Source: Periplaneta americana (Eukaryota; Arthropoda; Insecta; Blattodea; Blattidae). Taken from it: a stretch of DNA of 64,000 nt. Under the pieces are notes generated by a model. The model was not told the origin of the DNA. It saw nothing but the letters and a program-made list of their open reading frames with translations, and did no database searches. Location: NCBI RefSeq assembly GCF_040183065.1, contig NC_091126.1:145044204-145108203 (forward strand). The letters are read 5' to 3'. Made by a program: the position numbers and the translations under genes. Shown here one piece after another: positions 1-64,000 of the stretch (position 1 is its first letter; the number at the start of each line of letters is the position of its first letter).

Positions 1-245
1 GTTGGTAGGTTTCAGAGCCTCTTCATCTTCAAAACAATGATCCTGAAGGTCTTCTTTTAACAGGCCAAAGAGGTGAAGTCTGATAGTGCTAGATTAAGCC
101 TGTATACTGGATGAAGCAATACAGTCTGTCCTGATTTTGCTATTGTCTTTGTATGGTGTGCATTGGTGTGCGGCCTGGCATCATGCAGAAAGAGCACATT
201 ATTTTGTTTTTGTTGATGAATTGGACGAAATTTGTTCATATCCAG
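1..245 (-). pseudogene. mariner transposase C-terminal fragment, frameshifted
   Basis: The minus strand encodes a piece of a mariner-family DDE transposase. Visible motifs are FLHDARPH (the HDNARPH block, with one residue missing) and then HPVYRLNLALSD, which corresponds to HPPYSPDLAPSD and retains the third catalytic aspartate. Immediately after this Asp the frame shifts: the next block, HLFGLLKEDLQD followed by FEDEEAL, is in another frame. It runs off the left edge of the window. Upstream (above about 245) the frame carries stops. Family assignment is by motif recognition; the break and the lost residues show it is dead. Confidence 0.85.
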
Positions 246-467
246 TACCTGCAGTTCAATTCGTTTAGGATTGATGCTTATGAAACATTGTTGCAGAAAA
301 TGAAGGGCTCTTTATTTGAAGAACAGTAACACAAAACTGTAATTTACTGAGTGTCAGCTTCTAACGATTTTTTTTAATTCATTCTTTTCCATTTTAATAC
401 ATTGTGAAATAGAACAGACAAATTAATCCTGACGTCATTTATTTGATGTAAATTATTCTTTATGGTA

Positions 468-843
468 CAGTAGTGGCAAAAAAAACTGGACCGACGGAAT
501 AATCAAAGTCCACGAAATGAGCCACTGCGCATGTGACACCCGCATTAACAAGATAGCGAGTAATCTATTGAAATTGTAGTTTCGACTGCTGACATAGCCC
601 ATTTCGAAAGCCATTAGAAAATAAGCTGGTAAAATTCATGTTCTGGGAATAATAAGTTAATTAAGTAGTAAAATATCACTGCAATCGAAATGTATTGGGA
701 ATAAATCTGAATAAGGAACAAAAGTTTCCTTCTCAGGCAGGATTCAACCACGAAAGTCTTAGTTACCAGTCTATTGTGCTATCACTGTGAACAAGGCTCT
801 GAAATCAGCTACAAGGGTCAGTCAGGTTTTTTTGCCACTACTG
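468..843. mobile_element. Tc1/mariner-type MITE, 376 bp, TA target duplication
   Basis: The ends are inverted repeats reading CAGTAGTGGCAAAAAAA inward from each side, with weaker similarity continuing (CTGGACCGAC against CTGACTGAC). Each end is flanked by TA (466-467 and 844-845), the target duplication of Tc1/mariner elements. The interior has no recognisable coding sequence, so this is a non-autonomous element. Confidence 0.85.
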
Positions 844-844
844 T

Positions 845-1640
845 ACATAATTACTACTCAAATTAAAAACTTTTGCACAGTCACCCCTGAAACTGTACTA
901 GTATTCGTTGAAATTGCAGCACCAAGAAAAATCTTATAAAACTGTTTTGTTGTGACTTCACTAAAATGTTGTGTATTAACTTCAGATTGTTGCCTGAGCT
1001 AAGGAACACAACTCTTCAAATAATCAAAATTGAACGTGATATATCCAGTATATAGTATGTAAATGAGTAGACACTTTTTAGATACATTCCAAAAAATATC
1101 AATATTTTCATGATATGTAATCTTTATCTGATGCTTTTTATATGACCTACAGTTTTGTACAAAAGAAACTATTGCTATTCTGAAAGTTTTGCTACATATA
1201 TAATAGTGTATTTATGTAAAAGAAGAAAATTATTAGCTATTTATGAATAAACTGTTGGTTTGTGTTCCTTTTGAAGAATTTAAAAATAATTATCATTGCA
1301 CAGTAAATTTAAGAAATTTTAAAAGAAAAATAATTTGGAAAATCGTTCACCAATACTTACTGTTGTGTACTGGTACTTAGGGCTCTTATTGGTAACTGTT
1401 ATGAACCAAAAATATACTCGTATCTGCCACAAGAAGCAACGAAAATTTGTTCATCTTTTGCAATGGGACAAATGAAATGATTCTTACAGCATGCCAGCAC
1501 TCTTTTACTGCATTGCAGAATAGGTTGAATTGTTAATGGTGAGGGGCGGTGACAGCACTGGTGGTGGTATTTTACTTTACACTTTCAACTACAGTAGTTA
1601 CTGGTATTCATTGTTAAAATTCAACTTTGACAAAAATTGG
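845..1640. other. no gene seen; AT-rich
   Basis: I see no coding, RNA or repeat structure I can support in this stretch, only AT-rich sequence with short homopolymers. Confidence 0.5.
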
Positions 1641-1654
1641 CTGAGGACTCTGTC

Positions 1655-1826
1655 AGCAATGACAGAGTTCTTTCTGACAAAGGCTCTACCACCTTTATTT
1701 CCCTGCTGAAGGAAGCATGTTAAGGATTTGATCAGCCATTAGAATCCATCACCCTCGGCTGGATTTGAACCCAAGAACCTGAGATTCAGTGGCTAGCATG
1801 GTACCTGCTAGACCACCTGGGATGAC
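1655..1826 (-). repeat. tRNA-derived SINE (minus strand)
   Basis: Read on the minus strand from about 1826 it begins with a tRNA-like head: TGGTCTAGCAGGT resembles an A box and GGTTCAAATCC about 40 nt further on is a good B box. It is followed by a tRNA-unrelated body down to about 1655. It lacks a foldable cloverleaf as far as I can judge, so I call it a SINE head and not a tRNA gene. Confidence 0.55.
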
Positions 1827-2145
1827 ACTTATAGAGGTAGTCATGACTGACTTTTCAACTTCTATGCTTTGAAATATCATTATGAAATTTTTAACTCTTG
1901 TTCATACACTTACAAGTAAATACTGTACCAAATTTGCACTATTAGGATTAATGGTTCTCAAGTTATTAGCATGCATTTCCTTTTAATTACTAGTCAGTAT
2001 AAAAAGTCTCTTGTTTAACAGTTTTAACCTGATTGGGCGGTAACTTTGCACAAATACATACATCTTACATGCGTATAAACAAAAAGTGGTATTTGTTTTA
2101 ATATTATATGTATTTACCGTGTTTTTTTCCTAGATATAGGACACA

Positions 2146-2352
2146 GGGATTTTTAACATTGCCATAAGAAACCTGTGTATAAAATCAGTGAGGAAATAAT
2201 TCTATCAGTGGGCCATTTTAGAAATAAGCAGGCCTTGGCAATTTGTAAAGGGATTTTTAACATTGCCGTAAGAAACCTGTGTATAAAATCAGTGAAGAAA
2301 TAATTCCATCAGTGGGCCATTTTAGAAATTAGCAGGCCTTGACAATTTGTAA
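2146..2352. repeat. tandem duplication, two units of ~104 bp
   Basis: A unit starting GGGATTTTTAACATTGCC at 2146 is repeated at 2250 with about 95% identity. It duplicates part of the left terminal repeat of the surrounding element. Confidence 0.85.
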
Positions 2353-2437
2353 AATAAGAGAACATCAGGCTTTGACTTAGCAACCGCAAATGATGTTCTA
2401 TTGTTTTACAAATTGTCAAGCCCTGCTAATTTCTAAA
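2321..2437. repeat. 46-bp-arm palindrome
   Basis: The arm 2321-2366 (starting TTTAGAAATTAGCAGG) is the inverse complement of 2392-2437 with only a few mismatches, separated by a 25 nt loop. It overlaps the second unit of the adjoining tandem duplication, so a third, inverted copy of that unit is present. Confidence 0.85.
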
Positions 2438-3017
2438 CATGGCTACTGATTGAGGGGATACAGTAAGAATCGTGAAAAAATTTGAGAAATTTTCATTGTC
2501 TCAATCGATAGAGTATACGTTTCTGTATACATTTCCAAATTTTCATATATATGTTGAGAGGGAGGGTGTAACATATGCAGCAGGTACTTTTTAGTGCAGG
2601 ATGTAAGTACAAGCATGTCCCAACTTTAGACTTATTTTCCCCAGTAATTACATTTTATGATACAAAAAACCTGATATCTCGAGAGCCGTTTGTCTGATTT
2701 CATTCAAATTTTGTACACTTGTCCTTTGTAATAATCTCTAGAGGTTGGACCACAATGGTTAAATTTGAATGAAAAGTGAGCAATTTTCTAGTAAAAATAC
2801 ATTGAAAAAGAAACAATTCTTTAATGCAAATTTAAAAATCTATAAATTTAGTGTGAAGTCAGCTGTAATGCTCATTGAGGACCAGTCTTTAGATTATGAT
2901 CTCAGATTTAAGAGAAAAGATGGTAAAGGCTATTATTTTCTCAGCTTAGGTTAAATCATGTTTTTTTTGTAAAAGACAACATCTTTTTAATTCAAACTTT
3001 CAAACATATTCATGGTT

Positions 3018-3241
3018 TAGAATAACTCTTCTCGGGTTCTCAGCCAGGTGAGTTGGAGATTAGCTTCCAAGCTTTCGACGGCTAGCTCTGCCATCTTCTT
3101 CATGGAATAAAGTTTACCTGCATTCCCTGAAGAAGATGGCAGAGCTAGCCGTCGAAAGTTTGGAAGCTAATCTCCAACTCACCGTGCTGAGAACCTGAGA
3201 AGAGTTATTCTACATCAAATGCCGGGAAAGCCTCAAGTCAT
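3018..3241. mobile_element. hairpin element 1 with 14-bp target duplication
   Basis: Positions 3018-3102 and about 3128-3212 form inverted arms of roughly 85 bp with about four mismatches, separated by a loop of about 25 nt. A tail of about 29 nt follows (containing GCCGGGAAAGCCT). The whole insertion is flanked by the direct repeat ACATATTCATGGTT at 3004-3017 and 3242-3255. A 14-bp duplication is the length expected of target-primed retrotransposition, not of cut-and-paste elements. There is no open frame of note. Confidence 0.8.
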
Positions 3242-3478
3242 ACATATTCATGGTTACTAGATGTATTATATATCAAATTGAAACTAAAATCATGTAGAAT
3301 AAGTGTGTACAATTTAAAGAAAATATATGAAGTGTTAGTCAAGTTATTTAATATTTTGTAAAAAGTGTAACCGCTACTGTATGAGACCCCTTAAATTATT
3401 TCTTCGTTGTTTTTATACCTAGGTTTCTTAAACCAATGTCATATCCCTGTGTCCTAATACCCAGAAAAACACACAGTA

Positions 3479-4013
3479 TATTTTTTACAAACACATAATT
3501 TTTTTTTAACTATTGGTTTTCAAGTTGGCTGCTTACTGGTGTTATCCCATCACAACATCTGGCATTTCCTTCCATAAACTCATGACACCACAACACTTCA
3601 CCAGCATTTACCTGCATTTCTCTCTATACAGTTACAGTATACTATACATGAAATAATTTGGTTCTCATCCTTCTCACGGGAAGTACTGAAATACTGAAAA
3701 TGTTACCCATTTTGTGTGATGCACACTATACAACTTAAGAAACATCATTGACACGCGTCACTTCCTCTGCACTAATGGATCTAAATTCTGTTCAGATGTT
3801 TTCTTTTAGTTCACCTAGAGTGCGAGGATTAGATGCATGCACTTTAGTTTACTTTGGACTGTTAGGAAGTATACGTCTAAATTTTTGCCTTGTTATACCA
3901 CACGATTTCTTGCCCTTTATGTATGTCTTCTAAATGTATATATGATGACGCATTGAATATCTAACCATTTTACAACACAACACACTACTGCACTGCTCTG
4001 AATGAAGTATGAC
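3479..4013. other. no gene seen
   Basis: AT-rich sequence without recognisable genes or repeats; short open frames here have no family resemblance that I recognise. Confidence 0.45.
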
Positions 4014-4195
4014 CACAGTCTAGTATATACAGTCACGAAGCTTGTGTTGTGAGGGTGCTAGAAACAATAGACTGTGCCAGTACTATTTCGCCTTGTCTGT
4101 AATGAGGCGATATTAGCAATCCTAGTGGTTAGCAACTATCTATGCATGCATATTTACTACATATTGAGCTTCGTGACTGTATATACTAGACTGTG
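4014..4195. mobile_element. 182-bp MITE, family 'CACAGTCTAG', copy 1
   Basis: Terminal inverted repeats of about 29 bp begin CACAGTCTAGTATATACAGT at both ends. Other copies lie at 10922-11104 and 52957-53142, and a 2.1 kb relative with the same termini lies at 39133-41225. The flanks show a degenerate 7-8 bp duplication (GTATGAC / GTATAGC), and the 2.1 kb relative has an exact 8-bp one, which points to a hAT-like superfamily. Confidence 0.8.
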
Positions 4196-4388
4196 GTATA
4201 GCTCACAACTGATCTGTCCACAGTTCGAGACAGCTTGCAACTATGCCATAACTTTACTAAGAGAAGTGCAGAGGAATGCCATTGAAGTGTTGTGGCACCA
4301 TGAGTTTACAGAAGAAAATATTGGCTGTTGCGAAGGGATCACATCGGTGTTGACCTGTGAACCAAGTGTTTTAGTGCATGCATGTGTG

Positions 4389-5360
4389 CAGTGGCGGCTC
4401 GTGCCTTTCTTGGATGGGTGTTCACAAAAAAAAATGTTGGTAATGAACACACTGATATATTCTCTTATAGCTGAGTCGCACGTCAGAGACAAACGAGTTC
4501 TAATATGCATGTACCAAATCTACGCATATAAACCAAAATTAAAACCATTAAACAAGAGTAGAGTAAAATTAATTCATAGGACTCACCTTCACTGCTGTTG
4601 TAGATGGTGTTGAAGATCTAGATTTATTTGTAGAGAAACTCCACGAGCCTAGTTTTGAGAGACGCAAACTTATCAATAACTTTATTATTGAAGTCTCTAA
4701 TGTTGTTAACAAGTTTTTTTTTTTTTTTTTTTCCATTGCCAACACAGCCAATGTGCTTAATCGGTCTTCTGTCCTTGTGTTACGGAGGAATGTTTTAATC
4801 CTCTTTTAATTTAACACACAATTTCAAACACGTCCGTCTCCAAACTTCAAGTGTTACTGCATGGATAATTATATATTTAAACTTTCAATACGCACCAATA
4901 TAGCTTGTATTTTCCCTACTTTGCTGAACAAAAGACAACAGAATCAGCCCCAGTGCGTAACAGTATTTTGAAAAGAAAGAGTAAAGAGAGAAAACGAGGA
5001 AAGAGGGAGAAGGGAACAGAGTGCCAGACACAAGAGAGATAGAGCATCTCTCTTTCTCTGTCATTAGCACGTTAAGACCTGTGCAAGCCAGAGCTATTGC
5101 AACAAACCAGAAAATATTCTCGCCTCAGGCTATTCCATCCTGCAAGAGAAAAATTGTGCGAGCTGCTGTCAACCTGTCCAATGGAGATTTAAAGACACAT
5201 GACACACGAACAGGACATTCTCTCAAGACGAAAAATTTAGGAACGTCATTGCACATTGGAAAGTAATAGATGTAATAATATTAATACAGTAATACTTATG
5301 ATTATTGTTGGTTTTTAAGGTGTTCACGTGCTCCTGTGCTCATATGGAGAACCGCCGCTG
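4389..5360. mobile_element. hAT-type element, non-autonomous, 972 bp
   Basis: Inverted ends read CAGTGGCGGCTC and CAGCGGCGGTTC from the two sides. The flanks CATGTGTG (4381-4388) and CATCTGTG (5361-5368) are an 8-bp target duplication with one mismatch, the hAT signature. No hAT transposase domain is recognisable inside; the interior has only short open frames and a poly(T) run near 4715-4731. Confidence 0.8.
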
Positions 5361-5368
5361 CATCTGTG

Positions 5369-6390
5369 TGTATGTGTGAGAGAGAGATCAAGCACATATT
5401 GGATGACACAAAATGCTCTGCAGTTCGAGGAAACCATTCGGTTCTGAACTCCTATATGCTCTTGGTTTTTATGACTACACACCCTCATAATATATCCTGC
5501 TTCTACTCCTTGACTGCAGGAAAATTCGTTCTCATTTGAAACTACATTCACGCAAAAATCTTCATAGAAAAAATGTCTCCAAAAATTAATTTCCCGATTT
5601 TCTTGTGCCAGATAAGACAACAATATAGGCTACAGACTCCTAAAAACATTTAACAAGTCAGGCTCAGTTCAAGTGAATGAACGTGCCTTAACAGAGGGAA
5701 AATTTGACAAAATAGGATTTCAATTAATACAAAGCCCTCAAAAATTATTCTGCTGATTAGCTCAGCAGGTAGGGATGTCTAAATCCACAGTTCAACATGC
5801 CGAGTTAAAACTATACACATTATGTGTAGTGCTTTTGCTCCCAGACAATACGACTAGGATAAAGGAAAACTTCCCAACAAGAAATACGGGAGATAAGCTA
5901 AAATGAACTACAGAAAGTGTCCAGGAATGTGCTGAAGAGATGTGAAGCATGCTTGAATTCAGGGCACCATTTCCAGCATTTTTAACAACAAGGTAACCTT
6001 TTTTGAGTTTATCTTGCTGAAAATTACGATCAGAGTTTGTCTGGAGATGGGCTGCCTGTGTAGCATGTGGAGGGCATGCTAGACCTTCGTTTGAGTGGTG
6101 ATGTTTCGTCTCATCCACTCTGTATATATGTATACAGTAATTTCTTAGAATGCGTTACTCCTATATGTAAATTTTTCTCTAATAAGACAATTGAAATAAT
6201 TAATAAATTAACTGCTAGATGTCAATGCCTTCTATTTCTTTTTATTTTTCCATACTTATTTCCACGTTCTCCTCCCTTTCACTTTTCCTTTTTTTCATTA
6301 TCCTTATCATAATTCTAATATTAGCTCATCTAATTTGCTTACTATAATATTATCTTAACTTACCATTTTATAAGCAAGATATAGCTGAGG
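5369..6390. other. no gene seen
   Basis: Short open frames on both strands show no domain I recognise. A small palindrome CTGCTGATTAGCTCAGCAG at about 5751-5769 is the only structure noted. Confidence 0.4.
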
Positions 6391-6612
6391 GTCGACCTGG
6401 TTGGTGAGTTGGTATAGCGCTGGCATTCTATGCCCAAGGTTGCGGGTTCGATCCCAGGCCAGGTCGATGGCATTTAAGTGTGCTTAAATGCGACAGGCTT
6501 ATGTCATTAGATTTACTGGCATGTAAAAGAACTCCTGCAGGACAAAATTCCGGCACATCCGGTGACACTGATATAACCTCTGCAGTTGTGAGCATCGTTA
6601 AATAAAACATAA
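6391..6612 (+). repeat. tRNA-derived SINE, family B, copy 1
   Basis: A tRNA-like head carries TTGGTATAGCGCTGG (A box) and GGGTTCGATCCCAGG (B box). The body contains GGCATTTAAGTGTG, AAATGCGACAGGC, TGTAAAAGAACTCCTG and a terminal TTAAATAAA. A second copy with the same order of blocks lies at 18036-18283. Confidence 0.85.
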
Positions 6613-6639
6613 CATTTTATAGATGAGGAGGCGAGACTT

Positions 6640-6845
6640 TGCTTGTGAGCTTTACGAGATGCGGAAATTCATCTCAGACTAAAACCTATCTTCCCCTTCC
6701 ATACCCATTGATGATATAGCCATGGCACCCGATAAGATCACGAAACAGGTCTTGCCTCCTCTACTATACCAGGACCCGAACTACAATTGTATGCCCTGTT
6801 TTGTAAGCCAACTTCTTATCCACTACATTACAACACCAGATTGAG
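6640..6845 (-). repeat. possible tRNA-derived SINE (minus strand)
   Basis: On the minus strand from about 6845, GTAGTGGATAAGAAGTTGG and, about 35 nt later, TAGTTCGGGTCCTGG look like degenerate A and B boxes. Only one copy is present in this window, so the call rests on the boxes alone. Confidence 0.4.
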
Positions 6846-7609
6846 ACTTATAATCTGAACTGTTCCTCATTTAGTTACAGTGGCATATATGAAGGAAGTT
6901 ATGCGTGAATAGTGATATATTTATTTTGTTTCGATCCAAATTACACATAAATGGTTAAATGTTACTTTTTTTATCGAAATAAGGATAAAAGATATTAAAA
7001 AATGGTATGATTTTTAAAAACAAAAACATTGTTACTACAACTTGATAAATAATTAGTTACATTAAGTGCCATATTCGAAATGCAATGTATTAATCCAGGG
7101 CAATTTGAGTGCAGCAAAGGTAAGTTGTTTCTTGAATTTGTGCTCCAACTATATTATAAATTGTCAACTGATTCTCAATAAAGAATGCATGCACCCTGGA
7201 ACAAGTAATCGAAAAAGTTCTTACATTAATTAACAAAGTGCAAGAAAAGTGTTTGCTTCAGAGATCGATGTGAATACAAAAACAGTAATTGATTATTTTA
7301 ATGTTTGTAAAAAGGTCTGTCATGTAATGGTAAGTACCATGTAAGTCTTCACTCATTTGGTGGAAATTCTATGCTTATCTCATTTTCAAAGGCAATGTTA
7401 GTGTAGTCAATCATAGTATAGAATATATAAGACAATATTCGGGCATAATAGTTCTAAGCCTATGGCCACCATACTGTCAAAAAATTGTATTTAAATTATT
7501 TCGTTAGGTCAAAACAGCATATCATAGTGACACAGTCGAGGAAATTACCACAACGGTACAATTTTTCAAACTTTCACATTTATTTAAAATATTTTTTTAA
7601 ATTTTCAAA

Positions 7610-8545
7610 CACTCACTGTGGGCTAAAGCAAGGAGATGCACTTTCACCTTTACTTTTTAACTTTGCTCTAGAATATGCTATTAGGAAAGTCCAGGATAAC
7701 AGAGAGAGTTTGGAATTGAATGGGTTACATCAGCTGCCTGTCTATGCGGGTAACATGAATATGTTAGGAGAAAATCGACAAATTATTAGGGAAAACACGG
7801 AAATTTTACTTGAAGCAAGTAAAGAGATAGGTTTGGAAGTAAATCCCGAAAAGACAAAGTATGTGATCATGTGTCTTCACCAGAACATAGTACGAAATGT
7901 AAATATAAAAGTTGGAAATTTATTCTTTGAAGAGGTGGAACAACAGTAACAAAATAAATGACACTCAGGAGGAAATTAAACGCAGAATAAATGTGGGAAA
8001 TGCGTGTTATTATTCGGTTGAGATGCTTTGGTCATTTAGTTTGCTGTCAAAAAATCTGAAAGTTGGAATTTATAGAACAGTTTTATTACCAGTCGTTCTG
8101 TATGGTTGTGAAACTTGGACTCTCACTTTGAGAGAGAAACAGAGATTAAGGGTGTTTGAGAATAAGGTTCTTAGGAAAATATTTGGGGCTAAAAGAGCTG
8201 AAGTTACAGGAGAATGGAGAAAGTTACACAATGCAGAACTGCACGCATTGTATTCTTCACCTGACATAATTAGAAACATTAAATCCAGACGTTTGAAATG
8301 GGCAGGGCATGTAGCACGTATGGGCGAATCCAGAAATGCATATAGAGTTAGGTGGGAGGCTGGAGGGAAAAACCTTTGGCGAGGCCGAGACGTAGATGGG
8401 AGGGTAATATTAAAATGGATTTGAGGGAGGTGGGTTATGATGGATTAATCTTGCACAGGATAGGGACTGATGGTGGGCTTATGTGAGGGCGGCAATGAAC
8501 CTGCGGGTTCCTTAAAAGGTATTTGTCAGTAAGTAAGTAACACAG
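7610..8545 (+). mobile_element. non-LTR retrotransposon 3' fragment, family R, copy 1 (dead)
   Basis: The plus strand encodes the second half of a reverse transcriptase: [15 protein letters not shown] (RT finger/palm block), then the catalytic box, which should read YADD but here reads YAGN, then the C-terminal region LYGCETWTL, LRKIFGAKR, HNAELHALYSSPDIIR and RRLKWAGHVARMGESRNAYR. About 20 nt are missing near 7938 relative to copy 56036-57075, which breaks the frame, and a second break follows NAYR. The 3' end is GTAAGTAAGTAA at about 8529-8540. The family is a non-LTR element; I do not assign the clade. Confidence 0.88.
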
Positions 8546-8629
8546 AAAATGACAACTGAAAGAACCCTGTGAAGTTTAACTCTGATAAGTTATTGGAGTA
8601 TCGAAAACCTATCTCTCAGTAATTATGTG

Positions 8630-9530
8630 CTCTTTTGAGGAGAGCACTGAAATATTCTTCCTCTGTATTGGCAGGATTACAATATATCATAAGCCAGGGA
8701 ATAATGCCATAAACATGGACACCAAGCAAAGAGATCACCACTCCTTTGACGATTCTTCATTGCATAGACCACAGAATATTTTAGGATCTTGTTATCGTGC
8801 ACAGATCCTGGCCATTGAGCATCAGTATTGGTGAATTCCTTTTTAGCACTACTTGTAGCTTGAACATTGCTGCTTGCTCCTGTGAGTGCAGCCAATGACA
8901 CCAATAGCTCAAAGAAAATAGTGATGTCCTCAAAGTAACCTAGCAACATTGATGTCATTCCATGGGAAATTTTAGCCACAAATTGGTCTTCTCTAAAAAT
9001 ATGGGTAGAATAAGGATGCCTTCCATAATGTTGTGTGACGAAAACAAATTTCGTCCACACCTGTGGAGTAACGGTTAGTGCGTCTGGCCGCGAAACCAGG
9101 TGGCCTGGGTTCGATTCCCGGTCTGGGCAAGTTACCTGGTTGAGGTTTTTTCTGGGGTTTTCCCTCAACCCAATATGATCAAATGCTGGGTAACTTTCGG
9201 TGCTGGACCCCGGACTCACTTCACTGACATTATCACCTTCATCTCATTCAGATGCTAAATAACCTAAGCTGTTGATAAAGCGTCATAAAATAACCTACTA
9301 AAATAAAAATAAATTTCAAAGCCAGGCTCATTTGAAAGTCCATGACAAATTTCCATCATTTGTTTTTCGGTTAAAGCACTTCCTCATGTTCAATTATCTT
9401 CTTCCAAGAAATAAGATGCAAGCCACTCATTTTCGTCCGTAAAAATAAAAAAAAAAAACTGTGGTAATCTTCTTCTCGAATCTTGACTCATTCTTTGTAC
9501 ATTTCATATCTTCTTACTATCATAAAAGCT
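8630..9530 (-). pseudogene. PIF/Harbinger transposase pseudogene, split by a SINE
   Basis: On the minus strand, 9048-8630 encodes GVIGCTHI (normally GVIDGTHI), NVQATSSAKK, the diagnostic WPGSVHDNKILKYS block with the conserved HD pair, and after a stop NPANTEEEYF in another frame. All are hallmarks of Harbinger/HARBI1-type nucleases. A less certain upstream part (about 9313-9530) contains LTEKQMMEICHGL. A SINE (9055-9312) interrupts the two. The catalytic Asp of GVID is replaced, and stops are present, so this is dead. Confidence 0.75.
9055..9312 (+). repeat. tRNA-derived SINE, family A, copy 1
   Basis: Head: GGAGTAACGGTTAGTGCGTC (A-box region) and GGGTTCGATTCCCGG (perfect B box). Body: GGGGTTTTCCCTCAACCCAA, GGGTAACTTTCGG, CCCCGGACTCA, CATTATCACCTTCATCTC and AACCTAAGCTGTTGATAA. 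Three more copies exist in the window (53344-53589 plus; 33641-33882 and 60148-60374 minus). It sits inside the Harbinger pseudogene. Confidence 0.9.
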
Positions 9531-9649
9531 GTCATTGTGGATAAGGTGTTACATGGCAAGAAAATCTCATTCTGAACATTGTAAAAGCTTATTTATTAAT
9601 TAATAATTATAAAATACTAACTTTTCCTGGAATTTATGTCTTTGCTTGC

Positions 9650-9960
9650 CTAATTTTTATGAGAGAAAATGTGGATAAATATTGTAGAAGATCAACCATT
9701 CATGGTTTTGGCACTGGGTCATGTGATGATTTGAGTTTTAAATATTGTCGTACTTCCAAAGCACTGAAAATTTGGGAAACTATGGGAATAAAATTTTTTA
9801 ATGCCTTACCTATTATTGCCAAATGTGTTGCTCTTCCCCCATTTTAAAAAAGTTCTCTTAAAATGGTTAACTGATAAGGTTTTTTACACTGTTGACGAGT
9901 TCTTTAATGTGAAGATGAATGATTTTGTCTTTAAATTTTTAATTTGTAATGGTTCTTTTT
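9650..9960 (+). mobile_element. non-LTR retrotransposon C-terminal fragment
   Basis: The plus strand encodes MGIKFFNALPIIAK, then after a stop LKWLTDKVFYTVDEFFN. The order G-I-K-x-(F/Y)-N-x-L-P, then K-x-x-L, then FYTVDEFF is the usual C-terminus of a large group of insect non-LTR polyproteins. An (ATT)n tract follows directly, which may have grown from its 3' tail. Confidence 0.7.
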
Positions 9961-9992
9961 AGCAAAACCTATTGTAATTTTAATTATTAAAT

Positions 9993-10017
9993 GGCCAATT
10001 ATTATTATTATTATTAC

Positions 10018-10070
<53 letters not shown>
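9993..10070. repeat. (ATT)n microsatellite
   Basis: About 75 bp of nearly uninterrupted ATT repeats, lying directly 3' of the non-LTR fragment. Confidence 0.97.
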
Positions 10071-10071
<1 letters not shown>

Positions 10072-10921
10072 AATAAAATTACTTCAAAACATAAGCATGG
10101 TCTTTACCATAATTCGACATTTTGTAGTACTGTACTTATTTGCATAGGCAAGTACTGGTAAGTATTTTTATTCACAATTTTAAGTAAGTAATGATTAAAC
10201 TCAATAAGTACTAATTATTGGTACCAGTATGGTACCACCGACTTTAAAATTACAGTACTTACAAATATAGTACTACATACTGAATTTTTTTATCACTAGA
10301 ATGCAAGTATTCACTTAAAAACCAGCAGCATTTATGACCTCTTATTTATACAGTATTCATTGCATCCATCATTTTTATCAGCATCTCATTCACTTGAAAA
10401 ACTTATTGAACCTATGTATCCTCAATTTTTTTACACATTGATATGCATTCTGTTATTTCCTCCTCAGTTCTGTAAATTGTTCTTAATCTATCTTTCAACG
10501 TTGGTCTTTTTATTTATCTCAGGTACTAACCATTACTAAAATACATTAATATAATTCCCCGATGTTCACATGTAATGTAAGCCACGTGTCCACTTTTTCA
10601 GGCTGTGAATGCTATTTAACATAAATCCACTTGGTTAAGTGTCACAGACGTTCAATACTTGAGCAATATCTCCATTTGATCTGTGTCAAAATTCAGTGTT
10701 GGAAATCTTGTGTTCCTGAGGAATGTGTTTCATAATCGCTTCATTCTGGCTTGTATTCAGAACGGATTCATTTATTTTCAGGTTCTATAAAAAAAATCTT
10801 TATACCGAAGGATCACTTAACATAGTTTTCTATTAATGAAGGTTTCACTGTCTAACTGAAATTAAAAAAATTACAAGCAACAGAATAACCAAATCACAAA
10901 ATGAGACAAAAGTAATGTTAG
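10071..10921. other. no gene seen
   Basis: AT-rich, with repeated short words such as AGTACT/GTACTG but no gene or defined repeat that I can support. Confidence 0.45.
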
Positions 10922-11104
10922 CACAGTCTAGTATATACAGTCACGAAGCTCAATACGTATAAAATATGCATCCATAGATAGTTGCTAACCACTAGGATCG
11001 CTACTATCGCCTCATTACAGACAATGCAAAATAGTACCTGCACAGTCTATTGTTCCTAGTACCCTCATAAACTCAAGCTTCGTGACTGTATATACTAGAC
11101 TGTG
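10922..11104. mobile_element. 183-bp MITE, family 'CACAGTCTAG', copy 2
   Basis: Inverted relative to copy 1 (4014-4195) and about 90% identical along its length. Ends read CACAGTCTAGTATATACAGT. The flanks ATGTTAG and ATGATAG are a 7-bp duplication with one mismatch. Confidence 0.85.
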
Positions 11105-13289
11105 ATGATAGTCTGTTCTCCTTGTTCTATCAGTTATTTCAGGAACACTAAAAGGAGCTCAGTACAGATTTCAGTATTCCCAAGTTGTAGGTTTTGAAGT
11201 ATTCATCTGATTGCAGTAAGAGTTCTTTATAAATGACGCACGTTGCTTATCACATTATTTAGTGAAATGGTGGGAGGGATCAGTTGTTTCTTGAGCTTCA
11301 GTATAAAACTTCAGTGAAGTGGAAATGGTAAGTTTTATGGAGAAACTGAATGTTAATGTGAAAAACTTCTAAATGACAAATGCATTACTTGAGTAATTGA
11401 TTGTTTATTTACGACAAAACGATTCATCATATAAAAAAATTGTACATTACATAAAATACTTAGCTAATTTCTACAGTGTTTGTATCAAACATTTTTTTTT
11501 TAAATTAAGGGACATTTACTAAAATAAAATCTGCATCTATTTGATAGTTACTTCTGAATTAGTTCGTGTCAAATGAATTTTGTATGTCTCAGTAATTTTT
11601 ACAACTTATGTTCGAGAATGTGTTCGACTTGATACATATTTGGAAATAAACTTAATGTGTGCAACAAAAATTTCTAAGTACCGAAGTTTACATAGTATTA
11701 TTTGGGGTTATTTTTCATTTCCTCCCTTACTCTCCTCTCCAAAGAAAGTAACTTCAATTAAATTTTTACAGCCTGTTCAGAACAGATTGCCAAAAAATTG
11801 GCAGTAGGGTTCTTGCCAAGGAGACACTGTCTCGAGTTGTTCAAAAAATGTTTAAAGAAGTTCTCTCCTAGACACAGGAGAAATACTCAAAACATTTGCC
11901 ACAAGAAAGGCACCGTGAAAGCCTGTGCCAAATGACGGCTACCTTGTAAACTCCGCTATTACGTTTCTAATGGTTAAAATGCAGATGGACAGTTTTATAA
12001 CCTACATTCTTGGTGTCATGTAATGACAGCACCTCATGTTTTGTTTTAAGATTACTTAGTAAGCAGCTAAAGGTCTGTATAGCATATGGAATGTAGATTT
12101 GGAAAGTAATAAAATATAAAATTATAAAACAAGTCGTGTGATGAACCCAGTATTCTTTTTTGTAAGAAAAAAATACGAGACGAAATGGTGTGATGGGTCC
12201 AAATATAACCAGTAGGAACACACATTGCCATATAGACGGAGAGATGTTGAGCTTCACGTTTCAAGGGTAAAAGGATTGCTTAACCATTCTCGTGGCAAAC
12301 AATTGCAAGCAGCATTTAAGTAAAAGATACCCCAGATTCGCTGATGAGCAAGGGTTTTATCTGTAACAATTCTTAGAGATTTTCAAACAACTTCTTTAAA
12401 TAACAATTGGCTATATATATTTATAATTTATTGATTTTAAAACAATAACCAAGCAAGTCATTCATTTCAAACTGTAACATGCTGAATCTTCAATCCAGTA
12501 AAATATTAAGTGATACCCAGTAAATGTTGACGTCCTTCATATGATTTTGTCGTTACTGTTTTTAAACAAATTATTGTAACATGTTAAATTTTCGAAACCA
12601 GACGTCACGGACTGGTAAGAACAGGTGATATATATTTAATAAGAAAGCAAACATGATAAACTTATTGTCATAGCAAGTACTTATCATTATCGCAGATAAG
12701 TTGTATGTTGTGATGTATGCAACATACAGCAACTTTTCTTTCAGTATATTTCAATACCATAAATGAAACTATTGTCAATGTTGATTTAAAACATGTATGT
12801 TAAAGTAAAAAATTTATATTTACTGGTCTTTAATAAAACGTACTAATATGGCACCAACTTTGCTGTATGGATTCACTCCAGTTTGGCAACTTTCTTTGCT
12901 GATGGAAAAAAATGCTCTGACTAATAAAATTAATCCCACCATTATTGTGTATCAAAACACAGTTCATTTTATTGTGCCGATGTGCAAGCACACAGTCTAG
13001 TTCACAAATATTCTTTTTTTTTTATGAAAATAATTTTGTACAAAACTTACATTCATGTAATGAAATTGTTCATTGTGCACAGTGCTTAAACCTACCAACT
13101 ATATGACTACATCCAATTCCTTATCCTCTTTTGTAGTTGGAATAGTGATGTATCACAATTTTCTATTCATGTTGGAATTCTTACTTTGGAAAATATATAC
13201 CGGTATAATATTGGACATTTAATATAATGTGTAAACTTAATTTTTTAAAGGTTACAGATCAGAACTTAAATTAAACACGCAATAATTAG
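11105..13289. other. no gene seen
   Basis: Open frames on both strands at 11580-12260 show no family I recognise, and no splice-linked coding series could be built. The remainder is AT-rich and featureless to the eye. Confidence 0.4.
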
Positions 13290-14515
13290 AAATGGTGGAA
13301 GAGCACATACTGACGCTAATTGTGCAGATGGGAACTGTCCCTTATTCAATATCTTTAAGACGATACTCTCAACCTGTTTTCAATGATTGAGAGATGAATG
13401 CTGGGACAGTAAATACTGACACTATGATTGAGATATGAATGGTGGGACAGCAATACGGACATTCAGTGATTGAAATATGAATAGTGGGACAGCAGATACT
13501 GACATAAATTGTGCAGCTGGGAACTGTTTCTTATTTAGCATCTGTGGGATGATAATCCCAAATTGTTTTCAATGATTGATTGATTGATGAATGTTGGGAT
13601 AGCAGATACTGACATACTATGACTGAGAGATGAATGGAGAGGCAGTAGATACTGACACTCGGTGATTGAGAAGTGATACTGTCACTATGATTGAGAGATG
13701 AATGGTGGGACAGTAAATACTGACACTATGATTGAGATATGAATGGTGGGACAGCAATACTGATACTCAGTGATTGAAAGATGAATAGTGGGACAGCAGA
13801 TACTGACATAAATTGTGCAGCTGGGAACTGTTTCTTATTTAGCATCTGTGGGATGATAATCCCAAATTGCTTTCAATGATTGATTGATGAATGGTGGGAC
13901 AGCAGATACTGACATACTATGACGGAGAGATGATGGAGAGGCAGTAGATACTGACACTTGGTGATTGAGAAGTGATACTGCCACTATGATTGAGAGATGA
14001 ATGTTGGGACAGTAAATATGACACTCAGTGATTGAGAGATGAGTGGCGGAACAGTAGATAATGACACTAATTGTGCAAACGGGAACTGTCTGTGAGATAT
14101 ACGCCTAACTCGTTTTCAATGATTGATTGATAAATGGTGGAAGAGCGAACATTCATATTTGGCAACTGTGAGTTGATATTCCCAACTTGTTTTCAATGAT
14201 TGAGAGATGAATGGTGGAACATCAGTTACTGACGCTAACTGTCTCTTATTCGGCACCTTTGAAATGATACTCCCAACTTGTTTTCAATGATTGAGAGATA
14301 AATGGTGGGGCAGCAGGTACTGATGCTAGTTGTGTAGACAAAAACTGTTTATTTGGCATCAGTAAGTTGATACTCTGAACTTGTTTTCAATTACTGAGAG
14401 ATGAATGGTGGGATAGAAGATACTGACGCAAATTGTGCTTAAGAGAACTGTCTCTTATACAGCACCTGTGAGATGATACTCCCAACTTGTTTTCAATGAT
14501 TGAGAGGTAGTTAAT
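13290..14515. repeat. degenerate tandem array (~100-bp unit) with higher-order structure
   Basis: The word TTTTCAATGATTGA (or a close variant) recurs about eight times, each preceded by a block like GATGATACTCCCAACTTG and followed by GAATGGTGGGACAGCAGATA and TACTGACACTAATTGTGCAG. Basic spacing is roughly 95-110 bp, with a shorter GATGAATGGTGGGACAG sub-unit at about 55 bp. A larger block starting at about 13491 is repeated at about 13795 (period near 304 bp). It lies 0.9 kb beyond the stop codon of the arrestin gene. Confidence 0.85.
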
Positions 14516-15377
14516 CTCAAAGAATTTCATATATGAGAGTAGCAGATGAGGAATACATGTCTATAATATGATAGCTCTATGATTCAAGCACGTCATATGG
14601 TCTCAACTAATTTAATTTACAGAAGGCTACAAGAAATATTCTGATAACAAAATTGTTTTGTTTGGAGAGCCTACCAGGACAGTGGTGCCATTGTATTTTT
14701 GCTGACAAAGACGGGTTGTTAAGCAAGTAAGTGTGTTCCAAATTCATGTAAATTTAATTAATGGTCTGTGGTGGATGCAGTTGAAATTAATATAGCCTAA
14801 ACATGAAGAAATAGTCGTGAAAATAAAAATAAAGGTAACGGATGTTTCTAAGTTCTCAGTAGTGTTATTCATGTAACAAATTTCTATTCAATAAATTATT
14901 AGTGTCGTAGTCGCGTCATCTTCTAAGGAAAATTTAACATTGTGAAAGATTTCAGAACTTACAAAATACTGACATAATCATGAAAACCACTTTAACCTGT
15001 TAGATTGTGTGTTCTGGGCAGTTAAATATACACTGATTTCCATAATACCTAACATCGAAATAATAACTTCTTCACACCACCACACCAACATAAATATGGT
15101 TGTTTGGAGAGGCTCCAATTAAAGTAGCATAACAGTGATCCATTAACAGTTATTATGTATGTTCGTGTCAACCCACAATATAGTGACAACCGATGATTAA
15201 GAAGAAGAATTCACATCTCATCAGGAAATGGGAAGTGGATATTCTGTTACAATTCTCTTTGGACCCACTGTCCTAACAGTTGGCTGTCAGACTTCATTGC
15301 TTTCTTCGCGATTTTGAAATGCTAAAATGCACTACTGCTAATATCAAAACAAGTCTCTAGACAGCATAGACCGTGTG
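14516..15377 (-). other. probable 3' UTR and flank of the arrestin gene
   Basis: This follows the stop codon on the minus strand. No strong AATAAA was found near the stop; ATTAAA variants occur on the minus strand at about 14753 and 14609, so the 3' end is unresolved. Nothing else is recognisable. Confidence 0.4.
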
Positions 15378-15541
15378 TTAGACCTGCTGGGCTCCAGGCT
15401 TCACAACCGACACGTAGACCGGACGATACAAGACTACGGTTTCCCTCTGTGAGTCATGACTGTTGGTGCCATCATACACTTCACCTAGGAGGAATTCTGG
15501 GCCGATGTACAGGCCTCCTTCGACATGTTCACAACTCACTT
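15378..15541 (-). CDS. arrestin gene terminal coding exon
   Basis: Acceptor GGTGTGCTTGCAG ends at 15542, only 79 nt after exon 7. Encodes residues 319-372 with [14 protein letters not shown] and VYDG, followed by [15 protein letters not shown], ending QQV and TAA at 15380-15378. The C-terminal tail is short and has no PPxY. Confidence 0.93.
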
Positions 15542-18500
15542 CTGCAAGCACACCAACAGACGGAATTGACATACATGTACTCAGCCATACTGTTTAGCAG
15601 CAGATCATTTGTTTACTTACCATAGTGGATATTGGGTTGCTGATTCGAGTTGGGTATTCTAAATGGAACTGTTGCTATCGTGATTGGAAAGTGCATCTGT
15701 AGGTCATCACCAGACTTTTCGAACTCCAGATTGACCTATAAGTTAACAAGAGAAGTGAGAAAAAGAATACAACTGCAAATAGAGTTGGGCTTGACAGTAG
15801 CTGAAAGCTGAAAATGCGACTTACAAAATTGAATTAATCTTCACGTACTGCAGTGCACCAAATTAATTGAATTGAATCTTAAGATACTTATTTACCAGTG
15901 GCGTATGCTGAACCTGGAGTTTGGGTGTTCTGTTAAAAATATATAGTTGGTCTATCTCACAAATTATTATAGGCGTAAGTGAAGTATCGGATCAACATTA
16001 ACTGCCATTTTTAATATATAATTTAGTATTATTTATAAATAATAACTATGGAGCGAATGTTGATGACTTAAAAATCTACTTAAAATGATCATTAAAGTGC
16101 CTTTAAACTAAAGGAAAAATGACATAAAATTAAAAGAAAATGACATTTAAATATTATTCAAAGTACTCGCACCACAACTTCTTAAAAATTAATCACCTTA
16201 TTTCAATGACTGCCCTGCAAATGCCGGAGAAAGGAGGCAACTACAAATAACGTTATTCAAAATTGCATTATTTTTTATCAAACAATAAGCATGGCCAGCA
16301 AAATAACCTGTTTGAAGTTCCACAACCCGCTAATTATTCTACATTTTCATATTGTGAAATAGAAAAATGTCTAGTATATTGTTCACTTTTTGTTTTATAT
16401 TGTTGCACTAAATTCGGAAGTGGCGGGGTAGGTCTACCCTTATTCACTATATGTAATTTCTCTCCTAGTGGGCGAGAAGAGAATGGCTTTTGCAAAAGAT
16501 CTTTTACAGTGTACATTTCCAAGTGCTATTATCATTAAATAAGTAATTTAAATTGTTCACCTGCGCTGATACACAACTGTGAACCCTAGTAAAACCTAAA
16601 CACAGTAAATTCACTCACACAAACAGTAAACACACACGTCAAACACAATATTTTGTAACGCTATTGACAAGTTGAGCTGCCTGTACACAGGACGACCTGC
16701 GAGCTTGAGGGAAGCGAGTATCCCCGCCATGCCACCTTGCGCTCGCAGAGAATTATAGCAGTAACTCTCAGCAGGGGATGTTCTTTTGTACGGACAGGAC
16801 AACCAGACCAGAACTCATCCCACTTCGTCAGGCAGAGTGTACGTTATAAAACAAAAGCCGTTCTGGGGATGGTGTGCACATTCAATCAGCAGACATTTAA
16901 AATATTTAAATGGTAATGAATTAAAATTAGTCTTGAACTATATACATCAACTTCCAATGAGATTACCACGCATTTAAATTGTGATAAATTAAAATTATTG
17001 TTGCATTATATAAAACAACTTAAAATAAAAAGTGAGATTACCGAATTTACAGGGTGTCCAGCGCACACCTTGAACATCCGCAATATATGCCCCTGTTATT
17101 TACCCTTAAGAGAAAAATTCGCAGTTTTTATCCAAATTTTAAAACTTTTCCCTGATTACTTCACACATAATTAAGGATTTTCACACAAAATAAACCCCTC
17201 AAATATTTTTGGGAGGACAGGTGGACAATTTTTTAGACTGAAAACTGAAATTTGTTTTAGTCCTTGGCCCACAGTTTTTATGTTAGAGCAAAATTTCTTT
17301 CACTCTCTCACTCCTAAAAGAACACAGAATAAGCTGTGAAAACAGTTTTTCCCTATCTTATTCCATTAAGAAAAAATGCCATTTTATTTTTTTGAAAATT
17401 TCAAACATAAAAATAAAAATTTAAGATCTTGGAGTTTTCAATCAACCTTTTTTTGGCACTTAACTACGTTAATCAGCTTCATTTTGGTGCAAGAATGATG
17501 AAAATATCTCAATTCTTAGTGCACTTTGTGTTAGCATAAGTGTTGTAAAATGCTGTCAAACTGAACATGGAGAAAAGTCATCTACATCCTGAGGGTATGA
17601 AAAATTGTAAACCAAGCACACAGCTTCTGAATGTATGAAAAATAATACATTCATACTCTACCGCAAAATTGGAATTGTTATTACACGAAAAATATATAAA
17701 ATTTATGGAATGTGACGGATTGATATTTGCAAAACTGCACTTCTGTTTAAAGAAAGGGTGAAAAGTCATTACATCCTGAGGTTATGAAAAATTGTAAACC
17801 AAACACACAGCTTCTGAATGTATGAAAAATAATACAGTCCAACTCTACCGCCAAATTGGAATTGTTATTACACGAAAAATGTATAAAATTTATGGAATGT
17901 GACAGATTGATACTTGCAAAACTGCACTTCCGGTTTAAAGAAAGGGTGCTTTCGATCAATAAAAACTCAGCTAATTAATTAACCAAACATCATAGAGACA
18001 AAACTGATATATTTTGAAAACTACAAAGTTCCTTTTGTTGCCCTCAGTAGCGTAGTTGGTATAGCACTGGCCTTCTATGCTCGAGGTTGCGGGTTCGATC
18101 CTGGCCGAGGTCAATGGCATTTAAGTGTGTTTAAATGCGACAGGCTCATGTCAGTAGATTTACTGGAATGTAAAAGAACTCCTGCGGAACAAAATTCTGG
18201 CATACTGGCGATGCTGATATATAACCTCTGCAGTTGCGATTGTCATTAAATAAACCATAATTTTAATGTAATTTATTTTTTTTAAGTTCCTTTCAGATGA
18301 CAAAAATAAAAGCATAAAATTTGTTTAAGGAAAATAAAAAATTTAGGGTAGATGAGTAGTTGAGTACTTTAACAAATGGTATACTCGGAACTAGATATGC
18401 CAGTTACATTAGCTGAAAAGCTGATTTAATCTCAAGTATGTATTACTTTGCATTTGTTACTCGAATCTATATTCTTCAATGCATAGTTCTGTGTACACAA

Positions 18501-21500
18501 ACATATTTAATTAGACTGATTGAATGCATCTCGTACAGTCACAAGAAAGGACATAGTTCATATAAGAACAGTCCTTTGCAAATGTTTATAGTTTCTTCTA
18601 AATTCATGTGTTCAAAACTTTAATTTTTCTTCAGAGAAGTAATAAATTCAAGTAGCTGTCATTCTATAATTTTTTGTATCGCTTCTAAAACTCTTGAATA
18701 TTGCTGGCACTGAATATTACAACACACGCCATTTCCTCACTCTATTTGTCTCTAGTCTTCCAGTCTCGAGCCTAATATGGTGGAGCATATCACATTCTTA
18801 ATGGACATGTTTACATCTAGTTATCTTACAAGGCTACCTCAATAGGTTGTCTGAAATTTTAGTTTTATATTTATGTGAATACAAATTAAATATATTTCGG
18901 TTTTTATGAATAAAATTCGATAAGACATTCTTATAAACTTGATGGATATCAAATACTTTAAATTCAGAATACAATTCTGAGAGATAATCAAGAGGCTTAT
19001 TAAGACATACTGGTATTTTTATTCTTCTTCTCTGTAGCAGTGTTATTGGAAGAGGGAGATACTTAAAGCACAACCCCATCATATAATACCATACTGTAAT
19101 ATAGCTTGTACTAATGCGAGATTAATCATTCGTAAAGTATGGATGGTCAAATAATTCCGTAGGATAATATAATAATGAATAATTTCCTTAATTTACTGCA
19201 AAAAAAAAAAATAACATGTTTATCCAAACGTAAATGTTGGTCGATTGTTATTCCGAGATACTACTTAACTTGAGATTCATTTAGAAAAGGACAGTTACAA
19301 TAATTAGAAAAACAATTGAATGTATGAATTTTTAAATATAAGAGCAAATGAGGAGATTTCATACCAACAGATGTTAACGAAAATGGCACAACTGTAGTTT
19401 TTGTACGATTTAAGACAAGTAGGTTGGAATCAAGCCAATTTTTAATCAATGTGATAGGTACCATTATTTGCATTAAGGTAGGTATCATCCCAAGTTCTGT
19501 GCGAACACATATTTGTTTGACCCATTGCCATTAAAATTTTATGATATATTTGCAAATACTGATATTTGGAATGATATAAAATACATTTTATTCTCCGTAT
19601 TAGGCCATATTTAAGATGTAGTGCGTATTTTACTTATTTGAGGAAAACTCGCTTATCTCCACAAATTTCAACATTTTATTTCCATGTTTTATTGTTTCGA
19701 AATTCTTGTCACATAGTATTTAAAATTTACTTCACTAGAATGAGAATTTCAAAGATATTGGTTTGGTTTTTCCATTTTAACTATTGCACAGAAAATACCC
19801 CATATATTTTAATGTAAATTGTCGCTATTTTAAACTTATTTTATGCTCGACCATGCCGAAATGTAGTAATTATACACCTGGTAGCAGACCTTTAATGCAT
19901 GTCATTAAAGTACACCTACTCATTAAAGGTCAGGTCTTTCAGCCAATGACGACTCAGGTTACAACTGTTCAGCCAATGACAGGTCAGCTTTCTACCGTTA
20001 TAAAACCGCAAGTATCGATTATTCTCGGATATGCAATCGAAAGAGAATTAGCGAAAAGTCATGGAGGCTGGAAATCCAATACTGTCGCAGAAGGTTATGT
20101 TCTGTTACTATAATAATTAGCGTTAATTGTAAATAATATTCAAATAAATACAATTTGTCATCTCGTTTTTCAATGTCTCATTTTATTTCAATGTTATATC
20201 TGTAGGTTCTTATGGCCTAGCAAGGTCAATGTGGACATATGTTCCTCGGAAAAAATCAATACTTTCGCGTCTGCGCACATCTCACAACATACGGGACATT
20301 GCTCCAGGTCAGATACAATAAAATTAATAATATCAAGTTAGAAATATGGTCGAGCATAGAAAGTCGCCTATAATGGTAATTAAGAAGCTCATATGAAAAT
20401 TATGAAACTCGCTTGCGCTCATTTCATAAATATCCATACTCACTTCTTAATTACCTTCATTATAGGCTCGTTGCATAATGTACTATTCTGTGACTTGTCA
20501 TCTTTATGCAATAAGCTCTTCAGTTTTTTTGTATAATTTGATAGCATGAAAATAATACATGATAAACTGTTAAAATGCGGAATTTATTTGCATTATTTGG
20601 GTCATTTCTATAGAATTTTTAGTCCATATTTTGATAATGTCAAGTCCATATGCACATATTTTATTAATTTACTTGCATTTGATTATGCAGCAAAAAACTT
20701 CATTTAACTTGTGTACCAAAATTCAAACATACAACAGCTTTTCCCACAGGATCAATATATTTAATAGCACCTCATGCACAAGTCGTTACTGTACAAGTAC
20801 AAATACTGAACGTGGAGTAGTTTCTTCAGTTTCAGACCAAGGGGTGTGCTGATGGGGTAGCAGCAATCTGCTGTAGCACGAGACATGCCACAGCCACCAG
20901 TAGGTAACTTTGACATCTCTGAGCTAGAGGGAAGACTGGCACATTTATGATGATAATTATTATTATTGTTATATTTGTATTAATTCACTTATTGGTCAAT
21001 AACAAGCCTGCCATAATGTATTTTTAACAACAAAATGGTCGGTTGCAAATGCTCGCCATATTGGAGTTCTTCCATTTGCCTTCTTGCTTCCCAGTATCGT
21101 AATTTTAACAAGAAAATAAACTTAATTATTCTGGCATTCGTCTTCATTGCGGACTTACATTCCGTATTATTTTTTATATAATTTGTGAGCAAGAAGAGGT
21201 CAGACTTACTTCCTGTTTAGGCTGAAGCTACTTTACCTTGAGCACATAATATATCTGCAGAAGTCTGCAGACACCAACGAGTGAGGGAGGCATAACTGGT
21301 ACAACCAAGCTCTGTGCTGAGTCCCACTTGGAGCGTGTGTTGGGTCGCACAGCCTCGCCCTTGTACTCGAGCACGAGGTGCTGCACCTCCTTGTTGACTC
21401 CCAGAACCCCTCTGTCGATGAAGTACTCCACATACTGTAACAGCCCGGCAGTTCTTGGATGGATATATCAATGTAATATTTTAAGGTTATGAAGGAACCC

Positions 21501-24500
21501 GAATTTGCTATGGTACATAAACCTTGTAGCATAGATTAGTAGTTTTTATTTTCAAAATTAACACCAGATTACATTTCACACTACAGTTATTTTTCAGCAG
21601 TGTTTAATTCATTTAAAATACTATATATGATTCTTCTCAACCAATTCTTTGTCTTTGTAAGGAGGTATGCACTTTCATTTCAGTATTCAGACGCTAAAGG
21701 CTAAAAATCTTATTTCATTAACAAGTTGTCAATTAAGTATAAGTATAAGAAGCAAGCAATAATTAATGAGCTTGCATAAGTTTTGATGACATCCATCTTT
21801 AAGATTTTCTATTTATCTACATTATCTATTAACCCCTTTAGGCCTGATGTACATTATAATGTACATTGTTACTTTTTTTCTTTTTTGGAATGTCTTCGAT
21901 ACTTTTAAATATTTTGAAAAATTCAATGTGATGGAAATGGAGAATATTATTTTTGAAACATTTATATACCTAAATTGAAAATAAAATTTAAAATTTTGGG
22001 GCCCAAGGGGTCAAAATTGTCCCCAAATTTTGATTTTCTGTGAAGACTTGCTTTGGGAATTTTGGATTCCCAGAATGATTATGTGACCATTTTTTTTTTT
22101 TTTTTCAATTTTGTTTAATATAAATTCAGGTCTGAAAGGGTTAATATTGTTTCTAGTCTTCTGCGAAATTTCTTTCTAATTTAGCTATTTGAAAGGAATA
22201 TCTGCCATACGAAAGCATTCACTATAAATTAGAGATTTTCCACACCTGCATTATGTCCTAAACTGTATAATACTTTCTCCACTATGTTTAACAGTTCTAA
22301 AGTCCATGTATAGAATGTGAGGCAGAAGTTATGCTATAACCTACACAGTAGAGCCTCGTTTATCTGAACTTTGGTCCACTGAAACGTGGGTTAGTCAAAA
22401 CATCTTTTTGTCACACACAAGATACATATTGTACTCACTCTTTAATTTCTGAAGGATTGAGGAAACTACAGTATCTGTACTTTATTACAGATTGTTGATT
22501 CCTTTACTTGTTCAGTTCAATGTACTGCAACATGGTGGAAGGTTTGGGAAGAAACCAGCAACCCCAGGATTGCCAGTCACTAACGGGACACACTAAGAAA
22601 ACTCTTTCCCTCCTCTCTCACTCTTAAATAGGGTTGCTCATTAGGTGATTGACATCTGACAATGCCTTAGGCAGAGTGCCCACTGGAATGACAAGCAACA
22701 GCAACACGACACGGATTTGATGCTTTGCTTGTTGCTAACGTGTATGTTCTTATATAATCCATAATATGAAATGAACGGAAGCCCACTCACCTCATCAGAC
22801 AACAACTCGACACTATCTGTGTTGTGTTGTGTCGCTCACAGTGCTGTATGCTCCACTTTCTGTTGTATCAGTTGTGAGTTGGTAATACAAGGGTTAAGAT
22901 GAGAGACGATCCTAATTTCAATATAGCCTTTATTGAACTTATTAAAGATTTGCCATGTCTTTTGATACTACATCTATTTTTCGGATTGAAAACATAATAA
23001 ACCTATTGCAAAATCATTTTATCTTATTTACACAGAATAATTTACCGCTCAATATTATAATAGGGCGAAATATAAAGATATTCTAATAACCTTTGCTCAC
23101 TTTCCGCTGTCTGGAGCTCGGATTTCACACACTATCTCACTCCCATGTGTCGCAATCAGCTCTAGAATATTACTGCTTTCCGTTGACTAGCTAAAGGAAT
23201 ATATAAAGGATTCTGTGTAAGCACAAAATGACAAAATGTTAGGAGTGTCCATAAATAGGACCTGTCCGGTAATTGGCCCCTCTACCCTATAAACATATTG
23301 TAAACACATGTTTACTTTGATGTAGACGAGAAACGAACAATTATTATTTATCTGATGTATAAACATATAGGCCTATTTACTTGATAGTTATCAGAAGGCG
23401 TTCTTCAGCATTGACTGAAATTCTGAAGTTAGTGTTCGTTTTATAAAATGCAGATCCAACTTTCTGTACCAACAGATTAAATGTTTCTCTACTCTTTCTA
23501 TAGAATATTTTAAATCTTTCTGGGTATATATTTAATTCTTTGAACAGATTAAAAGCACCGCGTTGTTCTAAATTAGCATGCCAAAAAGGATGCACCCAGA
23601 ATCGTCTCCTATATTTTCTGTCCCTGTAATTTGATATTAGCTAAATTAACTAGATTGAGAACGTCCTCATCCTCCGACGACATGTTGTATGAATCAATCA
23701 GTCCAGTGAGTACCAGGTCACTTTGCTGTCATGTATCTATCATAGTTCGTGTTGGATCAGTGTTTTTGTCGTATCACTATCATGTTAGTGGGCTCTCTGC
23801 CTTAGAGGCGCTATTATTCACCCATGAAATGCCTATAAGTTACTGGTACTTGCTTCAATTGTGTAGAACTAGTAGCCTTTCAGCGAACATAATTCAGTAA
23901 AGTAACAATGTGAATTCTTGACCTGCAGTTCGAAGTATTACTTACAGAATATTCCAGTAGTATGCAAGTGTATTTTGCTCGAACATTACAGTATATGGTA
24001 TGTTTTTTTTATTGAAATGTCGAATAAACGGAAACTTGTAGAGATTACAGTGGAAGAAAGACTTGAGGCTGCGAGCAGAATAAAAAGTGGTGAAATTCTC
24101 CAATACAGACTGTTTTACAGCCTGTGAGGAGGCATCACCAGCAGATGTTTTACTAATAAAGAAGCAGAGGGACATAGCAGCGAAGAAGTGTCGCGAAAAT
24201 AAAACCCAGATCAAAATACTGTATCTGAGTACAGTGGAACCTCGTTTTTGGGTTTCCCGCATTTTGCGTTCTTAATTTGCGGTCCCGGCAGAAGTCCCCT
24301 ATACGCATTTTTACCCCGATTTAGTGTTTTACCCGCATTTAAGAAACAAATTTTTTGTCCCAACAAAGCAAATTAGCTTCGATTGTGTGTTTTTTCAGCC
24401 CTAAATGCTTATTTCCTTGTCCAAGGTCGTTTCAGTAACAGTTCCTATCCCTCTCCTTATCTACCATGCGTACCCAGGTGAGATACCTGATGCAACACAG

Positions 24501-27500
24501 TGCCAGAAACCACGTGTTAATCATGTGCTGCGGTGCATGAGAATCAGTTCACAACAAAGCATCGCATTAAGACTGAAAATGGACAATTTTAGGGCTTCTA
24601 ATGGATGGTTTCATCACTTTAAGTAGCATGACATTACATACAAAAATGTGTGTGATGAAGGTGCAACTGTTCCAGATGAGTCGGTGGATCATCAGAAAGA
24701 CGATGTGCCACGTCTCATTGAAGGCTATGATGCCAAAGATATCTCTAATACCGATGAAATGGGGGTCTTCTACTCCCTGATGAGAGCCTCCACATAAAAG
24801 GAGAGACCTGCCATGGTGGGAAGAAAAGTAAGGAGAGGCTCACTGTTCTTCTCTGTACAAATGCAGATGATTCTGAGAAGTTGAAATCCTTGGTAGTTTG
24901 CAAATATGAAAAAGCAAGGTGTTTTAAAAATGTCCTCACACTGCCATGCAGTTACAAGAACAACAGGACTGCCTGGATGATAATGAACATTTTTAGCAGC
25001 TATCTGAGACAGCCTGGACGTGCAAAAAGGGGGCTGCTAACAGGAAGATAATTCTTTTAGTGGGTAAGTGTCTGCCACATCCCCCTAATACGTCATTCCT
25101 GAAGAATGTGAAGGTTGCTTTCTTCCCATCTAACTGTATAGCTGTCTCCAACCCCTGAATTTTGGTGTAATTCATGCCCTCAATGGGAAGTATAGACGTT
25201 CACTGGTGCAGAAACAGATTGCTGCCGTGGACAGACAAACTGGAGATTCTGTTTTCAAAATCTCCATCCTCACTGCCATGCATATGATCTGCAATGCATG
25301 AGAGGAAGTGTCAGCAGCCACCATCACCAATTGCTTCAGAAAAGCAGGCTTTATGAAGGCTGTCAGTGGTGACAACATGGAGAATGAAGAAGACTGCATC
25401 AATGAACGCTAGCAGGACTGGAAGCTGTATGAAGATATATGTGTAGCTTCAGTATTGATGAATCCAGGTGAAAAGGAAGTTACTCTTCCTCCATCAAAGA
25501 TGTCCAGCAAAACAGACATCCATTCTTGATTTCTTCAAGAAGTAGCAGATAAACTTGATGTAACCAACCAAAGTACTTAATGTTGTGAAGCTCTTTAAAG
25601 CATTTTTGTTCTTTTAGTTGAGATTAGACCACAAAAATTAGTTTTTAAATATGTTGATGTGTTTCTTTTTCAATTTTGGCAAAACCCCTATTTTGGGTTT
25701 TTCTCGATTCTGGGTGTAATTTATCTAGTTCCCCGAAAAACCCAGAATCGAGGTTTCACTGTACTTTATGTAGATCTTGTGCTGTTAGGCGTAATTAATA
25801 AATTTTTAGAGTACCTGGATAACAATAAAGAGAACTTTAATTATCATTTTTTCCTTTCACAGATAAGCAGGATATCTGGAATGTGTGGTTCATCCGAAAA
25901 ATTGCTTATCTAAAATAACCTCTGCCCCCCCCCATTGTTTTTGGATAAACGGACGGGGTTCTACTGTACTTATACTCGCTGTATTTGCTTCCTAGCACTC
26001 TACTCACCTGAATTAACTTGACTTTCAGTCTCACTTCTTCTTCACCCTGGTTATCTATGCTAGCTCGCAACTTTATGGACTCGCCACAGACATATGCTGA
26101 TCGCTCCAGCTGCGTTCGAAGAACGACAGGACCCTTCTCGCAACAGAGGCAACACGTAGTTCGTTTGTCCTGTCCCACCATCGGTTTCTAAAAAGTGGTA
26201 TTTTGTTTGGGATAGAAAAAGAAAGGATTTTTTTCTTTATATTACAAACTTTTAATATCAAACATCCAATTTCATAATGACAGCTAAAATGACTGCTTAC
26301 CAAGTAGTGCTCGTCCATGCAGTCGATGTGTGGGCCTATCACAGTGAAATATTTCATGCCTTGAGGGGGAGAGGCATACGGAATGTCCACTGTCACCTGT
26401 CAGAATAACTTATGTCATTATCAATAATTCTTGTGTACTGTATGTATGTTAAGAATTTTGATACGAGGTTTTCATTCTTAGCCGACAATTTATAATGGTA
26501 CTGGTACACATCAAAGTTAGATTAGAAAGGAAATTTCTTCTTTTATTCTTCTACGTCATATTTTAGACAACGAAAATCAAATTTCCTTCCAAACTCATTT
26601 GGAAACTAAATATATGTTACGAAAACTTAAGCGACATATGTGACAAACAGAAAAGAGCAAATTTGTTTATTTAAAATATTTCTCTGTATACAAGTGGTAG
26701 GAATGATCTAATGGTAGGAATGATCATGATTTTAAAATCAAATGTAGGAAACAGAAAACGGATGTAGGTAAATTCTCATTTTTAAATAGAACTATAAATG
26801 ATTGGAATGACCTACCTGCAGCGGTCTTTGAGGGCTGTCCTTCCTTAAGGAGATTCAAGAATAACTTAAAAAGTTGTGTATAAAGTGCAAATTAAAATTA
26901 AGGCGACATTTAACATTTAATTTTTTAAGGTGACATGTATTTATTTAGCCTGACGAGTTACTTCCTTGGTTTGAATTGTAAATTATTTAAAAATAGGATG
27001 TAAGAGAGCCTTAGACTAGAAATGTTTAGTTTAAATGTAGTTCTGTTTTTAAGTATGCATAAGGGTGTAATTATTTGACTTATTTGAACTGTTGTATCAG
27101 TGAAGCGAGATGAGTCAGTGAAGTTATGGTTTTACAGTGCAGTGAATAGTTCCGATCAGCAGTGGCGTAGCATGAAATTTTGAGCAGGGGAAGCTAACTC
27201 AAGTTGTCTTTCATGCAATATGAGAAAACGTATTACAAAAATACAGTCTTAAAATAAATAGTAGTCAGTGTCAAGTCAGCAGTCGAAGATTGGTTGGAAC
27301 ATCGTAAGTAACACCAATAAGACATGACCTCAAATGATACATAGTAAAATATGATTTCACGGTTTACACATATCTCTTAACAAATAGACATATATACGTA
27401 TAACATTAGCTCACTCCCTGTCATACTTACAGACATCACAATATTAGTATAATTACGTAAGTATGCGTCTGTCTTTTGGTTGTGTTCTTCATTGACAGCA

Positions 27501-30500
27501 AGGGAGTCGGTCATTTGTTTTTTAAATCACACTTTTGTTCGTAAGTCAGTCTTGATAATACAATTGTCCTAAAAAATTCAAGTAAATTAGTGTCAGGAAC
27601 TGTTATTTCGCTCATTATTTATTATATCAGCCACAATGCACACTAACACTTCAACTGAACACAACTGACGAAAAGGGATAACTCGGAAACTACTTATTTT
27701 AAATGTTAAAGCTAGCTTCTTGTGAGCCTTGCGACTAGGGTAGTTTAGTTAGAAAGGGATGGAAAATCTGCGGGGTGGATTACACAGAAGAAACCGGTCT
27801 GCTTGGAAGCTGGTGTGTGCAGGCTTCTTGTTTACTGCTGCATCACAAATCATCCTGAGCTGCCGCATCACAATATTTAACGCGTAAATATAAATTCTAT
27901 TAAAATTAAAAAATAATTTTCTGCATAAACTGCAGGTTTATTATGAAATTATTATTAACTGGGGAAGCTAAGCTTTTTAGCTTACATTGACGCTACGCCA
28001 CTGCTGATCAGTGATAATTTATAGCGTCAATGAAATGTGTTCTATAGTGTCAGTGAAATGTGTTATAGAGTGTCAGTGAAATGTGTCCTAAAGTGTCGGT
28101 GAAATGCGTCATAGTGCCACTACAGTGAGTGAGATGAGAGTAAAGTGAAAGACTATTGAAACTTATGTAGGGCCTGTACTTAATTATGTAGGTTGTATTG
28201 TAAAATTAGGTATTTTATTTATGTTTTATTATTATTGTGTTAAATTGTATTGTGTATTCTTATTGTATTGTGTATTGTAAATTTTATTGTGTATTGTTTA
28301 TAATTTTATTGTGTATTGTTTATATTGTGTATACCACTGCCATGGGGTGCTTGCCCACTTGCAGTGTAAATAAATACATACAAAAAGAAACCTCCGTAAA
28401 TCTAGATATCACTTTGATTATAGTCTTAACTCATGCAACTAACATTACTAAAAGACTTATTATAGTATGAAACTGTATTTCAATTTATTTCAATCACAAT
28501 GCTGCATGCTCAACCTTACTTATTGCTCAGCAGTGACTTGGCCCATTAATATGATGTATTATGGTACACTAATATGCTCAGTCATTGATTTTCTGTAACT
28601 AGTAGCCTACTTTAGATTACCTTGCCATTATTTATTCTCTTCCATTATTTGGTCACCTAACTGTTGATGACAATCTAAGTAATTAATTATTGATGAACAT
28701 AAAATGAAAACAAATACCTTGATGTAGTAGCGTATGAAGCCAGGTTTGCTTTCGAATGAGCATGGGAGAGAACTCTCAGGAAGTTGAAACTGAAATGGGA
28801 ATTGATGGAGACCACGAGGTAGTATTGGTACATTGCCTTCTGGTTTGTCTGAAAATAAGGAAAATCGATTTTTAATTAGCCATCAGCTTCATAACACGTG
28901 TATAAGCAATATTTGTTGAAATACTTTCGATTACAATAGGTATAAATCTATGATTTACTTCACAGATTTCAGAACATTGACCATATAATTTATTTATTTA
29001 TGTTGTTATTTATATTAAAATTAATTTATTGTTTTTGTAGGCTATATGTTGTTGATTTAATTTTTTGGCACATAAGTGCAACGGATTTAAGCCCCTTATA
29101 TAAAGTAGGCCTAATTCTAAAACTTTTATTAGGAAATACAATGATAACATGAGCCAATATAAATTTACAAGATAGAGCATCGCCTATTATAGAACAATTA
29201 CACATACCTTCTCTCAGAGTAGACCTCTAATAACAGACATCTGTAATTGTCCTCAACTTAATGTGGGACCAGTGGCGTTACTCAAATTTTATCAGAGAAT
29301 CATTTTTAATACTTCTGTTCTGTTCAGTATTACTTTAAGTGCAATTTTCTAAAACAAACTAATACTGGTACATACATTGAATTCAACTTCTCAAGAAACA
29401 AGTTGGTGCAGTGGTACCACAGAAAACACATGCTCCCCTTCAGGGGAGAGGATGGTATTTTTTGGTGAAAAATGAGTAAATTTTCAAAAAAAAAAATTCT
29501 TTAAAAACTCTGTGATATGTGTGGAATGCATAGCATAACAATTTGTGGGTATTTGTGCCCTTATCGGATGTTGAGTCGTCATTTTTAAACTTCCTGCGTT
29601 ATGGATTTTTAAATCACTCGCCCACTTTTATTGTTGTTTCCGGTAAATTAAATTTAAAAAAAAATGTTTTCTTTAAAATATTCTTTGATATTTGTGAAAT
29701 GCATTGCATAACATTTTGTGGGTATTTGTGCCCTTATCGGATGTTGAGACGTTATTTTTAAACTTCCTGCGCTATGGATTTTTAAATCACACGCCCCCTT
29801 TTATCGGTTTTCAGTAACTTCATTTTTTTTGCTACATTGCCAGACAGAAATGGATATAATTTCTGATATATTAAAGATACATGCATGAAATTTAGAACAC
29901 ACATTCTTTACACTATTAGGAAATTTTTCTCTGTAACAGAATTTTGTTACTTGATTTCATTTTAAAAATACGTCCGTTTGTTTTCAAGAAAGGAAATCAG
30001 AAATTTGTTATTAAATTTTAATTGTTTATTTTACAAACGTAGGGACTAATATCAAAATTCTGTTACAGATAGTTTGTAGAACATGCTTTTGCAAATACAT
30101 TGCAAAAAACTGTTTGAATCTATCTTTAAAAACGGTTTATATATATCGGTTTTAGTACAATCCTGCATGGGTATATATTTTTTCAAATTTGGGCCCCCAA
30201 ATATTTTTTTTTTCAAAATATTTATATTTGGTTGGGTTGCTACAGTTATGAGCTCTCTACATACAAAAAATTAATATTTTACACCCAATAGGAAAAAAGT
30301 TTAAAAAAATACCATCCTCTCCCCTTCGGTTGTGAACTTGAGTCTGTCATGAAACACATTTCTTAGTATTGCCATACTGTCATTTGTTGAAGATAATGTA
30401 AATTATCTTTCTTCTTTCATAAGCATGATAAAAATGGGTTTAGTATTTGGGGATGTGATGGTTTCCATAAGAAGCATGGAAGTAATTATTCTCTTCGTAT

Positions 30501-33500
30501 TTTATTGTACGCAAAACACATTTCATTTTGCTGGGATTTTCCGAAATCCATTATCGGCTATTTTGCGAATTTACATATCTGTGAAATGTTAACCAAGATT
30601 CATTGGAGAATATATTAATTGGAGTCTATTTCACCATCATACATTTCTCCGGAAAGCTGGATACAATACCTAATTTACTCACTAAGCAGGATCGCACATA
30701 CTTAAAAAAAAAAGAAAAACATGTTATTTTAAATGGTTTTAGTTTCAATAACTTAGTTGATATGCTGAAGATTTTGGAATATTGATCTGATTTCCTATAT
30801 AACACACACAACTGATTTTCATGGCGATCTTTCACTTTTTGTTGACTTAAGTCTGTTCATGTACTGAAGGACAGTCTTTCTAATCGGTATAGAATTCTCA
30901 TGTACTTTTTTTCGTAAAATGTAAATACTAGGACTCAAAATAAATCTTTAATAGGCTATTAAGTAGCTTGTAAGATAAAATTCTTAAAGAGTTTCATGCT
31001 TCCATTTTCTCACAGAAACAAGACTAATAACCTTTGCCCCAGATAATAGCTCTGTCATCAATGAAGTACTGGTCATCTTTAACAGTTCTCCTGTCCCCAC
31101 TGACGACGACTTTCCACTCTGCGTGAGCTTTTCCTCTCAAAACAACTCGAACCGCTGGAACAAAAGAAATATCATGTGTGATCCTGAATTCACTTGAGTA
31201 AGACAGTACATTGAGTTATGTTTGAATATAAATTTTATTATAGCATCAATTTTATTAGGCTTACATTTTTTCAAGTACTGACATGTGAGACGAATGAAAA
31301 TTGCATGATTTCTTAAAAAGTGTATTTATCATACCCTTAGCATTTAACATTTGTTTTGGTTAACGTGTTGTAGTTTTATATTTTTTAAAAGAACTACAAA
31401 GCGTAAGTTAAATTAGAATTATTTTTTGTCACGCAATAAGCTCACAGAATATTTTTAAATAGATTGGAAAAAATGTTTTATATAGTTATGTACAGAGACC
31501 GGAAGTTTAGGCATTATGAATCATTAAAATAGGCAGGCAAAAAGGCATCATAAATAGCTAAAATAGGCAGGCAAAAAGGCATTATAAATAGCTAAAATAC
31601 GCAATAAAAGGCAATTACAAAAACCTTGCACTAGACCCACAACCTTGCACTTTCCACAAAGGGATTTCGGCAGCAAGAAAAGCTTTACATAAGTCGAATT
31701 CAAATTGAGATTTTCGACTCGATGTTACAATTACCGTTGGAAGCAAAGAAATCTTCTTCCCAGTAGCCTTGGAAAGTGCATTTTTGTGTTTGGTTATACT
31801 GATATGTTGCAATATGAAATATTTAGCTAGCTACAACAACGTCGCAATGAAAACTTAAAGAAAAATAACCGTTAAAAATAATGTTAGACCTGCACTCATT
31901 GTTGCCTTGTCAAATAAACACAAACGATACTGGTACAGTAATTAAAATGATTACTGTTATACATTTTTGCACGGCAGCACTCATTGTTGCAAAGAGAATA
32001 TACATTCAGTGAAGTCACTTTCATTGTAACGGTTATAGAAATAAATTAAAATATACCTGGGCAATTTTTAATAATAAATTAATAAACAATATATAAATAA
32101 TCAAATAAAGGCAAAAAAGCTTTTATTTTGTAAATTCGACATTTATATTAAAAAAGGCAGAAAAGGACAACATAAAACTATGACGTTTCAATCCCAAAGG
32201 TATAATTGATACAGATTTACTTTCAAAATGAAGATAGATTTAACACATTTAATAAGGCATTCTGCCAAAGTTCTGGTCTCTGGTTATGTATATATGGTAT
32301 ATGAATCATCAAGTTCTTTGAAAAAACTTAGAAATGGAAGACACACGGGAATAACAATCGACGTCCACATAAAGAAGTTCCGAGAAAAATCGATTTTAAA
32401 GTTAAATATATAGTAGTACAGGTCCATAGCCAGCTTCTTAAACTTGGGGGGGGGGCATCATAAATTTGGAGGGGGAGACAAGTAATGTGCCACATTTTCT
32501 ATAACACTATGTTATTTATTATTTACCTTTTACTCTGATAGAGTTAAGGTCTTCTCATTCACCCAACCAGAAGCGTCAAAAACATAACATCACAATGGGA
32601 TGCGTACCGGTACAAAAATAATTAAAGAAGAAAAATTATGAAATACACTTTAAAAGTAATAAATGAAAAGATAATGGCCCTCTGAACAACAACAAGAAAT
32701 AAATTTAAATCAAACTGAAGAAAATGAACTAATAAAAACGCAAAATGTAGAAAAAAAAAAAAAAAAGAATTAATACACAGGACAAGTTTAGAAGGTGTTT
32801 GTTAAAAACAACTGAAGACTGGACATAAAAAGGCTGTAAGTGCCAATATCTTTGAAAATTAGTTTTTCCTACAAAGAAAAAAAAATGTATGTCCCTTGCT
32901 CAGTCCATTGAGAAAAATGCTAAGTCCCATATTCATCTTATTTAGAGCCTAGCTTCTCCCACAGACTTATAAAACGTATGATGTTACATTACTAGTTGCA
33001 CAAGAAAGCTCTGTTTTCTATGGTTGATCTCTTTGGCACTTACAGCCTTTTTTATGTTCAGTCTTCAACTGTATTTTACAATATTAAACTGGACAAAAGG
33101 TAATGATACTTATATAAAACGGAGAAAAACAGCCTATCTAATGACACTTCGAAATAGAGTTACACTAGCAAAAGTTTTATCCTTTATTTTTAATTTAAAA
33201 CAAATTTATCCAAATCTACAACCTTATTTAGGTCATAACTTAATTGTTTAGTCAACTGTCCAAAGACAGATTGGAACCTCATAAGCGACACCAGTAAGGC
33301 ATCACTCATGATGCAACTAAGCCGGAGATAATGGGGTAGTGTGGCTAGTTCCTTTCCCCCTTGCTGACCAGGAACATATTTCACTAATCAGACTTAAGAT
33401 GTTACGTATACAAACAATTGTTCTTCCTCTGACACATATCAATAAGTGAGATGCACTGCCTGGTAATAGCTGTACAGTACGTATCTGTCAGAACCTCAAT

Positions 33501-35894
33501 CAGAATATCATATAGTACTTTTGGAGCACTATACTGTGTGGATTTTCTTTATTAAAACACATCACACAACACAAATAATACAATAATTTTAGGTTCGAAT
33601 ATTCACTGAAAGTGAAAGTTCTTGCGAACTTCCTTTTTTTTAAGGTTATTTTACGACGCTTTATCAACAGCTTAGGTTATTTAGCGTCTGAATGAGATGA
33701 AGGTGATAATGCCGGTGAAATGAGTCCGGGGTCCAGCACCGAAAGTTACCCAGCATCTGCTCTAAATGGGTTGAGGGAAAACTCCGGAAAAACCTCAACC
33801 AAATAACTTCTCCAACCAGGATTTCAACTCGGGCCTGCTCGTTTCGAAGTCAGACATGCTAACAGTTACGCCAAAGCGGTGAATGTTTTAAGTTGTTAAA
33901 AGCCCCTTTTGCGTAATAACTGTGAGCCCTGAACAGGTCTATACTTTAGGGCAGTGGGTCTAATGTGGGACTACAGAAGCATTAATTAGTATTCCCGGTC
34001 AAAGTCGATATCAACTTGAATTATTATCGTCTTACGGGGACTTCGGATGGGAAACAAAAGACATATCAATACACAAAAGGCATTGTAATCCCTGCTGTTG
34101 TTGTGTAATCATAATAGGTTTAAGCTTGCTTGTATAGGCTTTGTATAAATTATCTACTGAGATTACGCTTTAGAAAATATCATGCTGGTATTATCTTATA
34201 CGTCCGAATGTACGGCTCGTCTCGTGAGGCGGGGCTACAGGGGTGCACAAATGTACAGTATCAACTTAAAGATTGGCTTTGGCTTGGTTTTACGTGGGCT
34301 GGATCCGGGACGGGTCCGAATACTTAGACACAGTTTGGCCCATATGCGTTGATTGTCCTAGTCCGACATGTGGCTTGGTTGGCATTCGTGAATCCGACGC
34401 TGACAGGTCGACCATCCTAAATCAGCCTCTGATAGAGAGCCAGGTCCCGTTTCGCGGACGAATAGCACGAAGCCCCAAGCCCTTCCTGTTCAGCCGAAGC
34501 TACAGGAAGGCCATTATGTTGGAGCCAGTAGCGGCCGGTGACTGAAATCCTCAGTGAGGCCTGATGTAATTAGTTTAAGTAGGCTATCTCCCATACAATA
34601 TTTAGCAGCGATCTTGGCTGGGGGGAACACGTTACTGACACAGCGGAAGAAGCATGGATAGCGTTACACTTTGTGATGAGGTTATTAAGAAAAGCTTCTG
34701 ATAAATCCAAAGTGATTGCATATAAATCACTAGTTCGTCCAGTAATGGAATATGGTGCTGCATGTTAAGACACTGGAAAAGATTCAAAAACGGACTCTCA
34801 AGCGTTGTCGTAATAATTCACCATAAAATGGGACACACTCACGGACAGGAGAACGCGAATTCGATTATGCGCAATGTTCAAATTATACAGAGGTGAGCCT
34901 GCCTGGAGAGAAATAAAAAATAGGTTGCAGCCGCCAAATTACTCTTCAAGGAACGACCACTCACATAAATTGAGGGGAAGAAGACAGAGGACGGACACTG
35001 GAAAGTATTCTTTTCTCAATCGTACTATCAGGGACTGGAATGCTTTACCTGCAGGCTTACTAAAGGCTTTACCAATAACCAAAGATGTATTTAAAAATAG
35101 GCTTAAGGACTTTACTAATAGACGGTAGTAGGCCTATATTACACACATTATTTAAAGGGTGTAATTGATATTTTGTTATTTGAAATGTATCAGTGAAGAA
35201 GTGTGTTATGTCAGTAAAGTGTGTTGTGTAAGTGAAGTGTGTTTGTGTCAGTGAAGTTTTAGAGTGCTATTCATAGACATTTCGCTAGTCCGCGCTACGA
35301 GCGTGCTAAACTAGCCCCGTCTATCGACTGGTTACTTGTACAGGATTCATATCATATCATATCGCTAACACTGGTTTATGAATACGAAAAACGTTAGTTC
35401 GCTGATCATCCACCGGAAGCCCGCACTAAGAATGTCTATGAATACTGCCCTTATAGTTTATAGTTGCAGTGCAAAGTATTTGAACAGTAAAATGTTTTTG
35501 AAGTGTTAGTGAAATCAGGGTAGAATCAGTGAAATGTGTCGTAGTTCCAGTGCAGTGAGTGAGTTGTCAGCGAAATGAGTGTAGTGCTGAAAGGTACTTG
35601 TGCAGGTATGAACATATCATACTCGTGGGTTTATTTCGAACTTAGAGTTAAGATACAAATTAGATTTACTTTAAATGTTAGCTTAAGTAATCGTGCTTCA
35701 TTTAATTTAGGATGCTCCCTGTTATTATTATTATTATTATTATTAATTTATTATTAATTGTGTTTATTATTAATTGTCATTATCGAGTGTAATTAGTTAC
35801 CACTGCCACAGGGTAGGCCTATATCCCATTTGCAGTGAGAATAAATGCATACACATACAAAAGTTTATTATTGATGATATTTTATTATGATTGA

Positions 35895-35946
<52 letters not shown>

Positions 35947-38900
35947 GAAAAATAATATGTCATTCACCAAATAATTTTCTATGCTGTGAGTTTGTTTCAG
36001 TAAAGGTTTAATTTTTATAAAGCAACGCATATTATGCTCAGCTGAAGAAGCATGTGTTGAAATTCCCCTGGAAATATTTTTCCGATCGTTGAAGCTGTCG
36101 GTAGGCCACGCTGTTCCCTCCCTCCCTCTCCCTCCGTCTCTCACACACACAAGCACGGACAACAGAACAGTTTATTTCGCGCCACATTACCAAAAAGACG
36201 CATTTATGTTCCCCACACCAGGAAGCATTGAAAGTTCGCGTTTTACAATCCATGAGGATTTACTTGTCTAGTCCCTTTTAGAAAGAGAAAGAATACTCAC
36301 CATCTCTCTCCACTCATTTATTGTGACGGCGATATGGTCAACACTCCTTCCAACAACCACGAGTTAGCAGCGGCGGCACTCTCTTTCTCTTCAAATTCTG
36401 ACTCCTCTCCGTCAGAAAGTTCCTCGTCCGTGTCCGTGTTGTCCAAATTTATTACGAACCGATCACTAATTTCATCTACTAGTCCGTCCTTTTCCCAATA
36501 AAATTGTTCAACTTTTTCTACGTATTCACAGGTCTTTCTCCAATTATCTTCCGTCACTTTTGCAAGAGTGCTCTCAAAGAACAATTTCACATCTTTACTT
36601 TTGAGCGAAATACTATGCTTCGCAACGCCATTTTTAACCTGTCCCCATATTAATTCGTCCGCGTGTAAGTGACAAAGGTATGGTGGCTGTCTCACTACAG
36701 TATGGAAATGCATTGTCGCAATTTGGTCGATTTCGTATGTTTTGAAATTGTCTTTTATAGTTTTTACAAGTTCATACAATACAGGTTTCATGGATCGTAA
36801 ATCAAGTTCAACATTATTGCTACGAAGCCAGGACTGCAGTTCAGATTTCGACGTTGATGAAATCGGTGCCTTATTGAGTTCTGTTGAATGATAGGAGGCA
36901 TTGTCCATAACAATGATACTATTGAGAGGAATGTTTGGTAATAATTGATTAATGAACTAGTTCTTAAATACAGTACTGTTCATCACCTCGTGGTTTCTCT
37001 CTCAAACTCCATATGCTTCCAGTGAATAAGTTTTCCTTAATTAACGCGTCATTTATATCCTTCAAACTAGGCAACAAATAAGTCCGATATAAATAATAAA
37101 TTACTCGTCTTATAGTGGCGGCAGAAAATGAGTCAATTGCAGTTTTCTGAGGGGTCCTGTTTGGGCGTTTCTTTCCTAGAGTTCGCAGGTCACTTCCACT
37201 TTCTAGCGCCTCCCTTTGTTTTGTTTTTTTTTTTAATCCTGCTAACACTACGAGACGATATACCTGTCGCTGCAGCAGTTCTTCCGGTAACTCTCGACAC
37301 AGATATTGCTTGCTTTCCGCATTTCTGTGCCTCATATTCTTCGGTAAAGAATTTCTGTATATTAATAACCATGTTCATACTGTCCGACTTCAAGGCTTTC
37401 CCGCGTTTTCCCATATTGCTTACCATGATTATTAAAAACATGAGCACAACACTAATTACAATGTTTAAGGTAATAGGGAAACAATGCAATTCCGAAAACA
37501 TTTTGTTTAAATTGTGAATTGAAGGGCTCAGAGCCAAAGGCGACCAACCCACAATTTTGTATTGTTAATTGTAACCCTTTTTTCAAAACTATACATTGTT
37601 GTTATAGATTCATGCTATATTTTTGTATTTATTCATCATCATCATCATCCTTCACGAATTAGGCCTCTGTAGACCTGTTTCGGCCCCATCTAGCAGTCTT
37701 CTTAAAGGCCTTCCTGGTCGACGATGTCCTCTAGGTTTATACTGCATCATAATTTTTGGGATTCTTGAATTTTCCATTCTTCTTACATGATCTAGCCAAT
37801 TGAATTCCTATCTGCTGATTTTTTCTTCTACTGACTCTACTTCTAATTGTTCTAAAATTTCTTCATTCCTTTTTCGGTCTAAAAGAGTATATCCTGCTGT
37901 CCTCCTCAAAAATTTCATTTCCGTTGCTTTGATTCTGTTCGCGTCTTTTTTCTTTAATGACCAAATCTCGCTTCCGTATAAAAGGGTGGGTAATGCTAGT
38001 GTATTATATATTTTTATTCTTGTAGATTTTTGTACTAATTTAGCTTTTAATGCATTGTTTATTATTCCTAGAATTTGTGTAAATTTGGTAATTTTCTTGT
38101 TCACATCTTTTTCATTTTGATAAGATATTTCACAACCCAGATAATTGAAATTTTGCACTTGTTCGAGGCATTGGTTATTGTGTATTATCTTACTTCTGAC
38201 TGGGTCTTGTCCTAAAAATGCCATTACTTTTGATTTTTGTGCTGAAATTTCCATCCCAAAATCTTTTAATATTTTATTTAATGTATACAATCCTCTTTGT
38301 AAATTATCCTCTGAATTGGAAATTATGACTTGATCATCGGCGTAGAGTAAGGTATTTAATGTTAGAGCACTGTATTTATTCAATGTAGACCAATTAAAAT
38401 AAATTGTGAAACCAATCATTTTTTGTCAGGATCCTCTTAATTTCACCCCTTATTTGCTCATTTTGTAATTGTGGGTTAGTCGCCTTTGGCTCTGAGCCCT
38501 TCAATTATGTTATATTAAATTGATACAACAAGACACACACTTACTTCACTGTTCACAAAATATTACCGAATAAATAAACTCGAACAACGCCAAGTGGCCA
38601 CTGAGAGATCCACTAATTGGGTTTGCAAAAGTGTGTTCTTGAAGGGCTAAGGGAGAGGGAGGGAAGGGACTTCCAAGAATTCTACAAAAGAAAACCTTTT
38701 CCCCGTTACATCTGTTGACGGTCGGTAGAAAAGAACCGCAGACAAGGACAGTAGAAATCACGCCAACTTAACCCTCATGCACTTGTAATATAATCTTTCT
38801 GAAAAATTGTCAGTGACGGCATAGGTCTGTTTTAATTTAAAACTTCTCTTATTTCAATATTATTTCCTCTCGAAAAGGATAGACTACTCTAACAATGAAT

Positions 38901-41900
38901 TTATTACAATTACGAGTATCATAATTGTTTCTCGCATCTCTTTCGATTTTTATTTTCCGGAAACACATAACTACACTGCACCACATGACGATTCGCCACT
39001 GTTATTCTCACCCCGGCATTGACAAAAGACCGGGTTCTGAATGGGAGAATTGGAGGCTAATGAGTGGGCGAATACCTGCTAGGCCACGAGGCCACAGAAA
39101 CGTGCCTCAATTATAGCTTTCCGAGTGCAAACCACAGTCTAATAGATACAGTCACGCAACTCATACGTATAAAATATGCCAACATTTGACAGCTGGCGCG
39201 ACAGTAGCCCTCTGGCGGCAGGCAAGTTAAAAGTGTGCACACGACATATGATAACACATCAGAAAACGGGTTTTGCGTAATTTATTTTATATTTTTATGT
39301 TATACAATAAGTGTATATGGTTCTCACTAATTCTACTTTAGAATCCTGGAAGAATTTCACACGCAAGTTAATTTACAAGTTTCAGAAGCTGGGAATAAAC
39401 GTAATTCTTTCTGCTCCTTACAACTGAATCATGGCCCTGATCACGTATCATGGTTTGAAATAATATAATTGTTTGTACGTGGACGGTTAATTCAATTCAT
39501 TCCTAAATATATTTATAAACCATTGGAATTCTATATTTCCTGTGAGAAGAGTCAAAATTGTAGGGCATATCTCGTAGGGTACATCGCGTGGTGAACTCCT
39601 CTCTCTATTTCCTGAGAAATTCACTATTTTCCATACCGCAAATTGGGGTAAACTCGGCCGCTGAGGTAAACTTAAAAATGAAAAAGGGGAAGATTTAAAC
39701 CTTAATTTGACAGAAATTGATTTATGAAGTTCATTATTTTTTCATTTTTTTATTATTTTGAGTCGCTAATAGTGCTGATATTATGGTTTAAATTTTTATG
39801 GAAAGTTTGCCGCATTTTACATTACATTTCCCGTTTTCACACATAAGCTTAATTTTAACTTACCCTACCTATATAATACGTAATTTACATCCACTTACTG
39901 TTATTATGACGTAGGTGAGAACAAATGAATACACAATTTTGTTGAAAAAATTGTAACTTCAATTAACTCAGAAAATGTAGGCCTAATTTTATTTTCAGAG
40001 CAGACGTGGTGTAAGTCAAAAATGGGTAATGAGGGTTAAAATAAACATTCTGTAAAATACAGCGCAAAGTAGCAGTTAATATTGAATTTATTTAAATTAT
40101 TAGGAGTCAGTGAATAGCACGAAGGATATATTATATTGGAGTGTAGGCTTTCACGGCCGGCGTCAATAGTAGAAAAGTTTTCCGGGCTATGAGGCCGTGG
40201 TCTGTTGGTTGTGAGACCAAACGTTTCGTTCACTGAAGATGTTCACCGCAGCAGTGAACGAAACGTTTGGTCTCACAACCAACAGACCACGGCCTCATAG
40301 CCCGGAAAACTTTTCTACTACTGAAGGATATATTGCTACTTTGCGCTGTATTTTAAAGAATTTTTACTTTAAACCTTATTACCTAATTTTGACTTATACC
40401 ACTTCTGCTCTGAACAGCTCAAATAATCACTGGTAATGTAAAATCAACATCAACAACAGTCATGCAAATTATTACAGAAAAGATTGCTTTTTATATTAAA
40501 TTTAAAAAGGCTCTTTTATATCTTGAGAACCTAATACGTCGTCACATGAATCTACACCAACACATCAGAAATTTATCGACATAGTCTGGATTTATTCAAG
40601 AAATGAATATTTTGCTAAAGGATTATAATACGCCATGAATTCTTGAAAAATTAACACCATAATCCCTACTTGAATGCAATATAACATTCAACTTTTGAAA
40701 AATATAAAGAAAAAAACACGAATACAAAAATTATGGAATTACTTGCATTAAAAACTGTAGATACATTATCCAAACTCGGAATGGTTACACATTTACACAT
40801 GATCTCTGCAAAACAATAATATACTGTAACAGGTATTTACTTTGTTTTTATTTAAACTCAATTTCCTGACATACAAATAGGCAACTGATAACTAATAAAT
40901 GTTTTATAGAACACAATACGTAGGCTACCTACAGCGTGGATTATAGGTTATGACTGAGTTATGATTTTCTCTTGGTCTTTAGGGAATCTGAAGAACGACA
41001 AATTCGGAGATATAAACTTGTTGTTACTGCAATTTTCGTCATTGCACACATTGCCTTTATTCAGACGCATGATTAAAACGTTATTATAACATCTCGCATA
41101 CCTTCAAAGCACTTGCTGGCTGTATCAACCCTATGACCAGTGCCTTGCCTGCCGCTTGAGCGCTAGTGTCGTGAATGTTGGCAAAAAGAGTGTTGAAGTT
41201 GCGCGACTGTATATATTAGACTGTGGTGCAAACTATACTATATAACATCTTTGGTGCAACCTTTTAAAACCCGTGGAAACATACGAAATGTATAGAAGCC
41301 AGACCCAGCCAAAACATTTCGGGCCTCAGGAACAAATTTTACTGCAAGATAGGTCTATATACATCACAAAGTTTTCTACTTCTACAACTCTATACACTAT
41401 ATAACGTCTTTGCTCTATACACGTCATTCAAATAACTAATATAAGTCAACTTCGGTTATACCTCTGCGGACCAGCATATTTCGTTCACTATTTCCGAGGC
41501 TCACTAAAACCGAAATGTGTTTTTATACTATTGGCGTTGTTATACATACAATATTAATGTGCACTTGGAACAGACCACGTTCAATATCAGTAATAATGTT
41601 CACTTTATCTTCCAACTTAAACACTTTATGCTTCGTCATCCTGATGTTCACAGTTCGAAACTTGAATCTGAGGAGCATCGTTTCAAATCATATTATGTCC
41701 AAAAAACAACATTTTACAGGAAGAACGAAAAACTGATTACTCTTAATCTGGGTAATTTTTCACAAAGTGAAAAATGTGAAGTTATTATGCTTGAGGAATA
41801 CTTCAAGGAACTTTAAAAAATGAAATCACTTTTCAATTCTGTTCTTGAAATTGAAGGAAAATGTGTTGGACATAATACGTTTTGATCCAATAATTGTACA

Positions 41901-44900
41901 GATGTTCTAATTAAAAATTCTTAATGAGGCAAATACATAAAATAACCAATAATTATTGTTGTTATTAAAGAGAAACACTATCTGTTAATATAAAATTACA
42001 ATTTCCACATTAAATATTTTGATATATAGAGTGTTCATAAGTTCTTTCTGCTGTCATAATGTCTTTAAAGAGATAAATGAATGCATACAAATCATTATAA
42101 ATGTTATTATTGAAGAAAACATTATTTTGTTAATACAAAAAATAAATATACACATTAAAGACATTTTGATGTAGACCTACAGGGTGTTCATAACATCCAT
42201 CCGGCTGGATTCATGGTGTTTGAATCTTTTTCACATTTTTTCGAATCCTCCTTCTTCTAAGAAGTCACAAGTTGCCATACTATTATCATCTTCATTGTCA
42301 GTTACCACAGTAACTTCATCGATGACGATAGCATAGAAACATAAAGCTTCACGCAATTGAAATAAGCCGCTGTTTTTTTTTTTAACTATTCCTTTCTGCT
42401 GTAAGTTACTATAGGTCATACTGTAGAAAAAATGAAAAAGTAATTAATTATACATTTTAAAAATTCGAGGGTATTTTCAGCCCATTTCACTTCTCCGACA
42501 TCAACTCCCCCCCCCCCACGAATTGGTAAATACCCTGATGCGTAAGAAAGAGGTAAAACCCTGAAGATTTGAATGTTGACTTAGTATTGTATTAAATTAA
42601 ATTAAATTAAAATTATAGAATTTCTACATTGATTAAAATATTGCCGGGGTATGATAAATTTTTGTAGAGAGTCTCACAATCCCTGCATTTTTCATTAAAA
42701 TCTATTTTTACGTACCTTGCCCCTGATTTCAGTTTATGTGCATGTTTTGCTTCTTTTGGCGTCTTCCTGAACTGTCCCTACGATAGTTGTTGTTCCATAT
42801 TGGAAACAACTTCCATCACACACAGCTCGTAAGGAAAAGACTGTATTGTCCGTATTGAATATGTAGCATTGTCGAGAAAAGTGCGCCAGATTGCCAGTAT
42901 AACTAACATAAGAAAGTAATTAATTAATTTCATTTATACCAATTTTGTAACATGAATATTGGACGTAATACGATATGAAACAAACACTATAAAGGACTGA
43001 ATACGATTTGAAACAACCACTACTTTTAAGCAGTCATTTACACTGTTAGCGAATACGATTTGATACAACCAGAGTTCACAACGTGAAATACCGTATCCGA
43101 AACTATACGAAAATGTATCAAACTCAATTTTGTCCAACAGTGGACATAATACGATTTGAAACGATGCTCCTCATCTAATGTGACCATGTAGTAGTAGGCA
43201 CTGACCGATTTCGCACCTCTTCCCAATAGAGGTATGCCTACTGCGTACTCGGCCTCGGAATTTCCCCGGGTTCACTTTTACAAAGATGCGGGAGGGAGGG
43301 TTGAGGACCATCATCCTTGTAATCCTTGTAATCCTTCTTGTATTTAACCTTCGGTCATCATTCCACTCCCTTTCACAAAAGAAAACACTTTCTCTTCCTA
43401 TTCTTCTAATAACCTCTTTTAAAGGAGTCAGAACTAATCTTTCCCTTATCCCTCACTGCGTACACTATTCTCTTTAACATGTTTCAAGCTGTCCAGGAAG
43501 CTGAACAAATCCTTTGTCTTTCAATGCACATAAGTCTCTTATTTCAAATTCTGCGCACCGCTACCCCAATCTACTTGGCTTCTCGTTTTCAAAATTTATC
43601 CGCATATCATCAGCTAAGTACCAGGTCTCATCATAACAATTTACTGATTATACCTTACCACAAAACATCTTCATATTCTTCATCTTATACAGTACAGTTT
43701 CAGTGATAGAAATTGGAACTCGCTTCCGAGTGATGTAAGGAGTTGTTGGACAATAACTTCATTTAGGTCAAAATTACATAAATTTCTGCTTAACAGTTTA
43801 ATTATTGATTAATATTTATTACTTATAATGAAACTAACATCTGTCCATTCTTATTATCATTAATTTTTCTAAATAGATTACAAAACATCTAATGGCAAAA
43901 TGTCATTACATTAATATTCTCATTTTATACAGTAAATATATTTTAGATTTATATTTTTTCTCCCCATAACATAGTTCTAGTAAGCTTATATTAAATTAAT
44001 TCTCATCATTTTACTAGCTGTCTCAAATTAATTATAATTGATTAAATTAAATTAGCTCATAAATTAATTTACTACTTCATCTTACAGTTTTATCTAAATT
44101 TAAATATGTACTAGACGTTAAAATTTAATTGAAAAATGTTACTGGAGAATTTATTAAGTGTAGTGTAAATATTCGTAATTTAAATATGTATTGTATTGAT
44201 TAAGGCTGGTTGAGTGGAAGAGAAGGCCTTATGGCCTTAACTCTGCCAGCGAAAATAAAATATTGTATTCATTCTATAACGAGTATATGATTTGAGATTT
44301 TGTTCTGAACATATTTTTGGAAGTTAATAGGAGGAAGGGTTTCATAAATTATCATTTTGGCCATTTTAAAATTACATTTTCTTGGGAAAGTTTTAGTTTT
44401 AGGCTCACTATAAACGGAAATATTAATGTACCTCATAATGTATGCGGGTCGGGACCAGCGATTTAGCTTCACTGTAGCCTAATGTTCACTATAACCGAGT
44501 TCACTATATCCAGAGTTGACTGTATTATGTTATATACTGTACGACTAAAAACACTACAATTTAGAGTTTAAGGAAGCCAAGTGACTGAGGCCCGGTCTCA
44601 CTTGCCTCAGCCAATCAGCCGCCACTGGCCTCTGATAGAGCCACGTCCCGTCCGCATACGAGTAGCCCCAAACACCTTCCTATATCAGTATCGGAAATCC
44701 GTACTACCCCCCCCCCCCCAAGACTTCACCCCAGCCTACTTTTACTATTGCGGATGATAGATGAAATGAGGTGGAGCTGGAGAGTGTTGGTGGAATGAGA
44801 GAGGGAACGGGAGTACCACGAGAAAAATCCTCTGCAACATCTGCTTTGTCCACCTTTTGGACGAGGATCGAACCCGGGCCGCACCCTAACACTATAGTCC

Positions 44901-46312
44901 AGTGTTCGCACCTTTTTATACTCGCGGCACACCCTAGATGGGCCTAGACTTAACACGGCACACTAAAATATTAATCCCCTCAGAAACATATGATGTGACT
45001 CTCTTAATATCAGTGGCGGTTCCTCGGGGGAGGGAAGGGAGGAACGTCCTCCTCACATTTTTCTTATTTTGAAAGTAAATACCAAATAAAATATATGCCT
45101 TGAAATTCAAGGAAGATCCGATAATTTTTAAGTTCACAACTATAAGAAAACCTCGGTTGATCGAGTTTTAAACGATGCTCGCTCATGTGCTGCTAGAAAG
45201 ATGCGAGATTGTTTGTGTGGAGGAAAGTCAATCCATTCCTCCTTTACTGCAGTTAGCACACATAGACAACAACGCACTAGCGGCCAGAGAAAGAAGCAGA
45301 GTTTTAAAGCGAGTAAATGAACGGAGAGGGAGGAGATCCTCCTCTGAATCAGCGCATGGGCGGGAAATAGAACCGACTGATCGTGCAGCAAGCTCGCTAC
45401 CACTGCCATCTAACGATCTTGCATTCAACCAGACTGTAACGCATCTAGGAGGAGGCACAATGAAAACAGTTTTAACGCACGCTATGAAAGACACCATATA
45501 AACTTTTTTTTTTTAATTATAAATCACAAATATTATTCATTGCACTTTATATAAGCTACTATTCATTGTTTGAAACTTTCAAGGATATTTGAAAGTTAAA
45601 GTCGGGTTTATATAAAACAAAGAGGGAGTAGTTCTACGTTAGTATCGCAGATATTTTTGGCCCCTGAAATTCACTTCCATTCATTGTGTACTAGACAGGA
45701 CAACAGCCAAGTTGTCAGTTTTGTACATATATATTTGAAATTGAAAGTAGTACTCCAAACTACATTATTTTTAACATAAAAATTAATTGGCCACCGGCAA
45801 CTTTGAACAATAATGGTAGTATGACTTTACAAGAACTGACATTCTTCAAAAGCATGTGATACTGAACTTGTAAAATATACATGTGGCAACACAGACCACG
45901 TGCGTGGGTGCAGTGTTCTCGCTTCCCTCAGATTATTTTCCATTCCCATTTCCGCGGTTCCGATTACGTTTTAGTAGCTATAGTCTCTTCGAACACGTGT
46001 GATGCTGTAGTTTGCTCGAAAAATGCTGTGAGGTGAATTTCCTTGTATTTGTTAATTTGTGCAATTATTCAACAATGAATGGAAGTGAAAACATTATATA
46101 TTTTGGAAAATTTAGGAAACTCAGTTTACAAGAACAGATTATTGCTATATAGAAGGGAAGACCAACCCCAACACTACCTGGTCTTACATGTAGGCTAATT
46201 TGTGGCATTTTCATTCAAGAAGATGTAATTTCGTCCTGTTACCTTCTTTCCTCTTCTTAAGAAATACGCAGGAGCCGCCACTGCTTAATATAATCACGTA
46301 ATGTAATTAAAT

Positions 46313-46364
<52 letters not shown>

Positions 46365-49300
46365 TACTACTACTACTTCTACTACTGTTGTCGTCGTCGT
46401 TATTATAAAACAGAAATCGACTCTTGCATTTATTAAGAATTTATGAACTTTAATTCACTGTAGAAAATACGCATTTTTATTACTAATATTAAAGTAAATA
46501 ACTTTACTCACACCTTTCAATGTGATACTTGGGCATGCTTAGCTGCACACAGGTGGCTGATCCGTTGCGGAATCGTTAACAGTACAAGCCTCATTTCTTC
46601 ATCACTGGATTTGAGTCTCTCCCTCTTTGATGTTTTAATTTTCAGTTAACGTCGAGAAGCCCACTTCAAACATATATGTAGTTGAAATTGGCAATAACAT
46701 ATTAACTACCATCTCGGAGACAGCCGGGTATTCACTCCTTATTGACAACCAAAATTCCAAAAGCACTTCGAGAAGTTTTAATTTCAATATTCTGTCTGCT
46801 TTAAGTCTGCTAGTTCTCTTGTACGAGTATATTATTTGGAAGATGTTTTGAATTCAGAATGAATGAATCACGAACCCAGTAAAAAACTCTTGAACACTCT
46901 CTCCAAAGAATTCTTGAACGACCCATTTTCAGGCATTACAATGTTTCAGCTATTATGTATGTGTGTGTTTTTGGCATTTACGATAAGTTCGGCTACCTTA
47001 TAGCTAGCTTTCTGTACATTTTGTGAAACCTGTACCGACATCGTCATGAGCGTCATCGTCTTCCTTTTTTTTTTTTTCCAACAACCGACGATAATAATAT
47101 ACATCTTTGTTTGACAGAAAAGAATGTTTTGTTACCAAATGTCGTTTCAATTTACTGGGAACCATAGCATTAGTGAGATTTTCACCACATACAACACACT
47201 CAGGGATTGGACATGTTTTATTAACATACTATTTTAATTTCAATTAATTTTCGCGTCACAACTTTCATCTTGTGAAGGCACACCGGTTGCGGAACACTGT
47301 ATAGTCATAGGCGCGGCTAACTTAAGCGAGAAGGTATACCATTGGCCCAGGGGCGGCCCGTCCTTATGTGCTACAGTGCTACAACACAATGATAATTTTT
47401 GCTCAAATAATGTATTTGCAATACCACCATAGTATCTGATCTGCCATTTGACAATTTTCCGTGGTTATGTTCATGACGCGTTATAGTGTGTTTAGTCTTC
47501 GCTCTTAGCTCTTCGGTGCCTCAGGGGGTACGTTGTGCTACTCAAAACTCTACATGAGAATGTAGACAATTAATGCGCATGTGCGAAGCTGAAATCACTG
47601 CCCTGATTGGCTATTTTTACGCGGGGAAGTGCTGTAGTCAGCTTCAGCACAACACAGCTTGGAGATTGCAAAAGTAAAGCGTAACGAGAGAATGCTTGTT
47701 TGTGGAAGAACTCGGAACTATTTACAATGTAGGCCTATTTGGTAATTCAAGTGTCCTACTGCTGCTGCCGTCTACCTGGTTTTTGAGGTTCCTCCTGAAC
47801 CAGTCAGCAAGCGAAGGAGAATGGAATCCCAGAAAACTGAAGCCAAGGAAGTATGTGACCGTATAATTCAGAAAACTACTCACCGTTTCCAGTCTCTAAG
47901 CTATCTAGATGCAACAAAATTGTTAAACAGCAAATTGTCTGGCAATTTTTGGATAGCCTAATTTTCCTGAACGCGAACTTGAAATTGCTGTCAACAGCTA
48001 TATTGTACTGAACAAAAGAGTGTTAAAGGCAACTTTGAGTTCTATACGGAACACCTGCCTTCCGGAATATAGATGGAGCTGTTCAATTGTTACGATACAT
48101 AGCCTCCAACAATTCACAGGATCCATTCTGTGAAGTAACACTGTCAATAGAAAAGAGTATGATATCCAAGTTGAAGGGTTTAACACCAGGGTAATTGACA
48201 GGTTCTGCAGTAGGAAGGAACGTCGTATGGATTTCATAATTCGTCACTAGGCGAGTCTCAAATTAAGATAAATACATATAAGTGTATACAGTAGGCCAAT
48301 ATAGAAATTGTAGCACACTCATTATTTTGACCACCAGCCGCTACTGTATTGGCCTGCAAAAATGTAGTGAAATAAATGTTTCTTTATATCTCATCTACTA
48401 TAAAGCTAAGCGAACAAAACTTTTTATGCGTAATATACAGTAAACTCTGGATATAGTGAACTCGGTTATAGTGAACATTCGGTTATAGTGAACTTAAACC
48501 TTTGGTCCTGACCCGCATACATTAAAAAGTACATTAATATTTCCGTTTATAGTGAACCCTCGCTTCGGTTACAGTGAACCTTGTATCCTAACAAATTCTT
48601 ATTTGAGGTCAGACCTTCTTGTGTAAAATTGAAAGAATGTGTTGAGAATAACATTCTAAGTTTCTTAATACTCCTTTAGTCAAAGGACAAAGGTAGAATT
48701 AGTGATTCCTAGATACTGAGCTGTACTGTAAATCCAGGCAACGCGTGACGACCTTGCCTCACTCCACCGTCGAAGGGTTGACATTCTGTTCTCACTCTAC
48801 TCTATTGTTATTTCTAACCCTCCACAGTCAAAGAGTTGCCTTTCGTTCTTAGAAACATTTTCATTGTGACTAATAGCATACAAACAACGGAAAATGATAT
48901 TGCCTTCTTTTATTGAAACGGGTTGGACATTATGTCCAGAACATAAATGAAGGTAAGATTTCGATGGCTTTCAAACTCCATCAACCCTCTCCCAGTTTCC
49001 ATTAAGTGGCCCAGGAAATTCCAAGACTGAGTATGCAGAACAGTGAATGTACTGTATAAAAATGTCGAAGCGAAAAAAGTGTTTTCTTTGGAAGATAAGG
49101 CGAATATTATGACATTGAACGTGGTCTTTCACAAGCGGAAGTGGATCAACAGCATAGTTTAAGTAAATCAACTGTGAGTAACAGTATACAGTGTACAGTG
49201 CAATCCATTCCACAAAAATGAAATATTTTATTTTCTTGTTCACAATTTCATTCATTTCTGTCATTTAAGGTTAGGGAAGAGATACTTCGGATATAGTGAA

Positions 49301-51872
49301 CGAAATATGTAAGTCCGCAGAGGTTCACTATATCCGGAATTACTGTACATACCGTACATTACACGTTATAAAACACTATTCAGAATATTAAAATAGCTAA
49401 TAATTACATGCAAAATAATATCAAATTTGCATATTTTTTTACAACAGTAAAACATTTACATAATAAAATATATAATTAATTAAATGTAATAGGTTAATGA
49501 AGATTGACATATCATTTACTTTTAATATGTATACTTTATATTATTTGCTATATGTGACTAGTTGCAGGAAATGGGACCTAAAGTCGGATTTTTAATTTTT
49601 TGTTTGTGGTTTTAAAGAGAGGATGAAATACTGAGCATTTTTTAAATTCATGGTTCTAGGTGCTATAGTTTTTAATATATTACTTATAGAACATTGATAT
49701 TACATTATGTGTTTTTCGAGAAAAATGTAAATTAAAGTTTTCATTTGTTTTCTTAGCAACTATAAGAAAGCTTTATGTATTTAAGAAGCACTGTGTAAAA
49801 CTATGTCCTAGTTTAGTATGTAAAAAAGCCTACAGATAGCGCAAGATGTCAAAACATAGAAATGCAGTTTTTACACCAAAAATTCGTTATTTTGCTCTCC
49901 TGTAAATGGATGGTAATAACTTCATCTTAACCCTCGTTTTCTACGGTTTTAGTAAATGGCACTTGGCCCACTATGGTTCTGAACCCTTCAATTAGAATGA
50001 TGTGGGCACGTAAGATGAAGCAGACCAAAGATTACCGAGGAAAATTTTAGATTGGTTTCCACCTGGGAGAAGGAAGATAGGTCATCCTAAGATGACGTGG
50101 TTACATGAGGTCAGAATATGGATGAGTGAGAGAGGATTGGAAGAAATGGATTCGGAAGACAGGATGGAGTGGGAAAGATAAATTAAATGCCATACATTTT
50201 GTATACAAGAAGATGGTATGCATTGAAAACCTGTTAATATAATTACAAAATAGCGTCATAATTATCACCAAAGTTGTATTTGTCCTGTGAAAATTTAAAT
50301 TGTGTGCATAGTTTTATCCGAAATATACCAAATACTGACCATTATTACAAATAATGCATGAAATCCATAGCTTTCTGTGACTTTCACGTATTACAGTTAT
50401 AGATCACGTGCCATTTTGGGCTGTAGCCTATTATAAAATAAAGATATCAAGGCTTCCTGCAATCCAGAAAGTTGATGTAAAGCAGCGGTGGCGAAAATGT
50501 AATCGTGCGCCGAGCCACTGTGTTACCTGCAACGTGCATAGCACCTATGGAGGGAGGCGGACACCCGAAGGGAAAGTGAAGCAACTGTCTGACTTATTAA
50601 CGGATTTCCATTTTCCTTACGTCAAGCACTTAAATATAATTTTATATAGTACAAGGCTACAAACTAATGTTTAGTACGTGTAAGGAAGAAAGAAATGATC
50701 AATAAATGAACAATATCATAAGCTAAAATTAACTGTCTTCAGAATGTCTCTGCGACAAAGTTTCAAAATCAGGAATTATGTCACTTACTGCCAGTCGTAG
50801 TTGATCACGAAGGTATTTGTCTGTCAGTCATGATCTAAATTTGATTTTTACTATTTTAAATGTTGAAAATAATTTTTCACGAACGTAAGTTGTAGCGAAC
50901 ATGGCTTCAACAGAGCAAGCGAAAGAACGAAGCTTCGGATATTTATTTTTTGGCAAAGATTTGAAAGTTCAACATTTGTCAAGTCCTTACATCTAACTTT
51001 CAATTGACATCACATAGTAAATCAGTGAGTTCAAATTGAAGAGCTAACCGCATTATTCCTACATCTGCTGAAAAAGGGTCGACGTACAGAGATGATGATG
51101 ATGATGATGATGATGACAACAACAATAACACTTAACCTTTTAATGTTTCATCAGTAACATGTAGTATAATGCCGTTTTATGTTATACAACCGTTTTCCTC
51201 GTAATACTTGTGAACAAATCATACATTTAATATTCTCATCATATTGACAGCAAAAAAATGCGTCCTCCCATCCTACTTGGAACTTTCGTACATGGTTTCG
51301 AGAGAGACATATGCCACTCGCAGGTCAGAGACAAATACAAATGGAACGGAGTTTGACTCCAGTGAGTGAGAGGGTGGGGGCTGGCGGAGGTTAGAAGCAA
51401 GCGAAATGTACAGCTATCACTGCGAGCCACAATGTCTCGCGAGTCACGTTCTCGCCACGGCTGATGTAGAGTTTCATGAAAAGTTTTCAGGCGTAAATGC
51501 AAGCAGATAGTAGGCCTATAGTATAACCGTTTAAGAAGAATTAGAATATGAAAGAAAATAAGTAGGCTATCACTTTTTTTAATATTCATAATGTATGCAA
51601 TAAAACTGAAATAACATTTTGTTGTCTTGCGATTGTTAATAATACCAAGTTCCTTAACAATAAAATACATTAATCACAGCATAGAGATATTTTGTCTTAT
51701 ACATGCGAAGTACTTACCCCGAAGTTTAAAATTTTCAACTGTGTCTAGAACCACATGACCAACAAGAGTCTCTCCAGCATAATACATCTCTCGATCCAAT
51801 CGTATGTCAAATTCTCGTATGTAATCCATTTTGGATTAAGACAGTGTTACCGCACCAACATAGCTATTTGTC
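15378..51872 (-). CDS. alpha-arrestin (arrestin domain-containing protein), 8 coding exons, 372 aa
   Basis: Spliced coding exons on the minus strand are 51829-51718, 31154-31032, 28848-28718, 26396-26301, 26187-26008, 21434-21237, 15735-15621 and 15541-15378; together 1119 nt, in frame, with GT/AG at every junction. The N-terminal arrestin domain spans residues 1 to about 150 ([18 protein letters not shown] near the start, [15 protein letters not shown] near 100-115); the Cys cluster CCLCC is at 166-170; the C-terminal domain runs from [18 protein letters not shown] to the HVEGG motif in the last exon. Alpha-arrestins act in the cytoplasm and at endosomes as adaptors for cargo ubiquitination and trafficking. 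No PPxY motif is visible, unlike vertebrate ARRDC1-4, so Nedd4 recruitment is not supported here. The acceptor at 51873-51875 shows a further upstream 5' UTR exon. Introns are 20563, 2183, 2321, 113, 4573, 5501 and 79 nt. The exact subfamily is not assigned. Confidence 0.95.
15621..15735 (-). CDS. arrestin gene coding exon 7
   Basis: Acceptor GTTAACTTATAG ends at 15736; donor ATG|GTAAGT. Encodes residues 281-318 ([20 protein letters not shown] then ATVPFR), the last strands of the arrestin C domain. Ends in phase 1. Confidence 0.93.
17571..17948. repeat. tandem duplication, two units of ~189 bp
   Basis: The block starting GAAAAGTCAT at 17571 recurs at 17760 with roughly 95% identity (shared words GAAAAATTGTAAACCAA, GAATTGTTATTACACG). 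It lies in intron 6 of the arrestin gene. It is long enough and similar enough to be recent. Confidence 0.85.
18036..18283 (+). repeat. tRNA-derived SINE, family B, copy 2, with target duplication
   Basis: Same blocks as 6391-6612, B box GGGTTCGATCCTGG. Flanked by AAGTTCCTTT at 18026-18035 and 18284-18293, a 10-bp target duplication marking a LINE-mobilised insertion. Confidence 0.9.
18834..19490 (-). mobile_element. non-LTR retrotransposon RT fragment (dead)
   Basis: The minus strand reads, with frameshifts and stops, [19 protein letters not shown] (post-catalytic RT palm), [15 protein letters not shown] (thumb), then [20 protein letters not shown] and [15 protein letters not shown]. The same C-terminal block occurs in 52373-52825, so both belong to one jockey-like family by motif order. 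The element is truncated at both ends. Confidence 0.8.
19845..20365. repeat. possible inverted-repeat element
   Basis: TATGCTCGACCAT at about 19842-19854 is inverted at about 20348-20359 (ATGGTCGAGCATA). Inside are a short palindrome around ACCTTTAATG...CATTAAAGGT (19887-19929) and a doubled CAGCCAATGAC (19941, 19972). A 13-bp match is thin support. Confidence 0.35.
21237..21434 (-). CDS. arrestin gene coding exon 6
   Basis: Acceptor GGGCTGTTACAG ends at 21435; donor AAG|GTAAAG. Encodes residues 215-280, with [20 protein letters not shown], the classic arrestin-C block (LxVPPxPPSxxxxCxLIxIxYxL type). GC-rich compared with its surroundings. Phase 0 on both sides. Confidence 0.95.
21833..22140. 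mobile_element. piggyBac-like MITE, 308 bp, TTAA target duplication
   Basis: Ends read CCCCTTTAGGCCTGATGT and, inverted, CCCTTTCAGACCTGAATTTA, both directly abutting TTAA (21829-21832 and 22141-22144). The CCYTT terminus with a TTAA duplication is characteristic of piggyBac. The palindrome GTACATTATAATGTAC lies just inside the left end. No coding sequence. Confidence 0.8.
22670..23801 (-). mobile_element. PIF/Harbinger element, 1132 bp, TTA target duplication
   Basis: Ends read GGCAGAGTGCCCACT and, inverted, GGCAGAGAGCCCACT, flanked by TTA at 22667-22669 and 23802-23804, the 3-bp target of Harbinger elements. A minus-strand fragment at 23640-23377 encodes [20 protein letters not shown], then [19 protein letters not shown] and [10 protein letters not shown], the N-terminal region of the HARBI1-type transposase; it stops there. 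Deleted, non-autonomous, nested in Tigger element 1. Confidence 0.88.
24232..25761 (+). mobile_element. pogo/Tigger element 2, nested, with dead transposase
   Basis: Ends read CAGTGGAACCTCGTTTTTGG and, inverted, CAGTGAAACCTCGATTCTGG, with TA on both sides. The plus strand encodes [12 protein letters not shown] (CENP-B type HTH), [11 protein letters not shown] (first catalytic Asp), [17 protein letters not shown], then [10 protein letters not shown] where VDNCPAHP is expected (second Asp lost), then after a frameshift [17 protein letters not shown] where QPLDQGVI is expected (third Asp lost). Further stops follow. The start of the protein is missing. Confidence 0.88.
26008..26187 (-). CDS. arrestin gene coding exon 5
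   Basis: Acceptor CACTTTTTAG ends at 26188; donor CAG|GTGAGT. Encodes residues 155-214: the inter-domain Cys cluster [10 protein letters not shown] and the first strands of the arrestin C domain ([20 protein letters not shown]). It is only 113 nt from exon 4. Phase 0 on both sides. Confidence 0.95.
26301..26396 (-). CDS. arrestin gene coding exon 4
   Basis: Acceptor TTATTCTGACAG ends at 26397; donor TTG|GTAAGC. Encodes residues 123-154 ([20 protein letters not shown]...), the end of the N-terminal arrestin domain. Phase 0 on both sides. Confidence 0.93.
26600..28390 (+). mobile_element. non-LTR retrotransposon, family S, copy 1, 3' part, with nested hAT
   Basis: Encodes [20 protein letters not shown] and then FKNNLK at 26765-26880, the C-terminus of a CR1/L2-like polyprotein. 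A long 3' UTR follows, with tandem GTCAGTGAAATGTGT units (split by the hAT 27160-28003) and ends in a conserved hairpin tail CCACTGCCA...TTGCAGTG followed by TAAATAAATACATA at 28330-28380. A second copy of the same layout is 34660-35860. Confidence 0.75.
27160..28003. mobile_element. hAT-type element, 844 bp, 8-bp target duplication
   Basis: Ends read CAGTGGCGTAGC from both sides. Flanks CCGATCAG (27152-27159) and CTGATCAG (28004-28011) match in seven of eight positions. Interior shares a block (GATTGGTTGGAACATCGTAA, TAACACCAATAAGACATGAC) with 33270-33300. No transposase seen. Confidence 0.88.
28718..28848 (-). CDS. arrestin gene coding exon 3
   Basis: Acceptor CTTATTTTCAG ends at 28849; donor AAG|GTATTT. 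Encodes residues 79-122 with [20 protein letters not shown] and CSFE, then IRYYIK, the most diagnostic arrestin-N stretch. Ends in phase 0. Confidence 0.95.
29437..30331. mobile_element. TIR element, ~0.9 kb, containing a ~160-bp duplication
   Basis: GGGGAGAGGATGGTATTTTTT at about 29443 is inverted at about 30306-30325. Inside, a block with TTTGTGGGTATTTGTGCCCT and TATCGGATGTTGAG is present twice (about 29500-29640 and 29665-29810). Superfamily unknown; no transposase. Confidence 0.65.
31032..31154 (-). CDS. arrestin gene coding exon 2
   Basis: Acceptor TTTTGTTCCAG ends at 31155. Encodes residues 38-78, including [13 protein letters not shown], a typical arrestin-N strand. The donor is G|GTTATT, a weak but GT-starting site. 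Phase 1 on both sides. Confidence 0.93.
31510..31615. repeat. short tandem repeat, ~40-bp unit
   Basis: Three successive copies of AAAATAGGCAGGCAAAAAGG with CATTATAAATAGCT between them. A related GGCAAAAAAG / GGCAGAAAAGG region lies at 32100-32170, perhaps the other end of one element. Confidence 0.7.
32810..33071. mobile_element. MITE-like element with ~35-bp inverted ends
   Basis: TGAAGACTGGACATAAAAAG and GCTGTAAGTGCCAA at 32812-32846 are inverted at 33035-33070 with two or three mismatches. The interior (about 190 bp) is unrelated to any gene that I recognise. Confidence 0.75.
33641..33882 (-). repeat. tRNA-derived SINE, family A, copy 3 (minus)
   Basis: Contains in reverse order the family A blocks: TTACGACGCTTTATCAACAG, GATGAAGGTGATAATG, CGAAAGTTACCCAGCA and a degenerate tRNA head with GGATTTCAACTCGGG in place of the B box. 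Confidence 0.88.
34265..34560 (-). repeat. SINE family C body fragment (minus)
   Basis: Shares with 53880-54240 and 44588-44700 the blocks GGCTTGGTTTTACGTGGGCT, GAATCCGACGCTGACAGGT, CTCTGATAGAG and CCCGTTTCGCGGACG. The tRNA-like head is not present here. Confidence 0.65.
34620..35860 (+). mobile_element. non-LTR retrotransposon, family S, copy 2, 3' part (dead)
   Basis: Encodes [15 protein letters not shown], then after stops [16 protein letters not shown] and [20 protein letters not shown], ending [11 protein letters not shown] at 35128; these blocks are the C-terminal domain of CR1/L2-like elements. The 3' UTR has tandem GTCAGTGAAGTGTG units at 35190-35580 and ends in the hairpin tail near 35800-35845, as in copy 1. 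Confidence 0.8.
35896..35946. repeat. (ATT)n microsatellite
   Basis: About 50 bp of ATT repeats beyond the 3' end of family S copy 2. A run of Asn codons on the minus strand here is translation of this tract, not a protein. Confidence 0.97.
36318..37420 (-). pseudogene. DDE (IS630/Tc1-like, DDE_3) transposase pseudogene, core deleted
   Basis: On the minus strand the N-terminus is [20 protein letters not shown] (about 37415) with the HTH-like [20 protein letters not shown]; the frame then shifts to [30 protein letters not shown]. After about 37000 the frame resumes with [20 protein letters not shown] (second catalytic Asp) and [14 protein letters not shown] (catalytic Glu), ending at 36321. 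The first catalytic Asp region, normally about 80-100 residues before LLPN, is missing. This family occurs widely in arthropod genomes by my recollection. Confidence 0.85.
37517..38506. mobile_element. 990-bp unit bounded by 40-bp inverted repeats, enclosing a LINE fragment
   Basis: AATTGAAGGGCTCAGAGCCA continuing to 37556 is exactly inverted at 38467-38506 with one mismatch. Almost all of the interior is a non-LTR fragment on the minus strand (37630-38450). A single end-like copy (TGGTTCTGAACCCTTCAATT) occurs at about 49973-49993. Confidence 0.75.
37630..38450 (-). mobile_element. non-LTR retrotransposon 3' part with intact YADD
   Basis: The minus strand from 38419 encodes [20 protein letters not shown] (the intact RT catalytic box), [20 protein letters not shown], then [20 protein letters not shown] and [20 protein letters not shown]. 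One frameshift later the same product continues [37 protein letters not shown] to TGA near 37656. The 3' end is a GATGATGATGATGA tail at about 37635-37650. The 5' part is missing. Confidence 0.88.
39996..40412. mobile_element. MITE 'CAGAGCAGAAGTGG', copy 1, split by hairpin element
   Basis: Inverted ends of about 85 bp carry CAGAGCAGAAGTGGT, AAGTCAAAAATGGGTAATGA and AAAATACAGCGCAAAGTAGC. Subtracting the insertion and its duplication leaves about 215 bp. Copy 2 (52010-52920) has the same interior (GTCAGTGAATAGCACGAAG), so the unsplit form can be inferred by comparison. Confidence 0.82.
40133..40322. mobile_element. hairpin element 2 with 12-bp target duplication
   Basis: Arms 40168-40235 and 40252-40319 are perfect 68-bp inverted complements with a 16-nt loop. 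A tail of about 35 nt on the left contains, in reverse, GCCGGCCGTGAAAGCCT. Flanked by GAAGGATATATT at 40121-40132 and 40323-40334. Same architecture and a related tail word as hairpin element 1 (3018-3241), but the arms differ. Confidence 0.85.
41669..43172. repeat. inverted pair TGAGGAGCATCGTTTCAAAT
   Basis: The word TGAGGAGCATCGTTTCAAAT plus ATTATGTCCA at 41669-41700 is inverted at 43141-43172, and TACGATTTGAAAC variants recur at 42968, 43006 and 43047. It may be a further nested element, but no target duplication is clear. Confidence 0.45.
43262..44264 (+). mobile_element. non-LTR retrotransposon C-terminal/3' fragment
   Basis: Encodes [27 protein letters not shown] and, after stops, [27 protein letters not shown], which is the R-x-WNxLP C-terminus typical of many non-LTR proteins. 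The 3' end carries a hairpin GAAGGCCTTATGGCCTT followed by AACTCTGCCAGCGAAAATAA at about 44220-44262. A remnant of the same 3' end lies inverted at 55136-55190. Confidence 0.7.
44588..44899 (-). repeat. SINE family C, copy 2 (minus)
   Basis: Reverse complement carries the B box GGGTTCGATCCTCG, then ACAAAGCAGATGTTGCAGAG, TACTCCCGTTCC, CATTCCACCAACAC, TCATCTATCATCCGCA and the body TCGTATGCGGACGGGA. All occur in the same order in 53670-54135. A poly(C) run (44706-44719) lies inside. Confidence 0.8.
45011..46283 (+). mobile_element. nested hAT element, 1273 bp, perfect 8-bp duplication
   Basis: Ends read CAGTGGCGGTTCCT and, inverted, CAGTGGCGGCTCCT. CTTAATAT flanks it exactly at 45003-45010 and 46284-46291. 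Near its right end (46074-46190) the plus strand encodes [20 protein letters not shown], then after one stop [13 protein letters not shown], which resembles the N-terminus of a hAT transposase. The rest of the protein is absent. Confidence 0.9.
46314..46363. repeat. (ATT)n microsatellite
   Basis: About 48 bp of ATT repeats directly to the right of the nested hAT, followed by a degenerate (ACT)n stretch. Confidence 0.96.
46517..47214 (-). pseudogene. hAT transposase pseudogene: BED finger joined to C-terminal dimerisation domain
   Basis: From ATG at 47214: [29 protein letters not shown] is a BED-type zinc finger (C-x2-C ... H-x4-H). [14 protein letters not shown] follows, as in ZBED5/ZMYM-type hAT proteins. 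Later, with frameshifts, come [39 protein letters not shown] and [14 protein letters not shown], the hATC dimerisation domain, with a stop at 46519-46517. The catalytic middle is deleted. Confidence 0.88.
47348..48346 (+). mobile_element. hAT-type element, 999 bp
   Basis: Ends read CAGGGGCGGCCCG and, inverted, CAGTAGCGGCTGG. Flanks CATTGGCC (47340-47347) and TATTGGCC (48347-48354) match at seven of eight positions. The plus strand at 47797-47958 encodes [39 protein letters not shown], a block like the mid-region of DUF4371-type hAT transposases; no other part of the protein is seen. Confidence 0.8.
48438..49345 (+). mobile_element. pogo/Tigger element, 908 bp, TA target, family P copy 2
   Basis: Ends read CAGTAAACTCTGGATATAGT and, inverted, CAGTAATTCCGGATATAGTG, with TA at 48436-48437 and 49346-49347. 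At 49063-49195 the plus strand encodes MSKRKK then, after frameshifts, [11 protein letters not shown] and [20 protein letters not shown], the N-terminal psq-type HTH of Tigger/jerky transposases. The rest is deleted. Confidence 0.85.
49965..50185 (+). mobile_element. non-LTR retrotransposon C-terminal fragment
   Basis: Encodes [40 protein letters not shown] and [17 protein letters not shown], the GHVxRM / GRPxxxW / DRxxWR tail of a non-LTR protein. Preceded by a copy of the TTCTGAACCCTTCAATT end seen at 38491-38506. Confidence 0.7.
50483..51463 (-). mobile_element. hAT element, 981 bp, with transposase C-terminus
   Basis: Ends read CAGCGGTGGCGAAAA and, inverted, CAGCCGTGGCGAGAA. Flanks ATGTAAAG (50475-50482) and ATGTAGAG (51464-51471) match at seven of eight positions. 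The minus strand at about 51060-50745 encodes [16 protein letters not shown], then in another frame [29 protein letters not shown], and after one stop [20 protein letters not shown], the hATC domain as in EPM2AIP1/GTF2IRD2-type proteins. The 5' part of the gene is deleted. The (GAT)n run 51088-51114 lies just upstream. Confidence 0.85.
51088..51114. repeat. (GAT)n microsatellite
   Basis: Nine GAT units, followed by a short (CAA)n. Confidence 0.95.
51718..51872 (-). CDS. arrestin gene exon with start codon (coding 51718-51829)
   Basis: ATG at 51829-51827 begins [20 protein letters not shown], the opening beta strand of an arrestin fold. The donor GGG|GTAAGTA is at 51717. A good acceptor (TTTTTTATGTTGCAG) ends at 51873, giving a 43-nt 5' UTR portion 51872-51830, so this is not the first transcribed exon. 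Encodes residues 1-37 and the first base of codon 38. Confidence 0.93.
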
Positions 51873-52009
51873 CTGCAACATAAAAAAGTATCACTATAGT
51901 ATGAACAAAAAAAAATGGTCGGTAATACAACAAAACTGGTTGCTTTAAGCTGCGGACGAGGTTGTTCAGAGAAGAAATACTCTTGATGTAAAGTATAGTT
52001 GAGCTGTTC

Positions 52010-52920
52010 AGAGCAGAAGTGGTGTAGGCTAAGTCAAAATTGGGTAATGAGGTTTAAAGTGAAATTCTCTAAAATACAGCGCAAAGTAGCAATTAATATG
52101 TACTTCGTGCTATCCACTGACTACTAATAGTTTAAATAAATAAATATATTTATTTATTTATTTATTATTTTGCTAATAATTATAACATAACATATATTAT
52201 ATATAGAAAAAAATTAGCTCGCCCCTGAAAGAGGAGAACTCGTGCTCAGGGGCGGATTCCTGAATTGAAATTAATAAGTATACAATACAATTTGTTTATG
52301 TCTACTATGCAATTATAGTATATAAATTTAAATTTACAATTTTTCAATTTTTATAAAATCCATACATAACTTTTAAAATTTAATACTAGAACTATTAGAA
52401 TTGACAAGATTAGGATATTTAAATATAAATTTGTTATATATTCTTGGGTCTAAATTACTACTATGATTAAATACTCTAACAGTGTTGCATTTTGTTTCAA
52501 ACAATCTTAAAGAATTCATACCTTTCATTTCATAACTATGAGAATACAATTCAAAATTATTTCGATTTTTATGTATGAATTTTATTAATACAATATAATA
52601 AATTTGTCTTACGTTAAGTACATTAAAGTCTAAAAACAAATTTTGAGATGGAAAATCAATAGGTTTATGAAGACATATTTTAATTATTTTCTTCTGTAAT
52701 AAATAAAGTGGATTAAAATTGGATTTAAATGAGCTACCCCATCCTATAATTTCATACATAGTTACCGATTGAAATGAAGTTAAATATATTGTGCGTAATA
52801 AACTTATTGAGAAGTAATTCCTCAATAAAATGGAATATTAATGGCTACTTTGCGCTGTATTTTACGGAATGTTCACTTTAACCCTCATTACCTATTTTTG
52901 ACATACACCACTTCTGCTCT
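52010..52920. mobile_element. MITE 'CAGAGCAGAAGTGG', copy 2, split by a non-LTR insertion
   Basis: Left end 52010-52095 and inverted right end about 52840-52920 match the ends of 39996-40412, and the interior word TAGCACGAAG / CTTCGTGCTA is shared. Between about 52141 and 52840 the element is interrupted by a reverse-oriented non-LTR fragment. Confidence 0.8.
52141..52840 (-). mobile_element. non-LTR retrotransposon 3' part, 5'-truncated insertion
   Basis: The minus strand at 52825-52373 is open for 150 codons: YEIIGWGSSFKSNFNPLYLL, QKKIIKICLHKPID, then VRQIYYIVLIKFIHKNRNNF. This is the same C-terminal block as in 18834-19490. The 3' UTR has a hairpin CGCCCCTGA...TCAGGGGCG (52221-52254) and ends in AAATAAATAAATAAATA. 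It reads as a 5'-truncated, target-primed insertion into a MITE. The catalytic RT part is absent. Confidence 0.82.
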
Positions 52921-52956
52921 CAACGACTTAGTTGCTTATATGCATCGTAGTAGTAC

Positions 52957-53142
52957 CGCAGTCTAGTAAATAGTCACGAAGATTGAGTTGTGAGGGTGCT
53001 AGGAACAATAGACTGTGCCAGTACTATTTCGCATTGTCTGTAATGAGGCGATATTAGCGATCGTAATGGTTAGCAACTATCTATGGATGCATATTTACTA
53101 CGTATTGAGCTTCGTGACTGTAGGCCTATATACTAGACTGTT
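52957..53142. mobile_element. MITE, family 'CACAGTCTAG', copy 4
   Basis: Same orientation and order of blocks as copy 1 (4014-4195). GTAGTAC flanks both sides. Its right inverted end carries an extra GGCCTA compared with all other copies (53123-53128), producing TAGGCCTA. Confidence 0.85.
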
Positions 53143-53343
53143 GTAGTACTACTGTTCGCATTTCAGGAGAAGATCGGAGCAAGAAATGCGAGTTTTCCCC
53201 CACTCTTATAACCAAGTCCGACACGGAACCGATCGGCCAATGACTGAGCCTTGCTTTTACCAGCCAGCCATTGACTGAGCCTTCTTTGTCCCAGTCGGCC
53301 AATGACGCTACCCCCATCCATCTACTCCTTCAAAGATACTGAG

Positions 53344-53589
53344 ACTCTACACCTGTGGAGTAACGGTTAGCGCGTCTGGTCGCGAAACCAGGTGGCCCGT
53401 GTTCGATTCCCGGTCGGGGCAAGTTACCTGGTTTAAGTTTTTCCGGGGTTTTCCCTCAACCCAATATGAGCAAATGCTGGGTAACTTTCGATGTTGAACC
53501 CCGGACTCATTTCACCGGCATTATCACCTTCATCTCATTCAGACGCTAAATAACCTAAGATGTTGATAAAATAACCTACTAAAAATAAA
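53344..53589 (+). repeat. tRNA-derived SINE, family A, copy 2, with target duplication
   Basis: A-box region GTAACGGTTAGCGCGTCTGG, B box TGTTCGATTCCCGG, body as in 9055-9312. Flanked by AAAGATACTGAG at 53332-53343 and 53590-53601, a 12-bp duplication showing a LINE-mobilised insertion. Confidence 0.93.
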
Positions 53590-53669
53590 AAAGATACTGA
53601 GTTACTAGCTTTCCCTCTCTTCTTACCTCGCGAAGACTATACTCCCATCGCAGGAATCCTCTCGTGAAA

Positions 53670-54135
53670 TTTGGACAGTAGTAGGCCTTCCATCCAGACG
53701 ACCCAGGTTCGATCCCAGGCTAGGTCGTGATGAAAAATGTGGCGGGCAAAGCAGTTGTTGCAGAGCGTTTTTCTCGGGGTACTCCCGTTTCCCTTTATCA
53801 TTCCACCAACACACTCCAACTCCCTCTCGTTTCATCTATCATCCGCAGTATTAAAAATGCGGTGAGGTGAAGTCTTCGGGGTATTTCCGATGCTGATGTA
53901 GGAAAGATTTGGGACTTGGGGCTCCGGGACCCTGGGGCTCATCAGGCTACTCGTATGCGGACGGGAATTAGCTCCATCAGAACTGAGGCAGGATGGCCCA
54001 CCTGTCAGCGTCGGCTGATCAGGAAGGGCTTAGTGCCCCTGGGGCTTATCAGGCTACTCGTCCTCGAAGCGGGACTGCCTCTAACAGGAGCTGATTCAGG
54101 ATGGTCCACCTGTCAGTGTTGGATTCACTAATGCC
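53670..54135 (+). repeat. SINE family C, copy 1 (longest)
   Basis: tRNA-like head with CCCAGGTTCGATCCCAGG (B box); then GCAAAGCAGTTGTTGCAGAG, CATTCCACCAACACACTCC, TCATCTATCATCCGCAG, then a body with two copies of GGCTCATCAGGCTACTCGT / GGCTTATCAGGCTACTCGT and two of CACCTGTCAG. A further shared block (CGGTTTGGCCCAT inverted, to 54245) follows. Confidence 0.8.
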
Positions 54136-54795
54136 ATTACGATCGCAATCATCGTATATAAGAGCGCTCAATGGGCCAAACCGAGTCTAAGTGTATGGAG
54201 CACGGACCCGTTCCAGGTCCAGCCCACTTAAAAACCAAGCCAAACCAAATAGTGTTAAAAGTAGCCAAGTTTTTAATTAACTTAACGACGTTTATTACTG
54301 AAGTATTTATGCAGCATCTAAACGAGTAACGAATGGTTACCAAATCTTGATTTAGCACTCTACAAAGGACAGGATTCTTTTATGTGCCGTAAATCTACGA
54401 TACGAAACCCAAAAATGTCTTCCTTTCTAGAAAAGATCATGCTAAAGTTTTTATTTAAAATTCATTGTTCTCGGCGGGATTTGGACATGTGAACTTAATG
54501 TTAAACTCGAGATCATCGAGTGAAGACAGTTACTGTATTTGTACTCGTATTGTCTGCCATCCTCCACCCTGGGAGTGCTAATCGTTTATCAGCCAATTTT
54601 GGATGCAAAATTATAAAATTTATATAATTATACATGGTGTAACCAGAAAAGTGGGCGAAACGTCAGGCATGGTTTTCTTGTATGTATATAAGAAAAAATT
54701 GTTATATCATCAATCAACATGGGTCCGGAAATGCTTGGTTTCTGAGTAGGTTTTGCAAATGATCATAGCGCACTCCAACACGTTTGTTTTCTGGA

Positions 54796-54897
<102 letters not shown>

Positions 54898-55110
54898 TCA
54901 TGGAATGAAACTATCTTGTTTCACTTTCCTGCCCTAGTAGAAGAGCAATTCCACTGCAAACAGATCAAGATTTGACATTGCTATCTTCGACTTCCTTTTT
55001 TTAAATTTTTCGGACACGTTTAACAGTTTCTTGAGTCTTGGGCTCAGATGAGAGGTAAAAATATATTTAATACTATGGAAATTTATATAGCCTACAATAA
55101 AAATATGGAA
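54898..55110. repeat. dispersed repeat, pair member 1
   Basis: TTCCACTGCAAACAGATCAA, GACATTGCTATCTTCGA and AGGTAAAAATATATTTA in order recur at 58459-58790 with about 80% identity. Both members neighbour 3' ends of the family R non-LTR element (55391, 58388), so this could be part of that element's far 3' flank or an independent repeat. Confidence 0.7.
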
Positions 55111-55207
55111 ATATGAATGTATTTATCTGGCAGTGTTAAGTGCTTGTGGCCTTCTCTTCTACTGAACCAGGTCAACAATTAATACAAATACAAAATTTAT
55201 AACATAA

Positions 55208-55208
<1 letters not shown>

Positions 55209-55257
<49 letters not shown>
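55209..55257. repeat. (AAT)n microsatellite
   Basis: About 49 bp of AAT units. Confidence 0.96.
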
Positions 55258-55259
<2 letters not shown>

Positions 55260-55338
55260 GACAATGATAATGATAATAATAACGCTGCCAGATAAAACCA
55301 AACACATTAGTCCTTGTAGTCCTTTCTTCCCCTCAAAC

Positions 55339-55391
<53 letters not shown>
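55339..55391. repeat. (ATT)n microsatellite
   Basis: About 50 bp of ATT units at the truncated 5' edge of a non-LTR fragment. Confidence 0.96.
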
Positions 55392-55392
<1 letters not shown>

Positions 55393-55950
55393 ACAGGAAA
55401 TGAGCAATGCGTGTTATTATTCGGTTGAGAAGCTTTTAACATCCAGTCTGCTGTCAAAAAATCTGAAAGTTAAAATTTATAAAACAGTTATATTACCGGT
55501 TGTTCTTTATGGTTGTGAAACTTGGACTCTCACTTTGAGAGAAGAACATAGATTAAGGGTATTTGAGAATAAGATGCTTAGGAAAATATTTGGGGCTAAG
55601 AGGGATGAAGTTACAGGAAAATGGAGAAAGTTACACAACACAGAACTGCACGCATTGTATTCTTCACCTGACATAATTAGGAACATTAAATCCAGACGTT
55701 TGAGATGGGCAGGGCATGTAGCACGTATGGGCGAATCCAGAAATGCATATAGAGTGTTAGTTGGGAGGCCGGATGGAAAAATACCTTTGGGGAGGCCGAG
55801 ACGTAGATGGGAAGATAATATTAAAATGGATTTGAGGGATGTGGGATGTGATAATGGAGACTGAATTAATCTTTCTCAGGATAGGGACCAATGGCGGGCT
55901 TATGTGAGGGCGGCAATGAACCTCCGGGTTCCTTAAAAGCCAGTAAGTAA
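55392..55950 (+). mobile_element. non-LTR retrotransposon family R, copy 2, 5'-truncated
   Basis: The plus strand from 55400 is open for 154 codons: NACYYSVEKLLTSSLLSKNL, LYGCETWTLTLREEHRLRVF, HALYSSPDIIRNIKSRRLRW, AGHVARMGESRNAYRVLVGR, GRPRRRWEDNIKMDLRDVG, then a TGG-to-TGA stop where the other copies read DWINL. The product continues INLSQDRDQWRAYVRAAMNL to TAA near 55936. The 3' end is GTAAGTAAGTATT, running straight into (ATT)n. It lacks the RT catalytic box altogether. Confidence 0.9.
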
Positions 55951-55972
55951 GTATTATTATTATTATTATTAA

Positions 55973-56022
<50 letters not shown>
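55951..56022. repeat. (ATT)n microsatellite
   Basis: About 70 bp of ATT units joined directly to the GTAAG tail of the preceding element. Confidence 0.97.
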
Positions 56023-56024
<2 letters not shown>

Positions 56025-56035
56025 CGGAACTCTGT

Positions 56036-57075
56036 TGAGAGAGAAGTTTCATTTAGTATTCTTATTGAATTTGGTATTCCCAAGAAGATAGTTCGATTAA
56101 CTAATATGTGTCTCAGTGAAACATATAGCAGAGTCCGTATAGGCCAGTTTCTATCTGACGCTTTTCCAATTCACCGCGGGCTAAAACATGGAAATGCACT
56201 ATCGCCTTTATTTTTTAACTTTGGTCTAGAATATGCCATTAGTAAAGTCCAGAAAAACAGGACGGATTTGGAATTGAATGGATTACATCAGCTACTTGTT
56301 TATGACATGAATATGTTAGGAGAAAATCCACAAATTATTAGGGAAAACACGGAAATTTTACTTGAAGCATTTACGAGATAGGTTTGGAAGTAAATCCCGA
56401 AAACACAGAGTATGTGATTGTGTCTCGTGAACAGAATATAGTACAAAATTAAAATATAAAAATTGGAAATTTATCGTTTGAAAAGGTGGAAAAATTCAAA
56501 TATCTTGGAGCAACAGTAACAAATATAAATGACACTAGAGAGGAAATTAAACGCAAAATAAATATGGGAAATGCCTTCCATTATTCGGTTGAGAAGCTTT
56601 TGTCATCTAGTCTGCTTTCAAATAACTGAAAGTTAGAATTTTATAAAAACAATTACATTACCGGTTGTTCTGTATGGTTGTGGAACTTGGACTGTCAATT
56701 TGAGAGGGGAGCAAAGGTTAAAGGTGTTCAAGAATAAGGTGCTTAGGAAAATATTTGGGGCCAGAAGGGAAGAAGATACAGAAGAATGGAGAAAGTTACA
56801 CAACGCAGAACTGCACGCATTGTATTTTTCAGCTAATATAATTAGGAGCATTAAATCCATATGTTTGAGATGGACAAGCCATTTAGCACGTATGAGTGAA
56901 TCTAGACATGCGTATAGAATGTTAGTTGGAAGACCTGAGGGGAAAAGACCTTCAAGGAGACCGAGACGAATATGGGAAGATAATATTAAAATTTTTTGAG
57001 GAAGGTGGGATATGATGCTAGAGACTGGATTAATCTTGCTCAGGATAGGGACCGATGCAGAGTGTGCAAAAACGC
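56036..57075 (+). mobile_element. non-LTR retrotransposon family R, copy 3, longest, dead
   Basis: Encodes GIPKKIVRLTNMCLSETYSR, VRIGQFLSDAFPIHRGLKHG, NALSPLFFNFGLEYAI, then VYDMNMLGEN, where the catalytic YADD has been reduced by an in-frame 6-nt deletion. Frameshifts follow at about 56372, 56630 and 56700; the C-terminal blocks EEWRKLHNAELHALYFSANI and RPRRIWEDNIKI are still clear. It ends within DRDR at about 57060, before the normal 3' end. Confidence 0.88.
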
Positions 57076-57084
57076 AAATCTTGC

Positions 57085-57612
57085 TAGACAAAATTAATAA
57101 CTGTGCATTCTAACGGATTGTTATGAAACTGTACAGACCTTATAGGTAGCACATACCTTTTGTGTACAAACTCTGTTTATGCTTGTGTAAGAGGAACTTC
57201 CCCTTTATAGGATGTGGTTTTAGACAAAATTAATAACTTCTTTCCATTCTAACAGATTTTTGTGTAACTATCTATAGGAGTTACAGCTGGCATATGTTTT
57301 TTTGTGCAGAACCTGTGATTACGTTTGTGTAAGTTGTTAATTTTGTTTAAATTCACCCTCTTTAAAGGGATAATTCCTCTTATTTTGTACACAAAAAAAT
57401 ATGTGCTACCTATAACTTCTGTACAATGTGTCATAAAAATGTGTTAGATAGGAGAGAAGTTATTAATTTTGTCAAAATTCACCCGCTATAAAGAAGTAGT
57501 TTTTTGTGCAAACGTAATCAGAGTTTGTACAAAAAAAATATGTGCCATCTGTAAGGCCTGTACAAAATTTTATAACAATCCGTTAGAATGCAGAGAAGTT
57601 ATTAATTTTATC
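57085..57612. repeat. complex direct-and-inverted repeat, ~135-bp unit
   Basis: AGACAAAATTAATAACT with CATTCTAACGGATT occurs at 57089 and 57222, and its inverse (AGTTATTAATTTTGTC) at 57466 and 57597. Between them lie TGTACAAACTCTG / CAGAGTTTGTACAAA and GTAGCACATA / TATGTGCTAC pairs. So two direct units on the left face two inverted units on the right around about 57345. Confidence 0.85.
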
Positions 57613-57966
57613 CAACTACTAGATTTTTCGTTCTGATCCACGGTGCGTTTGTTAAGGTTAGATAAAAATGTGTCAAATGCATGTTTAACCTGATGTTCGA
57701 TATCGTGTGAATAATTTTGCAGGCCTAAAACACTCACACAGTGATTAAAAATTTCATTATTCCATTATTCTTTTCTGCTATAAAGCTAAACATGAAACAG
57801 TTGCCGCCACGTTACCGTATAATTACCTCACGACTGAAAAAAAAAATACTGATAAATGCGCAAGAACGCGCAAAGTTTAAAACAAAGATTCAACACTCTA
57901 AATGATGCTGTATTAAATGATTAAAGAATTGAAAGTTTGATTGAAACTCACATTATGTTTGGAGAT

Positions 57967-58014
<48 letters not shown>
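57967..58014. repeat. (TA)n microsatellite
   Basis: About 46 bp of TA dinucleotide repeat. Confidence 0.97.
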
Positions 58015-58017
<3 letters not shown>

Positions 58018-58387
58018 CAATTGTAATATTTAAATCCTACTGTAAGAAGAAAAACACTTTACAAACTTGAAATTGAAGTTACATTAGTAAGAACGTTCAT
58101 ATCTGAACAGATTCCATATTTCTCAATGCAATAAAACACTATCAATTTACTCTTTTTCACCCACATTGTAAGCCTCTCTTTCTACGACTGAACAGTAGCG
58201 AGAAATGTTAGAAAGAACTCATTGTTCATATCCTTCTAAAATAGCTTGCTGCTGATAAAACAGTAAAAGCTATTCCTCACAACATTCTCAAAATGTTAAA
58301 GAACATGAATTCATATTCATCTATGCCTAAGTAAACAAGTCGAAATTTGATTTGTATTCACCTAGATTCGGAAAATTACATATTGTG

Positions 58388-58450
58388 AGTTGGTGGGCTT
58401 ATGTATGGGCGGCAATGAATCTCAGGGTTCTCTAAAAACCATTTGTAATT
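58388..58450 (+). mobile_element. family R non-LTR, 3'-terminal fragment
   Basis: TGGTGGGCTTATGTATGGGC, GGCAATGAATCTCAGGGTTC and CATTTGTAATTAAGTAGT match the last 60 bp of copies 1 and 2. Confidence 0.8.
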
Positions 58451-58458
58451 AAGTAGTA

Positions 58459-58790
58459 TATGGAGTGAAGCTCTCTTGTTTAATTTTTCTGCTCTAGCAC
58501 AAGAGCCATTTCACTGCAAACCCATCAAGAATTGATATTACTATATTCGATTTTTTTTTAATTTTTTTCGGGCACATTTAACCCTAAAATAAATTTGATC
58601 AATGTATATTTTTTCTAGAAACCTAATTTTGTTGGATATTAAATTACGAAATTTTCGAAAAATCGTTCGTACCAATTCCTTGGATCTATCTTCGGTTCTA
58701 ATCATTCAAATTATTTAGGCGAAAGGTAAAAATATATTTATTACTATGGCGGTTTATATGCAGTAGAAGTATGGAAATATGAACACATTA
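58459..58790. repeat. dispersed repeat, pair member 2
   Basis: Partner of 54898-55110 (TTTCACTGCAAACCCATCAA, AGGTAAAAATATATTTA), with an extra ~90 bp in the middle. Confidence 0.7.
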
Positions 58791-60147
58791 AGTCAAAGTG
58801 TAATATATGGACTGAAAAAAATTTATTCGGATATTTACTCCTGGGTCGTCATAAACTTTGAGGTGAACGTAATACGTAATATACTAATATTACATACTGA
58901 ATAGCAATAACTTGGTAATACTTTTAATGCATGTAATGCTTCAGGAATTATGTAATTTCAATCAAATGCTCCTATAAGAACGCAGAATTAAAATTTGTAT
59001 TGTTGTGAAATTTGCTCATGCAAGAAAGATTGAGATGTAACCTTCTATTTCTCAAATAACGTGAAAATTCTGGAAAAATATTAATTGCAGCAAAATAACG
59101 AATATTACTAATATTCTGTGTGTTAAAGGTACATGAAAAGTATAATCCATTTCGATAAAACAAACTCATTTTCGCCAAAAATGTCCAATAGAACTTTGAC
59201 TCTCTCAGCCCACGACTTTGTAAACAATGAAAGCAGCGAGAAGATTTCTATAAGAAACAATCGTCTTTTCTACTTTAACAGATAAAAATTGAGTCTTCAA
59301 CTCTCCATGAAGCAAAAACGCTCCTTTGTTTAACTCGCCGTAACTCGTAAACCGGTTAAGATTTTGAGTAGCAGCCATTTTTATAGGTAATTTCCATTCT
59401 TCCTAAACACTTCTCTCGCTTTAACTCCCCATCTAAGGTGAAAAATAAAAAAGTTTGCCACTTATAAACTTTTGAGAGTGTCATTGTTTATTTTTAACGA
59501 ATCAGTTCGAAGTTTGTATTTTTTCTCACTTTTCAAAATATATATTGATTTAGAATGTTTTTCTATGCTTTCCTTAGACATTTATCTATGTATCCTAAGC
59601 ATTACTGCGCGATTGATTGAATTTCATGGGAGCTACGACATGATAAAGATCGTTCTCGTCTGCTTGCTGTGAACGGCAACGAATGAGCCAAAATGGCGGA
59701 CGATTATACCCAGTATTTATACAGCCTTACTTTACACTGGTGCACCACCTTTCGAAGACGATTTTTGAGTTGTGTAATCAAGAAAATGACAGACACTTTG
59801 AACCAGGACTGGGCGCTAGTAGCTGAATTGAGTCACTGCAGACCACCCCTTAACTCCCCACTAAACGTTGTCCGGCTGAGACATTACGGTACGTGCAGAC
59901 AGGATGGTCAGTGACGGATTGTATCAGGCGGGCATCATAGCTTTTACGAAATTTCGGCTCTCGCTGGTCGCCTAAAATCCACCACTGATGCACAGAGCCT
60001 TAGATCCCCCATACTCACAGTTTGGTTTTCCGATCGACCTGACAGGCGAAACTTTAATAGTTTGTCTTCTCACGTTCCTTCCCCATAAAGGCATAGATAA
60101 ACAGTTTTTCAGGCTATCGCCGAGTGGACGGCGATTATATTTAGGTG
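58791..60147. other. no supported gene
   Basis: A plus-strand frame at 59693-59914 starts with ATGGCGGACGATTATACC in a GC-richer setting, which looks like a start of a real gene, but no downstream exon or family match was found. Otherwise nothing recognisable. Confidence 0.4.
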
Positions 60148-60374
60148 TTTTTTTTATTTTACGACGCTTTATCAACTGCTATGGTTATCTAACGTCTGAG
60201 TAGAGATGAAGATGATAATGCTACCAAGGTGGGTCCAGGGTCCAACGCCGAAAGTTATCCAGCATTTGCTCTTAATGGGTCGAGGAAAAACCCCGGAAAA
60301 AACCTCAACCAGTTAATTTTCCCCAACCAGGATTTCAACCTGAACCCGCTAGTTTCACGGTCAGATACACTAAG
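60148..60374 (-). repeat. tRNA-derived SINE, family A, copy 4 (minus), diverged
   Basis: TTACGACGCTTTATCAACTG, CGAAAGTTATCCAGCA, ACCCCGGAAAAAACCTCAAC and GGATTTCAACCTG in the same reversed order as 33641-33882. Confidence 0.85.
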
Positions 60375-60600
60375 TTTAGTTGTTAAAATATTATGAACTC
60401 TTTGCATATGCAGCTATCGCATGTGTACTGCTAGAAAAAAGTAAACGAAACTTATATGCCAAGTACTGGTTAGAAAAAAAATCATTTCACACACATCAAC
60501 TTGCTTCAAGAACTTAAATGTTTTCCAAAAGACTGGAGCAGTTACCTGTGAACGGACGAAAGTACTTACAAGCAAACATACCCATAGGGGCAGATAAAAA

Positions 60601-61105
60601 ATATTAATTCTTTTTCTTCTACCATGTTAATGTCAAAACAAGCACTTATACAAATTTTGTCCACACGAGCGCGTAAGTTTCCTGGAGCCGTTTACAGAAA
60701 GAAACCACACTTTCATGGAAAGATTTATTGTAACAGATACATTTATTGTTGACCTATTTTTCAACATATTCTCCACCGGAATAAGACATTTATCATACCA
60801 CGGGATCAACTTTTGTATCTCTGGCGCCTGTGATTGGAACCAGTGCGTGACAGCCATCTGCACCTCTCTGTTAATCCCACGGTATGAGAAAAGTCTCATT
60901 TCGAGTGGGGAATATGTTTAAAAATAACTAAAAAATATTGCTATATATGTTCCAATAAATCTTTCCATGAAATTGTGTTTTCTTCTGTAAACGGCCCCAA
61001 GGAAACTTACTTTCTGGAGGACTCTCGTAATTGCGCTCGAGTAGTCAAAGTTTGTGTAAGTACTTTTGACATTATTAACATGATGGAAGAAAAAAATACT
61101 TTATC
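60601..61105 (-). mobile_element. mariner C-terminal remnant flanked by ~140-bp inverted arms
   Basis: Left arm 60601-60740 and right arm about 60945-61105 share, inverted, GTTTACAGAAAGAAA / TTTCTTCTGTAAAC and CATGGAAAGATTTATTG. Between and partly within the left arm the minus strand encodes NREVQMAVTHWFQSQAPEI, QKLIPWYDKCL, the last block of a mariner transposase (normally ending WDKCL...GDYVEK). The inverted arms could be a mariner end duplicated in inverse orientation. Confidence 0.65.
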
Positions 61106-61237
61106 TGAACCCCTATGTTTGCTTGTTAGCCTACTTGGAACTGTTGTATCGTTACGTCATAGCCTACATAGAAGGAGATAAGAATACGAAAAAAAGCGAT
61201 CACACATAGTGTTGGGATGTGGGAATATTCTCGCAGA

Positions 61238-61265
61238 AATATTATTATTATTATTATTATTATTA

Positions 61266-61334
<69 letters not shown>
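61238..61334. repeat. (ATT)n microsatellite
   Basis: About 95 bp of ATT with a single phase slip near 61264. Confidence 0.97.
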
Positions 61335-61657
61335 ATTGAACAACAAGAATTTTGCTCCGCCTTAAAAGAATGTGTCCCTTATGGTTTGATGTGCGCTGAT
61401 GCGTCTCTTTTCTTCGTATCACATAAGGTTTGTAAGATATACTATGATTTCACTTTTCGATAAGCGCTCCTCCAGGAAACATCTGGCGAGGGTTGGGGGT
61501 ATAAACCAAAGCAAAAGCTAATGCATTTTATGAGTTTATGACTTATTTCCGGTTTCTTATGGTTGTTGGCTAGTTATTTAGTACTTCAAATAAATAAACA
61601 GGTATTGGTCCCTTCTATTAAGTAAATTTCATAACGGTTCAAAGTGAGGTCTATGCA

Positions 61658-62115
61658 ATGAACAAACAAGGGTGTGCTTTTCAGTATTTAAAGGAAAAGT
61701 TTACTAGTTTGAGTGAAGGCAAGTTAAAAGAGGGCATTTTCATCGGTCCACAAATTCACAAATTAATGGCTGACACTTTGTTTGAAGAAAAACTTTCCGT
61801 TACAGAAAGAATGGCATGGCGCGCTTTCAAAGACGTTTACTCAAATTTCCCTGGGAATTGTAGGGCAGACAACTACATAGAACTTGTTGTGGAAACTATG
61901 TTAAATGCATATGACAAAATGGAGTGTAATATGTCCCTAAAATATACTTTTTACATTCTTATTTGAATTCCTTTCCTCCTAACTTTGGAGCGGTAAGCGA
62001 CGAGCATGGGGAAAGATTTCATTAAGAAATATCTGAAATGGAAAGGCGTGATAAAGGAAGATCATCATCCAGCATGCTTGCAGACTATTGTTGGTTTCTT
62101 GTAAAATACAGTCTC
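61658..62115 (+). pseudogene. degenerate arthropod repeat-family protein
   Basis: From the ATG at 61658 the frame reads CAFQYLKEKFTSLSEGKLKE, GIFIGPQIHKLM, MAWRAFKDVYSNFPGN and CNMSLKYTF, then shifts to NSFPPNFGAVSDEHGERFH, a stop where Gln is usual, EISEMERR and SSMLADYCWFL. I recognise this as a coding fragment repeated many times in arthropod genomes; its function is not known to me. The frameshift and stop show that it is broken. Confidence 0.65.
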
Positions 62116-62492
62116 TGGTCTAATTATAAATAGAAGTCATCCAGAAAATTATTTTAAATGTAAGTTCAAATTCCGAGATTTTTCTCATTATACGCATGAA
62201 CAATTTTTATTGTTGTGTTTTAAACTATGTAACATTATTTTTGTATCCAGTGCACATTTTCCAAGTATTATGAGGCATTTTGAATCCGTATTGTGTTGTA
62301 ATTTTATCACTAGCAGTGAAAAATTAAAAACAAATAAGTTTTGTCATTAAAAAATTCAATTCATTTTCCCCGGAAAATGGTACGTGATGGGGCAATTTGT
62401 ATTTTAAATTCAGATTTAGGGCACACATATTAGTAATATTCACCTATTTTTATTTCGGAGCAAGACAAAAAGTAAAAATTTGATGTTCAGTG

Positions 62493-62496
<4 letters not shown>

Positions 62497-62540
<44 letters not shown>
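62497..62540. repeat. (ATT)n microsatellite
   Basis: About 43 bp of ATT units. Confidence 0.96.
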
Positions 62541-63169
62541 TCAAATAAAATATTCCCAGACTGGATTTTGTTCTATTGTACAGTTCTTTACTTTGGCAAA
62601 TGGTACAAGTTACAGCGGAAGGAAAACAAAATGTAGTGAATATTGGCAATACTCACACGATTATTCCTGCTTTCCACAAGGAGACTGTTGAACTGTTGAC
62701 GCCATTGGTTTGTTATCTGGAAGAAGCAGATTTACAGACTGACACAATACATTTGGTAACACAATGCAATCAGTTACCAGGTTTATATTTATTTAATAGT
62801 ACAGTGCGTCCAGCTCGAGTCCGGGCCGGGTGATGGCATGCATGCGCGTCTCACCCGCTGTGTAGTAGGTCACGGTGTTTCCGATGCGTAATTTATGGCA
62901 GTTAAAAGGTTACGAAATCTTATTATTTAAAACAGCGGTGACAAAAAGCGGGTGTCGTGATTTACATCGTGTAATCACAGACATTCAAACGGGAGCGAGG
63001 AGTTTCCTGTACATTGATGTGTGTTACATTCACGTAATGAAGGCAAGCAGTGGCGGCATCATGTCGCGCTACAAGCAGAAAGAGGTGGTTTCGTAAAGAA
63101 TGAGACTTTTTTATTGTTTTGTCGGACAAAATGCAATATGTTTACTTTCCTCAGCGGTTTAATTAGGAG
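62541..63169 (+). other. unassigned open stretch
   Basis: The plus strand is open at 62576-62833 (VVNIGNTHTIIPAFHKETVE, LLTPLVCYLEEADLQ...) with fairly ordinary codon use, and again at 62875-63096. I do not recognise the products. The region 62810-62880 is GC-richer than its surroundings. Could be an exon or transposon-derived. Confidence 0.35.
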
Positions 63170-63183
63170 TATATAGAAACATT

Positions 63184-63522
63184 GTCCCGCGCCGTGGCGT
63201 CGTGGCCTAAGGTATCCTGCCTAGGACTCGCGTTACGGAATGCGCGCTGGTTCGAGTCCTCATGGGGGAAGAAATTTTCTCATGAAATTTCGGCCAGTGT
63301 ATGGGAACGGTGCCCAACCAGCATCGTGATGCACTTGGGGACCTTCGATAGGTAGCGAAATCCGGTTGCGAATGCCAGCTATAACGGCTGGGGGGATCAT
63401 CGTGCTAACCACACGATACCTTCATTCTGGTTGGATGATCGTCCACCTCTGCTTCGACATGTGGGCGTGAGGCCAGCAGCCGGCTGGTCGGTCTAGGCCC
63501 TCCACGGGCTGTAGCGCCACGG

Positions 63523-63569
<47 letters not shown>
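63184..63569 (+). repeat. tRNA-derived SINE, family D, full length, with 14-bp target duplication
   Basis: Head TGGCGTCGTGGCCTAAGGTA (A-box region) and CGCTGGTTCGAGTCCTCATG (B box), body AAATTTTCTCATGAAATTTC, GAATGCCAGCTATAACGGCT, GGATGATCGTCCACCTCTGC, ending GGGCTGTAGCGCCACGG and an (ATT)n tail (63523-63569). Flanked by TATATAGAAACATT at 63170-63183 and 63570-63583. Very similar SINEs are, to my recollection, widespread in arthropods. Confidence 0.93.
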
Positions 63570-63575
<6 letters not shown>

Positions 63576-63607
63576 GAAACATTAATTGCCACGCTGAATA
63601 ATGTATG

Positions 63608-63663
<56 letters not shown>

Positions 63664-63690
63664 GAAACATTAATTGCCACGCTGAATAAT

Positions 63691-63750
<60 letters not shown>
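63570..63750. repeat. tandem copy of target duplication plus (ATT)n
   Basis: A block of about 36 bp (ATATAGAAACATTAATTGCC, ACGCTGAATAATGTAT) followed by (ATT)n occurs at 63571-63660 and again at 63659-63750. The SINE tail and its target duplication have apparently been expanded together. Confidence 0.9.
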
Positions 63751-63751
<1 letters not shown>

Positions 63752-64000
63752 TGACCACTAAGTATGTGTTTCTTTAATTCTTCTGTACGTGCATGAATAT
63801 TGATATTTTTAGATCTCCCTAGAAGGATAAAATTATAAGGATTTATCTCAATTTTAATCTTCTTAATCTTTACATGAGGGCAGTGGTGTCATGGAGGCCA
63901 TACGGGGCCATACATCGTATGGGAACCTACAATTGTTTTAATTAATCGTATGGGGAAAAGAAAATTTTGTCTATACAGAACCATACGGCATATGGGTGCC

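Follow-up and report, generated by a model that had tools for sequence, protein, structure and literature searches.

Two hairpin elements, here called E1 and E2, lie in the window, i.e. the whole 64-kb stretch of DNA that was analysed. Nine of the 20 open reading frames (ORFs) of at least 120 aa listed for it were scanned with Pfam: two matched RVT_1, one matched DDE_3 below the cut-off and six had no match. The RVT_1 matches mark reverse transcriptase remnants at 7458-7949 on the plus strand (E 2.2e-10) and at 37808-38425 on the minus strand (E 3e-11), both LINE-like by eye, while the weak DDE_3 match (25.8 bits against a cut-off of 28.6) points to a possible transposase remnant at 36318-36956, also on the minus strand. 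No reverse transcriptase or GIY-YIG domain of a Penelope-like element (PLE) was found among these nine ORFs. ARAGORN places a tRNA-Gly (ccc) at 9129-9222 on the plus strand, overlapping an opposite-strand ORF (8677-9243). Long AAT/ATT trinucleotide arrays occupy 54798-54898 and 55947-56023, and pairs involving the latter array account for 20 of the 25 listed inverted repeats, out of 132 found.

E2 is a 190 bp hairpin element at 40133-40322, flanked by perfect direct repeats: its target-site duplication (TSD) is the 12-bp sequence GAAGGATATATT, present without mismatch at 40121-40132 and again at 40323-40334. The arms (40167-40235 and 40252-40320) pair over 69 perfect bp around a loop of 16 nt, and a tail of 34 nt (40133-40166, minus strand) is present on one side only. 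A preliminary description of this DNA had already recognised the hairpin, the 16-nt loop, the tail and the 12-bp repeats; only its arm length of 68 bp needs correcting, to the 69 measured here. Within the tail, the word GCCGGCCGTGAAAGCCT reads on the minus strand at 40145-40161, and when up to three mismatches are allowed it occurs once in the window, against 0 expected from 100 shuffles.

The element is nested in a separate inverted-arm element (39994-40414, with 81-bp arms at 39994-40074 and 40334-40414), a relative of which lies at 52007-52923, with arms at 52007-52099 and 52828-52923. In the related copy at 52007-52141 the E2 site is unoccupied and the target is present once: it reads ..AGTAGC AATTAATATGTACTTC GTGCTAT.., and the E2 flanks read ..AGTAGC AATATATCCTTC (E2) AATATATCCTTC GTGCTAT... 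This unoccupied site belongs to a diverged relative and is not allelic. Because it runs through without E2 and holds a single copy of the target, E2 is an insertion with a duplicated target.

E1 (3018-3237, plus strand) has the same architecture. Its arms, at 3018-3108 and 3122-3212, mismatch at 5 of 91 positions and enclose a 13-nt loop, and the tail, which starts at 3213, carries GCCGGGAAAGCCT, the counterpart of the E2 tail word. The two copies of its TSD (3000-3017 and 3238-3255) can be read as 18 bp with one mismatch or, over the last 14 bp, as perfect. That the two hairpins have a tail in common, as the preliminary description held, is borne out, the tails giving a score equalled or exceeded in only 1 of 2000 shuffles. 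The arms taken alone are matched by 121/2000 nucleotide shuffles and 2217/5000 peptide shuffles; with the tail added, the figures become 32/2000 for nucleotides and 2/5000 for peptides, the latter match being in a frame other than that of E1's own ATG and crossing a stop. A free-end-gap peptide alignment of E1 with E2 (58/5000) was discarded, as it had slid onto an off-register ESL match.

The arms had therefore been rightly described as unshared at the level of their sequence, but a feature common to both had been overlooked. In each hairpin we found CTGAAGAN followed by a 6-bp stem with a 7-nt loop and then GAAA, starting at 3127 in E1 and at 40233 in E2, an arrangement like the core of a hammerhead ribozyme. 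The E2 core (40233-40263, plus strand) reads CTGAAGAT-GTTCAC-loop7-GTGAAC-GAAA, with an ATG 6 nt in, and the E1 core spans 3127-3157, also on the plus strand. The distance from CTGAAG to CGAAA is 26 nt in E1 and E2, and that from CTGAAG to GAAAGCC is 99 or 102 nt. A search of both strands of the 64 kb for the pattern CTGANGA, 0-1 nt, a stem of 5-8 bp with a loop of 3-12 nt, and GAAA gave exactly two matches, E1 and E2, and no third core. Among 500 shuffles (mean 0.036 matches, maximum 1), 18 contained a single match and none contained two. A looser pattern lacking the stem was also found twice, against a mean of 0.55 and a maximum of 2 in 60 shuffles; since it is not significant by itself, we take the stem-bearing pattern alone as evidence.

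Rfam gave no match at gathering thresholds. Hammerhead_3 matches E2 weakly at 40218-40269 (15.3 bits, the gathering score being 48.5; E 0.32 and 0.28), its model core aligning with the CUGAAGA and CGAAAC of E2, but the match appears only in scans of 52-61 nt, where miRNA models outscore it, and is lost when 501 nt are scanned. Relaxed Rfam scans of E1 gave no Hammerhead_3 match. Minimal type I hammerheads have been reported in the pseudo-LTRs of PLEs (PMC7761336), and the sequence and place of the cores in E1 and E2 fit this type; we treat them as putative and call them hammerhead-like.

The identity of E2 came from comparison with the 361-nt template RNA of PAc, the Poseidon element of Anolis carolinensis (green anole), as given by Frangieh et al. 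2024 (PMC11167929), whose ORF is reported to start at the hammerhead. Aligned with this template, the tail-side arm plus tail of E2 scores 45, a value that none of 2000 shuffles attained (mean 20.5, maximum 40), and the alignment puts CGGCCGTGAAAGCCT over CGGCCATGAAAGCCT, the tail word as it stands in PAc. Deprived of its tail, the arm scores 28, a value that 32 of 2000 shuffles reach or exceed. The peptide read from the E2 ATG, with its start taken from the tail-less arm and the remainder from the tail arm, can be aligned along its whole length with residues 1-40 of PAc at 38% identity (0/5000 shuffles as good), and the two have V-x-E-T-x-G, PHSP and D-x-G-x-ESL in common. A comparison of the translated start of the PAc ORF (78 residues) with the six-frame translation of the window put E2 first, at E 0.012, ahead of a match at E 0.50.

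Nucleotide BLAST of PAc against the window ranks E2 (E 0.79) below two short matches, one of 25 nt at 54643-54667 (E 0.005) and one of 20 nt at 24629-24610 (E 0.065). As E2 is not the top match here, the nucleotide E-value alone would not identify it; the ordered alignment and the peptide do. The sequence at 54643-54667 (plus strand) is identical at 22 of 25 positions to the hammerhead/ORF-start region of PAc and contains GTGGGCGAAACGTCAGG exactly, with no CTGANGA directly before it, no tail word after it and no peptide support; it is possibly an old scrap of a PLE, or else a chance match.

E2 thus combines homology to a PLE ORF start, a hammerhead-like core, an inverted pair of pLTRs with one tail, and a TSD, and taken by itself it almost certainly consists of two head-to-head copies of the ORF-start/pLTR end of a PLE. 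For E1 the PLE-type features found are the hammerhead-like core, the boundary of the tail and the TSD. Its nucleotide score against PAc was reached by 1410/2000 shuffles and its peptide score by 437/5000, so neither is significant. An ESL stands at residue 31 in the E1 ATG frame (33 in E2, 34 in PAc), with a second one at residue 7, and free-end-gap alignments of the E1 peptide slid to an off-register ESL match, so we left them out as support. The assignment of E2 is secure, and that of E1, which rests on architecture, less certain: E1 would represent the same kind of insertion, an older one, derived from a diverged PLE family. The two look like one kind of thing, joined by the short 3' tail in which reverse transcription starts, and their arms differ probably because the source PLE families differ.

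Against PAc, the parts of E2 read as follows. The tail-side arm (40167-40235, minus strand) is a 5'-truncated PLE cDNA of 22 codons whose frame runs on into the tail, and the tail itself consists of ORF codons (10 residues) and includes GCCGGCCGTGAAAGCCT. The tail common to E1 and E2 is PLE coding sequence. The tail-less inverted arm (40233-40322, plus strand) is a second, slightly longer PLE cDNA, which begins with CTGAAG, has its ATG at 40239 and codes from there for at least 11 residues; its perfect homology to the other arm stops at 40320 (CTACTA), 14 nt before GAAAGCC, and its final CT is untemplated or mutated. The two meet head to head at 40233-40235, where the tail-less cDNA reaches CTGAAG and the tail-bearing one reaches CAGTGAACG, overlapping by the 3 nt CTG/CAG. 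In E1 the arms go beyond CTGAAG by a few bases on its upstream side, and the loop of 13 nt (3109-3121) comes from one cDNA only.

We then compared the ends of the hairpins with the sites at which PAc starts reverse transcription. According to Frangieh et al. (PMC11167929), reverse transcription is initiated internally, at two neighbouring sites of the RNA, most often at ORF 111-118 nt, which is AC-rich, and genomic copies bear an optional tail of 30-40 bp that matches the stretch between the two. GAAAGCC lies at position 100 of the PAc ORF, so this interval is 12-19 nt from its G. Measured likewise past the start of GAAAGCC, the tail-bearing 3' end falls at 20 nt in E2 and at 12 nt in E1, i.e. 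both agree with the 12-19 nt of PAc, E2 to within 1 nt. The tail-less arms end 14 nt (E2) and 13 nt (E1) before GAAAGCC, suggesting, in two insertions, a fixed end. Since tail-bearing and tail-less ends sit at these distances, both start sites seem to be visible in each hairpin, one per end. From the 30-40 bp length of the tail, positions 111-118 would be the distal of the two.

These observations suggest that E2 would be a minimal insertion by PLE machinery of the Penelope/Poseidon type. The endonuclease would cut both target strands with a stagger, repair of which would leave the 12-bp duplication, and each of the two target 3' ends would prime reverse transcription once within a sense PLE RNA, a short way beyond where the ORF starts. 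Initiation at the distal site would produce the tail-bearing arm and initiation at a proximal site ~34 nt upstream the tail-less one. Both cDNAs would come to an end close to the hammerhead-like core and the ATG, having reached some 70-105 nt, and head-to-head joining at the overlap of 3 nt would then create a hairpin that has its tail on one side only; end joining would fit this junction because the overlaps are short. In E1 and E2 alike, both cDNAs extend past the GAAA of the core on its upstream side, so none of the four was copied from an RNA ending at a cut just after it. The PLE origin and this mechanism with two start sites, taken together, seem to us a reasonably good bet.

On this reading the hairpin of E2 is an insertion scar, a product that needs no function. 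The preliminary description had proposed arms re-made by template switching. It is most likely true that the arms of E1 and E2 arose during reverse transcription, yet re-copying is not needed, and they are consistent with two cDNAs from a single kind of RNA, each primed on its own side of the target. More tentatively, and with the balance leaning somewhat against it, each hairpin could be the frozen record of one PLE dimer, both target strands priming on one and the same region of the RNA, with one subunit at the distal site (tail), the other at the proximal site (no tail), and the RNA uncut by its hammerhead.

The explanation that competes best also starts from a PLE, and has the inverted arm made when the nascent strand, or an antisense transcript, folds back and primes its own copying (snap-back). 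It is what the authors of the rotifer study favoured for head-to-head copies, some of which have palindromes at their inverted junctions (PMC3846280), and the perfect arms of E2 are in line with it. Snap-back, however, does not explain why the second arm ends 13 and 14 nt before GAAAGCC in E1 and E2, and PAc is reported to extend both target strands (PMC11167929), which leads us to regard it as unlikely.

A third route from a PLE is twin priming in the manner of LINEs, in which priming from the second DNA end can occur at whatever internal site offers microhomology. Head-to-head inversion, 5' truncation, the TSD and the 3-nt overlap at the junction are all as it would have them. Its priming sites should scatter, though, and E1 and E2 have almost the same starting point for the inverted segment; two elements make this suggestive, and we judge twin priming of this kind improbable, some way below snap-back.

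Two hairpins within 64 kb that have a tail word in common may also bring to mind an undescribed non-autonomous family that is defined by its 3' tail and multiplies as hairpins; the preliminary description saw in them a candidate for a new element class and suggested looking for a LINE that ends in the same tail. Within the window this is not borne out. The tail word occurs once there and is found in the ORF start of the PAc PLE, and both arm and tail of E2 belong to the start of a PLE ORF; the similarity of E1 and E2 arms is not above chance and the window has no third core, making such a family very improbable. A PLE relic reduced to its two ends can be mistaken for a new hairpin element. Two matches from scans of sequence collections were set aside as chance: one in a viral contig (L001) lies inside an open reading frame, and in one in a bacterial MAG (L002, Prosthecobacter) the resemblance to E2 covers the 20-nt pattern and is otherwise made of stray short matches. 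Two further viral pattern scans returned 0 matches, and phages and plasmids gave none at E 0.1.

A TIR/foldback DNA transposon or a microRNA precursor, to which the long inverted repeat and sub-threshold matches to several miRNA models might point, is hardly credible in view of the one-sided tail, the TSDs of 12 bp and 14 to 18 bp, the PLE homology, inverted termini that belong to the enclosing element at 39994-40414 in which E2 is nested, and miRNA matches, the bulk of what relaxed Rfam scans returned, that are all below gathering scores, several on both strands and to many different families, which we treated as hairpin noise because any long hairpin may give such matches.

Should the asymmetry between a tail-bearing and a tail-less end prove genome-wide, hairpins with one tail would be for PLEs what twin priming is for LINEs and would test the two-site model directly in vivo. 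Near-bare hairpins would reveal where both cDNAs of a single genomic event began and where both stopped, and counting boundaries over such hairpins would test that model cheaply. The in vitro work covers cleavage and internal initiation on both strands, PAc protein cleaving and extending both, and says that later steps await validation (PMC11167929).

E1 and E2 differ from retrozymes, which are tandem units, in being an inverted pair with a one-sided tail. The minimal type I hammerhead core is nevertheless found in PLE pseudo-LTRs and non-LTR retrozymes alike (PMC7761336). PAc itself resembles E2 in its ATG beside a CTGANGA core, in V-x-E-T-x-G and PHSP, in the tail word CGGCCRTGAAAGCCT and in a 3' end at almost the same ORF position, but it is a full-length tandem element of a lizard, whereas E2 consists of about 70-90 nt of two cDNAs plus a tail, without coding capacity and at 38% peptide identity (PMC11167929). 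A curation guide lists inverted pLTRs and short 3' extensions among what PLEs show (PMC8969392). In the rotifer Adineta vaga, Penelope copies with inverted pLTRs (e.g. Pen2a_Av) are reported to have, like E2, a tail on one side (31 bp on one of the head-to-head pLTRs), a short TSD (9 bp) and an overlap at the junction; solo pLTRs are also mentioned there (PMC3846280). In the copies described, the inverted pairs flank ORFs, ORF remnants or host DNA, whereas E1 and E2 are almost only two ends (PMC3846280). Since inverted pLTRs with one tail had already been described in these rotifers (PMC3846280), E2 is a known kind of PLE insertion, remarkable only for its reduction to two ends.
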